Shown here piece by piece: positions 1-64,000 of a DNA stretch of 64,000 nt; position 1 is the first letter of the stretch; each line of letters opens with the position of its first letter. A program made the position numbers and the translations under genes. The notes beneath the pieces are model-generated. The model did no database searches, was not told where the DNA came from, and saw only the letters and a list, made by a program, of their open reading frames with translations. The DNA comes from Streptomyces sp. NBC_01476 (GTDB taxonomy: Bacteria; Actinomycetota; Actinomycetes; Streptomycetales; Streptomycetaceae): assembly GCF_036227265.1 (NCBI RefSeq), contig NZ_CP109446.1, positions 5,710,001-5,774,000 on the forward strand, in the 5' to 3' direction.

Positions 1-219
1 GCGGTAGCCGGTGGCCTGGAAGATGCCGGCGTCGCGGGACAGGCAGTGCACGCACGCCTGCTCGCGGAACCAGCGCAGGACCAGCGCGGCCTGGCGGAAC
101 GGGCCCAGGACCCGTGAGCCCCGCGGAGTGTGCCATCGTCGGCGGTGGGCGGCCAGCGGTCGTGAAAGGTGGTCCACGACGTGGCGTGGGACATCGAGCG
201 TGGCAACATGGGTGACCAA
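1..219 (-). CDS. IS5-like transposase, N-terminal part, cut by the window edge
   Basis: The minus strand is open from a TTG near 219 to the left edge. It encodes the helix-turn-helix N-terminus seen in Streptomyces IS5-type transposases: an Arg-rich segment (HRRRW), then a run like FRQAALVLRWFREQACV and a SRDAGIFQATGYR helix. A GAGG lies about 10 nt upstream of the TTG. The catalytic DDE part would lie outside the window, so whether the gene is intact cannot be judged. Assignment is from the pattern of the family, not a search. Confidence 0.5.
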   Translation of the reverse strand, partial: MVTHVATLDVPRHVVDHLSRPLAAHRRRWHTPRGSRVLGPFRQAALVLRWFREQACVHCLSRDAGIFQATGYR

Positions 220-555
220 CGTGAAGCCTCTGGTAGTTCGGACGAGATCTTGTGGTGAGACCTGTCCTACCAGGGGCTTTACGTCTGCCTACAACCAGGA
301 TGGGTCCGCCCGATCCGTCCAGGGGCGAGCGGTTCACAACGCTTCGCGAAGATCATTTCGCTGAGAAAACCTCAGTCGCCGGCGCAAGACGGTGCACGCT
401 GGCTGGAAACGACCTATCGATATTCTATACGGGTTGGGGGAGAATTATTCGCTGGTAGCAGCGTGTAGTGGCTCCGATAATGCAGGAGTGCGCCGCCGAT
501 GCGAAGGAAATGAAGCCGGATCCTTCGGCGGCGCAAGTATCACACAGGACTGGAA

Positions 556-723
556 ATGGGAAAAGTCAGCATATACTTCCTCGGGGTTTCCTCAGGAGTA
601 TTCATTGCCGATTTGATCGCAGAACGCGCTCAAAAGATCGGAATCCCCGTCGCTCCCAAGTTGATCCGAATATCAGCTCTCGCGGCCTTTGTCGCTTTTA
701 TCGCATTGCTTGTATTTGGTTGA
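556..723 (+). CDS. small two-helix membrane protein, 55 aa
   Basis: ATG at 556 with an AGGA six bases upstream opens a 55-residue frame ending TGA at 721-723. The product starts MGKVSIYFLGVSSGVFIADL and has two hydrophobic stretches (about residues 5-18 and 39-54) separated by a charged segment with ERAQKIG. It is too short for the usual ORF cut-off. I do not recognise a family. Base composition is lower in GC than the core genome, as elsewhere in this accessory stretch. It could be a real small membrane protein or a remnant. Confidence 0.42.
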   Translation: MGKVSIYFLGVSSGVFIADLIAERAQKIGIPVAPKLIRISALAAFVAFIALLVFG

Positions 724-778
724 TCCGACTATGCCGACCCCGGCTGTTCAACGGGGTATGGCGCCCGTTGAGAAAGGC

Positions 779-927
779 TGCCGAGTCCGCTTCTGCTGGT
801 GGTCCTGCTCCGTGAGCCTCTGGAGGAGTTCGGTATCGCCGATGACGGACGGTTGTTCAAGAGCGGTGGCCGCTTCCAGGAGCCCGCGAGTTGCTGCCAG
901 CGAGCGGGCGGCCCCTACCTGGACGTT
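779..927 (+). pseudogene. relic of an AICE tyrosine integrase
   Basis: The stretch reads VLLREPLEEFGIADDGRLF and then, one frame over, VAASRSPRV. The intact integrase at 31157-32533 has VLLREHLEEFGTADDGRLF followed by VAASSYSRV at the same point, and the DNA is also closely similar. The relic holds only the segment just before the catalytic RPYDLRH box, has lost frame, and stops exactly where the IS copy at 928 begins. It is evidence of an earlier, now destroyed, integrative element at this locus. Confidence 0.7.
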
Positions 928-2173
928 GCCCTTGCCGAAAACCTCGTCCGTGCAGGTCATGCGGCATGTTGGTACTCGTGGAGGACGCCGCCGAGTCGGT
1001 TGCGTTTTCGTATGTCGAGGCGGGCGATCTGCCCTGAATCGGTGATCGGCGCGGGCAGCGGGTGCATTGGGCGGGCGTTGGCGATGCCCTGGTGCGGGCG
1101 GTGCTCGTTGTAGAACTGCTCGAACTCCCGCAGTGCGTGGAGAGGTGCCGTTGGTTCCAGATCAAGCTCCGGTCCAGCAGCTCGCGGCGGCAGGTCTGGA
1201 CCCACCTTTCCATGATCGAGTTCATCCGTGGCATCCGTGCGCCGCTGAGCACCACCTCGATCCCCGCGTGGTCGAGAATGGTGTCGAACAGTGCGGGGAA
1301 CTTCCCGTCGGGGTCGCGGATGATGAACCGCGCGCGGCAGCCGGCGTCTTCGAGGTCCATGACGAGGTTCTTCGCCGCCTGGGTCACCCAGGTTGCGGTG
1401 GGGTGCGCGGTGGCGCCCAGGATCCGGATCCGCCGGTTGGCGTACTCGATCACCGCGAACACGTACAACCGGGCCCCGGACAGGGTGACGGTCTCGAAGA
1501 AGTCACACGCCGGCAGTGCATCCGCTTGGGAGCGCAGGAAGTCCGCCCACGTGCTCGACCCCCGTTCAGGGGCCGGCGGGATGCCGGCGTCCTGGAGAAT
1601 CTCCCAGACCGTGGACGCTGCCACCTTCACTTCGAGCACCAGCAGTTCGCCGTGCACGCGCCGGTATCCCCAACTGGGATTTTCCCCGACCAGGCGTAGT
1701 ACCAGGGCCCGGAAGCGGACGGTGCGGGGCCGGCATCCGCGGTTGGGCCGGGATCGGGCGGCGTGCCGGCCGGCGACCAGGTCACGGTGCCAGCGCAGGA
1801 TCGTGTCCGGCCGCACCAGCAACCGGACACGGCGCAGCGTGTCCTTCGGGAGAAGGTGCAGCAGTGCTGCCAGGAACGCCCGATCGCCGCCGTGAAGCCG
1901 ACTCGCCGGCCGTTCAGCTGCCGTTCCGGTACTGCGATCTGATGGCGTAGCGCCAGGATCTCCACGTCCTTGTCCGGTCGCCCATCGGCAACAGGCGCAA
2001 CATGGCGAACGCGTTCGTCACGCTCAGGTAGTCGCGTTTCAACAACACGAGTGATCATCATGCCGAGGTGATCGTCAGCCGCGCCAGAGCACTGCGCCAG
2101 CCTCGACATCCGACAGCACGGAGATCACGGCATACCGGACCTGACCAGGGTGGATGAGGTTATCGGCAGGGAC
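928..2173 (-). mobile_element. insertion sequence with rve-type transposase, decayed copy
   Basis: About 1.25 kb, bounded by imperfect inverted repeats of roughly 30 bp: left CCTTGCCGAAAACCTCGTCC, right (reverse complement) GTCCCTGCCGATAACCTCATCC. The same element recurs at 10386-11635. The left flank is the integrase relic and the right flank is the middle of an Rhs reading frame, so the element sits at a junction of two unrelated genes and probably took part in a deletion. Confidence 0.75.
957..1985 (-). pseudogene. frameshifted IS transposase (integrase core)
   Basis: Three frames are needed to cover the 350-residue protein seen intact at 10415-11485. The N-terminus (EILALRHQIAVPERQ) is in one frame, the central part from LLVRPDTILRWHRD to LIWNQRHLS in a second, and the C-terminus (ALREFEQFYNEHRPHQGIAN to HEYQHAA) in a third. 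The DDE residues are still visible (ACDFFET, RDPDGKF, IMERW). At least two indels separate the frames, so this copy cannot make an active transposase unless frameshifting occurs twice. Confidence 0.8.
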
Positions 2174-3355
2174 AACCCAGATCATCCGCGACCAGGCAGG
2201 CAACCTCTCCTACCAGCTCGCCACGACCCAGACCACCGGCACCCTCCTGATCAATGCCGCCAACGACGCCGTCACCCGCCGCTCCTACGACCCGTACGGC
2301 AACCCCCGCGGCACCACCCCCACCAACTGGATCTCCCCGACCGACACCCGAGGCTTCCTCAACCAGCCCGCTGACACCACCAGCGGCCTCGACCTCCTCG
2401 GCGCTCGCCAGTACAACCCCACTCAAGGCCGCTTCCTCTCACCCGACCCGATCTTCGAAGCCGGCGACCCCAACCAGATGGGCGGCTACACCTACGCCGC
2501 CGACAACCCCCCACCCACGCCGACCCCAACGGTCAGCAGGTCGAAGAATGCGCCACCGGCGCTCTCGACAACTGCAGCGGCGGGAGTCCCACCCCTGACT
2601 CCACCTATCACGCGAACCTCGACAGAAACGGCGGCGCCGCTCCATCGGCCAACGGCGGAGACGGCAAGGGCAACGGCAAGTGCAACGACGGCAAAACGTG
2701 TTGGTCGCCGACCGTCCAGCCCATCGGCGAGGCATGGTCTCCACGCCAAGTGGCCCGCGACCCGGAACGGCCAGTGAGTTGTACGGTCCTCAGCCCGGAG
2801 GCTGGAGAGGATTTCTGGGTGATATGTTCGACGGCGGCCCCGTCTGTGATCCAGGATATCCTTGCGAAGATCCAAATAATCTTCCTGACCTTGCGATAGT
2901 TCCCGTTGGACCAGGGGGCCCTATCGGGGAACTGCCGCACGTCGAGCCTGGCGAAATACCCAAGGGATTTTCGAATGTCCGCGATTATGCTTTTTTCGCC
3001 AAAAGGTTGAAATAGGGATTGTCGGATGCGGGCTACGATGACGCCACTGCCTTCATACAGGGGGAGTGGAGCAACGGGATTTGCATACAAGGATGGCATG
3101 CCCTTCGGCCCGCACAGCGATTACGACATTGCTCTGGTAAGCCCCAAGTTGATGGAGAAGGCCGGACGTATACGCGTTCAGATGTGATCCGGCGGAGTTC
3201 GGTTCGGGGAGTTGACTGCAGAGAAAATCCGGAAGCTAAAGCTGAAGGGAGTCACTGAAATGCTGGGGGCTATAGCCGGCGGAGATGTAAAATTCATGCT
3301 TTTCAATTCTGAGAGCTCAGTTCTGGAGAAAGGTCCTAGCATACCGATCTCTTGA
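2174..3355 (+). pseudogene. Rhs/YD-repeat protein C-terminus with nucleotidyltransferase-like toxin tip, decayed
   Basis: Starts mid-protein at the IS end. The Rhs core is clear: SYDPYGNPRG, TRGFLNQPAD, GLDLLGARQYNPTQGRFLSPDP, then MGGYTYA. A C-run at 2507-2512 breaks the frame, and the expected boundary motif (HADPNG) continues in another frame. The tip continues through a second frame change (about 2700-2775), a TAG at 3013, an extra G in the run 3060-3064 and a TGA at 3185, ending at 3353-3355. Reading through the lesions gives GSGATGFAYKDG followed by GPHSDYDIALVS, the G-S and D-x-D signature of nucleotidyltransferase-fold enzymes. Such tips in polymorphic toxins modify RNA or nucleotides; this one is surely dead. 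Confidence 0.72.
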
Positions 3356-3444
3356 CTTGTACCGTGTAGGTGGCGGCCTTCGTCTGCCCGTGAGGCCGCC
3401 CCGGCGAATGTGACTCCAAGAATTAAATTTTGAGAAAGATTGTG

Positions 3445-3753
3445 ATGAAGTATATTCTATACGGATCGGTCGAAAAGTCTTTGTTGGCAGTCGTCCAGAA
3501 TCTGGCTTCCGCGTTGCAGGTAGAGTTCCGCAAGCGTGCCAGTTCCTATAAAGGCGGAGTGTATTATCTTGCTTCCGATGGGGGGAGCGCGAAGGTTATC
3601 GTCCAGACGAATTTCGTAGACGATGATGGTTATTTTACCGAGCAAGATTTTAAGAATTATCCAACTCTTATCTATTTCGATGAAATTGGTGACGAATCTC
3701 CCATCGGGATATATGGCGGGCTCGATTTGTTGCGTGTAGGAGAAGTTTCTTAG
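3445..3753 (+). CDS. candidate immunity protein for the 2174-3355 toxin tip
   Basis: A 102-residue acidic protein (MKYILYGSVEKSLLAVVQNL at the start) encoded 90 bases after the decayed toxin tip. Start ATG 3445 is preferred because GAGAAAG lies about 6 bases upstream; an in-frame TTG at 3430 is the alternative. No known family is recognised. Position, size and low GC fit an immunity gene of a polymorphic toxin locus. Its stop (TAG 3751-3753) coincides with the left end of an IS, so the natural C-terminus may be longer and cut off. Confidence 0.6.
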   Translation: MKYILYGSVEKSLLAVVQNLASALQVEFRKRASSYKGGVYYLASDGGSAKVIVQTNFVDDDGYFTEQDFKNYPTLIYFDEIGDESPIGIYGGLDLLRVGEVS

Positions 3754-4596
3754 AAGTCGTCTCATTTGGCTGGTTCGGTGGTCTGTGGTCGTGGGGATCG
3801 TTGAGCGCTTGGTGCCTGATGAGCTGTGGGACTTGTTCCAGCGGGTGGTGCCGCCTGCGCCGTCGCGGCCGCAGGGTGACGGCCGGCGTCGGTACGGAGA
3901 CCGTGAGGTGCTGGCGGCCATCGTGTTCGTCGCTACCTCCGGCTGTACCTGGCGCCAGTTGCCGCCTTCCTTCGGGCCTTCGGGACCCACGGCTCACCGC
4001 CGGTTCACCGAGTTTGAGCAAGGACCGGGTGTGGGCGAAATTCCACCGCCGGTCCTGGACGGACTCGGCGCGCTTGGTGGGCTGGACTGGAGCCGCTGCG
4101 CGATCGACTCGGTGAACATGAGGGCCATGAAAAGGGGGAGCTAACAGGTCCGAATCCTGTCGATCGGGGCAAGTACGGCTCGAAGATCCACTTGATCACC
4201 GAGCGGTCCGGCCTGCCCATATCCGTCGGGATCTCGGGCGCCAACCTCCACGACAGCCAGGCCCTCATCCCGTTGGTCTGCGGCATTCCACCGATCCGCT
4301 CCCGTCGCGGCCCGCGTCGCCGGCGTCCCGCCAAACTTCACGCGGACAAGGGCTACGACTACAACCACTTGCGCAGATGGCTCGCCTTACGCGGCATCAC
4401 CCACCGCATCGCCCGCAAAGGCGTCGAGTCCTCCCAACGACTCGGCCGTCACCGCTGGACCGTCGAACGCACGATGGCCTGGCTCGCCGGCTGCCGCCGC
4501 CTGCACCGCCGACACGAACGCAAATCCGAACACTTCCTCGCCTTCGCCAGCATCGCCTGCACCCTCATCTGCTACCGCAGACTCAAGACGACTCCA
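3752..4596 (+). mobile_element. IS5-family (IS427-type) insertion sequence
   Basis: Ends are marked by short inverted repeats, left AGAAGTCGTCTCAT and right (reverse complement) GGAGTCGTCTTGAG. The right limit lies inside the downstream end of the transposase frame, which runs on to 4620 in host DNA. The element sits directly after the candidate immunity gene ending at 3753. Exact ends are uncertain by a few bases. Confidence 0.6.
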
Positions 4597-4620
4597 GGCG
4601 CTGTGGAAGCTGCGCCATGA
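3785..4620 (+). CDS. IS5/IS427-type transposase in two frames
   Basis: The first frame (GTG 3785 to 4144) holds the N-terminal region from LVPDELWDLF to CAIDSVNMRAMKRG. The second (about 4138 to 4620) continues LTGPNPVDRGKYGSKIHL, then HADKGYDY and RWTVERTMAWL, the DDE catalytic region. They join by a -1 shift at an A4G5 run (4131-4139), the arrangement used for programmed frameshifting in this IS group. Residues about 76-90 of the first frame look scrambled: the family sequence SKDRVWAKFHR lies in another frame at 4014-4056, implying two compensating indels. The copy may therefore be inactive. Confidence 0.72.
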
Positions 4621-4627
4621 TGGCCGC

Positions 4628-4951
4628 GTGAGCGAAGAGACTGTGTTTGAGGCCGTAGCACGCCTGTACGAAGAGTTCATGGAATTTCCCTTTCCTCCCA
4701 GATTGGCTGGCGCGGACCGGGCTGGTTTCGATTTGGTGATGCTGGACTCGGACACTGCAGGCTGTGTTTTCGTCTGGATCAAGAACGACGGCGAGCTCGA
4801 AGCGCGAGATCGAAACGTTCTGCTTCGCTGCATCGCCCGCCTAAACCGGGTCGTACCTGCGCTCAGCGAAGCGGACAACCCTGACTACTGGCACCGCCTG
4901 CGCGAGATGGCTCAACTTGTCGCGGATTCCCCGCACGTAGCCACCAAATGA
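4628..4951 (+). CDS. small acidic protein, orphan immunity candidate
   Basis: GTG start at 4628 just after the IS; 107 residues beginning with SEETVFEAVARLYEEFMEFP. No signal peptide or membrane segment, many acidic residues and several Trp/Tyr. I recognise no named family. Small acidic cytosolic proteins scattered between toxin tips are typical immunity genes, so that is the best guess from context. No good Shine-Dalgarno is seen before the GTG, so the real start could be lost or internal. Confidence 0.5.
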   Translation: MSEETVFEAVARLYEEFMEFPFPPRLAGADRAGFDLVMLDSDTAGCVFVWIKNDGELEARDRNVLLRCIARLNRVVPALSEADNPDYWHRLREMAQLVADSPHVATK

Positions 4952-5190
4952 GATGACCTCCCAGAGGTCGGCAACGGCCGCAGTCTGTTCCGTAGCTCTA
5001 GCGGGAACGGTCAACAGTGGTTATACCAGCCGCTACGAGGGCTCGGAGAGACGATTGCCGCCGGGGAGGGTTGCTGGGGTTGCGGTACTTCGCTGCTGTA
5101 CGGGGCTGCTGCCTGTGGAGCGGCGGGTAACCGACGCCGCGGCGGACAAGCCCACCAGCCAAGTTGCCCTCCGGGTCTAGCCTGCTTGTC

Positions 5191-5514
5191 GTGCACCTTC
5201 AAGACGTTCCTTCGCTCTGGCACCTACGCATGGTCAATGGCGGGCTCGCTCACATCTGGGCCGATGGTTACGAGGAAGTTGACGGGTCCTACGTCTTCGA
5301 TGTTCTGGCCAGGGTTTCCCTCGCCGACCAGGCTCACCTAGCGGTCACGGGGACCGCGCCGGCCGATCCGGAAGAGGTGTGCGTCACCGTTGCCCGCATT
5401 CCGATGAACGCGGTGCAAGACCTCCACACGGCCAAGATCGGCACGGATCTCCCCTACTGCGCCTGCGATCAGGGGCGGCAGTCGCGCGACCACGAGGGGA
5501 CGTTGGAGCACTAG
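5191..5514 (+). CDS. hypothetical protein, orphan immunity candidate
   Basis: About 107 residues from GTG 5191 (an in-frame TTG at 5164 is possible). The sequence has VNGGLAHIWADGYEEVDGSY and a later VARIPMNAVQDL segment. No transmembrane or export signals are visible and no family is recognised. Strand and size match its neighbours at 4628 and 5607, which suggests a run of small genes left behind by loss of their toxin partners. Function unknown. Confidence 0.5.
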   Translation: MHLQDVPSLWHLRMVNGGLAHIWADGYEEVDGSYVFDVLARVSLADQAHLAVTGTAPADPEEVCVTVARIPMNAVQDLHTAKIGTDLPYCACDQGRQSRDHEGTLEH

Positions 5515-5606
5515 TTTGGAAGACGAGTGCGGCGGCCCCGTGGTGACCAGGGAAGGCCCCTTCAAGGCCGTGTATCGAAAGTGGATCTTGCGCCTAAGGT
5601 GTCGGC

Positions 5607-6038
5607 ATGTCGCTGAGTCACATAGCCCTCTTGTCCGGACGTTCGATCGAGCTCACCGAGCTGCGAATGTCTTCGGCCTATGGAGGGATGCTGGAGGGCT
5701 ACCCGTGCAAGCCCGTCAACGAGATGAAGGTCAGGAGCCTCCAGCGGCAGGCTGAACGGGCGTTTCCCTCCACGCCGGTCCATCTGGTTCCGCCCTCCCG
5801 GGAGTACCCGGACGGGACTGCCGGCGCTTTCGGCCCCGTCGAGGTGCTGCCTTCCGTGGCCTGCATCGGCGCCTTCCGCTCGACGGCGGTCGCCCCTGAA
5901 CTCGACCCGGTGCTGCACCGTTCCGCCCTCACCGTGATCTGGTTCCAGACCGGCTTGGATGTCCCGTCGGGCGAGGACGCCGACCCTGTGCTGCGCAGCA
6001 TTCGCTGGGAGGAGCTGGCCCAGGACTACGAGCTCTAG
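5607..6038 (+). CDS. hypothetical protein, 143 aa
   Basis: ATG 5607, ending TAG at 6036-6038. The product starts MSLSHIALLSGRSIELTELR and has a central VLPSVACIGAF segment and a C-terminus IRWEELAQDYEL. The composition is that of a normal soluble protein and codon use (third-position GC) is strong, so it is probably real. The ILSGRxxxLTEL opening followed by a compact fold suggests a cytosolic partner or immunity protein, but I cannot name the family. A decayed IS5 transposase follows on the opposite strand 13 bases later. Confidence 0.6.
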   Translation: MSLSHIALLSGRSIELTELRMSSAYGGMLEGYPCKPVNEMKVRSLQRQAERAFPSTPVHLVPPSREYPDGTAGAFGPVEVLPSVACIGAFRSTAVAPELDPVLHRSALTVIWFQTGLDVPSGEDADPVLRSIRWEELAQDYEL

Positions 6039-6051
6039 CGACAGGCACCGG

Positions 6052-6616
6052 TCACAGCCACTCGTTGATGGCAGCGATCAGAACGGTCGCCTCGTAACGA
6101 ACTGCCAGTTCGTCGTATCGCGTGGCGACGGCACGGTGCCTCTTGAGGCGATTGATCCCGCACTCGACCGCGTGACGCTTATGGTAGTCAGCCGGGTCGA
6201 AATGTGGTGGTCGGCCGCCGCTGGAGCCGAGCTTCTGGCGGTTGCGGGCCTGGTCGGCCTTGTCCGGGATCGTGCAGCGGATCCCGCGGCGGCGCAGGTA
6301 GGCACGGTTACCGCGGGAGGCATACGCCTTGTCGGCACGCACACGATGGGGACGGATACGTGGCCGACCCGGTCCGATGCGTGGCACGCGGACTTTCTCC
6401 AGTACCGGTTCGAACTGCGGCGAGTCCCCTCGCTGCCCGCCCGTGATCACGAACGACATGGGCTTTTGGCCCTGCTCGACGGCCAGGTGCAGTCTGGTGG
6501 AGAACCCGCCGCGCGAGCGTCCCAGCCCGTGGTCTCCGGGCTCAGCGAAGACACCGCCAGGCGGTTCCTTCTGCAGGTCGCCTTGCCTTCGTGCCCCGGC
6601 CGCATGCTGATGGGCA
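6052..6616 (-). pseudogene. IS5-type transposase, C-terminal remnant
   Basis: The minus strand reads [35 protein letters not shown], then an open frame of 135 residues ([19 protein letters not shown] to IAAINEWL) with [10 protein letters not shown] and [19 protein letters not shown]. These are the second D and E regions of the catalytic triad. The N-terminal third is missing: the match ends at 6616, where Rhs sequence begins on the other strand. A dead fragment fused to an Rhs tip. Confidence 0.75.
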
Positions 6617-7468
6617 CTCGGCGCCCGGCAGTACGACGCGAGCCAGGGCCGCTTCCTGTCACCCGGCCCGATCTTCGAAGCCGGCGACCCCGGCCGGATG
6701 GGCGGCTACACCTACGCCGGCGACAACCCCGCCACATACTCCGACCCCACTGGGCGCATGCTCTACGACCCGGACACCGGGGCGGAGGGCGCCAATGGCG
6801 CACAGCTCCAACAAAATGTAAACAGGATCACCATCGACGAAGCCATAGCTCGTGCCACGGTTGCGGCGCGGGCGGCGGATGAAGCCTACGACAGCGAATC
6901 GAATCACGTACTGAAGGCGCAGGTTGATGCCGAGTTCGGACGGACCGGTCTGGCAAAGGACGAACTGAAAGCCGCAAAAGCGCAGCAGCAGCTCTACCTG
7001 AAGAACGCGGAAAAGGTCAGAGATGCCTTCCGTACAGCCCTGCAGGACATGGTGGATTCCGAAGAGCTGAGCAAGACCAGCCTTAAGAAGATCTCCGTCC
7101 TGACTACGGCGTGGAATAAGAAGAATGGAAAAGTCTACATCGGAATAAAGCGGGCGGAAGACACACGTGTGGGCTGGTACGCCGAAGACGACTGTGCCGA
7201 GCAGGCAAAAAATGATGAGGTAAAAACGAAAGACCTGCAGTTCGTCAACGCTTACCGGCCATTCAAGGATAAGCTTATGCCCATCTGTGAGAACTGTCAG
7301 GCCGACTACAACATAAATCAGCGGGCTTTCTCCGGGGCGAAATTCGATCCGGGCCCGTGGGACAACGAAGAGCGGGACCTGGGGGTACTGCAAGAACAGG
7401 TGTTGACAGCTCAAGAGGAGGCCCAAGGCCTGGCCTTCGGATTGTCCGAGGCCCTTGAGGACGAGTAA
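6617..7468 (+). CDS. orphan Rhs C-terminal tip with YwqJ-like deaminase toxin domain
   Basis: The frame enters from the IS remnant at [16 protein letters not shown] and continues [18 protein letters not shown], the boundary of the Rhs core. It then runs into a variable domain of about 235 residues. Counting from the ATG at 6698, C166-A-E168 and P-I-C197-x2-C200 form the zinc and proton-shuttle signature of cytidine-deaminase-fold toxins of the YwqJ type; the preceding KVYIGIK strand fits. Such tips deaminate bases in nucleic acids or nucleotides. The frame is intact from 6617 to the stop, but there is no Rhs body, secretion signal or credible start, so it is a silent cassette unless recombined. 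Confidence 0.68.
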
Positions 7469-7555
7469 GTACAATGTGGAGAGAAGCGGCGGTCCCCGGT
7501 TACAAGAGCTGGGCCACCAGTCGCGGAAATACGGGATCGAACAGAGCGGTGGTGT

Positions 7556-7933
7556 GTGGTGCATTTGATCTACTGTGTCTCCGGGGGGCTAATTGAGGCT
7601 ACGGAGTTCGGGCGTGCGATGTGGGGGGAGCGGGCCGTACTGCCGGACGGCCTGGCAGGATTTCCTGGCGTCAGAGCGGGTGATACCATGGAGGAGGTGC
7701 GTTCAGGAAAGCTCCAGGTAATTACCTTCTCGGGCGTGATCACGGAAGTAGAGACGGTCCCCAACGGGACGACCTACGTGACGGTGGTGGACGAAAACGG
7801 TGAGGACAACGAGTTCGTCGGGATTGGCGATGTGGACCGCTTTCGCCTCGGCCGCGCGGTGACCCTCCGTGAAGTCGATCTGGGCGGGACCCTCCCCAGC
7901 ATTCTCACCATCGAGATCTGGTTGGGGGACTGA
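7556..7933 (+). CDS. candidate immunity protein for the deaminase tip
   Basis: A 125-residue frame from GTG 7556 (ATG 7688 is a shorter alternative, giving a roughly 80-residue protein). The C-terminal half is a compact beta-rich sequence (LQVITFSGVITEVETV, TYVTVVDENGEDNEF). It is encoded about 90 bases after the deaminase tip on the same strand, the standard place for the cognate immunity gene. I recognise no family. The N-terminal half is less convincing, so the real start is uncertain. Confidence 0.5.
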   Translation: MVHLIYCVSGGLIEATEFGRAMWGERAVLPDGLAGFPGVRAGDTMEEVRSGKLQVITFSGVITEVETVPNGTTYVTVVDENGEDNEFVGIGDVDRFRLGRAVTLREVDLGGTLPSILTIEIWLGD

Positions 7934-8427
7934 CGGGCTTGCCCGGTGTGCCGCCGAGACCCTGAGGTCCGGGGCGAATCCGAATCCCGGACCGGCATTT
8001 TATCGAATATCTACGGACATAATGCCGAACTGGTTTCCTCGATACCCGCCTGGTCCGGCTCGCCAATGACCAGTGGCTGGACAGCGTGACCTGGCGGAGC
8101 CGCAAGGATTTCGCCGCCTCCCCGGATCGAGGACCGTTACGGAGGGGATCCCGCCGCCGCGGCGTACACCCCCGGTCGCCATGAGCAGAGACCCTGTGCC
8201 GCTCGAAAATACAATTGCGCGTTGTGAGCTGCGGTGATGCCGGGCGGTCACTGACGTTGAATGCGTGATGTCGTCACGGTGAGGCGAGGGTGAATCGGGT
8301 CCGGGTGAGGCAGTCGGCGAGGACATGTTGGCGGTATGAGAGATTAAATCCGTTCTGTGGTCGCCTGAACGTGTGGCCTTGCCGCCTTCGGCAGGTCGCG
8401 GGGCTGGCGCCGTACTGAGGTGACTGC
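7934..8427. other. 494-bp stretch without a convincing gene
   Basis: Only short frames are seen. One reads RLANDQWLDSVTWRS near 8056-8100, which could be a scrap of another accessory gene. A CG-rich block before 8428 probably includes the left end of the IS5-type element that follows; its terminal repeat could not be paired because the right end is missing. Confidence 0.4.
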
Positions 8428-9062
8428 GTGAGTGACCGCAAGCCCTACAAGAGCGACTTATCCGACGAACGCTGGGCGCTGATCGAGCCGGTGATCACCT
8501 CGTGGAAGGTCCAGCATCCCTCGGTCAGCGGCCACGAGGGCCGCTACGAGATGCGGGAGATCGTCAATGCCCAGCTCTACCAGTCCAGGACCGGCTGCCA
8601 GTGGGACTACCTCCCGCACGACCTGCCGCCCGCCGGCGCGGTGAAGTACTACTTCTGCACGTGGCGCAATGATGGCACCGACCAGGTCATTCACGACCTG
8701 CTGCGCTGGCAGGTCCGCGAGAAGAGGGGCCGATTAGCCGACCCCAGCCTGGCGGTGCTCGACACCCAGAGCCTGCACGCGGCGGCCGGGGTCCCGGCTG
8801 AGACGACGGGACGTGACGCGGCGAAGAAGGTGCCCGGCCGCAAGCGGGGACTCGCCGTGGACGTGCTTGGCCTGGTGATCGCCGTGGTCGTGCTGGCGGC
8901 CTCCGTCCACGACAACGCCTTCGGCACCGCTCTGCTCGACAAGGTCGCAGCAGGCAGTGGGGGCACCGTGACGAAGGCCCTGGTGGACCAGGGGTTCAAG
9001 AAGACCGTCGTGGACCACGGTCATCAGGTGGGCATCGATGTCGAAGTCGTCGAGCGCAACCC
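8428..9062 (+). pseudogene. IS5-type (IS112-like) transposase, C-terminally cut
   Basis: GTG 8428 opens SDRKPYKSDLSDERWALIEP, followed by CQWDYLPHDLPP and the catalytic DTQSLHA and ALVDQGFKK segments. After about 212 residues (VEVVERNPAE) the family sequence stops and the frame drifts into Rhs DNA to 9195. The missing part is the region carrying the final Glu (RWRVEQ.. RRLVRDYE in relatives), so the product would be inactive. Confidence 0.75.
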
Positions 9063-9070
9063 GGCCGAGA

Positions 9071-9163
9071 CCCCCGTACGACACGCGCGGCTTCCTCAAC
9101 CAGCCTGCGGACGGGGGCAGCGGACTCGACCTCCTCGGCGCCCGGCACTACGACCCGGGCCAT
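9071..9163 (+). pseudogene. Rhs core fragment at toxin-cassette junction
   Basis: Reads YDTRGFLNQPADGGSGLDLL followed by GARHYDPG, the same Rhs segment as 2348-2430 and 6617-6640. It begins exactly where the cut IS5 transposase stops and ends where the frame changes towards the RNase-like tip. It is a third copy of the same Rhs boundary in 7 kb. Confidence 0.75.
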
Positions 9164-9257
9164 TCTGTCAAGCGATGGTGGGGCAGGGCCCGTAAAAGGC
9201 ATCGCCGAGATCGAAGAACTCGAGGCGTCGGTCACCGCTGAGGTCGGGGAGGTCGAC

Positions 9258-9632
9258 GTGGCCGTCAAGCCTGAAGACATCGCCGACCTGATCGAATCCG
9301 GCGTCAAATTCAGCGAAGAAGATCTCGTGGCGACCGGAAGGGCCGCGGACGGCCGTGTGGTCTTCCTTGAGAAAGGGAACAGCAGGGCTGGCCTTACTCA
9401 TATCATCGAACGTCATGGCGCCGAGTTCGAGCAGCGCGGGATTGGTTCCGCAGATCTTCCCGGATTCATCATCAATGCCGTGACCAAGGGTAAGGTCGTC
9501 GGATATCAGGGAAAGGGAACTGGGCGCCCGATCTATGAGCTCGAGTACAATGGGTCGCCGCAGCGAGTAGCCGTCACCGTCGGTAACAACGGCTTCGTCG
9601 TCGGCGCAAATCCCGTAGGATCTGGAGGGTGA
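9258..9632 (+). CDS. BECR-type RNase toxin tip of an Rhs protein
   Basis: Written from GTG 9258, but the frame is open from about 9163 (SSDGGAGPVKGIAEIEELEA), so it is a tip lacking its own start. The C-terminal 85 residues contain GLTHIIERHGAEF, GKVVGYQGKGTGRPIYEL and VAVTVGNNGFVVGANP. Histidines early, conserved G-x-G-x-Y strands and a terminal GF(I/V)VxAxP are typical of toxin domains of the barnase-EndoU-colicin-RelE class (for example Ntox50-like). This suggests ribonuclease activity. The family name is inferred from memory of the motif pattern. Its immunity gene follows 4 bases later. Confidence 0.65.
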   Translation: MAVKPEDIADLIESGVKFSEEDLVATGRAADGRVVFLEKGNSRAGLTHIIERHGAEFEQRGIGSADLPGFIINAVTKGKVVGYQGKGTGRPIYELEYNGSPQRVAVTVGNNGFVVGANPVGSGG

Positions 9633-9636
9633 ACTA

Positions 9637-9960
9637 GTGGCTTTTGTTGTTCGGCTGTTGGCGGACTACGACTGTTACGGGCTCTGGGTCGCCTCGGCCC
9701 AGGGGTATGAAAACGTCGCACCTGAGACCTTTTTGACGGATGGAGAGTTGGCCGAGGCGATCAATGAATGGTCGGATCAATACGATGCGACGTTGAACAG
9801 GGAGGATCCCGCGTCTTCGGGTTTCGCTTCGGCCGACGCGGAGCGGATGTTCATCGACCGGGGCCGACTGCTTGCCGACCGCCTGAAGTCCGAACTGGGT
9901 GAGTCCTGGGCGGTCCTGTACTACGACCCGTTCCTGAAGCGTGATATCGATATCACGTGA
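9637..9960 (+). CDS. immunity protein for the BECR toxin tip
   Basis: GTG 9637 lies 4 bases after the toxin stop and 7 bases after a strong GGAGGG (9624-9629), so toxin and partner are translationally coupled. The product is 107 residues, strongly acidic (pI clearly low), starting AFVVRLLADYDCYGLWVASA and ending YYDPFLKRDIDIT. The function as immunity protein is inferred from coupling, size and charge, which suits masking of a basic RNase. This is the best preserved toxin-immunity pair in the window. Confidence 0.7.
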   Translation: MAFVVRLLADYDCYGLWVASAQGYENVAPETFLTDGELAEAINEWSDQYDATLNREDPASSGFASADAERMFIDRGRLLADRLKSELGESWAVLYYDPFLKRDIDIT

Positions 9961-10385
9961 TGCGGCCGACGCTTTGCGAGCGGCTTCGACACGCCATGCT
10001 GGCGGGCGATTCCTTCTGCGCAGGTGTACGGCGTGAGGGCGAAGGGGGCGTACGGCGCCGGGTGTAAAGCTGGCTCTGATGGTTTTGGGTATCGCGTTCT
10101 TGGTGGCGTGCGGAAGTTCGGGTTTCGGTGAAGGTCAGTGGCGTCTAGTTGGGAGGGACTTGGGAATTTGGGCGCGGGGCCGTGCCGAGGATGCAAAAGG
10201 TCCCGCATTCCTTCTCCGCCGCCCCGCTGAATGCTGGCGGTTGGGACTTCTATGACTCCCACGGGGGGCGTCTGCCGGGGTGAACTTGGGGACGCGGCTG
10301 ATCCTCGTCTTTCCCGCCGGACGCGGGAGGGCGAGCAGGTGCTCCGTGGACCTGAATACCGCAGGAAGTCGGGGCACCTGGAGCT
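9961..10385. other. 425-bp stretch without a convincing gene
   Basis: No frame with good codon pattern. One short frame near 10225-10270 reads NAGGWDFYDSHGGRLPG, possibly a scrap of a lost protein. The stretch ends at the left inverted repeat of the IS at 10386. Confidence 0.4.
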
Positions 10386-11635
10386 GTCCTTGCCGAAAAC
10401 CTCATCCGCGCTGGTCATGCCGCATGTTGGTACTCGTGGAGGATGCCGCCGAGTCGGTCGCGTTTTCGTATGTCGAGGCGGGCGATCTGCTCTGGATCGG
10501 TGATTGGCGCGGGCAGGGGGTGCAGTGGGCGGGCGTTGGCGATGCCCTGATGTGGCCGATGTTCGTTGTAAAAGGTCTCGAACTCCTTGAGGACATGGAG
10601 GAGGTGCTGGTGGTTCCAGACGAGTGTGCGGTCCAGCAGTTCTCGTCGGCAGGTCTCCACCCAGCGTTCCATGATCGCGTTCATGCGCGGTACGCGCACG
10701 CCGCTGAGGACCACCTCGATCCCGGCGTCGGCAAGAATGGCGTCGAACAGAGCGGGGAATTTGCCGTCCCTGTCCCGGATCAGGAACCGTTTTTGGCTGC
10801 GCGCGTCTTCGAGGTCCATCACGAGGTTCTTCGCTGTCTGTGTGACCCAGGGCGCGGTGGGATGGGGTGTGGCACCGAGGATCCGGATGCGGCGGCTTGC
10901 GTGTTCGATCACCGCGAATACGTAGAGTCGGGCTCCTGACAGGGTGGCGGTTTCGAAGAAGTCGCAGGCCAGGAGGGCGTCGCTTTGGGAGCGTAGGAAG
11001 TCCGCCCAGGTGCTCGACGCGCGTTCGGGGGCTGGTGGGATGCCGGCGTCCTTCAGGATTTCCCAGACCGTGGAGGCGGCTATTTTCACTCCGAGTACGA
11101 GCAGTTCGCCGTGTAGGCGCCGGTAGCCCCAGCTGGGGTTCTCGTGGGCCAGGCGCAGGACCAGGGCTCGGATGGAGTGGACGGTGCGTGGTCGGCCTCC
11201 GCGGTGGGGTCGGGATCGGGCGGCGTGCCGGCGGGCGACCAGGTCACGGTGCCAGCGCAGGACCGTGTCCGGGCGCACCAGCAACTGCATGCGCCGAAGT
11301 ACGTCCTTCGGGATGCGGTGCAGGAGCGCTGCCAGGAACGCTCGATCGCCTGGTGTGAACCTGACTCGTTGGCCGTTCCGCTGCCGCTCCAGCACGGCGA
11401 TCTGGTGGCGTAGCGCCAGGATCTCTGTGTCCTTGTCCCGGTCGGTCATGGGCAGCAGGCGCAGCATCGCGAAGGCGTTCGTCACGCCCAGCTAAGCGGG
11501 TTTCCACAGCACAAACGGTCATCATGCCGAGGTCATCGACACTCTGCCAGAGCCCCGGGTCGTCCTTTGTACGCGGCAGCCCGCTGATCGCGCACATCGG
11601 CTTTGACCAGCATGGATGAGGTAATCGGCAAGGAC
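10386..11635 (-). mobile_element. insertion sequence with rve-type transposase, intact copy
   Basis: 1250 bp with imperfect terminal inverted repeats of about 30 bp: left GTCCTTGCCGAAAACCTCAT, right (reverse complement) GTCCTTGCCGATTACCTCAT. Same element as 928-2173. No clear target duplication was seen next to the repeats. The right flank is the middle of a coiled-coil gene, which has lost its 5' end. Confidence 0.8.
10415..11485 (-). CDS. IS transposase, integrase-core (DDE) type, full length
   Basis: 356 residues if started at 11485; ATG 11449 (MTDRDKDTEILALRHQIAVL) is equally likely and matches the conserved part better. An N-terminal helix-turn-helix region (RPDTVLRWHRDLVARRHAAR) is followed by NPSWGYRRLHGEL and the rve catalytic core. 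The acidic triad is visible: LACDFFET, RDRDGKF and IMERWVETCRRE. The C-terminus has FYNEHRPHQGIAN, the usual ending of IS3/IS481-like enzymes. No frameshift. Together with intact inverted repeats this copy may be mobile and may have mobilised the decayed one. Confidence 0.88.
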   Translation of the reverse strand: MTNAFAMLRLLPMTDRDKDTEILALRHQIAVLERQRNGQRVRFTPGDRAFLAALLHRIPKDVLRRMQLLVRPDTVLRWHRDLVARRHAARSRPHRGGRPRTVHSIRALVLRLAHENPSWGYRRLHGELLVLGVKIAASTVWEILKDAGIPPAPERASSTWADFLRSQSDALLACDFFETATLSGARLYVFAVIEHASRRIRILGATPHPTAPWVTQTAKNLVMDLEDARSQKRFLIRDRDGKFPALFDAILADAGIEVVLSGVRVPRMNAIMERWVETCRRELLDRTLVWNHQHLLHVLKEFETFYNEHRPHQGIANARPLHPLPAPITDPEQIARLDIRKRDRLGGILHEYQHAA

Positions 11636-11639
11636 AACG

Positions 11640-12743
11640 CCACTGGCCCCCGTACGACCGGGCCTGGTTCGCGACCTCGTCCAGGACCTGAAGCCCATCG
11701 ACGGTCTGGCGCCGCTGTGGTCGGAGCGGGTGGCGAAGGCAATGCGCGACTGTGCCGGCGCTGCTGCCTTGTACCTCCTCGTGGACACAGAAGCCGTCGA
11801 TGCGTTCCGTGCGGCGATCGGCGAGTACCACCGCGTCGCCCCGGGCGCGGTGCGGACGTTCCTGACCGAGGTGGATCCGGCATGGCCGAAGGATGCCTCC
11901 CGTCACCGCTTCCTGACCGTGGCCCGGATGAGCGATTCCCAGGATCACGCCTGGCGCGGCCTCGCCCGAACCGTCCAGCGGATCTCCACCGAGGCCCCGC
12001 TGCCTGACGCGTTGCGTACCCTCGCGTTCCCCGACGACGCGAGTCGGCGCCACCGCCAGGAGCGGCGGGCCGCGCTGGCAACGGTACGGCCGTCCGACGA
12101 GCTGGCGGTGATGCGCAAGGACGTCGAAGACCTCAAGGCCCTACTCGCCCAAGCGGACGAGGAGCTGAAGGAGGCGGCACGGACCGCCGAGCTGTCGACA
12201 CTGACCGTGGCCTCGCTGGAAGAGCAGCTTCACGCCGCAATGAAACGGGCGGACGGGGACATGGAAGAGGCCCTGCGTGCCTTGGACGACGTGGAGCGAG
12301 CGCGAGCTGAGGCGGACATCTTGCGGCGTCGGCTCCGCGATGCAGGCTGCTACTACGACACCGTCGTCGTCGAGCAGCACCGGGGAGTGCCGGACTCGTT
12401 CGAGGAGTTGTGGGAGCGGTTGGACGACTTCGAGGGGGTCCTGGTCACTGCAGGCAGGAGCAAGGCGCTCGAACTGGACGAGGGGGAACGGGCTCGTGTG
12501 TGGGCGGCCAAGGCGTGGAACGCGCTTCGGGCACCGGACTCCTACACACAGGCTGCCCGGGAGGGTTTCAACGGAGGCTTCTACCAACACTGCACGTCGG
12601 ATCGGCCGGGGGCGGTGAACTGGCCGCTCAAGCAGTTTTCCCCAGCCGGGCGAAGACCAACTGAAGCAGGCCTGTGCCGGGGTGCACGGTCTAGATCACG
12701 CCTTGACCGGGCACCACGCCATGACTTCCGGCCGGCACGTTGA
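11640..12743 (+). CDS. 5'-truncated coiled-coil protein
   Basis: The frame is already open at the IS end (LVRDLVQDLKPIDGLAPLW) before the first ATG at 11730, so the IS removed the true start. The protein has an alpha-helical N-terminal part (AAALYLLVDTEAVDAFRAAI), then a long coiled coil at about residues 120-210 from ATG 11730 (MRKDVEDLKALLAQADEELK and after). A C-terminal segment with WNALRAPDSYTQAAREGFNG and FYQHCTSDRPGAVNWP follows. After about 12640 the sequence looks like a shifted frame. I do not recognise the family. Probably non-functional. Confidence 0.6.
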   Translation, partial: PLAPVRPGLVRDLVQDLKPIDGLAPLWSERVAKAMRDCAGAAALYLLVDTEAVDAFRAAIGEYHRVAPGAVRTFLTEVDPAWPKDASRHRFLTVARMSDSQDHAWRGLARTVQRISTEAPLPDALRTLAFPDDASRRHRQERRAALATVRPSDELAVMRKDVEDLKALLAQADEELKEAARTAELSTLTVASLEEQLHAAMKRADGDMEEALRALDDVERARAEADILRRRLRDAGCYYDTVVVEQHRGVPDSFEELWERLDDFEGVLVTAGRSKALELDEGERARVWAAKAWNALRAPDSYTQAAREGFNGGFYQHCTSDRPGAVNWPLKQFSPAGRRPTEAGLCRGARSRSRLDRAPRHDFRPAR

Positions 12744-12856
12744 ACGATGCCGAGACGGTCGAGACCCGGGTCTGCGAGGAGTGCGGTTCGGAGATCGAGA
12801 CAGTCCCGTACTTCACAGCTCCGCCCAAAGAGGCCACGGCCGACTTCAGCCGCTGA
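12740..12856 (+). CDS. very small CxxC protein or fragment
   Basis: TTG 12740 opens 38 residues with [15 protein letters not shown], a single CxxC knuckle, ending TGA 12854-12856, 37 bases before the next gene. No Shine-Dalgarno is evident. It may be the remnant of a zinc-ribbon protein rather than a gene. Confidence 0.28.
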
Positions 12857-12893
12857 GCAAGCCGCCTCAGCGCCCCGGCTACAGTCCGCCTTC

Positions 12894-13115
12894 ATGACGA
12901 CGATCTACACGACCCGGGAGTGGAACGGCTACGGGAAGCAGAACTACTACTGGCACGAGTACCGGCTCGAAGGCGACACCGTCGTCAAGTACAAGTGCCA
13001 CCGGCAGAAGTTCTTCGATGGCGATGAGAACGTCTGGGACAAGGACGAATCGATCGTGGAGTCCTGGGGACTTGATGAGCCGAGCATGCCCGACTGGCTG
13101 AGGCAGTATCTCTGA
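12894..13115 (+). CDS. small conserved-looking protein, 73 aa
   Basis: ATG 12894; product [20 protein letters not shown] onward, rich in Tyr, Trp, Lys and Asp, ending [10 protein letters not shown]. It has lower GC at third positions than the core but a coherent protein-like sequence. No family name is known to me. Another possible orphan partner gene of a lost toxin. It is followed by a Tn3-type transposase remnant on the other strand. Confidence 0.55.
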
Positions 13116-13154
13116 CTCCGCCCCTACTGCTGTAGCCCTGGAAGGCGCCGAAAG

Positions 13155-13837
13155 TCACTCCGTGTTGCGCCACCGGCTCGCGCCGGCCACCCAGATCTCC
13201 CGGCGCCGCAGCGCGTCCCGCAGGTTGACCAGCACGCACAGCTCGTACGGGATGCGCTCCACCCGGCCCTTGTTGTCCACCACCGCCGCCCGCTACTGCT
13301 CGGGCACCACCCCGTCCAGCGGGACGCGCTCGGCCTCGTCGAAGCACCCCCCGTCCTTGATCGGCTGGTCCAGGTACCGCTTGAGCAGGTCGATCGCGTC
13401 CATCACCGGCCGGTAGGCGGTGTTGTTGCACTTCAGCTCCAGCACCGACAGCAGCGGCGAGAGCATCCGCCGCCAGTGGTTGGAGTACGACGACCGCAGC
13501 ACCGTGCGGATGCGCGCCTTGTACCGGGCATCGTTCGCCACGGCCTCCGCCGCCAGCGCCTTCAAGGTCTTCTTGCCGACCACCGGGAAGATGACCTTGC
13601 GGACCGTGCCAGCCGGCTCGGCCAGCCCCGCCTCCGCGACCCGCAGCATCATCCCCTCCTTGCCGCGGACCTTCTTCAACTCCTTGACGAACTCGCCCTC
13701 GACCTTCTTCTCCGCTCGCGTGTTGATCTTCTGCACGAGCTGGATGAACAGGTTTATCAGCGAATCGGCGATCTCCGTCCGCCGCACGTGGCACAGCGTC
13801 GCCAGCAGCGTGTACCGCACTGGGTCGCCCCGTCTGC
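13155..13837 (-). pseudogene. Tn3-family transposase (TnpA) C-terminal remnant
   Basis: The minus strand reads DPVRYTLLATLCHVRR, FVKELKKVRGKEGMMLRVAE, RTVLRSSYSNHWRRMLSPLL and CNNTAYRPVMDAIDLLKRYL, then VPLDGVVPEQ, a TAG at 13291-13293, and RVERIPYELCVLVNLRDALR. This is the central part of a large Tn3-type transposase (relatives have about 1000 residues). The TAG replaces an expected Trp codon and both ends are missing. At its 5' side it is fused to the EamA permease fragment. Confidence 0.8.
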
Positions 13838-14031
13838 CGAGCCACACCGGCGCGATCCTGCTCCTGCTCACGCCTGTCGGTGCGCTGGCCCTCGGGGCCG
13901 CGGTGCTGGGCGAACGTCCGACGCCCACGCAGTGGGCGGGCTGCGTTCTCATCCTGGTCACTGCCTACGCCACGACGCTCAGTCGTACCCGGGATCCGGG
14001 CTCCCGCACAGGCCGCGCGGACGGTCAGTAG
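13837..14031 (+). pseudogene. C-terminal end of an EamA/DMT-family permease
   Basis: About 64 residues: SHTGAILLLLTPVGALALGA, then LGERPTPTQWAGCVLILVTA and a basic tail. The last two hydrophobic helices and the GE-x-PT-xx-QW-x-G motif between them are typical of EamA transporters. Everything upstream is replaced by Tn3 transposase DNA on the other strand, so the gene is dead. Confidence 0.75.
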
Positions 14032-14712
14032 CCGCCCAGGAGGGCTCGTACCTGGCGCAGGGTGTCCGGTCCGTCGCTGCTGTGCCAGCGGGTGGGGTGG
14101 GCGGGGCGCCGACCCGACAGCAGCAGGAGCCGGGCAGCCGGGTCACTCTCGATGGTGGCGGGGCCTTCGGGCGGGGCCAGGCGGATGCTGCCGCCGTCGG
14201 CGTCGGCGGTCACCGATGTCGTCCGTGCCGGGTGCGCGCAGGCGGCCCTCGATCCGTCCGTCGGGTCCCAGGTCGTGGCCGGCGGCGTGGCCCTTGGACA
14301 GCAGCGGCCGGCCGACGGACACCACGCCGTGCTCGGTCATCCACGGCTCGTTCAGCGCCTGCACGGCTGTGCGGGAGTCGCCGGTGAGGTCCCAGCGGTG
14401 CAAGAACAGCGCGGCAGCCGCGGCCACCTCGGCGAGGCGCTCGCAGCGGTCCAGGAACGCCGCCCACAGGTCAGCGTCGGATATCCGCCGGAACGGGGTA
14501 TCGCGTGTGAAGTCCCGGGTCTCCACCGGCGAGCCGTCGAGGAACGCCTGCAGGACCCGTGCCAGCTCCTCCGCGTTGCCCGTCTGGTGGGCCAGGACAT
14601 CCCGCACCGTCCACGCCTCGCACCACGTGCCGTCGTAGGGCCGCCGACCCTGCACGGCGTGCACGAACGGGGCCAGCTCCGGGAGGGCGTCATCAACACG
14701 CGAGGGGACCAC
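14025..14712 (-). pseudogene. mycothiol-dependent maleylpyruvate isomerase-family protein, decayed
   Basis: Reads ALPELAPFVHAVQGRRPYDG, WTVRDVLAHQTGNAEELARV and then LHRWDLTGDS, a DinB-like four-helix family of mycothiol enzymes. The family normally has about 35 more residues between AEVAAAAA and LHRWD (including a HxxE/HMR metal site), so an in-frame deletion is likely near 14405. Near 14215 the frame shifts and continues as SIRLAPPEGPATIES to VRALLGGY. With metal ligands lost and a frameshift it should be inactive. Confidence 0.7.
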
Positions 14713-15396
14713 AAGCGATGGATATCCCAGGTGCGGCCCAGGCCAACCAGGGCGTAGGGCAGAAGACCCGGACAGCGGCGGTCGTCCCCACCCGGCTCGC
14801 CGCCCCCGGCAAGGAGCCGACCATGGACGGCGCGTCCCGGTCCGGTCGTGTCCGGACGAGGGCCTGAGTCGGACCCTGCTGTCCGGATCTCAGGCACGGC
14901 CGGTGCACGTGCGGCTGATTCGGGGGCGCGCCTCAGACCGTTGCCGTATACCGGTTCGACGAGCCGGGCCTGAAACAGGAGCGACGGGGAGCGCTGATGC
15001 CCGCTCACCGATCCTCCCTCAGCTACGCCACCTGCCAGGTGCGGTCGAACGCAGGACATGGACCCGGTCCAACAACGGTAAGAGCAACGACCCACGGGGC
15101 GGCTTGCATTTCCGAGGGCTCTTGCGTCATCCGAGCAGGTCACGGGCGGTTTCCGCAAGGAAGTCGCAAGGGAGCGCGGAGGTTGCACGAGCGGCCCCAA
15201 ACGCGGGCCGCGCCGCCCGCCCACTGCGTCATCCATGGCCGATGAGCAGCGTAAAGACGGAGAGTTGCGGTCAGATGCCGATCACTGGTGCCCTTCTCGG
15301 CCCGAAAAGAGCAACGGTCAGAAGACCGTGTGCGTTTTGGCAGGTACAAGAACGGCTCTGACCGGCGTTCGTGCTGGTCAGAGCCATAATTCCGGA
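14713..15396. other. 684-bp stretch without a recognised gene
   Basis: No frame shows a convincing protein pattern on either strand. Its right end holds an inverted repeat (15354-15385) just before the left attachment repeat of the AICE, so this stretch is the chromosome (or older accessory) flank of the integration site. Confidence 0.45.
15354..15385. terminator. 10-bp stem hairpin beside the left att repeat
   Basis: GGCTCTGACC and GGTCAGAGCC pair perfectly around a 12-base loop; no long T-run follows on the plus strand. It lies 12 bases outside the att repeat, where the terminator of the tRNA-Arg gene (minus strand) would be in the empty site. Confidence 0.5.
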
Positions 15397-15440
15397 GTGC
15401 CCCCGGCAGGATTCGAACCTGCGCACACGGCTCCGGAGGC
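15397..15440. other. left attachment site of the AICE (att repeat)
   Basis: 44 bases identical to 33632-33675, equal to the 3' half of tRNA-Arg(CCG) from anticodon stem to discriminator base. Only this half is present here; the 5' half of the tRNA is absent, as expected for the displaced end of an integrated element. Confidence 0.92.
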
Positions 15441-15564
15441 TGGGTAGGCCGTTGCTGTTCGTGGTGTGCTGAACTGGGCGGGAGTGGCTGCCGGCCCTGC
15501 GGCATGGCCTGATCATTACGTCCCTACGACGTGAACGGTCTGCCGGGCTGGGCAGGCGGCCCGT

Positions 15565-16512
15565 ATGGTCGGTTGCATGGTGAGTGGCATCTCGGGTGAT
15601 GGCATGGCAGGTGGCGGGGCTGCGGAGTTCACGGCGGAGACAACCCTCGCTGTGCTTCGGGAGGCGTGTGCGGCGGCCGGTCTGGACCCCGGGGACGCGC
15701 GGTTGCTGAGGCTGGGTTCCAACGCGGTGTACGCGTTAGCCGGTCGTCCGGTGATCGTGCGGATCACGGCCGACCCGGGGGCTCTGGAGGCGATGGAGCG
15801 GGCGGTACGGGTGGCGCGCTGGCTGGGGGAGGAGCGGTTCCCGGCGAACCGGGTGTTGCCTGCGGTGACGCAGCCGCTTGTCGTGGGCGGGCGCGCGGTC
15901 ACGTTCTGGGAGAGCGTCCAGGACGCCGAGGAGTACGCGACGCTGCCCGAACTGGCGGATCTGCTCAGGCGGTTGCATTGGCTGGAGGAACCGGAGTCGC
16001 TGGGGCTGCCGTACTTTGAGCCGTTCACCAAGCTGAGAGCGTCGCTTCGCCGCCTCAATGGAGCAGCGGAGCAGGATGTGGCCTTCCTGACCGAGCGCAC
16101 CGACAAGCTGGAGAAGGAGTACAACCGACTGGACTTCGTACTCCCGTTCGGGATGATCCACGGCGACGCGAACGTCGGCAATGTGCTGCGCGACCGCTCG
16201 GGGCGGGCGGTCCTCATCGACCTGGACGGCTTTGCCCTCGCCCCGCGTGAGTGGGACCTGATTCTCACCGCCATCTACTACGACCGCTACGGCTGGCACA
16301 CCCGTGAACAGTACGAATCCTTCGTCCACCACTACGGCTTTGACCTGATGAACTGGCCCGGCTATCCGGTCCTCGCCGACATCCGCGAGCTGATGATGAC
16401 GCTCTGGATGGGCGGCAAGGCGGCGACGGAGCCGAGGGCCGCCGCGGAGTTCGCCCGCCGTGTGGAGGCGATCCGTACTGGCGGCAATCGCGCCGACTGG
16501 CAACCATTTTGA
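15565..16512 (+). CDS. aminoglycoside phosphotransferase-family kinase
   Basis: 315 residues from ATG 15565; ATG 15577 or 15601 would also fit. The phosphotransferase fold is clear: VIVRITADPGA (nucleotide-binding Lys region replaced by a variant), HGDANVGNVL at about residues 200-209 (catalytic His-Gly-Asp and Asn), and LIDLDGFALAPREWDL (the DxD metal-binding Asp). This family is often found in Streptomyces mobile elements, and its real substrates (sugar, choline, antibiotic or other) are unknown. It is the first gene inside the left att site. Confidence 0.82.
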   Translation: MVGCMVSGISGDGMAGGGAAEFTAETTLAVLREACAAAGLDPGDARLLRLGSNAVYALAGRPVIVRITADPGALEAMERAVRVARWLGEERFPANRVLPAVTQPLVVGGRAVTFWESVQDAEEYATLPELADLLRRLHWLEEPESLGLPYFEPFTKLRASLRRLNGAAEQDVAFLTERTDKLEKEYNRLDFVLPFGMIHGDANVGNVLRDRSGRAVLIDLDGFALAPREWDLILTAIYYDRYGWHTREQYESFVHHYGFDLMNWPGYPVLADIRELMMTLWMGGKAATEPRAAAEFARRVEAIRTGGNRADWQPF

Positions 16513-16586
16513 GCTGACGCGCGTCGGTCTCCCCGCGGCGTGGAATGTCGATCTGCTTGCTTCGTGAGGTATGGACGTTGGCGAGC

Positions 16587-17987
16587 TCACCTCGGATTCT
16601 TCGCGAGTTCGCCCTCCGACGCCTCCCACAGACGGAGCCCTGCGGCCTGCTCGCCCAGCTCGCGCACGACGGGACTACCCGCATGTGCCGCGAGCCCCCG
16701 GCGGAAGTCCGCCAGGTACCGCACACATCGCGCGGAGCGTAGTTGCTCGCCCAGATCCAGCGCGTCCAGCGTGACCCGGCACGCCTCGTCAACGTCGCCG
16801 GCCCGTAAGTGCGCGTCGGCCAGCACCATCGTCACGAAGAAGTCCGACCGTACGTGGCTGCCGCTCATCGCGTGCTCGGCGTGTTCGACGGCTTGGCGGG
16901 CGTTGCTCACGTCGCGGAAGCAGTGCGCGGCTTCGGCGGCAAGTTCGGCCTCGTCAAAGTAGGTGATCCACTCCGGCTCGTCACCAGAGTTGCGGCGGTT
17001 CAGGAAGCGGGCGGCCTCTGCCAGAGCGAGTTCGCAGGCGCGCTTGTCGCCGGTACGGGCCAGGGCTCGGGCCTCCATCGCGTGGAACTGGGCCATGAGC
17101 GTCGGCGTGGCCACCCCGGAGATGCCCATCCGCGCGGCCCGCGCGAGCGTCGCGGCCTGCGTGTAGTGGCCGAGGAACGTGGCCTGGTGGCTCATCGCGG
17201 AGAGGATGCTGCCCGCGAGCCGGCGGTCGTTGCCGTCCTGCGCGAAGCGGAGCGCTTGGAGGAAGTACCGCTGCGCGAGGCCGTGATGGCAGGCGTCGTA
17301 CGACATCCACGCGGCCAGGAGCGTTGTTTCGGCCACGGTGGAGAAGAGGGCGCGGCCGACAGCTTCGGTGTACTGGCCGCTGAGGAGCGGGGCGACGTCC
17401 CGGCTGAGGTACTGGATGACCGACTGCCGGGCGTGTTCACCGCCGAAGCGGTCGTCCAGCATGGCGAACGTATCGCTCGTGGATTTCACCATGGCCACAT
17501 CGGCAAGACCGACCCGGCTTCCGGACCTGCCCGGACCGGCCGAGGGTACGGGCTCCGGGGCGACGAGCCATCGTAACGAGGCGTCGCTCCATGCGGGTTC
17601 GGACGGTTCGGAGAGAAGCAGCGGCTCGTAGCCATGGAGATCGGCCCGCCACAACTGGTCGACCGTGGCAATGGCCGCGTCGGGGCTCGGCGGGTAACGG
17701 GTCTCCAGCAGTTGGGCGTTCTGGCCTGAGCCCGCGTAGCTCAACCCCAGCTCGACCGCGGTCAGTCCGAGTGCTTCGCACAGCAGGGGACCGTAGAAGT
17801 CGTCGGGTTGGCTGTGGCTGTTCTCCCAGCTCGCAATGCGCCGTTTCACGCTGGCGTCGGTGGGCAGGGATTGTCCTCGGTGCTGGGCCGCTCGCCGCAT
17901 CTCGTTGACGAGACGTAACTGTCCCCAACCGCGTTGCCTGCGAGCCGCGCTGACGCGTGTGCCGCTCTCCTGGACCGTGCTCACCAC
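16587..17987 (-). CDS. XRE-type regulator with TPR-like C-terminal domain
   Basis: 466 residues. The N-terminus has a lambda-repressor-like helix-turn-helix (residues about 18-75, including LRLVNEMRRAAQ and VKRRIASWENSHSQPDDFYG). The rest is a long alpha-helical region with TPR-like repeats (AQRYFLQALRFAQDGNDRRL; HYTQAATLARAARMGI; CELALAEAARFLNRRN). Proteins of this build are common in actinobacterial elements and often act as cytoplasmic regulators linked to signalling or mating. Divergent from 18234, with a 13-bp palindrome in the gap, which may be its operator. Confidence 0.8.
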   Translation of the reverse strand: MVSTVQESGTRVSAARRQRGWGQLRLVNEMRRAAQHRGQSLPTDASVKRRIASWENSHSQPDDFYGPLLCEALGLTAVELGLSYAGSGQNAQLLETRYPPSPDAAIATVDQLWRADLHGYEPLLLSEPSEPAWSDASLRWLVAPEPVPSAGPGRSGSRVGLADVAMVKSTSDTFAMLDDRFGGEHARQSVIQYLSRDVAPLLSGQYTEAVGRALFSTVAETTLLAAWMSYDACHHGLAQRYFLQALRFAQDGNDRRLAGSILSAMSHQATFLGHYTQAATLARAARMGISGVATPTLMAQFHAMEARALARTGDKRACELALAEAARFLNRRNSGDEPEWITYFDEAELAAEAAHCFRDVSNARQAVEHAEHAMSGSHVRSDFFVTMVLADAHLRAGDVDEACRVTLDALDLGEQLRSARCVRYLADFRRGLAAHAGSPVVRELGEQAAGLRLWEASEGELAKNPR

Positions 17988-18094
17988 CGCGCCTCCTCGT
18001 GCGGCTCGCGCTGTTTGTGGTCGTCCAACGACTCTACGTGCTCATGTTCGGCTATGGGGCCGCTGGGACGATGCCGGAAGCACGTGTGCACCGG

Positions 18095-18135
18095 ACGGGG
18101 GATGACGCGGCCTGGTGGGGCACGTCATCCCCCGT
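18095..18135. promoter_or_regulatory. 13-bp perfect inverted repeat in divergent gap
   Basis: ACGGGGGATGACG (18095-18107) and CGTCATCCCCCGT (18123-18135), 15-base spacer, followed by a further half-site CGTCATCTCCCC at 18143. It lies between the divergent starts at 17987 and 18234. No T-run, so an operator is more likely than a terminator; binding by the 16587-17987 regulator is a guess. Confidence 0.5.
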
Positions 18136-18233
18136 CACCTCTCGTCATCTCCCCTGGCGGGGGCCGTGGTTCGAGTCTGGTCGTGGTGGCGGACAGTCCG
18201 CGGCCGGGCTCTCTGGGGTGGTACGGCGTGCAG

Positions 18234-18746
18234 ATGATGACCAGGCGGGGCATCGAGTGGTTGAGCCTCGCGTCGGATGATCCGGCGCAGTGCCGTATGG
18301 CGTGGATGGATGACCCCCGGCAGCCTCGACTGCTCGCGGCCGGCCAGCTCTTCGACGTGCTCGCCGTCGACCAGACCGCAGGCATGGAGACGTTCGACCA
18401 ACTCCGCCGCCGGGGCATGCCGGTCGGCCCGGTGATGGTCGACCGGGCTGCCGAACGCATGGGCTTCTTCCTTCCGGCGGGGTCGCGGGAGCGTTTCGTG
18501 AAGTCCTTGAGCCGCGAGACGGACACCCCGCCGCCGTACACGGTTCTCGACGCGGGTTCGTTCGTCGTTGTGCCCGGACCCATGGCGTTGACGGGCGATC
18601 GGTTCGAGTGGGTGAACGCTCCCATCCGGCCGCAATACGGTTCCCCGCTGCAAACGGTCGCGCTGGCGGTGATGTTCGCCGCCGCGTCCCAACTCATTGC
18701 GCGGGCTCGTCAATACGGATTGGAGACGGCCGATGCCCAGCGATGA
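18234..18746 (+). CDS. AICE cargo protein resembling the primase/polymerase-annotated family
   Basis: 170 residues from ATG 18234 (ATG 18237 equally good). Contains RRGIEWLSLASDDPAQCRMA, LFDVLAVDQTAGMETFDQLR, GPVMVDRAAERMGFFLPAGS and VVVPGPMALTGDRFEW. It resembles proteins in Streptomyces elements that are often labelled bifunctional DNA primase/polymerase, but it is shorter than a full Prim-Pol and I see no certain catalytic acidic pair, so function is open. The next gene starts inside its 3' end (18733), so the two are co-translated. Confidence 0.6.
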   Translation: MMTRRGIEWLSLASDDPAQCRMAWMDDPRQPRLLAAGQLFDVLAVDQTAGMETFDQLRRRGMPVGPVMVDRAAERMGFFLPAGSRERFVKSLSRETDTPPPYTVLDAGSFVVVPGPMALTGDRFEWVNAPIRPQYGSPLQTVALAVMFAAASQLIARARQYGLETADAQR

Positions 18747-19032
18747 GCGTGCCGGCCACGACGAGGCGAGTTGGTCGCCGATTGACGGTCACGAGTGGTA
18801 CGCCGCGAGGGACGCCGCCGTGTCCTTGCGCGACGTGCTGGTGTCGGCCGGCATGGCGCGTGACTTCCCCTTCCTGCGGGCCGACATCAACGCCTTCGGT
18901 CAGGGCTTCATCCAGCTCGGCCGCATCTCACCGGAGACCGCCGAACGGCTCGCCGAACTCCTGCGCCTGGCCCTGGCGTCCGCTCAGGCGGACCTCGGCG
19001 CGGGCGGAACAAACAACGGCCCAACCGACTGA
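18733..19032 (+). CDS. small AICE protein, overlapping the previous gene
   Basis: 99 residues from ATG 18733, overlapping the upstream stop by 14 bases. The core is WYAARDAAVSLRDVLVSAGM, then DFPFLRADINAFGQGFIQLG and ISPETAERLAELL. A homologous but truncated copy lies at 22456-22716, with DFPCLRPDVNVFGDGIVHLG. No named domain. The pairing with the 18234 gene is seen in other elements as I recall and points to a joint role. Confidence 0.65.
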   Translation: MPSDERAGHDEASWSPIDGHEWYAARDAAVSLRDVLVSAGMARDFPFLRADINAFGQGFIQLGRISPETAERLAELLRLALASAQADLGAGGTNNGPTD

Positions 19033-19050
19033 AGTGAAGAGGAGCGCGGC

Positions 19051-19092
19051 CATGACCGATCCACGGGGCGTGTGCGCGAGGCGAGCCGAGTC
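19051..19092 (+). pseudogene. start of a gene cut by the IS1380-type element
   Basis: ATG 19051 with AGAGGAG upstream opens TDPRGVCARRAES, then the left end of the IS begins at about 19092. The rest of the gene was not found beyond the insertion sequences. Confidence 0.35.
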
Positions 19093-19252
19093 CCTAGCCT
19101 CGCTGTTTCGGTTGGGCTTGGCTGAGCTGGGCTGACGTCTCTTTTCGGTGGTCGTCGCGGTTTGTGTGGGGTGGGTATGGCTTTGGCCCGACGCTCGGGT
19201 CGGGTGCTCCAGGGCTCCTCGGGTCGTGGGCGGACAGCGACTGGTCGTTGGC

Positions 19253-20656
19253 TCAGGTGGCTGGTCTGGGTAGGGCCGCGAGACGGGTGAATGCTGTGGT
19301 CAGCTCGTGGCGCCAGGGCCAGGTGGCGGCGATCCGCAGGTGGAGGCGTCGCCCGCCACGGGTGAGGCGGGCGGCTGCGTGCAGCAGGCGGTAGCGGAGT
19401 TTCTTCGGCTCGGCGGTGGCCAGTTCGCCGTCCAGCAGGAGGGTCTGGGTCCATGCGAGCAGGTCGATGGCGGTCAGTGCCAGCTCCAGCCACGCTTGGT
19501 TGATGGCGAAGTGGCGGGAGGGGAAGCGGCCGAAGCCGGTGGTCTTGCCGCATCGGATGCGGTCCTCGACGCGGGCATGCCCGCGGTGGCGGACCTCCAG
19601 GAACTGCAGCGAGCCTTCACCGACGGGAGTGTCGGTGATGAACGCCTGGTGGCGCATGCCCTCGTCGAGGTCGGACAGCGACAACTGCGCGCCCGGGTGG
19701 GGGCGTTCGCGTCGGACGATGATCCGGGTGCCGTCGGGGTGTCCGGCCAGGTCGAGCATGCCGGTCAGCTCGGCGACCTCGGCGCCGGCCCGCAAGGTGC
19801 CGTCCTGCTCCAGAGCCGGATGCCAGAACCGGTCGGGCAGGGCACGGACCGCCCGGCGGACCGGTTCGGTGACTGCGTATCCGACGGAGAACGACGTGCG
19901 GATGCCCCGGTCCCGCAGGGAACGCAGGTGGGCGAGGAAGGTTTTCGCGCCGCCGGCGCTGTCGGTGCGGACCAGGATCGGGGTGCCGTGGCGGTGGGCG
20001 TCGGGGATCTGGGCCAGTGCCCCATCCAGGACGGTGATGTGGTCGGTTGCGGTGTTCGCGCCCGCGTTGCCCGGCCGCAGCACGCCGGCCAGGGCCTCGC
20101 CGGTGTTGTCCAGGAAGCACAGCAGAGGGTGGTAGCCGAACCCGCGTTTGTAGGTGGGCGCCGCCTCCTCCTTGTCGGAGTGGCAGGTCACCAGGGTGGC
20201 GTCGATGTCCAGGACCAGGCCGGGCAGGTCCCGGCCGCCGGCACGGGCCGACGGTATGCCTTCTCGGGTCTCGGCGGCCTGCAGCCAGGCGAGGTCCCGG
20301 GCCGCGGCCCTGGACCGGCGCAGTCCGGCGAGTGCGGCCGGATCAAGGCCGGCCAGCAGACGCCAGGCAGTCGCGGTGGAGGCGACCGGGCCGAACACGG
20401 GGGCCTGGTCACGCAGTAGGGCCAGGTCGCTGATGGCCTCGCCGCCGTCGGCGAGCATCACCGCCACATCGACCGCGATCCTGCCCGGATCGTGCCCGGT
20501 GCCACGCGGACGAAGCCGGCGCAGTGTGTCGGTGAAGGCCGCTGTCAGGCCGGTGGCATCAGCGAGGTCGGCCAAAAGCCGGGAACCCGCGTGGCTGACC
20601 ACCCCGTGACCGTCGGCCGACACGACCAGCTTGGGACGTGACCCGGTAGTGTGCAC
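19253..20656 (-). CDS. IS1380-family transposase
   Basis: 467 residues. The N-terminus has PKLVVSADGHGVVSHAGSRL. The DDE nuclease core includes LVLDIDATLVTCHSDKE, then ILVRTDSAGGAKTFLAHL and, near the end, RCGKTTGFGRFPSRHFAINQ with WLELALTAIDLLAW, all typical of the family and of full length. No frameshift. A hairpin of 12-bp arms (20660-20730) lies in its leader and could limit read-through transcription into the gene. Confidence 0.9.
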   Translation of the reverse strand: MHTTGSRPKLVVSADGHGVVSHAGSRLLADLADATGLTAAFTDTLRRLRPRGTGHDPGRIAVDVAVMLADGGEAISDLALLRDQAPVFGPVASTATAWRLLAGLDPAALAGLRRSRAAARDLAWLQAAETREGIPSARAGGRDLPGLVLDIDATLVTCHSDKEEAAPTYKRGFGYHPLLCFLDNTGEALAGVLRPGNAGANTATDHITVLDGALAQIPDAHRHGTPILVRTDSAGGAKTFLAHLRSLRDRGIRTSFSVGYAVTEPVRRAVRALPDRFWHPALEQDGTLRAGAEVAELTGMLDLAGHPDGTRIIVRRERPHPGAQLSLSDLDEGMRHQAFITDTPVGEGSLQFLEVRHRGHARVEDRIRCGKTTGFGRFPSRHFAINQAWLELALTAIDLLAWTQTLLLDGELATAEPKKLRYRLLHAAARLTRGGRRLHLRIAATWPWRHELTTAFTRLAALPRPAT

Positions 20657-20659
20657 GCA

Positions 20660-20730
20660 GAAAGTGCCTTCCTGCTGTGGTGACAGAAGCCCTAGACAAG
20701 CCTCATCATCCCAGCTCAGAAGGCACTTTC
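20660..20730. promoter_or_regulatory. 12-bp inverted repeat in the transposase leader
   Basis: GAAAGTGCCTTC (20660-20671) and GAAGGCACTTTC (20719-20730) are exact complements separated by 47 bases, immediately upstream of the transposase start at 20656. It could be a regulatory hairpin or a repressor site of the IS. Confidence 0.45.
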
Positions 20731-20893
20731 GCGTTCCCGCTCAAGATCCGGACGCAACCGCAAACGAAACGCGAAGGCTAAGTCGCTGTTGTCGTTCCGA
20801 ACTTGAGGGCGGCGTTTTCGCTGGTCAGGCGTAGGGCCGGTGATTTCGTGGGAGTGGTGGTCTGTCGGGTTGTCACTCGCTGGGGAGGCCGGG

Positions 20894-21430
20894 ATGCCGT
20901 CGGTTGTCGGACTGCTGGAAGAGCACGAGCTCGCTGCTCGCCGTCGTGTTGACGGGCTGCGGGAGGAGGCCGACCGGATCCAGGCCCAGCTGGCCGCGGC
21001 CGAGCTGGAATGGCAGGAGTGGACGATCGCCCGCAGGCGCGTCGATACGGTGCTGGCACCGGACAGCGCGGGCACCATCGCCACGAAGACCACCCCGGAT
21101 CTGCTGGGCGAGCACGTGCCGTCCGTGCGGTCGGATGCGGTGAAGCCGAGATCGCAGGTGCCGGTGTGGCGTGAGGGCTGTGGCTGGTCGGTGCTGTCGG
21201 TGGACTATCAGCGCATCGTGCAGCTCCTCGCGGACCGGTCCCGGCTCCATCAAGGGCCGCTGACCTGCCAGGAGATGGCCGCGGTGTTCGGGATGGACAT
21301 GGTGCCGGCGCGGGTGGAGGGGTTGCGGTCGAAGGCGAAACGCCTGGTCGCACGTGGCTGGCTGACCGAGCCCGGTTCGGGCCGGTTCACGCTCGCTGCG
21401 GGTGTGGCCGGGCCAGGCGGCGCGTCATGA
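20894..21430 (+). CDS. IS passenger protein with coiled coil
   Basis: 178 residues from ATG 20894, chosen because GGGGAG lies about 8 bases upstream. The N-terminal coiled coil (LLEEHELAARRRVDGLREEA; ADRIQAQLAAAELEWQEW) is followed by a linker. A winged-helix-like C-terminal part has VLSVDYQRIVQLLADR, CQEMAAVFGMDMVPARVEGL and RSKAKRLVARGWLTE. The latter looks like a DNA-binding fold. It lies within the inverted repeats, so it travels with the IS; it may help target choice or regulation. I know similar genes next to Streptomyces transposases but no established function. Confidence 0.7.
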   Translation: MPSVVGLLEEHELAARRRVDGLREEADRIQAQLAAAELEWQEWTIARRRVDTVLAPDSAGTIATKTTPDLLGEHVPSVRSDAVKPRSQVPVWREGCGWSVLSVDYQRIVQLLADRSRLHQGPLTCQEMAAVFGMDMVPARVEGLRSKAKRLVARGWLTEPGSGRFTLAAGVAGPGGAS

Positions 21431-22304
21431 GCAGGGTCATCGACCAGTAGACCATCGCCTCGGCGCTGGTGGTGCGGCGTTCGTAGTCACGGGCCAGGCG
21501 GCGGGTGCGCATCAGCCAGGCGTTGGTGCGCTCGACGATCCACCGTTTGGGCAGCACCACGAATCCCTTGCGGTCGTCGCTGCGTTTGACGATCTTCAGG
21601 ACGAGAGCGAGTGCGGCCAGGCAGTGCTTGACGAGGCTGCCGGTGTAGCCGCCATCAGCCCAGACCAGGGCCAGACGGTGGTGCGCTTCGGCCACCCGCT
21701 GGAGCAGGACCCGAGCGGCGGTGCGGTCACCGACATCCGCGGCGGTGACCATCACGCCCAGGAGCAGGCCGAGCGTGTCGACCACCAGGTGCCTTTTCCG
21801 GCCGTTGATGAGCTTGCCGCCGTCGAAGCCGCGGCTGTCCGATCCGACCATGGCGTCGGCCTTGACGGACTGCGAGTCGATCACCCCGGCTGTCGGCTCG
21901 GTGTCCCGGCCCGCACGGGTGCGGACCTGCGCGCGGAGCCGGTCGTGGAACTCCTTGACCAGGGCGCGGTCGCGCCAGCGGCGGAAGAACGCATACACAC
22001 GGTCCCACGGCGGGAAATCAGCCGGCATCGCCCGCCACTTGATTCCGTTGTCGACCAGATAGCGGACCGCGTCCAGTATCGCCCGGTGGCAATAAGCCTC
22101 CGGCTGCCCGCCCCGGCCCCGCATCCAGCCCGGTACCGGCAGCAGCGGCCGGACAGCAGCCCACTCCGCGTCCGTCATGTCCGACGGATAACACCGCTGC
22201 CGCGTCCCGTTGTCGGCGGCGTTTCCGAACCGGTGCGCCAGACAGTCACACTCCCGGGCGACCCAACTGGACTGTGCTGCCGTCGAGACGGAACACTGCG
22301 GCAC
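21387..22304 (-). CDS. IS5-family transposase
   Basis: 305 residues if started at 22304; a start nearer DMTDAEWAAVRPLLP (about residue 42) is more typical. The DDE core is complete: GVIDSQSVKADAMVG, LALVWADGGYTGSLVKH and KRWIVERTNAWLMRTRRLAR followed by DYE. The C-terminal helices (AMVYWSMTLLMTRRLA) are present. No lesions, so it may be active. Its 3' end overlaps the passenger gene's 3' end on the other strand. Confidence 0.9.
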   Translation of the reverse strand: MPQCSVSTAAQSSWVARECDCLAHRFGNAADNGTRQRCYPSDMTDAEWAAVRPLLPVPGWMRGRGGQPEAYCHRAILDAVRYLVDNGIKWRAMPADFPPWDRVYAFFRRWRDRALVKEFHDRLRAQVRTRAGRDTEPTAGVIDSQSVKADAMVGSDSRGFDGGKLINGRKRHLVVDTLGLLLGVMVTAADVGDRTAARVLLQRVAEAHHRLALVWADGGYTGSLVKHCLAALALVLKIVKRSDDRKGFVVLPKRWIVERTNAWLMRTRRLARDYERRTTSAEAMVYWSMTLLMTRRLARPHPQRA

Positions 22305-22455
22305 CGGGGCCTCCTGGTGTTGCTCGGTGATTCGACACCAACGAGCTGTTCAGGAGGCCCCACCTCTATGCGCCCAAGCCTCCGAGACCACCCAATCGGG
22401 ACTCCCGTTCGACGCACATCCCTCAAGACCGGAACGACAACAGCGACTAAGCCCT

Positions 22456-22716
22456 GGCGTCCCGTACGTCCGGGGCTGGGCGCATGCCAGGCGGGGCGCT
22501 GAGGCGTTGGCGGAGGGACTGTTCATTCTCGGCCTGGACGCCGATTTCCCGTGCCTCCGGCCGGATGTGAACGTGTTCGGAGACGGCATCGTTCACCTCG
22601 GCGCGGTCCGGCCGGAGGCAGCGGAGATCCTTGCGCGGCTCCTCACGGCGGGGCTGGCGATGGAGATGGCGGGGAAGCAGCCGGTGGACGAGGAGCCGGA
22701 CTCCCCGGCTGCCTGA
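22456..22716 (+). pseudogene. 5'-truncated paralogue of the 18733-19032 gene
   Basis: After the IS end the frame reads HARRGAEALAEGLFILGLDA, DFPCLRPDVNVFGDGIVHLG and VRPEAAEILARLLTAG, aligning with the full gene at 18733. The 5' part, start codon and ribosome site are gone, replaced by the IS. Originally the element carried two related copies or this is the tail of a different longer gene. Confidence 0.65.
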
Positions 22717-22929
22717 TGAGGTTCACCTTGACCGGTTTTCCGCCGGCATCCGCGGTGCTCGGTTCTGCCGCCGGGCCGGGACCGGCGCCCCAGCGCCGCA
22801 GCCCGGACCGGGCGGCGGACGGTAAGGGGCAGGCCGCGCAGAGAAGGCCACCTCGGCCGGAAGCGCGCACGAGTTGAGCCGCCGAGAGATCAACGCGCGA
22901 CAGATTCCACTGATCAACGAGAGGCCACC

Positions 22930-23340
22930 GTGACCATGCTTCACCCCAAAGCCGCTGTTGCCGTAGATGGCCACATCGAGTTGAGCCGCGACGATTTCGC
23001 GCGCTTCGTCTCTACGTACACGCCAACTGACCTGCACGACATGGAGGCATACCTGGAGCCCCTGCTTGCTGGATGGCTTTACGTCGGCCCCGGGATTGAG
23101 TCCACGGCCGCGAATTATGACCACTTCCTGCAAGTGGTCGTGTCCATCACTGACGCGATCTTGAAGGGCTCGCTCAGCCTCGACTATCGAGGTCCCGACA
23201 TGGCGCCCTACAGGCGACGCTTGATCGGCCTTCAAGACCCCAATCTCGGGGCCAGCGTCCTCAGCCGCATGGGATACGACCAGGTTGTGCACCAGACGCT
23301 AGAAGGACGCCGGTCAGAAGCGGGGGCGAAGCCGCGCTGA
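22930..23340 (+). CDS. hypothetical protein in the AICE
   Basis: 136 residues from GTG 22930, or 134 from ATG 22936; GAGAGG at 22920-22925 favours 22930 or 22936. Sequence starts TMLHPKAAVAVDGHIELSRD and has DDFARFVSTYTPTDLHDMEA and DHFLQVVVSITDAILKGSLS. No transmembrane helix or known motif. Its N-terminus resembles a small partner protein and its lower-GC codon use differs from the core genome, so it is probable accessory cargo. Confidence 0.55.
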   Translation: MTMLHPKAAVAVDGHIELSRDDFARFVSTYTPTDLHDMEAYLEPLLAGWLYVGPGIESTAANYDHFLQVVVSITDAILKGSLSLDYRGPDMAPYRRRLIGLQDPNLGASVLSRMGYDQVVHQTLEGRRSEAGAKPR

Positions 23341-23570
23341 CCAGTGGGAATTCCTGTATGACGTCGCGAGCACTGTAAAGGTCGGGACTCGGGGGCGGAC
23401 CATGCTGTCTGCTTCGCCGCCTCCTTGTGGAGGATGTGCCTACTTCGGAAGACGAGCGCGGCGGCCCCGTGGTTACCTCGTACGGCCCCGTACAGCGTCT
23501 TGGAGGCTTTCCCCGTTTCCACCTCGTTTGTCCCTCAGACGGGCACGCGGGGCACGGGCTGTCCGGCGGA

Positions 23571-23771
23571 CTAGAACGGTCTGAACATGTCCTCGGGCCA
23601 GCCCTCCGGGAGCTTGTTCGCGAAGACTGCGTAGAGCGGGCCATACTCGCTTTGGGTCACGAGGAGTTCCCACTGGTCCAAGTCGTGGTGCAGGTAGCGC
23701 CGGAGCATGCTGAGGAACTGACGGAACTCTTCGTCCGACAGGCGGCCGGTGGGTTCCTGGCTGGGGTCCAT
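23571..23771 (-). CDS. small hypothetical protein, 66 aa
   Basis: ATG at 23771 (reverse) gives MDPSQEPTGRLSDEEFRQFL, then SMLRRYLHHDLDQWELLVTQ and YGPLYAVFANKLPEGWPEDM. A frame extension to 23849 exists but lacks the look of coding sequence. The acidic, Trp-rich composition is like the C-terminal domain of small element proteins or immunity-like factors. No family recognised. Confidence 0.55.
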   Translation of the reverse strand: MDPSQEPTGRLSDEEFRQFLSMLRRYLHHDLDQWELLVTQSEYGPLYAVFANKLPEGWPEDMFRPF

Positions 23772-23803
23772 GGCGCCAGCGTAGCCACGCGATGGCTGAC
23801 GTA

Positions 23804-24358
23804 TCAGGCCTCGTCGTCCCCGTACTCCTCGACGGAGAGCGGCGACCACGTCTGCCGGCGCGGTCCGCCCGCCAGGCTTCCTCGACCTTGGCTCGGGCTG
23901 TCGGGTGCTGGCACTCGACGGTGCGTGCGGGGATCACCATGTCGTCTGGCAGGGGTTCGAGCCCGCTCACACGCACCGCGATAATGGCGACGGGATTAGG
24001 TCGACTGCCGGGCGGTCTTCGTCGCGATGCGCCACCGGTAGCGCCGAGGCACTTCCTTTGCCCGCGCTGGCGCCGTGGACAGCTTCACCCACGGGTCGTA
24101 GTCGGTGCGCATCGTGCGTACCTCCATGTCGCACTTGGGGCAGCCCTTGGGATCGATCCACTCGACGTCATATGGGTCCTGCTCGGGCGTTGGCGGGTCG
24201 GTGGCTTCGTCGATCTCCGCCAGCTCTTTGGCTGACCCATTCCAACACCAGTCACACAGCAGGATGTCCAGTGGAAAGGTCCCCCGTCCGCACGCTGGCC
24301 GGCCTGGGTCCCGGCACTCCACGCACACAAGATCCTGGTCGGTGAGTCCTCTCCTCAT
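23804..24358 (-). pseudogene. DUF6083-like cysteine-rich protein, frameshifted
   Basis: ATG at 24358 opens RRGLTDQDLVCVECRDPGRP with paired cysteines (Cys12, Cys15, Cys23, Cys35, Cys38 region) and DVEWIDPKGCPKCDMEVRTM, ending at RRYRWRIATKTARQST near 23996. The expected continuation NPVAIIAVRVSGLEPLPDDM is in another frame, and the ending LSVEEYGDDEA in a third, stopping at 23804. Two indels thus split a protein of about 180 residues. The zinc-binding N-terminal half could still be made. The DUF name is from memory. Confidence 0.55.
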
Positions 24359-24554
24359 ACGTTCGAGCGTGAGTAGCCGCGTGCGGAGAGCGGTGGAGCG
24401 AAATCAAGCCCACTTGACCCCCAGCTCATCGGTTCAGGGCTTTTCGCAGGTCAGAGTCGTTCGGGGGCACGTTCAGTCGCTCGCATGAGCTGGGGTTGTT
24501 CAGCTGCAGGCATACCGTGTGGTCCCAAAGTGGTCCCACGGCACGTGACTTCGA

Positions 24555-26180
24555 TTACGCACGCCCAGCTTGCCCGTGGCAGCGCTTGAACTTCGCCCCA
24601 CTTCCGCAATGGCAGGGTTGATTCCTCGCCGCCGTGGTCCGCAACCTCTTGCTTCTGAAGCGCTTGACGTGCTGGCGGGACCGCAAATCACCCGGAGACA
24701 GAAGTTCTGACTCCAAGGACGCCTCGGCGGGTGCTGAAGACCGCTCCGCCACCTCGGGCGGAGCATTTCCGCTCTCAGAGTCCGCCGCTAGGACTTTTCG
24801 CCACGCAGACCTGTTTCCCCGTTTCCCTGGGACCATTTCAATCTTGCCCACATTGCGAAGGGCGTAGAACACATCCTTCATGCTATTCTCGGATGAGATC
24901 CCAGTGAGGCTTCTCCCTATGGAATTGGTAATCTCGTCGTGCGAATCAAGGAATTCCATGACGATCTCATGCGGTCGAGCCAAAGGCGTGTGGCCGAGGT
25001 TGACCACGAAGTAGTTACCTTCAAGCGCGAATTCCGGAGCCTGCAGTCGAGCTTCGGCCATCTTCGCCACAACCGTACGCAGCCCTTCGCCAATATCCTT
25101 ATTGGGGGGATCTGGGTATTTATTGAGCAAGCGAACGATTGTTGGATTGCGAGAGAAGCGCTCAGAAAGCAGATTATCGAGCGTCATATTCCCCGGCAGG
25201 GTTCCTGGACTGCGAACCTCGACCCGATTATCGAAAACGTACACGAGAATATCATCGGACACGTTGTAGTCACGATGAATAACGGCGTTTACGATAGTCT
25301 CTTTCAGGACCTCGGGCGGGTACTGGACAGGAGCCATCTCACCACTCGGCATCAACACTGACACCGATTCGATAAGAGCTGTAACTTCAGCAATGGTCTG
25401 GTTGATTACCGCGCGGGCAGGACCTTCGATCGTAAGCGGCGTACCGCCCAAGTGCTCGCGCCGCGGCTCCTTCTCTTTCGTGTTGTAACGTGCGACCTTT
25501 ACCGCACAACGCTTTGGAACTACGGCCGGCGGAGCCTCCGCGTATAGGATTCCGGCTGACACTCGAACCGCTCCACTTGAGCGATCGATCAGCCTTTGCT
25601 TGCGCACGAAATCGTCGGGCGACGTTGCCGGGCTGAAGGATCGAAGGAAGAATGCAAGCTCTTCTTCTTCGACCAAGTCCTCCTTATAGTAGTCAGCAAG
25701 GAGTTGGTCCTCGTAGCTACGCGCCCCCTTCGCCAGCGTAAGGTCCGTCACGGCCTGCCCACTGATAGCCATGGTGGCTGCGCCTCGGCGCACGTACACT
25801 TTCTGATCGGCCGTGTAGTGCACGCTTTCGCTTTTTCGGATAGTCACCAAGCAGGCTATACCCTGATTCTCGCGCCCTTGGACGCTGAGATATTCAATAG
25901 AATAAGGAGCGGGAGGATTCAAGTCTCGAGCTAAGGCCTCCAGGACCAGGTTCGCGTCCTCGATTGCCTGATATCCTTGCCACCGATCCAGCCCCGCAAC
26001 CTGCGAGCCTCGATCCTCGATCCCGACTATGAACTCACCGCCATCGGAGTTTGCCAGCCCCGCCGCGATCTTCTGTACTACGGCACCCTTACTCCGCACG
26101 CTCTTGTGGTCCCAAAAATGAGACTCTTCACGTTCAACGAGGGCTAGCGCGTCTGCCGCCGGGATGGTCCGTCTCTCCAT
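24555..26180 (-). CDS. Schlafen AlbA_2 / HATPase-like protein with SEC-C tail
   Basis: 541 residues from ATG at 26180 (a 561-residue start at 26240 is less likely). Order of domains: AlbA_2/Schlafen-type domain (about 1-140: EESHFWDHKSVRSKGAVVQK, ANSDGGEFIVGIED); a GHKL-like ATPase segment (about 290-400: VLKETIVNAVIHRDYNVSDD, VEVRSPGTLPGN); a winged-helix region (HDEITNSIGRSLTGISSENS); and a C-terminal SEC-C zinc motif QPCHCGSGAKFKRCHG. The first two are typical of the divergent-AAA/Schlafen group, which includes regulators, RNases and anti-phage proteins. The SEC-C end suggests RNA/ribosome or protein binding. Defence cargo is a fair inference, not shown. Confidence 0.8.
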   Translation of the reverse strand: MERRTIPAADALALVEREESHFWDHKSVRSKGAVVQKIAAGLANSDGGEFIVGIEDRGSQVAGLDRWQGYQAIEDANLVLEALARDLNPPAPYSIEYLSVQGRENQGIACLVTIRKSESVHYTADQKVYVRRGAATMAISGQAVTDLTLAKGARSYEDQLLADYYKEDLVEEEELAFFLRSFSPATSPDDFVRKQRLIDRSSGAVRVSAGILYAEAPPAVVPKRCAVKVARYNTKEKEPRREHLGGTPLTIEGPARAVINQTIAEVTALIESVSVLMPSGEMAPVQYPPEVLKETIVNAVIHRDYNVSDDILVYVFDNRVEVRSPGTLPGNMTLDNLLSERFSRNPTIVRLLNKYPDPPNKDIGEGLRTVVAKMAEARLQAPEFALEGNYFVVNLGHTPLARPHEIVMEFLDSHDEITNSIGRSLTGISSENSMKDVFYALRNVGKIEMVPGKRGNRSAWRKVLAADSESGNAPPEVAERSSAPAEASLESELLSPGDLRSRQHVKRFRSKRLRTTAARNQPCHCGSGAKFKRCHGQAGRA

Positions 26181-26379
26181 GCGCAGATCATAGGCGCCCA
26201 ACGCGACACTTGGGCCTGAAAGGGCGGAATACGCCGCCACCTACATGGGCTGCAGCGCGACCCGGACACCTCAGCTATGGCTGATAATCGTTGAGCCTTC
26301 GGCTCGCCCCGGCCGATCCGTTCACTCTTGACCCGGCAGCGAGCGGGGCCCTGACTCCCCCAGCGCGGTCATCTACCAC

Positions 26380-26709
26380 CTACTGACCTGGTCCTGAACC
26401 GGACTCAGAGCTTGGGCGGGGCCGCTGCAGACGCAACGAAAGTTCATGCAGAGTCTCCTCGGGCCTCGCTCCTGTCTTGGCTTGAAGTGCCAGCAAGAGC
26501 AGGCCCGCGAGGTTCGTCACGCCAATGAGCATTTCGGTCAAACCTGTCTCAACACTGCTCAAAGCTCCTGGCCCTTCAGGGACTGTCAAGAGGTGCTCTC
26601 TGATTCGCTCTTGCAAGAACGCCGTCCCTTGGCCACCCTCAGCCCAAGCTGTCATCATCTCGATGGCCTGCAGCGTGTGCCTTCTCGGAGTTGCCGCGTC
26701 CTCAGTCAT
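26380..26709 (-). CDS. small helical protein of unknown function
   Basis: 109 residues starting MTEDAATPRRHTLQAIEMMT, with one hydrophobic stretch (LIGVTNLAGLLLLALQAK, about residues 61-78) that could be a membrane helix or a buried helix, then a Ser/Pro-rich tail. Found in this position next to GntR-tra modules of some elements as I recall, but the function is unknown. Confidence 0.5.
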   Translation of the reverse strand: MTEDAATPRRHTLQAIEMMTAWAEGGQGTAFLQERIREHLLTVPEGPGALSSVETGLTEMLIGVTNLAGLLLLALQAKTGARPEETLHELSLRLQRPRPSSESGSGPGQ

Positions 26710-27202
26710 GGCTCAGATTCTGCCCTATGTGCAGGGCACCTCCCCGGTCATGCCGCAGGTGGCCCATCAACTCCCCCATCCCGTCTGCCGTCGGCCCGCA
26801 CTCCTGTGGAGCGGGCGTGGTTCAGGGCGTCAAGGTGGAGCGCGCCACTGTACGAACGACCTTGACGCCCTGGGCCGCGACTGCTCGGCTTGTCCCGGGT
26901 CGATGGCAGTCGGGATGGGAGCACCCGGCACCCACCCACGACGAACCTGCGGGCGCCGGCCGGGCCTGGTCCATCTCGGAGCCGGAGCGCCCCCGCCGGA
27001 GGCATCGTCTTGACCTCGACTGTACGGTCTCGCCTCATGCCGCCGGCCTCCCCCTCGTGGGCGCGCGCGGCGCGGGCCGTGCCGAGCGGGGCGGAGACAG
27101 GAGCGACGGCGCGGCCGGGCGCCGGACGCGCGGCCGGCGGAGCGGTAGCGGAGCCGGGTGTCTTGAAGACGTAGAGAAAGTTTGAGCCAAGAGGCCCGTG
27201 TG
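26710..27202. other. 493-bp stretch without a convincing gene
   Basis: Holds a long inverted repeat at 26823-26872 and very GC-rich sequence with overlapping open frames on both strands, none with protein-like content. It separates the small gene at 26380 from the 3' end of the GntR gene. Confidence 0.45.
26823..26872. terminator. 14-bp stem inverted repeat
   Basis: CAGGGCGTCAAGGT (26823-26836) pairs perfectly with ACCTTGACGCCCTG (26859-26872) across 22 bases. There is no T-run. It could stop transcription arriving from the GntR gene (minus strand) or be a protein site. Confidence 0.45.
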
Positions 27203-27940
27203 TCAGAGGGGGTAGGCGAGTTCGAGGTCGTCTCCGGGGAGTTGGAACTCTTCGAGGGCGAGGGGCTTGTCGTGCTCGTTGAGGGTGACACGGAGGATGG
27301 TCAGGATGGGTACGCCGTCGGGGAGGCGGAGCGCCTGGGCGTGGTCGGGGAGGGGCATGCGGGGGCGTAGGTACTCCGTGAAGTGGAGTTCGTGGCCTAG
27401 GTCGGCCAGGGCCGTGTAGAGCTGCGGGGCTGGCGGGGGTGCTTCTTCTTCGTACTTGGTGCCGGTGAGGATGGAGAACGGCACGTAGGTGCGGTGGAGT
27501 TGGCGGAGGCCCGGTTCGGCGGTCTGCAAGGCGTCGTAGGTGTAGAGCGGTTCGCCGGGCGGGACGCGGAGAAGGTCGGCGAGGGAGAGCGGGGCGTCGG
27601 TGCGGACGGCGATCGGTTCCTCTGCCTCGGTCCACTTGATGCCGTCGGCCTCGACGTAGTTGCCGTCTTTGCTACGCCGGACTCCGCGGGGGCGCGTCAC
27701 GCTTGGGCGGCTATGGGGCGAGCGGGCGAACGTGCCCCGGCCCATGATGGCCTCGACCAGGCCGGACGCTCGCAGCTCCGTCAACCCCTGACGAACCGTG
27801 GGGCGCGTTACGCCGAACTGCTTGGCCAGCGCTTCCTCTGAGGGGAGCGGCTGGCCGGCCGGGAACGTGCCGTCCAGGATGCCGCGCCTCAGGTAGTCGG
27901 CGATCTGCCGGTACTTGGGCTGCGTGTTCTCGGCTGGCAT
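27203..27940 (-). CDS. GntR-family regulator, KorSA-like
   Basis: 245 residues. The winged helix-turn-helix (residues about 8-75: YRQIADYLRRGILDGTFPAG, LPSEEALAKQFGVTRPTVRQ, GLTELRASGLVEAIMGRGTF) is followed by a UTRA effector domain (about 95-240). In pSAM2, KorSA represses the activator of replication and so keeps the element integrated; the same role is likely here. The start at 27940 lies inside the first bases of the divergent transfer gene, leaving no intergenic promoter, and no good Shine-Dalgarno is seen upstream, so the 5' ends of both genes may have been joined by a deletion. Confidence 0.85.
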   Translation of the reverse strand: MPAENTQPKYRQIADYLRRGILDGTFPAGQPLPSEEALAKQFGVTRPTVRQGLTELRASGLVEAIMGRGTFARSPHSRPSVTRPRGVRRSKDGNYVEADGIKWTEAEEPIAVRTDAPLSLADLLRVPPGEPLYTYDALQTAEPGLRQLHRTYVPFSILTGTKYEEEAPPPAPQLYTALADLGHELHFTEYLRPRMPLPDHAQALRLPDGVPILTILRVTLNEHDKPLALEEFQLPGDDLELAYPL

Positions 27941-29003
27941 CGTCGTACGGCTGCTGCCCGGCCAAGTGCCGCAGGACTTCGCGAAGGCCGCGCCTGCGAT
28001 GGCCGAGACGTGGCAAGTGCACGCGGTACGGGTGACGCCCTGGCGGCCGGGTTACGTACGGGTCGCTGCCTCGGCCGCGGACCCGCTGGCCGCGCCCCGT
28101 ATACCGGCGCAGCGGGGGAGCGGCCGTCTGCTGAACGTCGCCGTGGGCGTGCTGGAGACGGGCGCCCCGTGGGTGGTGGACCTCCGGCAGATACCGCACT
28201 GGCTCATCGTGGGCGCCACGCGATCCGGTAAGTCCACGCTGATCAATGCTCTCGTCGCGGGTCTCGCGCCGCAACCGGTCGCCCTGGTCGGGATCGACTG
28301 CAAGGGCGGTATGGAACTCTCCCTCTACGAGCCCCGGCTCTCCGCCCTTGCCACCAATCGCACGCAAGCAGTTCGCCTGCTGGCGGCGCTCGTTGACCTC
28401 ACGACCGACCGGATGGCGGTCTGCCGTACGGCCCGAGTCCGGAACGTCTGGGGCCTGCCGGACGACGAACGGCCCGTCCCCGTCGTCGTGATCGTCGACG
28501 AGTTGGCGGAACTGTTCCTCATCGCCAACCGAGGCGAGAAGGACGAAGCACACGCGGCCGGCACCGCCCTCATCCGGCTGGCCCAACTCGGCTCCGCTCT
28601 CGGGGTGTTCCTGGTCGTCGCGGGCCAACGCGTCGGCTCGGACCTCGGCCCGGGAGTCACCGCGCTGCGGGCCCAACTCGGGGGCCGGGTCTGCCATCGC
28701 GTCGCCGACCCCGGAACGGCGGAGATGGCCCTCGGGGATCTCAACCCCGACGCCCTCAAAGCCGCACAGGCGATACGACCCGACCAGGCGGGCACTGCCG
28801 TTCTCGCATCCGGTGACGGCTGGGAACGCGCCCGCTCGCACCTGGTCTCGGAGACCGACGCCGAATTGACCGCCTCGGAATATGCCCACTTGACCCCGGA
28901 CCTTCCCCAACTACGCGATGCCGCGGGCGCGTTCGCGACGGGCAAGTACGCCGCAGCCGCGACAGTCGTCATCGAACGACTCGATCGCGACGACAACGCT
29001 TGA
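27915..29003 (+). CDS. FtsK/SpoIIIE-type DNA transfer ATPase (TraSA-like)
   Basis: 362 residues if read from TTG 27915. The P-loop is WLIVGATRSGKSTLINALVA and Walker B is VVVIVDELAELF; the sensor region VVAGQRVGSD and RAQLGGRVCHRVAD also match FtsK-like translocases. In AICEs this single protein moves double-stranded DNA between mycelia. All possible starts lie within or next to the GntR gene, and the N-terminal membrane region of the longer AICE homologues is absent, though pSAM2 TraSA is also short. Downstream genes follow closely (spd-like at 29015), consistent with a transfer operon. Confidence 0.82.
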   Translation: MGCVFSAGIVVRLLPGQVPQDFAKAAPAMAETWQVHAVRVTPWRPGYVRVAASAADPLAAPRIPAQRGSGRLLNVAVGVLETGAPWVVDLRQIPHWLIVGATRSGKSTLINALVAGLAPQPVALVGIDCKGGMELSLYEPRLSALATNRTQAVRLLAALVDLTTDRMAVCRTARVRNVWGLPDDERPVPVVVIVDELAELFLIANRGEKDEAHAAGTALIRLAQLGSALGVFLVVAGQRVGSDLGPGVTALRAQLGGRVCHRVADPGTAEMALGDLNPDALKAAQAIRPDQAGTAVLASGDGWERARSHLVSETDAELTASEYAHLTPDLPQLRDAAGAFATGKYAAAATVVIERLDRDDNA

Positions 29004-29014
29004 GGGGGGGAGCC

Positions 29015-29209
29015 GTGCTGGTGTCCGTCTCGGCCGTCGTACTGCTCGGCCTCCTGATCTGGTTCCTCGTGCACATCCGCTACTTGCGGTTGCCGGACGT
29101 CGTGCTCAGCGGAACCTTCGGGTTCCTGCTCGCGGCCACCGGAGCAGCACCGCTCGTCCGCGCCGTGCTCACCGGCCTGAGTGCCTTTCTCGGCCAACTG
29201 AGCTTCTGA
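29015..29209 (+). CDS. small Spd-like membrane protein
   Basis: 64 residues from GTG 29015, chosen for the GGGGGGGAG just upstream and its 11-base distance from the transfer gene stop. Two hydrophobic helices: VLVSVSAVVLLGLLIWFLVH and VLSGTFGFLLAATGAAPLVR. Small membrane proteins after the tra gene in Streptomyces plasmids and AICEs are spread (Spd) proteins that help intramycelial DNA movement; the assignment rests on position and topology. Confidence 0.6.
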   Translation: MLVSVSAVVLLGLLIWFLVHIRYLRLPDVVLSGTFGFLLAATGAAPLVRAVLTGLSAFLGQLSF

Positions 29210-29244
29210 CCAACCTCTCTCCCCGCACCACGAAGGGGACAGCC

Positions 29245-29346
29245 ATGCCCGGATCCGCCCTCGCGCATGTACGCGCAAAGGGCTCCGGCGGGGCGCGAAG
29301 TCGCCAAACCCGACCCCGCCGGGAGCCCACTCCATCCGCCACATGA
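29245..29346 (+). CDS. 33-residue basic peptide ORF
   Basis: ATG 29245 with GAAGGGG upstream; PGSALAHVRAKGSGGARSRQ and on, strongly basic. Its TGA overlaps the ATG at 29343 (ATGA), a coupling typical of real genes. It could be a leader peptide that couples translation of the next gene. Confidence 0.38.
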   Translation: MPGSALAHVRAKGSGGARSRQTRPRREPTPSAT

Positions 29347-29618
29347 GCAGTGAAAGGAGCACTTCCACTGTGTCCACCCCTAACCGACCGCGCAAATCGC
29401 GCCTGCCTGATTGCGAGTTACGCGAAGCGGAACGTCCCACCTGCGCCGGCCGGGAACAAGTCGTCCTCGTCGGCCTGGACGGCTTCGAGCGCCGGCTGTG
29501 CCCGGCACACGCCGCTGCGGTCTGGCTGACCGATCCCACCCTGAGGTTCAGCGCCAAGTGCCGCGTCGAGGCCATCTCGGCTGTCATGTGGCAGGCGTTC
29601 GGCGGTGGTCGGCGATGA
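29343..29618 (+). CDS. small protein upstream of repSA
   Basis: 91 residues from ATG 29343 (coupled by ATGA to the ORF before). GTG 29370 is an alternative with GAAAGGAGC 9 bases upstream and would give 82 residues. Contains CELREAERPTCAGREQVVLV, FERRLCPAHAAAVWLTDP and AISAVMWQAFGGG; Cys residues could bind a metal. Its stop overlaps the ATG of repSA (ATGA), so it belongs to the replication operon. Function unknown. Confidence 0.6.
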   Translation: MSSERSTSTVSTPNRPRKSRLPDCELREAERPTCAGREQVVLVGLDGFERRLCPAHAAAVWLTDPTLRFSAKCRVEAISAVMWQAFGGGRR

Positions 29619-30970
29619 ATCCGACTTCGAAGAACGTGGCCGCGCTACTCGCCAAGGCGACGGAGCCGGACTTCGCCGCTTGGCGCCGCAACATCCTCGG
29701 CCTGAACGGCTGCACCAACCCCGTTCACCTGGTCGGGGCCTCTGCCCTGGTCGACTCGGTGAGCGGTGAAGTCCTCTGGGCCCACGGCTCGTTGGGCTAC
29801 GGCGGCCGACTGCTGGTCGCCTGCGGGAACCGTCGGGCGAGCGTCTGCCCGACGTGCGCGCGAACGTACCGGGCCGACACGTATCAACTCATCCGGGCGG
29901 GACTCGTCGGCGGCAAGTCGACCCCGACGGGCGTCATCGGCCACCCTCGGGTCTTCGCCACGCTGACCGCTCCGGGGTTCGGACCGGTGCACGGTCGGCG
30001 GGAGCGGGACGGTCGGGTACGGGTCTGTCAGCCGCGCCGTGTAGGGGAGCGGTGCCCGCACGGGGTGCCGGTCGGCTGCGGTGAACGGCACCCTGCGGAC
30101 GACCGTCGGCTCGGGGAACCGCTGTGCCCGCGGTGCTACGACTACGCGGGGGCCGTGCTCTGGCAGGCGTACGCGGGTCGTCTCTGGCACCGTTTCGCGC
30201 TGGAGCTGCGGCGGGAGTTGGCCCGGAGGATCGGGCTGTCCCGTACGGAGTTGGCGGGCTCGGTTCGGCTGTCGTACGCCAAGGTCGCCGAGTACCAGCG
30301 GCGCGGACTGGTCCACTTCCATGCGGTGATCCGACTGGACGGTCCGGAGGGTCCGGAGTCGGCTCCGCCCCGGTGGGCGACGACCGAACTTCTCACCGAC
30401 ACCGTGCGGGAGTCGGTTGGCCTGGTCCGGTTGGCTGCTCCGGGCGCGTCGGTCGTCGGCCGGCGGGTGCTGCGGTTCGGTACGCAGGTGGACGTACGGC
30501 CGGTCGCGGAGTTCGGCACCGGGGATCTGACTTCGGCCGCGGTGGCCGGCTACATCGCCAAGTACGCCACGAAAGGTGCGGAAGCGGCCGGGGCGGTCGA
30601 CGGACGTATCCGGCATGCCCGGGAGCTGGTGGTCCTGCCGGTTCGGCGGCACACGTTGCGGATGATCGGCACGTGCTGGTGGCTCGGCGGGCTGCCGGAG
30701 TTCGAACCGCTGGGGCTTCGCCGCTGGGCGCACATGCTCGGCTACGGCGGGCACTTCTCGACCAAGTCGCGCCGCTATTCCACCACGCTCACGGAGTTGC
30801 GGGAGGCGCGTGCCGAGCACCGGGCGGAGGAACAGCGGGCGGCTCTCGGCCTGGGGGAGCGGCTGGTCGTCACGGCCGGGCAATGGCGGTACGCCGGGCG
30901 GGGTTACTCCCCGGCGGCGGCGCTCGTCGCGGCTTCGGTGCGGGAGAGCGGTGAGCGGCATGGCGCGTGA
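29615..30970 (+). CDS. repSA: RepSA-type replication initiator
   Basis: 451 residues from ATG 29615, close to the 459 of pSAM2 RepSA. Zinc-like cysteines lie near residues 70-85 (ACGNRRASVCPTCARTY) and at CPRCYDY. The HUH motif is HFHAVIRLDG (about 235) and the later KYATKG segment is AGYIAKYATKGAEAAG (about 310). The enzyme nicks a double-strand origin for rolling-circle replication of the excised element. Overlaps: start with the stop of 29343-29618, end with xis. The origin was not located. Confidence 0.88.
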   Translation: MNPTSKNVAALLAKATEPDFAAWRRNILGLNGCTNPVHLVGASALVDSVSGEVLWAHGSLGYGGRLLVACGNRRASVCPTCARTYRADTYQLIRAGLVGGKSTPTGVIGHPRVFATLTAPGFGPVHGRRERDGRVRVCQPRRVGERCPHGVPVGCGERHPADDRRLGEPLCPRCYDYAGAVLWQAYAGRLWHRFALELRRELARRIGLSRTELAGSVRLSYAKVAEYQRRGLVHFHAVIRLDGPEGPESAPPRWATTELLTDTVRESVGLVRLAAPGASVVGRRVLRFGTQVDVRPVAEFGTGDLTSAAVAGYIAKYATKGAEAAGAVDGRIRHARELVVLPVRRHTLRMIGTCWWLGGLPEFEPLGLRRWAHMLGYGGHFSTKSRRYSTTLTELREARAEHRAEEQRAALGLGERLVVTAGQWRYAGRGYSPAAALVAASVRESGERHGA

Positions 30971-31160
30971 ACGCGTGACCGGACTGCTCACCGTGCGGGA
31001 AGTCCTGGACGAGCTGGGCGGCATCTCCCGGCGGACCTTCTACCGATGGCGGGAGCTGGGCCTCGCTCCGGACTGCATCCGCCTGCCGAACGGGGAGCTG
31101 CGGGTCCGGCGGGCCGCGCTGAACGCCTGGCTGGACAAGCGGGCGGAGGGAGCGGCGTGA
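30960..31160 (+). CDS. xis: excisionase (recombination directionality factor)
   Basis: 66 residues from ATG 30960, overlapping the repSA stop by 11 bases. A MerR-like/AlpA helix-turn-helix is clear: LLTVREVLDELGGISRRTFY, RWRELGLAPDCIRL, then RVRRAALNAWLDKR. In pSAM2, Xis is needed with Int for excision and is co-transcribed with repSA. Its stop overlaps the GTG of int. Confidence 0.88.
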   Translation: MARERVTGLLTVREVLDELGGISRRTFYRWRELGLAPDCIRLPNGELRVRRAALNAWLDKRAEGAA

Positions 31161-32533
31161 AGTCGTACAAAGTCTCCGTCTGGAAGATCAGCGTCAACAG
31201 GACCACGAAGAAGCCGACGTACCTGGTCCGGTGGGTGGTGGACGGCGCGACGTTCGGCGAGTCGCACAAGACCAACGCGCTTGCTGACCGTTTCCGGGCC
31301 AAGCTTCTTCGGGCGGTCGAAAAGGGCCAGCCCTTCGACACGGTGTCCGGACTGCCCGACTCGCTGCGCGGCGGCAAAGCCGCGCTGACGTTCCTTGACC
31401 TGGCGGTGCAGTACCTCGATCACCGCTGGGCGGAGACGTCGGCCAAGCACCGCGACAGCATGACCGACGCCCTGGCCGGAGTCGTGCCGGTTCTCGCCAA
31501 GTCGGGGCGTGGCCGGCCCTCTCCGGAGCTGTTGCGGCGGGCACTGCGCTCGTATGTTCTGCCTCTGCCGCGGCGAGTGCGGGAGCGGCCGGAGGAGATC
31601 GTGGCGGCGGTGAAGTGGATCGAGAAGGCATCGCTGCCGGTCGCGGAACTCCTGGATGTTGCGCGGGTGCATGAGCTGATCGACGCGCTTGGGCGGAAGC
31701 TGGACGGCAAGGCAGCGGCCACACAGACGTACCGGCGTCGCCGTGCGGTGGTCTACAACGCGCTCGCGTACGCGGTGGAGTTGGAGGCTCTGCCGTCCAA
31801 TCCGCTGGACAGGGTGCGTCGTAAGCGGGGCAAGCGGGCGGTTCAGGAGGTTGACCGGCGCGTTGTGGTCAACCCTGCGCAGGCGCGGGAGCTGTTGGTC
31901 GCGCTCACCTATGTCGGACGGTACGACCGGGCGAGCGGTCGGCGGCTGCGGGCGTTCTTCGGCTGCCTGTACTACGCGGCAGTGCGGCCGGGCGAAGCGC
32001 TGGGACTGCGGCGATCGGACTGCATCCTGCCGGAGAAGGGTTGGGGTCGATTGGAGCTTGCCGAGACTCGACCGACGGCGGGCAAGGCGTGGACCGACTG
32101 CGGCGAGCTTCATGATCGGCGGGGCCTCAAGCAGCGGGCGGAGGGAGAGGTACGCATCGTGCCGATTCCACCTCCGCTGGTGGTCCTGCTCCGCGAGCAT
32201 CTGGAGGAGTTCGGTACCGCCGATGACGGACGGCTCTTCCAGAGCGAATACGGCAACGTGGTGGCGGCCTCGTCGTACTCCCGCGTATGGAAGCAGGCGC
32301 GCGAGCTGGCTCTCCTCCCCGGACAGGTCACCTCGGTCATGGCAGCCCGGCCCTACGACCTGCGACACGCGGGCGTCTCCCAGTGGCTCAACTCCGGCGT
32401 CCCCGCACCGGAGGTTGCCGCCCGCGCCGGCCACTCCGTGGACGTGCTGCTCAAGATCTACGCCAAGTGCATCGACGGCCAGGAAGCCGAGATGAACGAC
32501 CGGATCATGCAAGGGCTCGACGGCACACGTTAG
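31157..32533 (+). CDS. int: tyrosine site-specific integrase
   Basis: 458 residues from GTG 31157. The N-terminal arm-binding domain (SYKVSVWKISVNRTTKKPTY) and SAM-like core-binding region precede the catalytic domain: Arg in YYAAVRPGEALGLRRSD, His-xx-Arg in RPYDLRHAGVSQWLNSGVP, GHSVDVLLKIY with the nucleophilic Tyr in KIYAKCID. It recombines the 44-bp tRNA-Arg site. A 150-bp relic of a close relative is at 779-927. Unlike pSAM2, another gene lies between int and the att site. Confidence 0.92.
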   Translation: MKSYKVSVWKISVNRTTKKPTYLVRWVVDGATFGESHKTNALADRFRAKLLRAVEKGQPFDTVSGLPDSLRGGKAALTFLDLAVQYLDHRWAETSAKHRDSMTDALAGVVPVLAKSGRGRPSPELLRRALRSYVLPLPRRVRERPEEIVAAVKWIEKASLPVAELLDVARVHELIDALGRKLDGKAAATQTYRRRRAVVYNALAYAVELEALPSNPLDRVRRKRGKRAVQEVDRRVVVNPAQARELLVALTYVGRYDRASGRRLRAFFGCLYYAAVRPGEALGLRRSDCILPEKGWGRLELAETRPTAGKAWTDCGELHDRRGLKQRAEGEVRIVPIPPPLVVLLREHLEEFGTADDGRLFQSEYGNVVAASSYSRVWKQARELALLPGQVTSVMAARPYDLRHAGVSQWLNSGVPAPEVAARAGHSVDVLLKIYAKCIDGQEAEMNDRIMQGLDGTR

Positions 32534-32623
32534 AACGTGACGGAACCGCCGCAGATGGAGCAGTAGGACGGTCCAGAATCATGGGCCGTCCTTCTGTATC
32601 TGTGATGTGACGCCGCCTGCTGC

Positions 32624-33406
32624 CTAATCCATAGGCGCAGCTCTGATCCATCCTCGGTCTGGTAGCCAAGCAATTGCCGGGCTGCTAGTTGCGGTTGAGG
32701 ACAGCCAGACTCCATCGATTCCCAGTGGAAGGGCCGGTTCAACCGTGGGGAGTGGTCCCTCCTGGCTGAACGGTACTGCTTCCAAGTATTCCCATCCGTA
32801 GATGAGGAAAGCGTGCCGCTCGTCCGTCTTCGCATCGGAAAGTTGCTTGCGAAGCTTCGTCATCCTAGGGCTTGCGATCAAGTCGCACGCTGCGGAAACG
32901 GCACCATCAACCTCCGGAACGACGCCGCCCCACGAAGCTTGCAGCACGTAGTAGCCAGGAGGGTGCATCTCTGTCGGAGGAATACAGGAGATGCCATCTA
33001 CGCCGAGACTATGGAGTTTCAGGTATGTTTCTATGTCCTGATGCCACATGAAGTGGGCGGATTCGGGGCGATAGCCTCGCTCCTCAAGCTCGGGCAGCAG
33101 ATCAGGAAGGCGCGCAAGTGTCGGTCTCCATATGACGTCCGGATCGAGTTGAACGATCCATGAGTAGCTGAGGCCTTTATGGCGGGTGTATCCGAGCTGG
33201 CTTGACTTGGTCCCGGCCGCCCGGTGGCTCGGATCCACGACAAGCTTGACTTCAACAGCGATTGTTCGTCCCCCATGCGTAAGGATGAGGTCGTGCGCAC
33301 CCTGCTTGCCGCCTGTGTCATTGGAGTCCACGCGTACATCGAGAGTCCTGCTGATGCACCCGCGGGCAACCTCTGCGGCCACGTCAAGGCGTTGTCCCTT
33401 GTCCAT
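32624..33406 (-). CDS. possible PD-(D/E)XK nuclease, AICE cargo
   Basis: 260 residues from ATG at 33406 (a start at 33433 adds nine). The N-terminal part has GGKQGAHDLILTHGGRTIAV then EVKLVVDPSHR. An Asp in HDLIL followed by E-x-K after a beta strand is the signature of restriction-endonuclease-like folds. The rest (WIVQLDPDVIWRPTLARLPD, DLIASPRMTKLRKQLSDAKT) is unfamiliar. Lower GC than neighbours. Placed between int and the tRNA, a spot where AICEs often carry unrelated cargo, possibly defence. No methylase is adjacent. Confidence 0.55.
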   Translation of the reverse strand: MDKGQRLDVAAEVARGCISRTLDVRVDSNDTGGKQGAHDLILTHGGRTIAVEVKLVVDPSHRAAGTKSSQLGYTRHKGLSYSWIVQLDPDVIWRPTLARLPDLLPELEERGYRPESAHFMWHQDIETYLKLHSLGVDGISCIPPTEMHPPGYYVLQASWGGVVPEVDGAVSAACDLIASPRMTKLRKQLSDAKTDERHAFLIYGWEYLEAVPFSQEGPLPTVEPALPLGIDGVWLSSTATSSPAIAWLPDRGWIRAAPMD

Positions 33407-33573
33407 GTCACAACGGTACGGAGCACGGCCCACGTGACGCAGCCGGTTTTGCGCGAGGAACGAGCCGGATAACAGGGCTCCGACCTGTCCTGAGGTGCCC
33501 CAAGATCAACACGCTATTACAACGTGATCACTGGCAAACCGCTGCCTTCGGTCGCATCCGGCCGCGCACGTAG

Positions 33574-33615
33574 AAAGACCCCGCACTCAGCGTTGTGGCT
33601 GATGGCGGGGTCTTT
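33574..33615. terminator. hairpin terminator downstream of tRNA-Arg
   Basis: AAAGACCCCGC (33574-33584) pairs with GCGGGGTCTTT (33605-33615), 20-base loop, and a T-run on either strand (TTTT at 33613-33616). On the minus strand it lies 18 bases after the tRNA 3' end, the right place to end its transcript. Confidence 0.7.
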
Positions 33616-33631
33616 TGGCACCCAATGCAGG

Positions 33632-33675
33632 GTGCCCCCGGCAGGATTCGAACCTGCGCACACGGCTCCGGAGGC
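33632..33675. other. right attachment site of the AICE (att repeat in tRNA-Arg)
   Basis: 44 bases identical to 15397-15440. The repeat ends in the anticodon stem of tRNA-Arg, so strand exchange probably occurs near the anticodon loop, as for related tyrosine integrases. The direct-repeat unit is 18,235 bp. Confidence 0.92.
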
Positions 33676-33704
33676 CGTTGCTCTATCCCCTGAGCTACGG
33701 GGGC
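33633..33704 (-). tRNA. tRNA-Arg(CCG)
   Basis: 72 nt without encoded CCA. Acceptor stem GCCCCCG (33704-33698) pairs with CGGGGGC (33640-33634) and discriminator A at 33633. The anticodon stem ACGGC/GCCGT holds the loop CTCCGGA, with anticodon CCG at 33671-33669, reading CGG codons, which are common in this genome. T-arm GCAGG-TTCGAAT-CCTGC is intact. It is the integration site of the AICE and keeps full length because the att repeat supplies its 3' half. Confidence 0.95.
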
Positions 33705-33943
33705 TGGTGTTGCCCCTGGTGGGGGCGACGGGAAGAACACTACCAGCTTGCGGGGGGTGGGCGTGTACGGGGTTTTTGGGGGTGGCGGGGGCCTGGGGGA
33801 GGGGGTGGTGGGCCTGGTGAGGGCGGGTTCCGGGGCGGGTGGGTTGCGTGAAGTGGCAGGTGGGGGCGGGGGTTTCACCCGTGGCGGGGAAGAAATGGGC
33901 AAAACGCGGACGCATCGCGAGGGGCGCGCCTAGGCTTTCTGGT

Positions 33944-34384
33944 GTGGCGGGCGCGTCCGGCCGGGTACTTGTTGTTGATGACAACAAGGTGATCCGGCAG
34001 CTGATCAGGGTCAACCTTGAGCTGGAGGGCTTCGAGGTCGTGACCGCGGCTGATGGTGCCGAGTGCCTGGAGATCGTTCACAGTGTCCAGCCCGATGTGG
34101 TCACGCTGGATGTGGTCATGCCCCGGCTGGACGGGGTACGTACGGCGGCCCGGTTGCGGGCGGATCCGCGTACCCGCGGGGTCGGCATCGTGATGGTCAG
34201 CGCCGGGTCCCTGCCGGAGGGTGCCGGCGGGCCCGGCGGGGTCGATGCGTACGTGGGCAAACCGTTCGAGCCGGGGCACCTCGTCGAGACGGTACGGCGG
34301 TTGGCCCGGCGTGCGTCCCTCCCGCCCCAGCCGCCCCCGGAGCAGCCCCGCGGGCAGACCGCCGCCACCCCCGGCGGTTCGTGA
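33944..34384 (+). CDS. stand-alone response regulator receiver protein
   Basis: 146 residues from GTG 33944. A single CheY-like domain: acidic pocket VLVVDDNK, phospho-acceptor Asp in VVTLDVVMPRLDG, switch residue region VMVSAG, and conserved Lys in YVGKPFEPG. The last 25 residues are Pro/Gln-rich. There is no output domain and no adjacent kinase, so it probably acts by protein contact. It is the first core-genome gene to the right of the tRNA; in streptomycetes a receiver gene commonly precedes the ArgS-related gene. Confidence 0.85.
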   Translation: MAGASGRVLVVDDNKVIRQLIRVNLELEGFEVVTAADGAECLEIVHSVQPDVVTLDVVMPRLDGVRTAARLRADPRTRGVGIVMVSAGSLPEGAGGPGGVDAYVGKPFEPGHLVETVRRLARRASLPPQPPPEQPRGQTAATPGGS

Positions 34385-34924
34385 CCCGGCAGCCGGGTGC
34401 CGGGATCCGGGTGCGCACACTTCACTTCCGCGTCGCGTGAGGCGTGGCCTCGCGCCTGGTCCGGGGGCTTCACCGGCCGTGGCACTCGGTGGGGCGGCGC
34501 GTCTTCCTCGGTGCGGGCGTGGACGTCCCGCTGCGCGTGGGAGGTGGGTCCGCGTTGGGCCTTGCGGCTCTACCCGCGGGCGGCACTCGGTGGGACGGCG
34601 CGTCCTCCTCGGTGCCGGGTGCGCCTCGCCCCGGGGCTCGGGCGTTGCCCCTCGCCTCGGCTTTACGTGGGACGTGGCTCCGCGCTGAGCCCGGCGACGC
34701 GTTCCGTGTGCCTGGCAACCGGTGGGGCGGCGCCTCAGTTCAGTCCCGACGCCGGGCCCGCCGCGCCCCTACGTGACCCGGGCCTCGGGCGTGGCCTTCG
34801 CCTCATCCTCGGCGCCGGGCCCGCCTGGGCCCACCTCCCGTGCCGCGGGCGCGGCCGTCAGGCGGCCCCGGTGGAAGAAAACCCCCTCGCCAACCTGCCC
34901 CCGCCCTCGCCTACGCTTTGGTTC
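34385..34924. repeat. 540-bp GC-rich gap with three imperfect direct repeats
   Basis: A unit starting GGCACTCGGTGGGGCGGCGC followed by TC-CTCGGTGC occurs at 34480 and 34582 (102-base spacing), with a weaker copy at 34714. Open frames run through it in several phases but look like base-composition artefacts. No clear terminator for the receiver gene was seen; a promoter for nrtL is presumably in the last 100 bases. Confidence 0.5.
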
Positions 34925-36238
34925 GTGACTCCCGCCGAGCTGTCCCGCGCCGTGCTCAGTACGGTCCGCCGTGCTGTCGCGGCTGAGGAGCTGCGCGTGG
35001 TGGTGCCCGAGAAGGTGGTCGTCCAGCGACCGCCCCGGCCCGGTTGCGGGGATTACGCCACCAACGTGGCCCTCCAGATCGCCCGGGCGGCCGGGCAGCC
35101 GCCGCACGCGGTCGCGGAGATCCTGGCCCGCCGCCTCCAGAAGGAGCCGGGCATCGCCCAGGTGGAGATCGCCGGGCCCGGCTTCCTCAACATCACGCTC
35201 AGCGCCCGGGCCTACGGCGACGTCGTACGCCAGGTCCGGGAGCAGCGATCGCGGTACGGGTACGGGGAGGGGCTCGCCGAGGTCGCGGTCACGGTGGCCG
35301 CTCCCGACCCGTTGGCCCTCCGTGGCCCGGTCGTCGCGGACGTCGTCAACCGGCTCTTCGCGGTTGCCGGCGCCCGGCCGGCCGGCCCCGGGGAAGCCCC
35401 GGAAATCCTCCACGTCCAGGAGCCGGTCTCTGCGCCGGGCGCGGAATTCGTCGACGGCCGGGGACCCGGCCCCGGCGGCCCACCCCCGGAGCTCGTCCAC
35501 GTCCGGGAGCCGGTCGCGGGGTCCCATACGGAGTCCCTCGGCGGCCAGGTCTCGTCCGCCGGGTCCTGGACGGAGTCGCTCGGCGGCCAGGTCTCGTCGG
35601 CGGCGACCCGGGCGGAGTCCCTCGGCGGCCAGGCCCCCGCCCCCGCTTCCCAAGACCCCGGCGGCAACGTCCTCGCCCCGCCCCCCGGGCCCCCGCACCC
35701 CCCCGCCGGCCCCCCCACCCCCCTCACCACCCCCCTCGGCCCCGACGCCACCCGGTGGGCCCTCCTCCGGCCCCCCGTCGAAGACGTCCCCCGCCTCACC
35801 CCGGACCTCCTGGACCAGCGCGAGAGCAACCCGCTCTTCCGGATCCGGTACGCCCGCGCCCGCGCCCACGCCCTGGTGGGGAACGCCCGTGACCTGGGCG
35901 TACGCATCGAGGAGCCGGAAGGCCCCGACGCCCCGACCGCTGACGCCCCGCCCTACCACCCCCACCCCGCCGAGACCGAGCTGCTCGGGCTGATCGCGGA
36001 CTACCCCCGCGTGATCGAGACGGCCGCCCGCCGCCGCGGGCCGGACCGGCTCGCCCGCCACCTGGAACGCCTCGCCGACGCCTTCTTCCGCTTCCATGAC
36101 GAGTGCCCGCCGCTGCCGAAAGGCGACGAGAAACCCTCGGCCGCCCACGCCGCCCGGATCCGTCTCGCCGACGCGACGGGTGTCGTGCTCGCCGGCGGCC
36201 TGCGACTGCTCGGCATCAGCGCGCCCGACCACATGTGA
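34925..36238 (+). CDS. nrtL: ArgS-related anticodon-binding protein NrtL
   Basis: 437 residues from GTG 34925. The N-terminal part resembles the arginyl-tRNA synthetase additional domain (VVQRPPRPGCGDYATNVALQ, GIAQVEIAGPGFLNITLSAR) and the C-terminal part its DALR anticodon-binding domain (RYARARAHALVGNARDLGVR, ETAARRRGPDRLARHLERLA, FHDECPPLP). The catalytic Rossmann core with HIGH/KMSKS is missing, so it cannot charge tRNA. Between the two lies an unusual Pro/Gly-rich linker, about residues 160-275, with three 14-residue repeats. It is upstream of lysA in the same direction. The true function of this family is not established to my knowledge. Confidence 0.82.
   Translation: MTPAELSRAVLSTVRRAVAAEELRVVVPEKVVVQRPPRPGCGDYATNVALQIARAAGQPPHAVAEILARRLQKEPGIAQVEIAGPGFLNITLSARAYGDVVRQVREQRSRYGYGEGLAEVAVTVAAPDPLALRGPVVADVVNRLFAVAGARPAGPGEAPEILHVQEPVSAPGAEFVDGRGPGPGGPPPELVHVREPVAGSHTESLGGQVSSAGSWTESLGGQVSSAATRAESLGGQAPAPASQDPGGNVLAPPPGPPHPPAGPPTPLTTPLGPDATRWALLRPPVEDVPRLTPDLLDQRESNPLFRIRYARARAHALVGNARDLGVRIEEPEGPDAPTADAPPYHPHPAETELLGLIADYPRVIETAARRRGPDRLARHLERLADAFFRFHDECPPLPKGDEKPSAAHAARIRLADATGVVLAGGLRLLGISAPDHM
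35529..35654 (+). repeat. three 42-bp tandem repeats inside nrtL
   Basis: CGGAGTCSCTCGGCGGCCAG recurs at 35529, 35571 and 35613 with a 42-base period, encoding ESLGGQVSSAGSWT-like units in frame. The block expands a linker and is probably variable between strains. Confidence 0.85.
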
Positions 36239-36314
36239 GCCGGCATGACCACCCGCTTATGCCCGACCACCCCGACCCGTGCCCCGCCCCCGAACGAAAG
36301 AAAGCGCCCAGCCC

Positions 36315-37709
36315 GTGAGCCGCTCCGCACACCCCGCAGGTCCCCGCCACGCCGACGTCCTGCCCGAAGGGCACTACGCCGCCCCGCCGGCCGACCTCAA
36401 CCTCCTCGACCCCCGCGTCTGGTCCCGCACCGTCACCCGTAACGACGACGGTGCCGCCGAAGTCGCCGGGCTCGATGTCCGCGACCTCGCCGCCGAGTAC
36501 GGCACCCCCGCCTTCTTCCTCGACGAAGCCGACTTCCGCGCCCGCTGCCGCGCCTGGCGGGCCGCCTTCGGGCACGAGGCCGACGTCTTCTACGCGGGCA
36601 AGGCGTTCCTCTCCCGGGCCGTCGTGAAGTGGCTGTACGAGGAGGGGCTGAACCTCGACGTCTGCTCCGGCACGGAACTCGCTGTCGCGCTCGACGCCGG
36701 CATGCCCGCCGACCGCATCGCGCTGCACGGCAACAACAAGAGTTACGCGGAGATCGAGCGGGCCGTGTCGGCGGACGTCGGCCGCATCGTGCTCGACTCC
36801 TTCCAGGAGATCGCCCGGGTCGCCGCGGAGGCCAAGAAGCAGGGCAAGCGGCAGCGGGTGCAGATCCGGGTCACCGTCGGCGTCGAGGCGCACACCCACG
36901 AGTTCATCGCGACCGCGCACGAGGACCAGAAGTTCGGTCTCGCGCTCGCCGACGGCCAGGCCGCGGAGGCGGTGCGCCGGGTGCTGAATCTGCGGGACTC
37001 CCTCGAACTCGTCGGCGTCCACAGCCACATCGGCTCGCAGATCTTCGACATGGCCGGCTTCGAGGTGGCTGCCCGCCGGGTGGTGTCGCTGCTCGCCGCG
37101 GTACGGGACGAGCACGGCGTGGAGCTGCCGGAGATCGACCTCGGCGGCGGCCTCGGCATCGCGTACACGCCGGACGACGACCCGCGTGAGCCGCACGAGA
37201 TCGCCAAGGCGCTCGGCGAGATCGTGGCCCGGGAGTGCGAGGCGGCCCGGCTGACCCCGCCGCGGCTGTCGGTCGAGCCGGGGCGGGCGATCGTCGGGCC
37301 GACCGCGTTCACCCTCTACGAGGTCGGCACCGTCAAGCCGCTGGAGGGGCTGCGGACCTACGTCAGCGTGGACGGCGGCATGTCCGACAACATCAGGACC
37401 GCGCTCTACGACGCCGAGTACAGCGTGGCGCTGGTCTCGCGGAAGAGCGACGCGGAGCCGATGCTCAGCCGGGTGGTCGGCAAGCACTGCGAGAGCGGCG
37501 ACATCGTGGTGAAGGACGCGTTCCTGCCGGCCGACCTGGCGCCGGGCGACCTCCTCGCGGTGCCGGCCACCGGGGCGTACTGCCGGGCGATGGCCAGCAA
37601 CTACAACCACGCGCTGCGCCCGCCGGTGGTCGCGGTCGCCGACGGTACGGCCCGGGTGATCGTGCGCCGCGAGACGGAGGAGGACCTGCTGCGGCTCGAC
37701 GTCGGCTGA
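36315..37709 (+). CDS. lysA: diaminopimelate decarboxylase
   Basis: 464 residues from GTG 36315. A PLP-dependent fold-III enzyme that makes L-lysine from meso-diaminopimelate, the last step of the pathway. Lys96 in [10 protein letters not shown] binds PLP. HSHIGSQ, the Gly-rich GGGLGI phosphate loop, EPGR and the other-subunit CESGD motif (residues about 390-395) are all present. Slightly longer at the N-terminus than E. coli LysA, as usual in streptomycetes. Followed by a 546-bp GC-rich gap before hom. Confidence 0.96.
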
Positions 37710-38255
37710 CCCCTGCGGGGTGCCGACCGGTCACGGAGCCGGAGCCGCCGCGCCCCCTGCGGCCACCCCGGCGGGTGGGCCGGCGCGGCCCTGGCGGCCA
37801 CCCCGGCCCCCGGCCTCCGGCCCGGCCTCGTTCCGGCCTGGGCCCGAACTGTGCCGGCCCCCCTGGCGAGCACCGGCTTGCCTCGGCCCTCGGCCCCCAG
37901 CCCGTACTGGCGGAACCGGCGCCGCGGCCCGGGGCGCCCTCGGGCCTTGGGCCCCGGCCCCAGCGGGACCGCCCCCCACCCCCGGCGTCAACATCCGCCC
38001 GCCCCGGCCGGCGGGACCGCCCCCGCCCGGGGCGGCGGAGGATCTGTCGCCCCGGGCCCCGGCGCAGGGCGAAAACACGCAAGATCGTCCGGTCGGCGCG
38101 AAAATTCACCGTCCGCCCGGCGGTCTCGCAATCCGGACAGCGCGTGGCTTCTCCCGTCCGGTGCGTGAGACTGGTTCGGGACAGGCCCCGCTGGACGCCC
38201 CGAACGAGCCGCACACGGTGCCTGCACGAGAAGCCTGTACGAGAGACGAGGTCGG
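37710..38255. other. 546-bp GC-rich gap between lysA and hom
   Basis: Pro/Ala/Gly-rich open frames fill it on both strands (for example from 37720), but they look like composition artefacts. The last 180 bases, lower in GC (CGAAAACACGCAAGATCG and after), probably hold the hom promoter. No riboswitch or attenuator was recognised. Confidence 0.4.
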
Positions 38256-39605
38256 ATGATGCGTACGCGTCCGCTGAAGGTGGCGCTCCTGGGCTGCGGT
38301 GTGGTCGGCTCCGAGGTCACGCGCATCATGACGACGCAGGCCGACGACCTCGCCGCCCGGATCGGCGCGCCCATCGAGCTCGCCGGGATCGCGGTCCGCC
38401 GGCCCAACCGGGTGCGCGAGGGCGTCCCCGCCGAACTGCTCACCACCGACGCCACCGCGCTGGTCAAACGGGGCGACCTCGATGTCGTCGTCGAGGTGAT
38501 CGGCGGCATCGAGCCGGTCCGTACGCTGATCACCACCGCCTTCGAGCACGGCGCCTCGGTGGTCTCGGCCAACAAGGCGCTGCTCGCCGCCGACGGGGCA
38601 GGACTGCACGCCAAGGCCGTCGAGCACGGCGTGGACCTCTACTACGAGGCCGCCGTCGCGGGAGCGATCCCGCTGATCAGGCCGCTGCGCGAATCGCTGG
38701 CCGGCGACAAGGTCAACCGGGTGCTCGGTATCGTCAACGGCACCACCAACTTCATCCTCGACAAGATGGAGTCCACCGGCGCCGGCTACAGCGAGGCGCT
38801 GGACGAGGCCACCGCGCTGGGATACGCCGAGGCCGACCCGACCGCCGACGTGGAGGGCTTCGACGCCGCCGCGAAGGCCGCGATCCTGGCCGGGATCGCC
38901 TTCCACACCCGGGTCACCATCGAGGACGTGCACCGCGAGGGCATCACCGAGGTCACCGCCGCCGACATCGCCTCGGCGCGGCAGATGGGCTGCACGGTGA
39001 AGCTGCTCGCGATCTGCGAGCGCGCCGCCGACGGCCGCTCGGTCACCGCCCGGGTGCACCCCGCGATGATCCCGCTCAGCCACCCGCTCGCCTCGGTCCG
39101 TGAGGCGTACAACGCCGTCTTCGTCGAGGCGGAGGCGGCCGGGCGGCTGATGTTCTACGGTCCCGGCGCCGGCGGTGCACCCACCGCCTCCGCCGTTCTC
39201 GGCGACCTGGTGGCCGCTTGCCGCAACAAGCTGGCGGCGACCACCGGTGCCGGTGAGTCCGCGTACACGCAACTGCCGGTCAGCCCCATGGGGGATGTGG
39301 TCACCCGTTACCACATCAGCCTCGATGTGGCGGACAAACCGGGCGTCCTGGCGCAGGTCGCGACGGTGTTCGCCGAGCACGATGTGTCGATCGACACGGT
39401 GCGGCAGCAGAGCAGGAACCAGGGCAGCGGCGACGAAGCCGCCTCCGAGCAGGCCGGCGGCGTACGGCGGGAGGGCGGCGAGGCGTCACTCGTCGTCGTC
39501 ACCCACCGGGCGCCGGACGCCGCGCTCTCGGCGACGGTGTCCAGCCTGCGGAAACTCGACACCGTACGCGGTGTGGCCAGCATCATGCGTGTGGAAGGGG
39601 AGTAG
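38256..39605 (+). CDS. hom: homoserine dehydrogenase
   Basis: 449 residues from ATG 38256 (ATG 38259 also possible); GAGACGAGG upstream. NAD(P)-binding GCGVVGSEV at residues 13-21, SANKALLA with the catalytic Lys, NGTTNFIL and [14 protein letters not shown] of the catalytic domain. A C-terminal ACT domain ([20 protein letters not shown]) suggests threonine feedback. That ACT domain holds an insertion of about 25 residues ([20 protein letters not shown]) between its strands. It reduces aspartate semialdehyde to homoserine. Nine bases before thrC, hence an operon. Confidence 0.96.
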
Positions 39606-39613
39606 GACCCGCT

Positions 39614-40717
39614 ATGAGCGCAAGCAACAACGGAACCATCGACCAGCCCCGAATGTCCGGCACCCACCAGTGGCGCGGCATCATCGAGGAGTACCGCGAC
39701 CGGCTGCCGGTCTCCTCGCAGACGCCCGTGGTGACGCTGCTGGAGGGTGGCACCCCGCTGGTCCCGGCCCAGCTGCTCTCCGAGCGGACCGGCTGTGACG
39801 TCTATCTGAAGGTCGAGGGGGCCAACCCGACCGGGTCCTTCAAGGACCGCGGAATGACCATGGCCATCTCCAAGGCCAAGGAGGACGGCGCCCAGGCCGT
39901 CATCTGCGCGTCCACCGGCAACACCTCGGCGTCGGCGGCGGCGTACGCGGTACGGGCCGGCATGGTGTGCGCGGTGCTGGTGCCACAGGGGAAGATCGCG
40001 CTCGGCAAGATGGGGCAGGCGCTCGTCCACGGCAGCCGCATCCTCCAGGTCGACGGCAACTTCGACGACTGCCTGGAGCTGGCGCGCGCGCTGAGCGAGA
40101 AGTACCCGGTGGCGCTGGTCAATTCGGTGAACCCGGTCCGCATCGAGGGGCAGAAGACAGCCGCCTTCGAGATCGTCGACGCGCTCGGGGACGCCCCCGA
40201 CCTGCACCTGCTCCCGGTGGGCAACGCGGGTAACATCACGGCGTACTGGAAGGGCTACCGCGAGTACGCGGCCGACGGGATGTCCACCCGCACGCCGCGG
40301 ATGTGGGGCTTCCAGGCGGCCGGCTCGGCGCCGATCGTCAACGGTGCCCCGGTCCGGCAGCCGCAGACGATCGCCACCGCGATCCGGATCGGCAACCCGG
40401 CGTCCTGGCAGTACGCGGTCGCCGCGCGGGACGAGTCCGGCGGGCTGATCGAAGCGGTGACGGACCGTCAGATCCTGGCCGCCTACCGGCTGCTGGCCGC
40501 GAAGGAAGGGGTCTTCGTGGAGCCCGCGTCGGCGGCCTCCGTCGCGGGACTGCTGAAGGCGGCGGACGAGGGCATGGTGGACCCGGGGCAGCGCATCGTC
40601 TGCACGGTCACCGGCAACGGGCTCAAGGACCCGGACTGGGCGGTGGCGGGGGCCCCGCGGCCGGTCACCGTCCCGGTCGACGCCGACGCCGCCGCCGACC
40701 ACCTCGGCCTCGCCTGA
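39614..40717 (+). CDS. thrC: threonine synthase
   Basis: 367 residues from ATG 39614, GGGGAGTAGG upstream. PLP-dependent fold-II enzyme that turns O-phosphohomoserine into threonine. Lys77 in [12 protein letters not shown] binds [17 protein letters not shown] is the phosphate/substrate loop, and LPVGNAGN is the PLP phosphate site. Directly after hom (8 bases), so co-transcribed; thrB is separated by a strong hairpin. Length is as in other Actinobacteria (short clade II enzymes of about 355-365 residues). Confidence 0.96.
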
Positions 40718-41037
40718 TTTCCCGCGCACGCACCCACCCATCTGCCCCTCGCCCCGGTCGCCGGGCGGGCTGAAACATCAGCCCCCCGGCGGCCCGGGGC
40801 ACCGGGCCGGGAAGCGGGCGCCGCCGGAGGCGGGGCGCACAGCCGCGGAGCGACACGCATCCTGCGCTGTGCGTGCGCCCTATGTCGCGGAAGAACCTTC
40901 CTTCGATAGGCTGGCCTCAGCGGCACCGCAGCGTGCCCGGATTCCGGCGGATGCCCCGCGCATCGCCACCCCCGCCCAGCCGCCCGGCAATGGAGCCGTG
41001 CCCGGAGGGCGTACCGCACAAGGAGATTCGTCGAACG
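40718..41037. promoter_or_regulatory. thrC-thrB gap with hairpin and possible thrB promoter
   Basis: After the hairpin (40751-40800) the sequence drops in GC and has TAGGCT at 40908-40913, a fair -10 match; no good -35 at 17-18 bases was found. AAGGAG at 41019-41024 is the thrB ribosome site. Consistent with a separate transcript for thrB. Confidence 0.35.
40751..40800 (+). terminator. long hairpin after thrC
   Basis: GCCCCGGTCGCCGGGCGGGC-TGA pairs with TCA-GCCCCCCGGCGGCCCGGGGC around AACA; about 22 pairs with small mismatches and no T-run, as often in high-GC genomes. Confidence 0.7.
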
Positions 41038-41961
41038 ATGGCCGGTCCCGCGTTCCGCGCAGCCGCCGTACGAGTGCGCGTCCCCGCGACCAGCGCCAAT
41101 CTGGGCCCCGGGTTCGACGCCTTCGGCCTGGCGTTGGGGCTGTACGACGACGTGGTGGTGCGCGTCGCCGACGCCGGCCTGCACGTCGACATCGCCGGCG
41201 AAGGCGCCGAGACCCTGCCGCGGGACGAGAAACACCTGGTCGTACGGTCGCTGCGGACCGCGTTCGACCTGCTCGGCGGTCAGCCCCGCGGCCTGGAAGT
41301 GGTGTGCGCCAATCGCATTCCGCACGGCCGGGGCCTGGGCTCCTCCTCCGCCGCGATCTGCGCGGGCATCATCGCCGCCCGCGCGGTGACCATAGGCGGG
41401 CCCGCCGTGCTCGACGACACCGCGCTGCTGGAACTGGCCACCGAGATCGAGGGCCACCCGGACAACGTCGCGGCGTGTCTGCTCGGCGGATTCACCCTCG
41501 CCTGGACCGACGGCGGCGCCGCCCGTGCGGTCCGGATGGACCCCGCGGCGTCGTTGGTTCCGGTGGTCTTCGTACCCGCCACACCACTGCTCACCGAGAC
41601 CGCCCGCGGGCTGCTGCCGCGTACCGTCCCCCATGTGGACGCCGCGGCCAACGCGGGCCGGGCCGCACTCCTGGTGGAGGCGCTCACCAGGCGTCCCGAG
41701 CTGCTGCTGCCCGCCACCGAGGACCGGCTGCACCAGGAGTACCGGGCGCCCGCCATGCCCGAGAGCCTGGCGCTGGTCAACCGGCTGCGCGCGGAAGGCG
41801 TCCCCGCTGTCGTGTCGGGCGCGGGACCGACCGTACTGGCGCTGACCGACGAGGAAGCCGCCGACAAGGTCGCCCGGTTCGCGGGCGAGGGCTGGGCGGC
41901 CAACCGCCTGGCGCTCGACGCCGCCGGGGCCAGTGTGCTGCCGCTCGCAGGGGGGCAGTGA
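41038..41961 (+). CDS. thrB: homoserine kinase
   Basis: 307 residues from ATG 41038 with AAGGAG 14 bases upstream. A GHMP kinase: VRVRVPATSANLGPGFDAFG (motif 1), PHGRGLGSSSAAICAG (phosphate loop, about 95-110), and SGAGPTVLAL (motif 3). It phosphorylates homoserine for thrC. The order hom-thrC-thrB is the usual actinobacterial one. After it comes the rho leader. Confidence 0.96.
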   Translation: MAGPAFRAAAVRVRVPATSANLGPGFDAFGLALGLYDDVVVRVADAGLHVDIAGEGAETLPRDEKHLVVRSLRTAFDLLGGQPRGLEVVCANRIPHGRGLGSSSAAICAGIIAARAVTIGGPAVLDDTALLELATEIEGHPDNVAACLLGGFTLAWTDGGAARAVRMDPAASLVPVVFVPATPLLTETARGLLPRTVPHVDAAANAGRAALLVEALTRRPELLLPATEDRLHQEYRAPAMPESLALVNRLRAEGVPAVVSGAGPTVLALTDEEAADKVARFAGEGWAANRLALDAAGASVLPLAGGQ

Positions 41962-42353
41962 ACACGATTGCCGGCCGTAGAGAGGGGGAATATCTGTTGG
42001 ATCCGGTAGTGTTAACCTCAAGCCAGCATTCGCCGCCCGATGGGCGCGATGCGCTGTGTCGCCGTCCTGGAAAACGCCATGGGACGACACTTCTTCCGGG
42101 AGCCTCCCACACCGCACAGGCAGCCTGACCGGGGAATTCGGACACCCCGCCCGCGCAGTGTCGAGCACGCTCCGGATGTCGGTACGAAGTCTCCTTCGCA
42201 GCTCTCTTCGTACCGAAGCACGTTCTTGTATTTCTGCCGCATCAGGCAGACCACCGCCCCGGCTCTGAACAGCGGAAACGCCCGCCAGATCCGGACAGCA
42301 CGACCGGTCGCCGAGCCAGACAGGCCGACGTCCGCTCCAGGGAAGGACCCTTC
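41962..42353. other. rho leader region, 392 bp
   Basis: Contains a possible promoter (41968-41996) and then about 350 bases of leader before GTG 42354, including the imperfect inverted repeat CGGTACGAAG...CTTCGTACCG (42179-42219). rho leaders are long in many bacteria and take part in autoregulation; that is known for the family, not shown here. Confidence 0.45.
41968..41996 (+). promoter_or_regulatory. possible sigma-70-type promoter of rho
   Basis: TTGCCG (41968-41973), 17 bases, TATCTG (41991-41996), just after thrB. A fair match to the HrdB consensus; not unique in such DNA. Confidence 0.35.
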
Positions 42354-44420
42354 GTGAGCGACACCACCGATCTGATGGGCGTGCGCGCAGACAACACTGT
42401 CGCCGCGTCCGATGCCGCCGCGCCTGCTAACGGTGCTGCCACCGCCGGCGCCTCACGGCGGCGCCGGTCAGGTACCGGTCTTGACGCCATGGTCCTGGCC
42501 GAACTGCAGCAGCTCGCCTCGGGCCTTGGGATCAAGGGCACCGCGCGGATGCGCAAGAGCCAGCTGATCGAGACCATCAAGGAACGGCAGGCGGGCGGCG
42601 GCGCCGGCGCCCCGCAGGCGGCTGCCGACAACGCCGTGGCCGAGAAGCCGAAGCGCCGCGCCACCTCGCGGGCGCGCCTTGAGCAGGCCGACGCCCAGCC
42701 CGCCGTGGACAACGCGCCGGCGGAGCCGAAGCAGATCGAGATTCCCGGTCAGCCGGCCGGTGAGACGGCCGTGTCGACCGCGGCCGCCGCGCCCGTCGCG
42801 ACCGCGGCCAGGACCGAGCGCGCCGACCGTACGGCCGAGCGCGGCACGGACCGCGGCGGTGACCGGGCCGCGGAGGCCGCGGTCGACACGGCCGAGGGCC
42901 GCGACGCCAAGGGCGGCGACAACAGGCAGCAGGGCGGCGGGTCCGGCGACGACCGCCAGGACCGGCAGCGTGGCCAGCGCGGTGACCGCCGCGAGCGGCA
43001 GCGGGACCGGCAGCGCAACCGCGGCGAGGACGGCGGCGACGGCGGCAACCGCCAGAACCGCGGCGACCGTGACCGCGGCCAGCAGGGCGGCGGGGGCCAG
43101 CAGCAGGGCGGCGGCCAGGGGCAGCAGGGCGGCCAGAGCCAGCAGCAGGGCGGCGGCCCGCAGGACGACGACGAGTTCGGTGACGGCCGCGGCCGGCGCC
43201 GGGGCCGTTACCGCGACCGCCGGGGACGCGGCAACCGCCGCGACGAGTTCGGCGGTGGCGGCGAGCCGCAGGTCGCCGACGACGATGTGCTGATCCCGGT
43301 GGCCGGCATCCTCGACATCCTCGACAATTACGCGTTCATCAGGACCTCGGGCTACCTGCCGGGTCCCAACGACGTGTACGTCTCGCTGGCGCAGGTCCGC
43401 AAGAACGGGCTGCGCAAGGGCGACCACGTCACCGGCGCCGTACGGCAGCCCAAGGACGGCGAGCGGCGCGAGAAGTTCAACGCGCTGGTGCGGCTGGACT
43501 CGGCGAACGGCATGGGTGCCGACTCCGGGCGCGGCCGGCCCGAGTTCAACAAGCTCACCCCGCTGTACCCGCAGGACCGGCTCCGGCTGGAGACCGACCC
43601 CGGCGTGCTGACCACCCGGATCATCGACCTGGTGTCGCCGATCGGCAAGGGCCAGCGCGGTCTGATCGTGGCCCCGCCGAAGACCGGTAAGACCATGATC
43701 ATGCAGGCGGTCGCCAACGCGATCACCACGAACAACCCCGAGTGCCACCTGATGGTCGTCCTGGTGGACGAGCGTCCGGAAGAGGTCACCGACATGCAGC
43801 GCTCGGTGAAGGGCGAGGTCATCTCCTCGACCTTCGACCGGCCCGCCGAGGACCACACCACCGTCGCGGAACTCGCCATCGAGCGGGCCAAGCGGCTGGT
43901 GGAGCTGGGCCACGACGTGGTGGTGCTGCTCGACTCCATCACCCGTCTGGGCCGTGCCTACAACCTGGCGGCGCCGGCCTCCGGCCGGATCCTGTCCGGT
44001 GGTGTCGACTCGACCGCGCTGTACCCGCCGAAGCGGTTCTTCGGCGCGGCGCGCAACATCGAGGACGGCGGCTCGCTGACCATCCTGGCCACCGCGCTGG
44101 TCGAGACCGGCTCGCGGATGGACGAGGTGATCTTCGAGGAGTTCAAGGGCACCGGCAACATGGAGCTCAAGCTCGACCGGAAGCTCGCCGACAAGCGGAT
44201 CTTCCCTGCGGTGGACGTCGACCCGTCCGGCACCCGCAAGGAAGAGATCCTGCTGGACCGCGACGAGCTGGCGATCGTCTGGAAGCTGCGCCGGGTGCTG
44301 CACGCGCTCGACTCGCAGCAGGCGATCGAGCTGCTGCTGGACAAGATGAAGCAGACCAAGTCGAACGCTGAGTTCCTGATGCAGATCGCCAAGACCACGC
44401 CGGGCCAGAACAACGACTGA
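42354..44420 (+). CDS. rho: transcription termination factor Rho
   Basis: 688 residues from GTG 42354, far longer than the 419 of E. coli. Rho_N domain at about 42-82 ([20 protein letters not shown]); an inserted disordered stretch at about 85-300 rich in Arg, Gln, Gly and Asp ([20 protein letters not shown] and similar); an RNA-binding cold-shock-like domain ([20 protein letters not shown]); then the hexameric ATPase with P-loop [17 protein letters not shown] (about 435-451), [16 protein letters not shown] and Q/R-loop residues. The insertion is typical of high-GC Actinobacteria and aids RNA binding. A strong terminator follows. Confidence 0.97.
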
Positions 44421-44468
44421 TCCGGCCGGTCACCGAGCGTAGCGATACGCGGCGGCCCGCAGTACCCC

Positions 44469-44513
44469 GAAGGCGCCCGCTTGTCCCCTGGTGAGGGAGC
44501 AGCGGGCGCCTTC
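44469..44513 (+). terminator. rho terminator
   Basis: GAAGGCGCCCGCT (44469-44481) and AGCGGGCGCCTTC (44501-44513), perfect 13-bp stem, 19-base loop; 49 bases after the rho stop. Confidence 0.8.
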
Positions 44514-44643
44514 GTGCGTCCCCCGGATGGTGGAAGCCGCAGCCCGGGGGGACCATGAAACATCTGACAAATCGGACAATGAACCCATTCTCGGGGGGTA
44601 GCAGAACCAGGCAGGAGAGCTGACAGAGAGCAGAGGTGCCGCC

Positions 44644-45747
44644 ATGGCGGACGATCAGCAGGTGCCGGGCGGGTCCAGCCCCCTGGGGGCCTCGGCGGGG
44701 CGCAGGCGCCGCCGCAGGGTCCTGCACGTGGTGGCCTGGTCCGTCGCGGGACTGGTGCTGGTCGCGGGCGGCGGCGCCGGCTATCTCTACTACCGGCTGA
44801 ACGGCAACATCCACAGCGTCGACATCGACTCGGCGCTGGGCCGCGACCGGCCGGCGCGGCTCGCCAACGGCTCGACGGACATCCTGGTGCTCGGCTCCGA
44901 CTCGCGCTCCGGCGCCAACTCCGTGTACGGCCACAACAGCGGCACCGCCCGCTCGGACACCGCGATGATCGTGCACCTCAACAAGGGCCGCAAGACCGCC
45001 AGCGTGGTCAGCATCCCGCGCGACACCCTGGTCACCCGCCCGTCCTGCGAGAACTCCGACGGCAGGGCCGAGCCGGCCGCCCGGTCGGTGATGTTCAACA
45101 CCGCCTACGCGGTCGGCGGCCCGGTCTGCGCGGTCAAGACGGTGGAGCGGCTCACCGGGCTGCGGATGGACCACTACATCGAGGTCGACTTCACCGGCTT
45201 CAAGAACATGATCAACGCGCTGGACGGCGTCCCGCTGACCACCACCCAGGCGATCAACGACCCGAAGAGCCACCTGCGGCTGGCGGCCGGCACCCACACG
45301 CTCAGCGGCGAGCAGGCGCTCGGCCTGGTCCGCACCCGGCACGGCGTCGCGGACGGCAGCGACCTGGGCCGTATCCAGCTCCAGCAGGCATTCATGAAGG
45401 CGCTGATGAACCGGATCAGCGGCCTCGGCCTGCTGACCAGCCCCACCAAGCTCTTCTCGGTCGCCGACACCGCCACCAAGGCGGTCACCACCGACACCGG
45501 CCTCGGCTCGGTCAGCAAGCTGATGGGCCTGGCGCAGAGCGTGCAGCACCTGAAATCCGGCGATGTGCACATGGTGACGCTGCCGGTACGGTTCGCGCCC
45601 AGCGACCCCAACCGGGTCGAGCCGATCGGGAAGCAGGCGGACATGGTGTGGGCCGCGCTCAAGGCCGACAAGCCCATCCCGCCCGCCGCCACCAAGGGTT
45701 CCGCGGCCGACGACGTCAACGCCGGCACGGTGGTCGGCGGGGACTAG
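44644..45747 (+). CDS. LytR-CpsA-Psr (LCP) family cell-wall ligase
   Basis: 367 residues from ATG 44644. Short cytoplasmic Arg-rich N-terminus (RRRRR), one transmembrane helix (about 27-50: VVAWSVAGLVLVAGGGAGYL), then the extracytoplasmic LCP domain. Visible conserved parts: LVLGSDSRSG with the catalytic Asp/Arg region, RSDTAMIVHLN, VVSIPRDTLV, FTGFKNMINALDGVPL and ARTRH-like VRTRHGVADGSDLGRIQLQQ. LCP enzymes attach teichoic or arabinogalactan-like polymers to peptidoglycan from polyprenyl-phosphate carriers, which fits the nearby wecA-like gene. Own transcription unit between two terminator-like hairpins. Confidence 0.93.
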   Translation: MADDQQVPGGSSPLGASAGRRRRRRVLHVVAWSVAGLVLVAGGGAGYLYYRLNGNIHSVDIDSALGRDRPARLANGSTDILVLGSDSRSGANSVYGHNSGTARSDTAMIVHLNKGRKTASVVSIPRDTLVTRPSCENSDGRAEPAARSVMFNTAYAVGGPVCAVKTVERLTGLRMDHYIEVDFTGFKNMINALDGVPLTTTQAINDPKSHLRLAAGTHTLSGEQALGLVRTRHGVADGSDLGRIQLQQAFMKALMNRISGLGLLTSPTKLFSVADTATKAVTTDTGLGSVSKLMGLAQSVQHLKSGDVHMVTLPVRFAPSDPNRVEPIGKQADMVWAALKADKPIPPAATKGSAADDVNAGTVVGGD

Positions 45748-45897
45748 GACGGCCGGCGGGGCGCCGGGGAATGAATCCCGGTGCCCCCCGGTTTGGGGAG
45801 ATGCGGCCTGTCCTGGCAGACTGGACCGCTGGCCCCGGTTCACGTACCCGCAACCCGCGGATGCGACCCGGCGCCCTCCCGAACCTAGGAGCATCCT

Positions 45898-46131
45898 TTG
45901 AAGAGCGGCATCCACCCCGAGTACTACGAGACCCAGGTCACCTGTACCTGTGGCGCCTCGTTCACCACCCGCAGCACCGAGCCCAGCGGCCAGATCCGCG
46001 CCGATGTGTGCTCCGAGTGCCACCCGTTCTACACGGGCAAGCAGAAGATCCTCGACACCGGTGGCCGGGTGGCCCGCTTCGAGGCCCGCTTCGGCAAGGG
46101 CAAGGCGGCCGCCGGGTCCGCCAAGAAGTAG
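45898..46131 (+). CDS. rpmE: 50S ribosomal protein L31, zinc-binding form
   Basis: 77 residues from TTG 45898, with AGGAGC 9 bases upstream; homologues start at this Met ([20 protein letters not shown]). The two CxC/CxxC pairs ([24 protein letters not shown]) mark the zinc-containing C+ form, which in streptomycetes is replaced by a zinc-free paralogue under Zur control when zinc is short. Ala/Lys-rich tail. Terminator 8 bases after the stop. Confidence 0.96.
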
Positions 46132-46138
46132 CGACCCG

Positions 46139-46188
46139 AAAGCGCCGGTCTGCGGTCGCCCGCCCCAGGGTGACCGGACCGGCGCTTT
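46139..46188 (+). terminator. rpmE terminator
   Basis: AAAGCGCCGGTC (46139-46150) and GACCGGCGCTTT (46177-46188), perfect 12-bp stem followed by GT. Confidence 0.8.
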
Positions 46189-46239
46189 GTCGTCCGCACC
46201 CCTACTTCTCTCGCCCCCCTTCCTAGCAGGGACTCCATG

Positions 46240-47322
46240 ATGTTCGAGGCCGTCGAGGAACTCATCGGCGAACACGCCGACCTCGAAAAGCAGCTTGCCG
46301 ACCCCTCGGTCCACGCGGACCAGGCCAACGCCCGCAAGCTCAACAAGCGTTACGCGGAACTCACGCCGATCGTGTCCAGCTACCGCTCCTGGCGGCAGCT
46401 CGGCGACGACATCGACACCGCCCGCGAACTCGGCCAGGACGACCCGGACTTCGCCGCCGAGGTGAAGGAGCTGGAGAAGGAGCGCGAGGAGCTGACCGAG
46501 CGGCTGCGGCTGCTGCTGGTCCCCCGCGACCCCAACGACGACAAGGACGTCATCCTGGAGGTCAAGGCGGGTGAGGGCGGCGAGGAGTCCGCGCTCTTCG
46601 CCGGCGACCTGCTGCGGATGTATCTGCGGTACGCCGAGCGGGTCGGCTGGAAGACCGAGATCCTCGACGCCAACGCCTCCGACCTCGGCGGCTACAAGGA
46701 CGTCCAGGTCGCGGTGAAGGCCAGGGCGAGCCACGAGCCGGGCCAGGGCGTCTGGGCGCGGCTGAAGTACGAGGGCGGCGTGCACCGGGTGCAGCGGGTG
46801 CCCGCGACCGAGTCCCAGGGCCGTATCCACACCTCCGCGGCCGGCGTGCTGGTCACCCCGGAGGCGGAGGACGTCGAGGTCGAGATCGGCCCCAACGACC
46901 TGCGGATCGACGTCTACCGGTCCTCCGGGCCCGGCGGTCAGTCGGTCAACACCACCGACTCCGCGGTCCGCATCACCCACCTGCCGTCCGGCCTGGTCGT
47001 CTCCTGCCAGAACGAGAAGAGCCAGCTGCAGAACAAGGAGTCGGCGATGCGCATCCTGCGCTCCCGGCTGCTGGCCGCCGCCCAGGAGGAGGCCGAGCGG
47101 GAGGCGTCCGACGCCCGCCGCAGCCAGGTCCGTACGGTGGACCGCTCGGAGCGGATCCGCACCTACAACTTCCCGGAGAACCGCATCTCGGACCACCGGG
47201 TGGGCTTCAAGGCGTACAACTTGGACCAGGTACTCGACGGGGACCTCGACGCGATGATCCAGGCCTGTGTGGACGCCGACTCGGCCGCCAAGCTGGCCGC
47301 GGCCGGCGACGGCAGCAGCTGA
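46240..47322 (+). CDS. prfA: peptide chain release factor 1
   Basis: 360 residues from ATG 46240 (ATG 46237 just before would add one Met); homologues begin [20 protein letters not shown]. Helical domain 1, then the codon-recognition PxT-equivalent [14 protein letters not shown] region (recognises UAA/UAG) and the GGQ motif in [20 protein letters not shown] (about 227-240), whose Gln is methylated by PrmC, the next gene. C-terminal helical tail. 14 bases before prmC, so co-transcribed. Confidence 0.97.
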
Positions 47323-47336
47323 GGGGGGAAGCGACA

Positions 47337-48182
47337 GTGAACCTGCTGCTCGCCGAGGTGGCGCAGGCCGCCCAGCGACTCGCCGACGCGGGCGTGCCGT
47401 CGCCGCGCTTCGACGCCGAGGAGCTGGCCGCGTACGTCCACGGCGTCAAGCGCGGTGAGCTGCACAGCGTGGCCGACTCCGAGTTCGACGCGCGCTACTG
47501 GGAGGCCGTCGCGCGCCGCGAGGCCCGCGAACCGCTGCAGCACATCACCGGCCGCGCCTTCTTCCGCTACCTCGAACTCCACGTCGGCCCGGGGGTGTTC
47601 GTGCCCCGGCCGGAGACCGAGTCGGTGGTCGGCTGGGCCATAGACGCGGTCCGGGCGATGGATGTCGCCGAGCCGCTCATCGTCGATCTGTGCACTGGCT
47701 CGGGCGCCATCGCGCTCGCCCTGGCCCAGGAGGTGCCGCGCTCCCGGGTGCACGCCGTGGAGCTGTCGGAACAGGCCCTGGAATGGGCCCGGAAGAACGT
47801 CGCGGGCAGCAAGGTCGACCTGCGCCAGGGGAACGCGCTGGACGCCTTCCCCGACCTCAACGGCCAAGTGGACCTGGTCATTTCGAACCCGCCCTACATC
47901 CCGCTCACCGAGTGGGAGTACGTGGCGCCAGAAGCCCGCGACCACGACCCCGAACTCGCCCTGTTCTCCGGCGAGGACGGGCTCGACACCATTCGCGGCA
48001 TCGAACGCACCGCCCAGCGGCTGCTGCGGCCCGGTGGCGTCGTCGTCATCGAGCACGCCGACTCCCAGGGCGGTCAAGTCCCCTGGATCTTCAAGGAGGA
48101 CGCGGGCTGGGCGGACGCGGCCGACCACCCCGATCTCAACAACCGCCCGCGGTTCACGACGGCTCGGAAGGCGCGGCCGTAA
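47337..48182 (+). CDS. prmC: release-factor glutamine methyltransferase
   Basis: 281 residues from GTG 47337. N-terminal helical substrate-binding part (LLAEVAQAAQRLADAGVPSP), then the Rossmann methyltransferase: VDLCTGSGAIALALAQEVP (SAM loop, about 117-135), AVELSEQALEWARKN, and NPPYIPLTEW, the catalytic NPPY at about 182-185. It methylates the GGQ glutamine of RF1/RF2. Coupled to prfA upstream and tsaC downstream (22 bases). Confidence 0.96.
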   Translation: MNLLLAEVAQAAQRLADAGVPSPRFDAEELAAYVHGVKRGELHSVADSEFDARYWEAVARREAREPLQHITGRAFFRYLELHVGPGVFVPRPETESVVGWAIDAVRAMDVAEPLIVDLCTGSGAIALALAQEVPRSRVHAVELSEQALEWARKNVAGSKVDLRQGNALDAFPDLNGQVDLVISNPPYIPLTEWEYVAPEARDHDPELALFSGEDGLDTIRGIERTAQRLLRPGGVVVIEHADSQGGQVPWIFKEDAGWADAADHPDLNNRPRFTTARKARP

Positions 48183-48204
48183 CCATGTCTTTGGAGGTCA
48201 GCTA

Positions 48205-48852
48205 ATGGCACGGCGATACGACTGCTCCGACGCGACCGAGCGGGTCACGGGTCTGCGGGAGGCCACCTCGGCGGTCAAGCGCGGCGATCTGGTCGTGCTG
48301 CCCACCGACACCGTCTACGGGATCGGCGCGGACGCCTTCGACTCCGAGGCGGTCGGCGACCTGCTGGAGGCCAAGGGCCGCGGCCGCAACATGCCCTCAC
48401 CGGTGCTGGTCGGCTCCCCGAACACGCTGCACGGCATCGTCACCGACTTCTCCGAGCAGGCGTGGGAGCTGGTGGACGCCTTCTGGCCGGGCGCGCTGAC
48501 CCTGGTCACCAAGCACCAGCCGTCGCTGCGCTGGGACCTCGGCGACACCCGCGGCACCGTCGCGATCCGGATGCCGCTGCACCCGGTCGCCATCGAACTG
48601 CTCATGGAGACCGGCCCGATGGCCGTCTCCAGCGCCAACCTGACCGGCGAACCCTCCCCGCAGGACTGCGACGCCGCCCAGGGCATGCTCGGCGACTCGG
48701 TGGCGGTCTACCTGGACGGCGGCCCCACCCCCGCCGCGGTGCCTTCCTCCATCGTGGACGTGACCGGCAAGGTGCCGGTGCTGCTGCGGGCCGGGGCGAT
48801 CAGCGCAGAGGAGCTGCGCAAGGTCGTACCCGACTTGCAGGAGCGCAGTTGA
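48205..48852 (+). CDS. L-threonylcarbamoyladenylate synthase (Sua5/YwlC/TsaC family)
   Basis: 215 residues from ATG 48205, TTGGAGG upstream. YrdC fold: VKRGDLVVLPTDTVYGIGAD, the KGRGRNMPSPVLVGS loop (K, R/N and S residues bind substrates), FWPGALTLV, and VSSANLTGEPSP near the C-terminus. It joins threonine, bicarbonate and ATP to make TC-AMP for t6A37 in ANN-decoding tRNAs. Single-domain form, without the Sua5 extension. Its last bases overlap the start of the phosphatase gene. Confidence 0.93.
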   Translation: MARRYDCSDATERVTGLREATSAVKRGDLVVLPTDTVYGIGADAFDSEAVGDLLEAKGRGRNMPSPVLVGSPNTLHGIVTDFSEQAWELVDAFWPGALTLVTKHQPSLRWDLGDTRGTVAIRMPLHPVAIELLMETGPMAVSSANLTGEPSPQDCDAAQGMLGDSVAVYLDGGPTPAAVPSSIVDVTGKVPVLLRAGAISAEELRKVVPDLQERS

Positions 48853-49589
48853 CGCCCGAGGGGCGTGGCATACGGGGTTTCACCGTTCCCGGGCAGCAGC
48901 TTCCCGGGCTCGTGCCCGGGCAGGTCACCGGGTACGTGCCCGGGCAGGTCACCGGGTACGTGCCCGGGTACGTCAGCGCCGGGCAGGGCGGTGATGTCTT
49001 CCGGGTGCTCCACGTCTGCACCGGCAATGTGTGCCGCTCGCCGATCGCCGAGCGGCTGATGCGGCACGGGCTGTCCCGGCGGCTCGGCGACGCCGCCACG
49101 GGCATCCTGGTCGAGTCGGCCGGCACCTGGGGCCACGAGGGGGCGCCGATGGAGGCGCACGCCGCCGCGGTGCTCACCGAGTTCGGCGCCGACCCGGCCG
49201 GCTTCACCGGCCGGGAGCTCCTCGACGACCATGTGATCGACGCCGACCTGGTGCTCACCGCGACCCGCGACCACCGCGCCCAGGTGATCTCGATGGGCCA
49301 CGCGGCGGGCCTTCGCACCTTCACGCTCAAGGAGTTCACCCGGCTGGTGCGGGCGATAGACCAGGCCACGCTGCCCGACGGCACGGTCACCGAGCGGGCC
49401 CGCGCGCTGGTCCGGGCGGCCGCGGCGCTGCGCGGCTGGCTGCTGGCGCCCAGCCCGGACGCCGACGAGGTGCACGATCCGTACGGCGCCCCGGTCTCGT
49501 ACTTCCGCAGCATCGGTGAGGAGATCCACACCGCGCTCGATCCGATGGTGACGGCACTGACCGGCATCCCGGCGCCCGCGGCCGTCTGA
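48849..49589 (+). CDS. low-molecular-weight protein tyrosine phosphatase
   Basis: 246 residues from TTG 48849, overlapping the tsaC stop by four bases (TTGA). The first ~55 residues are an extra tail with two exact 24-bp repeats (VPGQVTGY twice). Then the LMW-PTP fold begins: FRVLHVCTGNVCRSPIAERL, with the C-x5-R-S P-loop at about 59-66. The usual DP general acid is in the DPYG of EVHDPYGAPVSYF (about 216-220). It hydrolyses phosphotyrosine; in streptomycetes PtpA-like enzymes affect antibiotic and wall metabolism. The context (next to a polyprenyl-phosphate glycan gene) fits wall or capsule control. Confidence 0.9.
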   Translation: MTPEGRGIRGFTVPGQQLPGLVPGQVTGYVPGQVTGYVPGYVSAGQGGDVFRVLHVCTGNVCRSPIAERLMRHGLSRRLGDAATGILVESAGTWGHEGAPMEAHAAAVLTEFGADPAGFTGRELLDDHVIDADLVLTATRDHRAQVISMGHAAGLRTFTLKEFTRLVRAIDQATLPDGTVTERARALVRAAAALRGWLLAPSPDADEVHDPYGAPVSYFRSIGEEIHTALDPMVTALTGIPAPAAV

Positions 49590-49845
49590 GCGGCCGTCCA
49601 GGGGCCTTCCCGGGCCGCTCCCGGGCCGGCCCCGGCCCGCCTCCGGGCTCATCGGGGGAGGAGCGCCGGAGAATCGCGGCCACCGTCTGTACCCCGCGCC
49701 GGGCCGGTGCAACCGTTCCGGTTCCCTGTGAGTCTCAACAGGTGTTGGCCGTCCCGGCCCGGCCACCACTAGGGTGTGACGCTGTGAGGACCCCCCGGAC
49801 GCGTGCGCAACCCGGTTGCGCCCCCGATTACGTCGGAGGCTGCCC

Positions 49846-51162
49846 GTGCGCGAATATCTGCTGACCCTGTGCGTCTCCGCCGCCGTCACGTACCTGCTGA
49901 CCGGCCCGGTGCGGAAGTTCGCCATCGCCGCGGGCGCCATGCCGGAGATCCGGGCACGTGATGTGCACCGCGAACCCACTCCGCGGCTCGGCGGCATCGC
50001 GATGTTCGGCGGCCTGTGCGCCGGGCTGCTGGTCGCCGCTCATCTGAGCAATATCGGGGATGTGTTCACCCTCTCCAACGAGCCGCGGGCGCTGCTCTCC
50101 GGTGCCGCGCTGATCTGGCTGCTGGGCGTCCTGGACGACAAGTGGGGCGTGGACGCGCTGATCAAGCTCGGCGTGCAGATGATCGCGGCCGGTGTGATGG
50201 TCTGGCAGGGCCTGGCCATCCTGTGGCTGCCGCTGCCCGGTATCGGCACGGTCGCCCTCACCCCGGTGCAGTCCACCCTGCTCACCGTGGCGCTGGTCGT
50301 GATCACCATCAACGCGGTGAACTTCGTGGACGGCCTGGACGGCCTGGCGGCCGGTGTGGTCTGCATCGCCGCCATCGCGTTCTTCATGTACGCGTACCGC
50401 ATGTGGTACGGCTACGGCGTCGAGGCGGCCGCGCCCGCGACGCTCTTCAGCGCGATCCTGATCGGGATGTGCCTGGGCTTCCTCCCGCACAACATCCATC
50501 CGGCGCGGATCTTCATGGGCGACTCGGGCTCGATGCTGATCGGCCTGGTGCTCGCCTCGGGTGCGATCTCCATCACCGGGCAGGTGGACCCGGACGCGAT
50601 CACCGACTTCACCGGGTCGACCCGGCAGACCGTGCACTTCATGGTGCCGGTCTACATGCCGCTGCTGCTGCCGCTGACCATGATCGCCATTCCGGCGATC
50701 GACCTGGTGCTCGCGGTGGTCCGCAGGACCTGGAAGGGCCAGTCGCCGTTCGCCGCGGACCGCGGCCACCTGCACCACCGGCTGCTGGAGATCGGGCACT
50801 CGCACAGCCGGGCGGTGCTGATCATGTACTTCTGGTCGGCGCTGTTCGCCTTCTCCGCGGTGGCGTTCTCGGTGAACTCCTCCAGCCTGTGGATCGTGCT
50901 GGTGATCGTCGCGCTGAGCGCGGTCGGTCTGGTGGTCCTGCTGCTGCCGCGGTTCCGGCCGCAGACCCCGCAGTGGGCGGAGTCGGTGGTCCCGCCGCGC
51001 TACCGGCGGCGCAAGCGCCGGCTGGCCGCCGCCGCGGCCGCGGCCGAGCAGGAGATGCGGGAGGCCGAGCCCGGTGAACGGCCGGCCCTCAACGGGTCGA
51101 CCGCGATCGGCGACCGCTCCCGGCTGCCCGACCGGCGGCGTCCGGTGGACAGCAGGCACTGA
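49846..51162 (+). CDS. MraY/WecA-family polyprenyl-phosphate sugar-1-phosphate transferase
   Basis: 438 residues from GTG 49846, GTCGGAGG upstream. About 11 transmembrane helices. Conserved: DVHREPTPRLGGIAMFGG (cytoplasmic loop 1), WLLGVLDDKWGVDALIKLGV (DD motif), INAVNFVDGLDGLAAG (catalytic NFVDG), FMGDSGSMLIG, and HLHHRLLEIGHS (loop 5, HHH). It loads a sugar-phosphate, probably GlcNAc-1-P, onto decaprenyl/undecaprenyl phosphate for wall-polymer synthesis. Closest role: WecA/TagO-like rather than MraY. Cytosolic C-terminal tail is Arg/Ala/Glu-rich. Confidence 0.92.
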   Translation: MREYLLTLCVSAAVTYLLTGPVRKFAIAAGAMPEIRARDVHREPTPRLGGIAMFGGLCAGLLVAAHLSNIGDVFTLSNEPRALLSGAALIWLLGVLDDKWGVDALIKLGVQMIAAGVMVWQGLAILWLPLPGIGTVALTPVQSTLLTVALVVITINAVNFVDGLDGLAAGVVCIAAIAFFMYAYRMWYGYGVEAAAPATLFSAILIGMCLGFLPHNIHPARIFMGDSGSMLIGLVLASGAISITGQVDPDAITDFTGSTRQTVHFMVPVYMPLLLPLTMIAIPAIDLVLAVVRRTWKGQSPFAADRGHLHHRLLEIGHSHSRAVLIMYFWSALFAFSAVAFSVNSSSLWIVLVIVALSAVGLVVLLLPRFRPQTPQWAESVVPPRYRRRKRRLAAAAAAAEQEMREAEPGERPALNGSTAIGDRSRLPDRRRPVDSRH

Positions 51163-51562
51163 TCAATTTCGGTGTGCACCGACCCGGGCACCGACCGTGT
51201 CCGGGCGTGACGAGAAGCCGGTGAGAAGCCGCAGAGCAGCCGCTGAGAAGCCGGCGATCGACGGGTCGCACAATTCGGGCAAAGACCCTCGATGGAAATT
51301 CCGGCAATTCGCTCATTCCGGGCAACTGCTGTAAAAGGGCACGGCATTGCGGGCTCGGGCCGTAACTCGTGCGTGTGACGGGCAGCACATCTCCATGGTA
51401 AAGACCGGATCAAATACTTTGTGATACCGTTCACGAAACCCACGGAACAGCCGAAAGACCATAGTGCGACGGTCTTCCGGCACGAGGCACGTCCTCGGCC
51501 CCGACTACGCTCGTCTCCGACGACACCCGAAATCCCCAACTCCCGCCGGAGGAGCTGCCCCC
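51163..51562. promoter_or_regulatory. 400-bp region upstream of the atp operon
   Basis: Moderate GC with an AT-richer centre (51395-51450, GGATCAAATACTTTGTGATACC) that probably holds the atp promoter. CCGAAAGACC...GGTCTTCCGG (51452-51481) is a near-perfect 10-bp hairpin downstream of it and could be a leader structure or end the preceding transcript. No exact -35/-10 pair was chosen. Confidence 0.4.
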
Positions 51563-51976
51563 ATGCAGTCCAACGACGTCCGAACCCTCCTTAACTGCAC
51601 CGTCCCCACTGCCGCGGCCGGTGCCATCGCCACCGTGATCAGCGGTGCGGTGGCCGGCGGCAAGGGAGCGATCGGCGCCGCCGCCGGCACGTTGGTCGTG
51701 ATCGCCTTCATGGCGATCGGGATGGTGGTGCTGCAACGCACCGCGAAGTCGTACCCGTCGCTGTTCCAGATGATGGGCCTGGTGCTCTACACGGTGCAGA
51801 TCCTGCTGCTCGCGATCGTGCTCGCCGTGTTCAGGCACACCTCACTCTTCAACACCCGGGCCTTCGCCTTCTCGCTGCTGGCCGCCGCGCTCATCTGGAT
51901 CGCCGCGCAGGCCAGGACGTACATGAAGACGAAGATCCTCTACGTCGAGCCCAAGTCGGCGGGGACCCCGTCGTGA
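51563..51976 (+). CDS. atpI: AtpI-like small membrane protein of the ATP synthase operon
   Basis: 137 residues from ATG 51563 with GGAGGAG upstream. Four hydrophobic helices (AAGAIATVISGAVAGGKGAI, GTLVVIAFMAIGMVVLQ, MMGLVLYTVQILLLAIVLAV, FAFSLLAAALIWIAAQ) and a Lys-rich end. First gene of the operon; AtpI proteins help assembly of the c-ring or act as ion partners. Sequence is only weakly conserved, so the name rests mainly on position and topology. Confidence 0.85.
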   Translation: MQSNDVRTLLNCTVPTAAAGAIATVISGAVAGGKGAIGAAAGTLVVIAFMAIGMVVLQRTAKSYPSLFQMMGLVLYTVQILLLAIVLAVFRHTSLFNTRAFAFSLLAAALIWIAAQARTYMKTKILYVEPKSAGTPS

Positions 51977-52228
51977 CTCCCGTCAGGCGCTTCCTCCCTG
52001 ACGGTGGGGGTAGGGCCGGTGTAAAGAGCGCTCCGCTCATTTGCTATCGTCCCGACTCAACTGCGGCCGAGCTGCCGCGAGCGGCGACCAGGTACACCTC
52101 GCCGCTCGGTTCAGCGCCGACCCGCCGCCCCCACATCCGTACCACCAGTCCAGTGCCGTTCCGCGGCTCAGCGCCGCGCCGACACATCGAGGTTGCCGTA
52201 CCCATGCGCCACGCTGAAGGAGCTCTCG

Positions 52229-53038
52229 GTGAGTGCTGACCAGGTTCTCGCCTTCGAGACGAACTGCCACATCTTCGACGGGTGCGGCTTCCCGGCCCCC
52301 GGCCTGCACTCGTTCGTCTTCGACCCGATCTTCTCGATCGGCAGCTTCGACTTCACCAAGCCGATGCTGCTGGCGCTGCTCAGCACCGTCGTGATCGTCG
52401 GCTTCTTCTGGGCCGCCTTCAACAAGGCGAAGGTCGTCCCCGGCAAGCTGCAGATGGTCGGTGAGGCGGGCTACGACTTCGTCCGCCGCGGGATCGTCTA
52501 CGAGACGCTGGGCAAGAAGGTCGGCGAGAAGTACGTCCCGCTGATGGTCTCGCTGTTCTTCATGGTCTGGCTGCTGAACCTCTGGTCGATCATCCCGGTC
52601 GCGCAGTTCCCGGTGACCGCGATCATCTCCTTCCCGGCCGCACTCGCCGGGATCGTCTACATCACGTGGATGTACCTGACGTTCAAGAAGCACGGCTTCG
52701 TGGGCGGCTGGAAGAACATCACCGGCTACGACAAGTCGCTCGGCTGGGTGCTGTTCCTCTCGGTGCCGATCGAGTTCTTCTCGAACGTGCTGGTACGGCC
52801 GTTCACGCACGCCGTCCGGCTCTTCGCCAACATGTTCGCGGGCCACACCCTGCTGCTGCTCTTCACCATCGCGAGCTGGTACCTGCTCAACGGCATCGGC
52901 ATCGCGTACGCGGGTGTGTCCTTCATCATGACCATCGTGATGACCGCCTTCGAGCTGTTCATCCAGGCCGTTCAGGCGTACGTGTTCGTGCTCCTGGCCT
53001 CCAGCTACATCCAGGGCGCGCTCGCCGAGAACCACTGA
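52229..53038 (+). CDS. atpB: ATP synthase Fo subunit a
   Basis: 269 residues from GTG 52229, AAGGAGC upstream. Five to six transmembrane helices. The essential proton-path arginine is in the segment FSNVLVRPFTHAVRLFANMF (Arg of HAVRLFAN), and AFELFIQAVQAYVFVLLASS is the last helix. With subunit c it forms the proton channel. An N-terminal Cys-containing segment (FETNCHIFDGCGFPAPGLHS) faces the outside, usual for Streptomyces. Confidence 0.95.
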   Translation: MSADQVLAFETNCHIFDGCGFPAPGLHSFVFDPIFSIGSFDFTKPMLLALLSTVVIVGFFWAAFNKAKVVPGKLQMVGEAGYDFVRRGIVYETLGKKVGEKYVPLMVSLFFMVWLLNLWSIIPVAQFPVTAIISFPAALAGIVYITWMYLTFKKHGFVGGWKNITGYDKSLGWVLFLSVPIEFFSNVLVRPFTHAVRLFANMFAGHTLLLLFTIASWYLLNGIGIAYAGVSFIMTIVMTAFELFIQAVQAYVFVLLASSYIQGALAENH

Positions 53039-53115
53039 GCTCCCCCCTCCACGACCCCGACAGATGTCCGGTGGCCAACCCCCACCGGTCCGTGAAAGAG
53101 AAGGAAGAACCCGGC

Positions 53116-53367
53116 ATGTCCGCTCTCGCGCACGCGACGCTCGCCGCCGTCGAAATCAAGGGCAACCTCGGCTCGATCGGCTACGGCCTGGCCGCCATCG
53201 GCCCCGGCGTCGGCATCGGCATCATCTTCGGCAACGGCACCCAGGCCCTCGCCCGCCAGCCCGAAGCGGCCGGCCTGATCCGCGCCAACCAGATCCTCGG
53301 CTTCGCCTTCTGTGAGGCGCTCGCGCTGATCGGTCTGGTCATGCCGTTCGTCTACCCGACCTCCTGA
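53116..53367 (+). CDS. atpE: ATP synthase Fo subunit c
   Basis: 83 residues from ATG 53116. Hairpin of two helices: SIGYGLAAIGPGVGIGIIFG, then polar loop ARQPEAAG, then LGFAFCEALALIGLVMPFVY with the ion-carrying Glu in FCEALALIG. Protons, not sodium, are expected because the Na+ ligands are missing. An N-terminal SALAHATLAAVEIKGNLG extension is common in streptomycetes. Confidence 0.95.
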   Translation: MSALAHATLAAVEIKGNLGSIGYGLAAIGPGVGIGIIFGNGTQALARQPEAAGLIRANQILGFAFCEALALIGLVMPFVYPTS

Positions 53368-53418
53368 TCGCGGCTGGCGACCGGAACCGACCGGCACACA
53401 TAGACGGAAGGCACTGAT

Positions 53419-53973
53419 GTGATCTCCTTGGTACAGCTGGCGGCAGACGACGCGGAGAACCCGCTCGTCCCGCCGATCCCCGAGCTCATCATCGGCCTGC
53501 TCGCCTTCGCCATCGTCTTCTTCTTCCTCGCCAAGAAGCTCCTCCCGAACATCAACAGGGTTCTGGAAGAGCGCCGGGAGGCCATCGAAGGCGGCATGGA
53601 GAAGGCGGAGGCCAGCCAGGCCGAGGCGCAGCAGACCCTTGAGCAGTACCGCAGCCAGCTCGCCGAGGCCCGGCACGAGGCCGCGCGGCTGCGCCAGGAG
53701 GCGCAGGAGCAGGGTGCGGCACTCATCGCCGAGATGCGGGCCGAGGGCCAGCGTCAGCGCGAGGAGATCGTCGCCGCCGGCCATGCGCAGATCGAGGCCG
53801 ACCGCAAGGCCGCGGCCGCCGCGCTGCGGCAGGACGTCGGCAAGCTCGCCACCGAACTGGCCGGCAAGCTCGTGGGTGAGTCCCTGGAGGACACCGCCCG
53901 GCAGAGCCGCACCATCGACCGCTTCCTCGACGGGCTCGACGCGACGGCGCCCTCGGCCGAGGCGGCCCGGTGA
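53419..53973 (+). CDS. atpF: ATP synthase Fo subunit b
   Basis: 184 residues from GTG 53419. One N-terminal helix (LIIGLLAFAIVFFFLAKKLL) then a long coiled-coil stalk (ERREAIEGGMEKAEASQAEA, QQTLEQYRSQLAEARHEAAR, and so on). The C-terminus reaches subunit delta. Its last four bases overlap the GTG of atpH (GTGA). Confidence 0.95.
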   Translation: MISLVQLAADDAENPLVPPIPELIIGLLAFAIVFFFLAKKLLPNINRVLEERREAIEGGMEKAEASQAEAQQTLEQYRSQLAEARHEAARLRQEAQEQGAALIAEMRAEGQRQREEIVAAGHAQIEADRKAAAAALRQDVGKLATELAGKLVGESLEDTARQSRTIDRFLDGLDATAPSAEAAR

Positions 53974-54785
53974 ACGGAGCGAGCCGCGAGGCGCTGAGCG
54001 CAGCGCGTGAGCAGCTGGACGCGCTGACCGACAGCACGTCGGTCGACGCGGCCGGTCTCGCCGAGGAGCTGGCCGCGGTCACCGCGCTGCTGCACGGCGA
54101 GGGCACCCTGCGCCGGGCGCTCAGCGACCCGGCGAAGTCCGGCGAGGCCAAGGCGGCGCTGGTCCGGCAGCTCTTCACCGGCCAGGTCGGCGGCGCGACC
54201 CTGGACCTGCTGTCCGGCATGGTCAGGTCCCGCTGGTCGCAGCCGCGCGATCTGGTGGACGCGATCGAGGAACTGGCGAACACCGCCGACCTGATCGTCG
54301 CCCAGCGCCGCGGCGCGCTGGACGACGTGGAGGACGAGCTCTTCCGCTTCGGCCGGATCCTCTCCGGCAGCAGCGAACTGCGCTCCGCGCTGGCGAACCA
54401 GGTGGCCAACGGCGAGGCCAAGGCCGGACTGCTGCACTCGCTGCTCGGCGGCCGCGCCAATCCGGTCACCGAACGGCTGGTGACGAGACTGGTCACCGCG
54501 CCGCGAGGACGTAGCCTGGAGAGCGGGATCGAATCCCTGTCCAAGCTCGCCGCGGCCCGCCGCAGCCGGGTGGTCGCGGAAGTGACCTCGGCGACTCCGC
54601 TGAGTGATCAGCAGAAGCAGCGACTGGCCGACGCGCTGGCCAGGATCTACGGACGACAGGTGCACCTGAACCTGGACGTGGACCCCGCGGTCCTCGGCGG
54701 GGTGCGGGTACGCATCGGCGACGAGGTCATCAACGGCGCCATCGCCGACCGCCTCGAAGAGGCGTCACGGCGGATGGCCGGCTGA
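53970..54785 (+). CDS. atpH: ATP synthase F1 subunit delta
   Basis: 271 residues from GTG 53970, about 90 longer than E. coli delta, as in other streptomycetes (a long N-terminal half). Delta signature in the C-terminal part: [40 protein letters not shown] and [20 protein letters not shown]. Joins stalk b to the top of F1. The 115-bp gap to atpA has an inverted repeat (GTTGGGCC, 54823; GGGCCCAAC, 54873) just before the atpA ribosome site. Confidence 0.94.
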
Positions 54786-54900
54786 CAGCCACCAACTCAA
54801 CAAGCAGGAAAGCGGCCCGAGTTGGGCCGACATGTCCTCTGGGGGAACCCCCCAGACCCCCCAGAAACTTCGGGCCCAACAAGGAGAGCAGGGAACCCAG

Positions 54901-56472
54901 ATGGCGGAGCTCACGATCCGGCCGGAGGAGATCCGGGACGCGCTGGAGACGTTTGTCCAGTCGTACCAGCCGGACGCCGCCTCGCGCGAGGAGGTCGGCA
55001 CGGTCAGCGTTGCCGGAGACGGCATCGCACGCGTCGAGGGACTTCCCTCGGCCATGGCGAACGAACTGCTGCGCTTCGAGGACGGCACCCTCGGTCTCGC
55101 CCTCAACCTCGAGGAGCGCGAGATCGGTGCGATCGTCCTCGGCGAGTTCAACGGCATCGAGGAGGGCCAGCCGGTGCACCGCACCGGCGAGGTGCTCTCG
55201 GTCGCCGTCGGCGAGGGCTACCTGGGCCGGGTCGTCGACCCGCTGGGGAGCCCGATCGACGGCCTCGGCGAGATCGAGACCGACGGCCGCCGCGCCCTTG
55301 AGCTGCAGGCCCCCACGGTCATGCAGCGCAAGTCGGTGCACGAGCCGATGCAGACCGGCCTCAAGGCCGTCGACGCGATGACCCCGATCGGCCGCGGCCA
55401 GCGCCAGCTGATCATCGGTGACCGGCAGACCGGCAAGTCCGCGCTGGCGATCGACACGATCATCAACCAGCGTGACAACTGGCGCTCCGGCGACCCGAAG
55501 AAGCAGGTCCGCTGCATCTACGTCGCCATCGGCCAGAAGGGCTCCACCATCGCCGGCGTGCGCGCCGCGCTGGAGGAGGCCGGCGCGCTGGAGTACACCA
55601 CCATCGTCGCCGCCCCGGCGTCCGACCCGGCCGGCTTCAAGTACCTGGCGCCGTACACCGGCTCGGCCATCGGCCAGCACTGGATGTACCAGGGCAAGCA
55701 CGTCCTGATCGTCTTCGACGACCTGAGCAAGCAGGCCGACGCCTACCGCGCCGTGTCGCTGCTGCTGCGCCGCCCGCCGGGCCGCGAGGCGTACCCCGGT
55801 GACGTCTTCTACCTGCACTCCCGCCTGCTGGAGCGCTGCGCCAAGCTCTCCGACGACCTGGGCGCCGGTTCCATGACCGGTCTGCCGATCGTGGAGACCA
55901 AGGCGAACGACGTGTCGGCGTTCATCCCGACCAACGTCATCTCCATCACCGACGGCCAGTGCTTCCTGGAGTCGGACCTCTTCAACGCCGGTCAGCGCCC
56001 CGCGCTGAACGTCGGTATCTCGGTCTCCCGGGTCGGTGGCTCGGCGCAGATCAAGGCCATGAAGGGCGTCTCCGGCCGGCTCCGCGTGGACCTCGCCCAG
56101 TTCCGTGAGCTGGAGGCGTTCGCCGCCTTCGGTTCCGACCTGGACGCGGCCTCCAAGGCGCAGCTGGAGCGTGGCCAGCGGATGGTCGAGCTGCTCAAGC
56201 AGGGCCAGTACGCGCCGTACGCGATCGAGGACCAGGTCGTCTCCATCTGGGCCGGCACCACCGGCAAGCTGGACGACGTACCGGTCGAGGACGTACGCCG
56301 CTTCGAGCGTGAGCTGCTGGACTACCTGCACCGCGAGCACAAGTCGCTGCTCACCGCGATCGTCGAGACCGGCAAGCTGCCGGACGAGACCGTCGAGGTG
56401 CTCACCGACGCGGTGGCCGCGTTCAAGAAGCAGTTCGAGACGTCCTCCGGCGCGCTGCTGGTCGAGGGCTGA
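54901..56472 (+). CDS. atpA: ATP synthase F1 subunit alpha
   Basis: 523 residues from ATG 54901 with AAGGAG upstream. Non-catalytic nucleotide site with P-loop [14 protein letters not shown] (about 173-186), [13 protein letters not shown], and the signature [20 protein letters not shown]. Start is preceded by a hairpin-prone GC-rich gap of 115 bp, the widest in the F1 part of the operon. Two bases separate its stop from atpG. Confidence 0.96.
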
Positions 56473-56474
56473 TC

Positions 56475-58873
<2,399 letters not shown>

Positions 58874-58895
58874 CGCGGGGAGCCGTAGCGAGCAC

Positions 58896-58936
58896 GAGGG
58901 GGGCGGTCCGGCACAGCCCAGGTGACCGCCCCCCTC
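58896..58936 (+). terminator. atpD-atpC hairpin
   Basis: GAGGGGGGCGGTC (58896-58908) and GACCGCCCCCCTC (58924-58936), perfect 13-bp stem, 15-base loop, no T-run. It may be a partial terminator or 3' end stabiliser inside the operon. Confidence 0.7.
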
Positions 58937-59002
58937 GCGCACCCCTTATTCTTTGTCTTACGCATCCGCCGCAGGCGGTGGATGCCGACCCGAGGAGCCG
59001 TC

Positions 59003-59383
59003 TTGGCCGATCTTCACGTCGAGCTGGTGGCCGCGGACCGCAGCGTCTGGTCCGGCGAGGCCACCATGGTCATCGCCCGAACCACGTCGGGTGACATCGG
59101 CATCATGCCCAGCCACGAGCCGTTGCTGGGGGTGCTCGAATCCGGTCCGGTGACCATCAGGACCACCGATGAGAGCGGCCCGGTGGTGGCTGCCGTGCAG
59201 GGCGGGTTCATCTCGTTCTCCGACAACCAGCTGTCGATTCTCGCTGAGGTCGCCGAGCTGGCCGACGAGATCGACGTGGCCAGGGCCGAGCGGGCACTGG
59301 AGCGGTCCAGGTCGGAAGCCGACGCGGCCGCCCAGCGCCGTGCGGAGGTCCGGCTGGCCGCGGCTGCGGCGGGTTCGCGCTGA
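59003..59383 (+). CDS. atpC: ATP synthase F1 subunit epsilon
   Basis: 126 residues from TTG 59003 with CGAGGAG upstream. Beta-sandwich domain: LHVELVAADRSVWSGEATMV, TTSGDIGIMPSHEPLLGVLE and VQGGFISFSDNQLSILAEVA; short C-terminal helices (DVARAERALERSRSEADAAA). Inhibits or couples the rotor. Last gene of the operon. Confidence 0.94.
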   Translation: MADLHVELVAADRSVWSGEATMVIARTTSGDIGIMPSHEPLLGVLESGPVTIRTTDESGPVVAAVQGGFISFSDNQLSILAEVAELADEIDVARAERALERSRSEADAAAQRRAEVRLAAAAAGSR

Positions 59384-59576
59384 ACACAGGCCGCACCGTG
59401 TACGTATGACTCAGTAGCTCTCAGTACCGCGCACCACCCAGCAGGACCGGCGGACGGTGAATTCGTACACCGGCTGTCACCGCAGGACAACGGCGCCGCG
59501 GACTGCCCCAACGGGCGGTCCGCGGCTCCGGCACAGCAAGGGCGGCAACCATTCCTAGGCGAGGAGGTCGAAGGAC

Positions 59577-60023
59577 GTGATCCTCGCTTTCCAGGTGGGC
59601 TTCGGGATTCTCGCGGCGGCGCTGCTGGGACTCTTCGTCTTCGGCCTGCGCCGGCGGCTGATCCAGCGGCCGGGCGGCACCTTCGACTGCAGCCTGCGGC
59701 TCGCCCCGGCCGAGGACGCGGAGGGCGGCGGCAAGGGCTGGGTCTACGGAGTGGCCCGCTACAGCGGTGACCGGGTCGAGTGGTTCCGGGTCTTCTCGTA
59801 CTCGCCCCGCCCGCGCCGGGTGCTCGACCGTCCGGCGATCGAGGTGCTGGGCCGCCGGGATCCGCAGGGCTCCGAGGAGCTGGCGCTGCTCTCGGACGCC
59901 GTGGTGCTCTCCTGTCGCCACCGGGGGATGTCACTGGAGCTGGCGATGAGCGACGACGCGCTGACCGGGTTTCTCGCCTGGCTGGAGGCGGCCCCGCCCG
60001 GCCAGCGGGTGAATGTGGCGTGA
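59577..60023 (+). CDS. DUF2550 membrane protein
   Basis: 148 residues from GTG 59577, GGAGGTCG upstream. One N-terminal transmembrane helix (ILAFQVGFGILAAALLGLFV) followed by a basic stop-transfer (RRRLIQRPGG). The extramembrane domain has FDCSLRLAP, GKGWVYGVARYSGDRVEWFR and VLSCRHRGMSLELAMSDDAL. This family follows atpC in many Actinobacteria; function unknown. Confidence 0.88.
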   Translation: MILAFQVGFGILAAALLGLFVFGLRRRLIQRPGGTFDCSLRLAPAEDAEGGGKGWVYGVARYSGDRVEWFRVFSYSPRPRRVLDRPAIEVLGRRDPQGSEELALLSDAVVLSCRHRGMSLELAMSDDALTGFLAWLEAAPPGQRVNVA

Positions 60024-60162
60024 GGCGGCGGTTCCGAGCGGGGACCGGGAGCCGACGGGCGGCGTAGTCGACCCCCGGCCGTGTGGGGGGATGGAGCCTG
60101 AACCGCGGGGCGCTTCTCTGCTGCTTGAGCTGTCATGCGCACGCCCAAGGGCGTCTACAGAG

Positions 60163-60204
60163 ATCGTAGAAAGGTCTGGACCAGTGGTCAAGAGGTCTGG
60201 ACCA
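60163..60204 (-). promoter_or_regulatory. chitinase-type promoter with 12-bp direct repeats, no chitinase gene behind it
   Basis: On the minus strand, TGGTCCAGACCT occurs twice (60204-60193 and 60183-60172), 21 bases apart, around a -35 TTGACC (60191-60186) and a -10 TACGAT (60168-60163), spacing 17. Two such repeats overlapping the -35 region are the hallmark of Streptomyces chitinase promoters. Reading leftward, only about 140 bases follow before the 3' end of the DUF2550 gene. A short frame there (MTAQAAEKRPAVQAPSPHTA) shows no chitinase signal peptide or domain. Confidence 0.8.
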
Positions 60205-60226
60205 CCTGGCTTTCCTGCCGGCTCGC

Positions 60227-60799
60227 TCAGCGGTTCTCGCCCGGAACCCACAGCACGTCACCGCGCGAGGTGTTCGCGGTGCGGGCCAGGATGAAGAGCA
60301 GATCCGACAGACGGTTGAGGTAAGTGGCCGTCAGCGGGTTCATGGTGTCGCCGTGTTCGGCCAGCGCCGCCCAGGTGGAGCGCTCCGCGCGGCGGACGAC
60401 GGTGCACGCCTGGTGGAGCAGCGCCGCGCCGGGGGTGCCCCCCGGAAGGATGAACGAGCGCAGCTTGGTCAGGCCTTCGAGGTAGTGGTCGCAGTCGGCC
60501 TCCAGGCGGTCGACGTAGGACTGCTCGACGCGCAGCGGCGGGTACTTGGGGTCGGGGACGACCGGAGTGGCCAGGTCGGCGCCCACGTCGAAGAGGTCGT
60601 TCTGCACCCGGACGAGTACGGCGCGGACGTCGTCCGGGAGGCCGCCGAGGGCGAGCGCGACGCCGAGCACCGCGTTCGCCTCGTTGGCGTCGGCGTAGGC
60701 GCCGATGCGCGTGTCGGTCTTCGCCGTGCGGCTCATGTCGCCCAGCGCGGTGGTGCCGTCGTCGCCGGTGCGGGTGTAGATACGGGTGAGGTTGACCAT
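60227..60799 (-). CDS. cob(I)alamin adenosyltransferase, PduO type
   Basis: 190 residues from ATG at 60799. Conserved N-terminus TRIYTRTGDDGTTALGD (ATP-binding TRTGDxGTT), ARIGAYADANEANAVLG-like DTRIGAYADANEANAVLGVA, and the catalytic region CTVVRRAERSTWAAL with TYLNRLSDLLFILART. It makes adenosylcobalamin from cob(I)alamin and ATP. Divergent from the hbd gene at 60949. Confidence 0.94.
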   Translation of the reverse strand: MVNLTRIYTRTGDDGTTALGDMSRTAKTDTRIGAYADANEANAVLGVALALGGLPDDVRAVLVRVQNDLFDVGADLATPVVPDPKYPPLRVEQSYVDRLEADCDHYLEGLTKLRSFILPGGTPGAALLHQACTVVRRAERSTWAALAEHGDTMNPLTATYLNRLSDLLFILARTANTSRGDVLWVPGENR

Positions 60800-60948
60800 A
60801 CGGCCGAGCGTAGGCCCTGCCGGCCGCGACCGGGCGGACCCCAACTGTGCGACCAACGACACATGGTGACGCACCCGACAACCTGTCGCGTCCGGCGCTG
60901 AACGGACGTTAAGGTCCGGCAATACCCCAACGGAGAGGTGTGTGGACC

Positions 60949-61797
60949 GTGGCGCGGAAGCTTGCCGTCATCGGAGCCGGACTGATGGGCGCCGGCATCG
61001 CCCAGGTATCGGCCCAGGCCGGTTACGAGGTGGTCCTGCGGGACGTCACCGACGAGGCGCTGGCCCGCGGCAAGGACGGCATCCGGGCGTCGTACGAGAA
61101 GTTCACCGCCAAGGGGAAGATGACCCCTGAGGACGCCGAGGCGGCGCTGGCGCGGATCACCACCACCACCGACCTGGACGCGGCGGCCGGCGCCGACCTC
61201 GTGGTGGAGGCGGTCTTCGAGAAGATCGAGGTCAAGCAGGAGATCTTCCGCGCCCTTGACCGCATCGTCGGCGCGGAGACCGTGCTCGCCTCCAACACCT
61301 CGGCCATCCCGATCACCAAGATCGCCGCCGCCACCGAGCACCCCGAGCGGGTGGTCGGCACCCACTTCTTCTCGCCGGTGCCGCTGATGCAGCTCTGCGA
61401 ACTGGTCCGCGGCTACAAGACCAGCGACGAAACCCTGGCCCGCGCACGGGAGTTCGCCGAGGCCGTCGGGAAGACCTGCATCGTCGTCAACCGCGATGTG
61501 GCCGGCTTCGTCACCACCCGGCTGATCTCCGCCCTGGTGGTGGAGGCGGTCAAGCTCTACGAGTCCGGCGTCGCCTCGGCGGAGGACATCGACGCGGCCT
61601 GCCGGCTCGGCTTCGGCCACGCCATGGGCCCGCTCGCCACCACCGACCTGACCGGCGTGGACATCCTGCTGCACGCCACCGGCAACATCTACACCGAGTC
61701 GCAGGACGAGAAGTTCGCCCCACCGGAGATCATGCGCCGGATGGTGGACGCGGGTGACCTCGGACGCAAGAGCGGACAGGGCTTCTACACCTACTGA
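60949..61797 (+). CDS. 3-hydroxybutyryl-CoA dehydrogenase
   Basis: 282 residues from GTG 60949; GTG 60940 is only 2 bases after GGAGAGG, so the later one is preferred and matches homologues (ARKLAVIGAGLMGAGIAQVS). Rossmann GAGLMGAG, catalytic His/Glu in GTHFFSPVPLMQLCELV, and the C-terminal domain RLGFGHAMGPLATTDLTGVD. Likely acts in butyryl-CoA or polyhydroxybutyrate-linked metabolism. Alone on its strand; nearby genes do not form a pathway. Confidence 0.92.
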   Translation: MARKLAVIGAGLMGAGIAQVSAQAGYEVVLRDVTDEALARGKDGIRASYEKFTAKGKMTPEDAEAALARITTTTDLDAAAGADLVVEAVFEKIEVKQEIFRALDRIVGAETVLASNTSAIPITKIAAATEHPERVVGTHFFSPVPLMQLCELVRGYKTSDETLARAREFAEAVGKTCIVVNRDVAGFVTTRLISALVVEAVKLYESGVASAEDIDAACRLGFGHAMGPLATTDLTGVDILLHATGNIYTESQDEKFAPPEIMRRMVDAGDLGRKSGQGFYTY

Positions 61798-61966
61798 CCG
61801 GGCGGCGCGCGCCCGCCGCACCGGCCGCACCAGCCGAAGTCACCCGCAGGAGTGAATTCGGTAGCGGATCGCTCACAGACGGCAACTTCTCTGTACGACA
61901 GACCGTCAGTTGTGTGAAGACATATGGATCGGCCGGCAGGCCAAGCCAGCGCTTCGGGGAGTGACT

Positions 61967-62266
61967 ATGCACATCAGGGGCGACCACGCCGAGCTGATCG
62001 TCGGGGGGCGCCTCGACGTGGTCAGCGCCGCGGACGCCCGTACCGCACTGCACACCGCGGTCGACTCCGGCCGCGGCGACCTGGTGCTCGATCTGACCGA
62101 ACTCGACTCGTGGGACGCCACCGGCCTCGGGGTGATCATGGGCGCCCACCGCCGGGCCGGCCGGGCCAACCGCAGGCTCGTGCTCCGCGGGGTGCCGCCC
62201 CAGATGCAGCGGCTGCTGGTGGCCACCCGGCTGCACCGGATCCTGGCGATCGAAGCCGAAAGGTGA
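61967..62266 (+). CDS. STAS-domain anti-sigma-antagonist-like protein
   Basis: 99 residues from ATG 61967 (GGGGAG 6 bases upstream; GTG 61961 possible). STAS fold: AELIVGGRLDVVSAADARTA, DLVLDLTELDSWDATGLGVI, then VLRGVPPQMQRLLVATRL. The usual phospho-accepting Ser of DSSG is Thr (DATG), as in a subgroup of streptomycete STAS proteins. No adjacent RsbW-like kinase; the following gene is an unrelated large P-loop protein. Confidence 0.88.
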   Translation: MHIRGDHAELIVGGRLDVVSAADARTALHTAVDSGRGDLVLDLTELDSWDATGLGVIMGAHRRAGRANRRLVLRGVPPQMQRLLVATRLHRILAIEAER

Positions 62267-62470
62267 CGTTCGGCACGTAACCGGGACGGCATCCCCCCGG
62301 CCCTTCATGGATAGGGTGCGAACCTTTAGAGTTTGCGCATCAATGGCCAGGAGGCGTGCACCCCGTACGCCGTAGAAGGGGAATCGGGCCGGCGCCCGAC
62401 GCTGTCGCGAGCGCGCAGCCGAGCCGCCCGAGGATGCCCCCGTATGGCACGCACCCGGGGGTCGTAGAGC

Positions 62471-64000
62471 ATGGATCAGCAGACCGGCGAGCAGCAGGGC
62501 GGTCGGCCGGACGAGCGTCCGGTGGAGCGGCCCGGCGGTACGGTCCGGCCGGGTGGTACGGGGCTGCCCGAGGACACGCAGCGGGCGGCCGGGACCCCCG
62601 CCCGCGACGGAGCTGACCGTTCTGAAGGGGCCGAAGGGGCCGAAGGGTCTGACGCGTTCAACGCCTTCGGGGTGGAACGCAGGAGCTTCGAAGGGGAGCA
62701 CGGATTCGTGGACGAGCCGGCGCTGAGCGGCACCGGGGAACTGGATCTCTTCGGGGGCGGGGAGACGGGCGGCGCCGCCGCTGACGGGTCCCCTGCGGGA
62801 GGCTCGGACGGAGCCCTGGACAGCTCCTTCGGCCCCTCCGATCCTTTCGGTCCCTTCGACCCCCCGGGCGGGCAGAGCAGCGCCGACGCCCTGGTGAACG
62901 AAGCCTTCGGCGCCCCCGCCGAGCGCGGTCCGGCAGTTGGCGGCTCCGAGGCGCCCGGCAGCCTGCCGGCCCGGCGGGAGCCCCTTGCCCGGCGCGAGCC
63001 GCTGGAGCGCAGAGAGCCCCTGGAACGGCGTGACCCGCTGGAGCAGCGTCCCGCCGTCAACCGCTTCGAGGCCGCCGAGAGCTTCGACGCCTTCGCGGCC
63101 GGCGCCAAGCGGCCCACCGGCCCGGCGCCGGCCGACCAGGTCCCGCCGGTGCTCCCCGCGGCGCCGGGCAGCGAACTCGCCATCCGGCCCGCGAGCCGGC
63201 CGGTGCCGCTGCAGGAGGGCACCTCGCTCTTCGACGGCACGATGCCGCTGCCGAAGGTGACCCGCCCGGTCCGCGACCCGCTCGCCCCCGAACTGGGCAC
63301 GCCGAGCGGCGGCAACGCCCGAATACCGCGAGTGGTCACCGCCGACTACCTGCTCACCGTGAACCCGGTCGACGGCACCGAGGTCGTGCCCTGCCCGCCG
63401 GAGGAGCGGCGCACCCCGGTCCGCCGGACCAAGGAGGAGCGCGCCGCCCGGATCAACGCCGCCCGGCCCAGCCCGCCGCCCGGCCCGCCCGCTCCCGAAG
63501 TCCCCCTGCTGGAAAGGGAAGAGGAGCGCGAGCGGCTGATCCGGCTGCTGGCCCGCGGCCGTTCCATCCGCGTCACAGGACCGTCGGGCGCCGGCCGTAC
63601 CTCGCTGCTGGAGTCCGTCGCCAACGCCTGCGCCGACCTCGCGCCCGACGGCGTGATCTGGCTCTCCGGCTACCACCGCACCGCGGCCGACCTGCTGCAC
63701 GACCTCTACACGATCGTCTACGCCGGCGAGGGCTACCGCCCCGGCCACGCCGAACTCACCACGCTGCTCGCGGAGGTGGGCGCCGTCGTGGTGCTCGACG
63801 ACCTGGAGATCGGCGGGGCCGCGCTGGAGGAAGTGCTCGAAGCCGCCCCCGAATGCGCCTTCCTGATGTCCGCCACCCCGGATGTGCCGGCCCCCGCCGC
63901 CGATTCGATGGTGGTCGAGGTGCTGCTCTCCGGGCTGACCAGGACCGCCTGCGTCGACCTGCTGCAACTCGTCACCGGGCGGCGGCTGGAGGAGGACGAG
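62471..64000 (+). CDS. large P-loop ATP-binding protein, N-terminal part
   Basis: Open from ATG 62471 to the window edge (510 residues seen). The first ~340 residues are disordered and rich in Gly, Pro, Glu and Arg, with a five-fold RREPLE-type hexapeptide run (about 175-198). From about 350 comes a P-loop domain: LLEREEERERLIRLLARGRS, IRVTGPSGAGRTSLLESVAN, VVVLDDLEIGGAALEEVLEA. This resembles the ATPase part of STAND/AAA-like regulatory proteins with a long sensor region that would follow. It lies downstream of the STAS gene, as in other streptomycetes to my recollection. Function unknown. Confidence 0.8.
   Translation, partial: MDQQTGEQQGGRPDERPVERPGGTVRPGGTGLPEDTQRAAGTPARDGADRSEGAEGAEGSDAFNAFGVERRSFEGEHGFVDEPALSGTGELDLFGGGETGGAAADGSPAGGSDGALDSSFGPSDPFGPFDPPGGQSSADALVNEAFGAPAERGPAVGGSEAPGSLPARREPLARREPLERREPLERRDPLEQRPAVNRFEAAESFDAFAAGAKRPTGPAPADQVPPVLPAAPGSELAIRPASRPVPLQEGTSLFDGTMPLPKVTRPVRDPLAPELGTPSGGNARIPRVVTADYLLTVNPVDGTEVVPCPPEERRTPVRRTKEERAARINAARPSPPPGPPAPEVPLLEREEERERLIRLLARGRSIRVTGPSGAGRTSLLESVANACADLAPDGVIWLSGYHRTAADLLHDLYTIVYAGEGYRPGHAELTTLLAEVGAVVVLDDLEIGGAALEEVLEAAPECAFLMSATPDVPAPAADSMVVEVLLSGLTRTACVDLLQLVTGRRLEEDE

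Follow-up and report, generated by a model that had tools for sequence, protein, structure and literature searches.

A probable ghost of the chiC chitinase promoter between the pduO-type and DUF2550 genes

The gap between the convergent genes for a pduO-type cobalamin adenosyltransferase and a DUF2550 protein, downstream of atpC in the 64,000-nucleotide stretch of DNA analysed here (the window), carries on its minus strand a chitinase-type operator-promoter with no chitinase gene behind it. We read this element, with a probability of roughly 0.88, as the ghost promoter-operator of chiC, a gene for a secreted GH18 enzyme with a CBM2 domain that in an ancestor stood between the promoter and the DUF2550 gene. 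The elements concerned, with the basis of each assignment in brackets, are as follows.

59003-59383, plus strand: atpC, ATP synthase epsilon subunit (Pfam, PF02823)
59577-60023, plus strand: DUF2550 gene, convergent neighbour (Pfam, PF10739)
60043-60080, minus strand: putative chiC terminator hairpin, 14-bp stem and 10-nt loop (fold and conservation)
60131-60162, minus strand: probable remnant of the chiC mRNA leader, ending CATGACA (position of CATGACA)
60163-60168, minus strand: −10 element TACGAT (sequence; 17-bp spacer from the −35)
60172-60183, minus strand: operator repeat 2, TGGTCCAGACCT (exact sequence)
60186-60191, minus strand: −35 element TTGACC, between the two repeats (sequence; kept in orthologous chiC promoters)
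60193-60204, minus strand: operator repeat 1, TGGTCCAGACCT, a DasR-type or chitinase direct repeat (exact sequence)
60227-60799, minus strand: pduO-type cobalamin adenosyltransferase, its 3' end 22 nt before repeat 1 (Pfam, PF01923)

Sequence inspection of the minus strand from 60204 to 60163 gives TGGTCCAGACCT-C-TTGACC-AC-TGGTCCAGACCT-TTC-TACGAT, confirming on that strand the two exact repeats, 21 bases apart around TTGACC-17-TACGAT, that an earlier note on this DNA had described. The 12-bp direct repeats are spaced by 21 bp, the −35 element lies inside the pair and the −10 element follows repeat 2 with a spacer of exactly 17, which is the layout of chiC-type promoters. Direct repeats of 12 bp are found in Streptomyces chitinase promoters, namely those of chi genes from S. 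plicatus, S. lividans and S. coelicolor, and the present element resembles them in its two TGGTCYAGACCT copies around the −35, its correct −10 spacing and its chiC orientation, but differs in that no gene stands behind the cassette and the chiC terminator follows within ~120 bp. The distance from the −10 element to the 3' end of DUF2550 at 60023 is 139 bp, previously put at about 140 bp, and the two convergent genes are 203 bp apart in all. These 203 bp hold no ChiC match and no concealed chitinase reading frame, the presence of which the earlier note had wanted checked, and we file the element as a relic and not as a chitinase promoter in use because no chitinase gene lies downstream. The minus-strand ORF at 59759-60148 was rejected as a small gene since it runs antisense through DUF2550, and both a small ORF and a concealed chitinase are contradicted by the variation among relatives of the sequence between promoter and hairpin. 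An Rfam search of 59000-61000 returned chance-level matches only.

The orthologous locus was compared in the window's complete 8.4-Mb genome (G000), whose pduO-type protein has two Actinacidiphila proteins among its best named matches, and in 34 other genomes of the genus. By synteny, the operator occupies the position of the relatives' chiC promoters. The full chiS-chiR-promoter-chiC set is intact at the locus in five of the 35 genomes (G019, G007, G020, G021 and G022), where the order is pduO, a conserved gene facing chiS (unmatched in G022 and G021), chiS (HisKA_3), chiR (LuxR-type regulator), promoter, chiC (~690 aa, with CBM2, fn3 and GH18 domains) and DUF2550. The comparison with chiC-keeping relatives, proposed earlier, therefore upholds the view of a textbook chitinase promoter, as the same double repeat precedes chiC at the orthologous position in relatives, and of a chitinase gene deleted while its control region was left; the gene order also agrees with the earlier placing of S. 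coelicolor chiC beside the atp operon. What had been missed is the loss, on the other side, of the ChiS-ChiR two-component genes, which in relatives lie on the pduO side, between pduO and repeat 1. The chromosomal neighbourhood is that of S. coelicolor chiC (SCO5376) with chiS-chiR, the S. coelicolor locus being judged through the gene order of relatives, whereas in the window's genome chiS, chiR and chiC have all been deleted. One or more deletions would have removed chiC on one side of the promoter and chiS-chiR on the other, sparing the promoter and the chiC terminator together with an mRNA leader of perhaps 30 nt; the gap contains no piece of chiC coding sequence, so the deletion itself is deduced from synteny. 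Relocation of chiC was rejected, as the window's genome has its best ChiC match elsewhere, at only 50% identity; the gene was lost, not moved.

Close relatives display every stage of this loss. The locus is a well-resolved example of a bacterial promoter that has survived its gene, and each step of decay can be followed in relatives. The operator is kept and chiC lost in six of the 35 genomes. Four of these hold the operator alone (G000, G023, G001 and G018), with G018 half decayed, one repeat being perfect and the second degraded; G029 has the operator and a chiS remnant, and G017 has intact chiS and chiR and both repeats together with an altered −10. Repeat 1 is identical in G023, G001, G029 and G017 and in the chiC-bearing G019, G007, G020 and G021; at the −10 site the chiC-bearing relatives have TACGCT or TACTCT. 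Traces only are found in four genomes, chiSR without the promoter in G026 and G008 and pieces of chiR in G003 and G010, and nothing of chiSR-promoter-chiC is left in 20. G026 (L142) and G008 (L143), which at this locus have chiSR but neither chiC nor promoter, each carry a double-repeat promoter before a chitinase elsewhere (G026:C1:5149789 and G008:C58:81868), and in these two genomes the chitinase may have left its regulators. A conserved 183-aa protein with no Pfam match is encoded divergently from chiS (L127:5750-6298), and has gone along with chiSR in most genomes that lost chiSR.

The hairpin that follows the promoter has a predicted energy of −26.9 kcal/mol on the minus strand and −19.0 kcal/mol on the plus strand. 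Several stem pairs are G-U in minus-strand RNA and would become A-C mismatches on the plus strand, such that the hairpin is fully paired as minus-strand RNA only. All six operator genomes without chiC keep the 14-bp hairpin (13 or 14 pairs formed) with the loop GCCGCCC, which also occurs 3' of chiC in G019, G007, G020 and G021, and where the stem has changed, pairing is retained, with G-C replaced by A-U at one pair and G-U, A-U or G-C present at another. It lacks a U-run, and would presumably act as a terminator. Should DasR or some other regulator of the repeats still attach here, all that it controlled would be a useless RNA of ~110 nt, ending at the old terminator. The hairpin looks maintained for minus-strand transcripts, those of pduO and of the ghost promoter, which would explain its persistence without chiC; a genome-wide repeat family was rejected, as the genome holds one exact copy. 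Upstream of the hairpin, CATGACA lies 25 nt past the −10 element, compared with 25-30 nt in those chiC leaders that have it. In local alignments assessed by shuffling, homology to the chiC leader is not significant for the window's genome (p=0.2-0.8) and is significant for G023 (p=0.006-0.015). The Streptomyces chiC mRNA leader itself contains a small hairpin, GGTGAGYRCG...CGYRCTCA, often with CATGACA in the loop and with 4 of its 11 predicted pairs changed on both sides (within the 60 nt that follow the chiC −10 in L019, L024, L038, L048-L050, L054, L055, L067 and others).

The mildly surprising part is the apparent persistence of the cassette, and two refinements of the fossil reading, both with the same origin, bear on it. 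The first supposes recent, parallel deletions of chiC, the operator being intact through protection until late and now functionless, a reading that we consider plausible at somewhat less than even odds. The six cassettes show at least four different promoter-to-hairpin junctions, G017 and G029 retain different parts of chiSR, and G029 is not firmly grouped with G000 in the tree; however, the scars shared by G000/G023 and by G001/G018 predate deep splits (fourfold identity 0.73 and 0.66), and a clade of 25 genomes has chiC at the locus in none. Since the groups do not share their junctions, several independent deletions are likely to have occurred as well. At fourfold sites the identity of G000 to the other genomes with a cassette is 0.62-0.73, and G000 and G023 are grouped with G032, a genome from which the cassette has gone (support 97).

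The second refinement, which we hold to be unlikely though not fanciful, is that the promoter-terminator cassette is selected for a job of its own; as candidates of the same low standing, it might yield a short RNA controlled by chitin or, with protein bound, form a roadblock where pduO and DUF2550 converge. The scars of G000 and G023 are near-equal, with 22 and 21 nt from the pduO stop to the repeat and an identical CCATCCCCCCACACGGCCGGGGG before the hairpin, which suggests loss before their split. Assuming shared loss and neutral fourfold sites, the operator and −35 of this pair differ at 0 of 30 positions compared with 27% of fourfold sites (95/358; Fisher p=0.0002), and those of G001/G018, with their shared scar, at 3 of 30 compared with 34% (128/372; p=0.004); tree support is 97 and 100. 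The zero operator change is a hint of ongoing selection, although fourfold sites measure neutral change imperfectly and the shared scars are themselves deduced. Against selection, the RNA from promoter to hairpin is unconserved in sequence and length and in G001 and G018 would amount to little more than the hairpin, 20 relatives have lost everything, and the half decay in G018 and the repeats without the original −10 in G017 point the same way. We accordingly regard as improbable, and offer only tentatively, the proposal that, once the gene had gone, selection maintained the chiC operator-promoter and terminator in some members of the genus as a cassette without a gene, responsive to chitin or N-acetylglucosamine. 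Such selection, if real, would make the operator a rare regulatory element with no gene attached. The locus is also a natural experiment on operator persistence after gene loss. Among the papers searched, none described an orphan promoter that had been retained or a decoy for DasR.

The earlier note also proposed two functions for the ghost promoter. That it drives antisense RNA into DUF2550/atpC is very unlikely: the promoter does point at these genes from 139 bp away, but between them stands the conserved hairpin (−27 kcal/mol), whose stem pairs completely in minus-strand RNA alone, and any transcript should end after ~110 nt at this predicted chiC terminator.

Titration of DasR or other regulators by the two sites has still less to commend it. 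The repeats match the dre core TGGTCYAGACC, and DasR is encoded in the genome (best match 4zs8, E=1e-141). Each site departs from the dre consensus A(G/C)TGGTCTAGACCA(G/C)T in two ways, with T where an A should follow the core and C in place of the central T. In S. coelicolor, DasR was found by ChIP at chiC (SCO5376), with sites at −109 and −88, 21 bp apart (PMC4398421), and ChiR affects chiC expression (review, PMC6097792). The window's genome, however, has 20 exact TGGTCYAGACC sites and other chitinases, S. coelicolor has about 200 predicted dre (PMC4398421), and one locus, a small share, can hardly matter among so many. The search for other chitinases that had been suggested found six GH18 genes above the Pfam cut-off, and in three of them the motif lies 165-243 bp upstream of the domain. 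Regulon predictions that rely on motifs, such as DasR sites, will contain fossils.

Chance resemblance to a chitinase promoter, to which we give practically no weight, could appeal to single 12-mers with two mismatches, which occur at chance frequency, but is refuted by synteny and by two exact copies with correct spacing, −35 and −10 at the orthologous position. The exact TGGTCCAGACCT occurs in the 64-kb window at these two places only, and with up to two mismatches six single 12-mers are found compared with 5.2 by chance. A single 12-mer says little because this relaxed count equals chance; the significance lies in paired, spaced repeats at an orthologous position. The double-repeat promoter was found in 150 of 395 family genomes (11 within the genus, ~139 outside it), and the reversed-pattern control gave 0 matches across the same 395.

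Beyond the genus, most Streptomyces loci have the order pduO-chiS-chiR-promoter-chitinase-DUF2550, and most of their promoters have a ChiC-like GH18 gene behind them. L025 and L065, with the promoter and no ChiC match, have another GH18 gene at that spot, and where Streptomyces loci have no chitinase match, chiSR is generally retained and the promoter is not. A search of the 395 family genomes for a single repeat lying 51-171 bp from the 3' end of DUF2550 identified orphan cassettes next to this gene in 6 of 35 genomes in the genus compared with 0 of 360 others. A palindromic repeat, CCCCCAGACTYCGTCCGGGGG, has no copy in the window and is present in L021, L025, L039, L070, L072, L083, L129 and L135, in several of which it lies just 3' of DUF2550.
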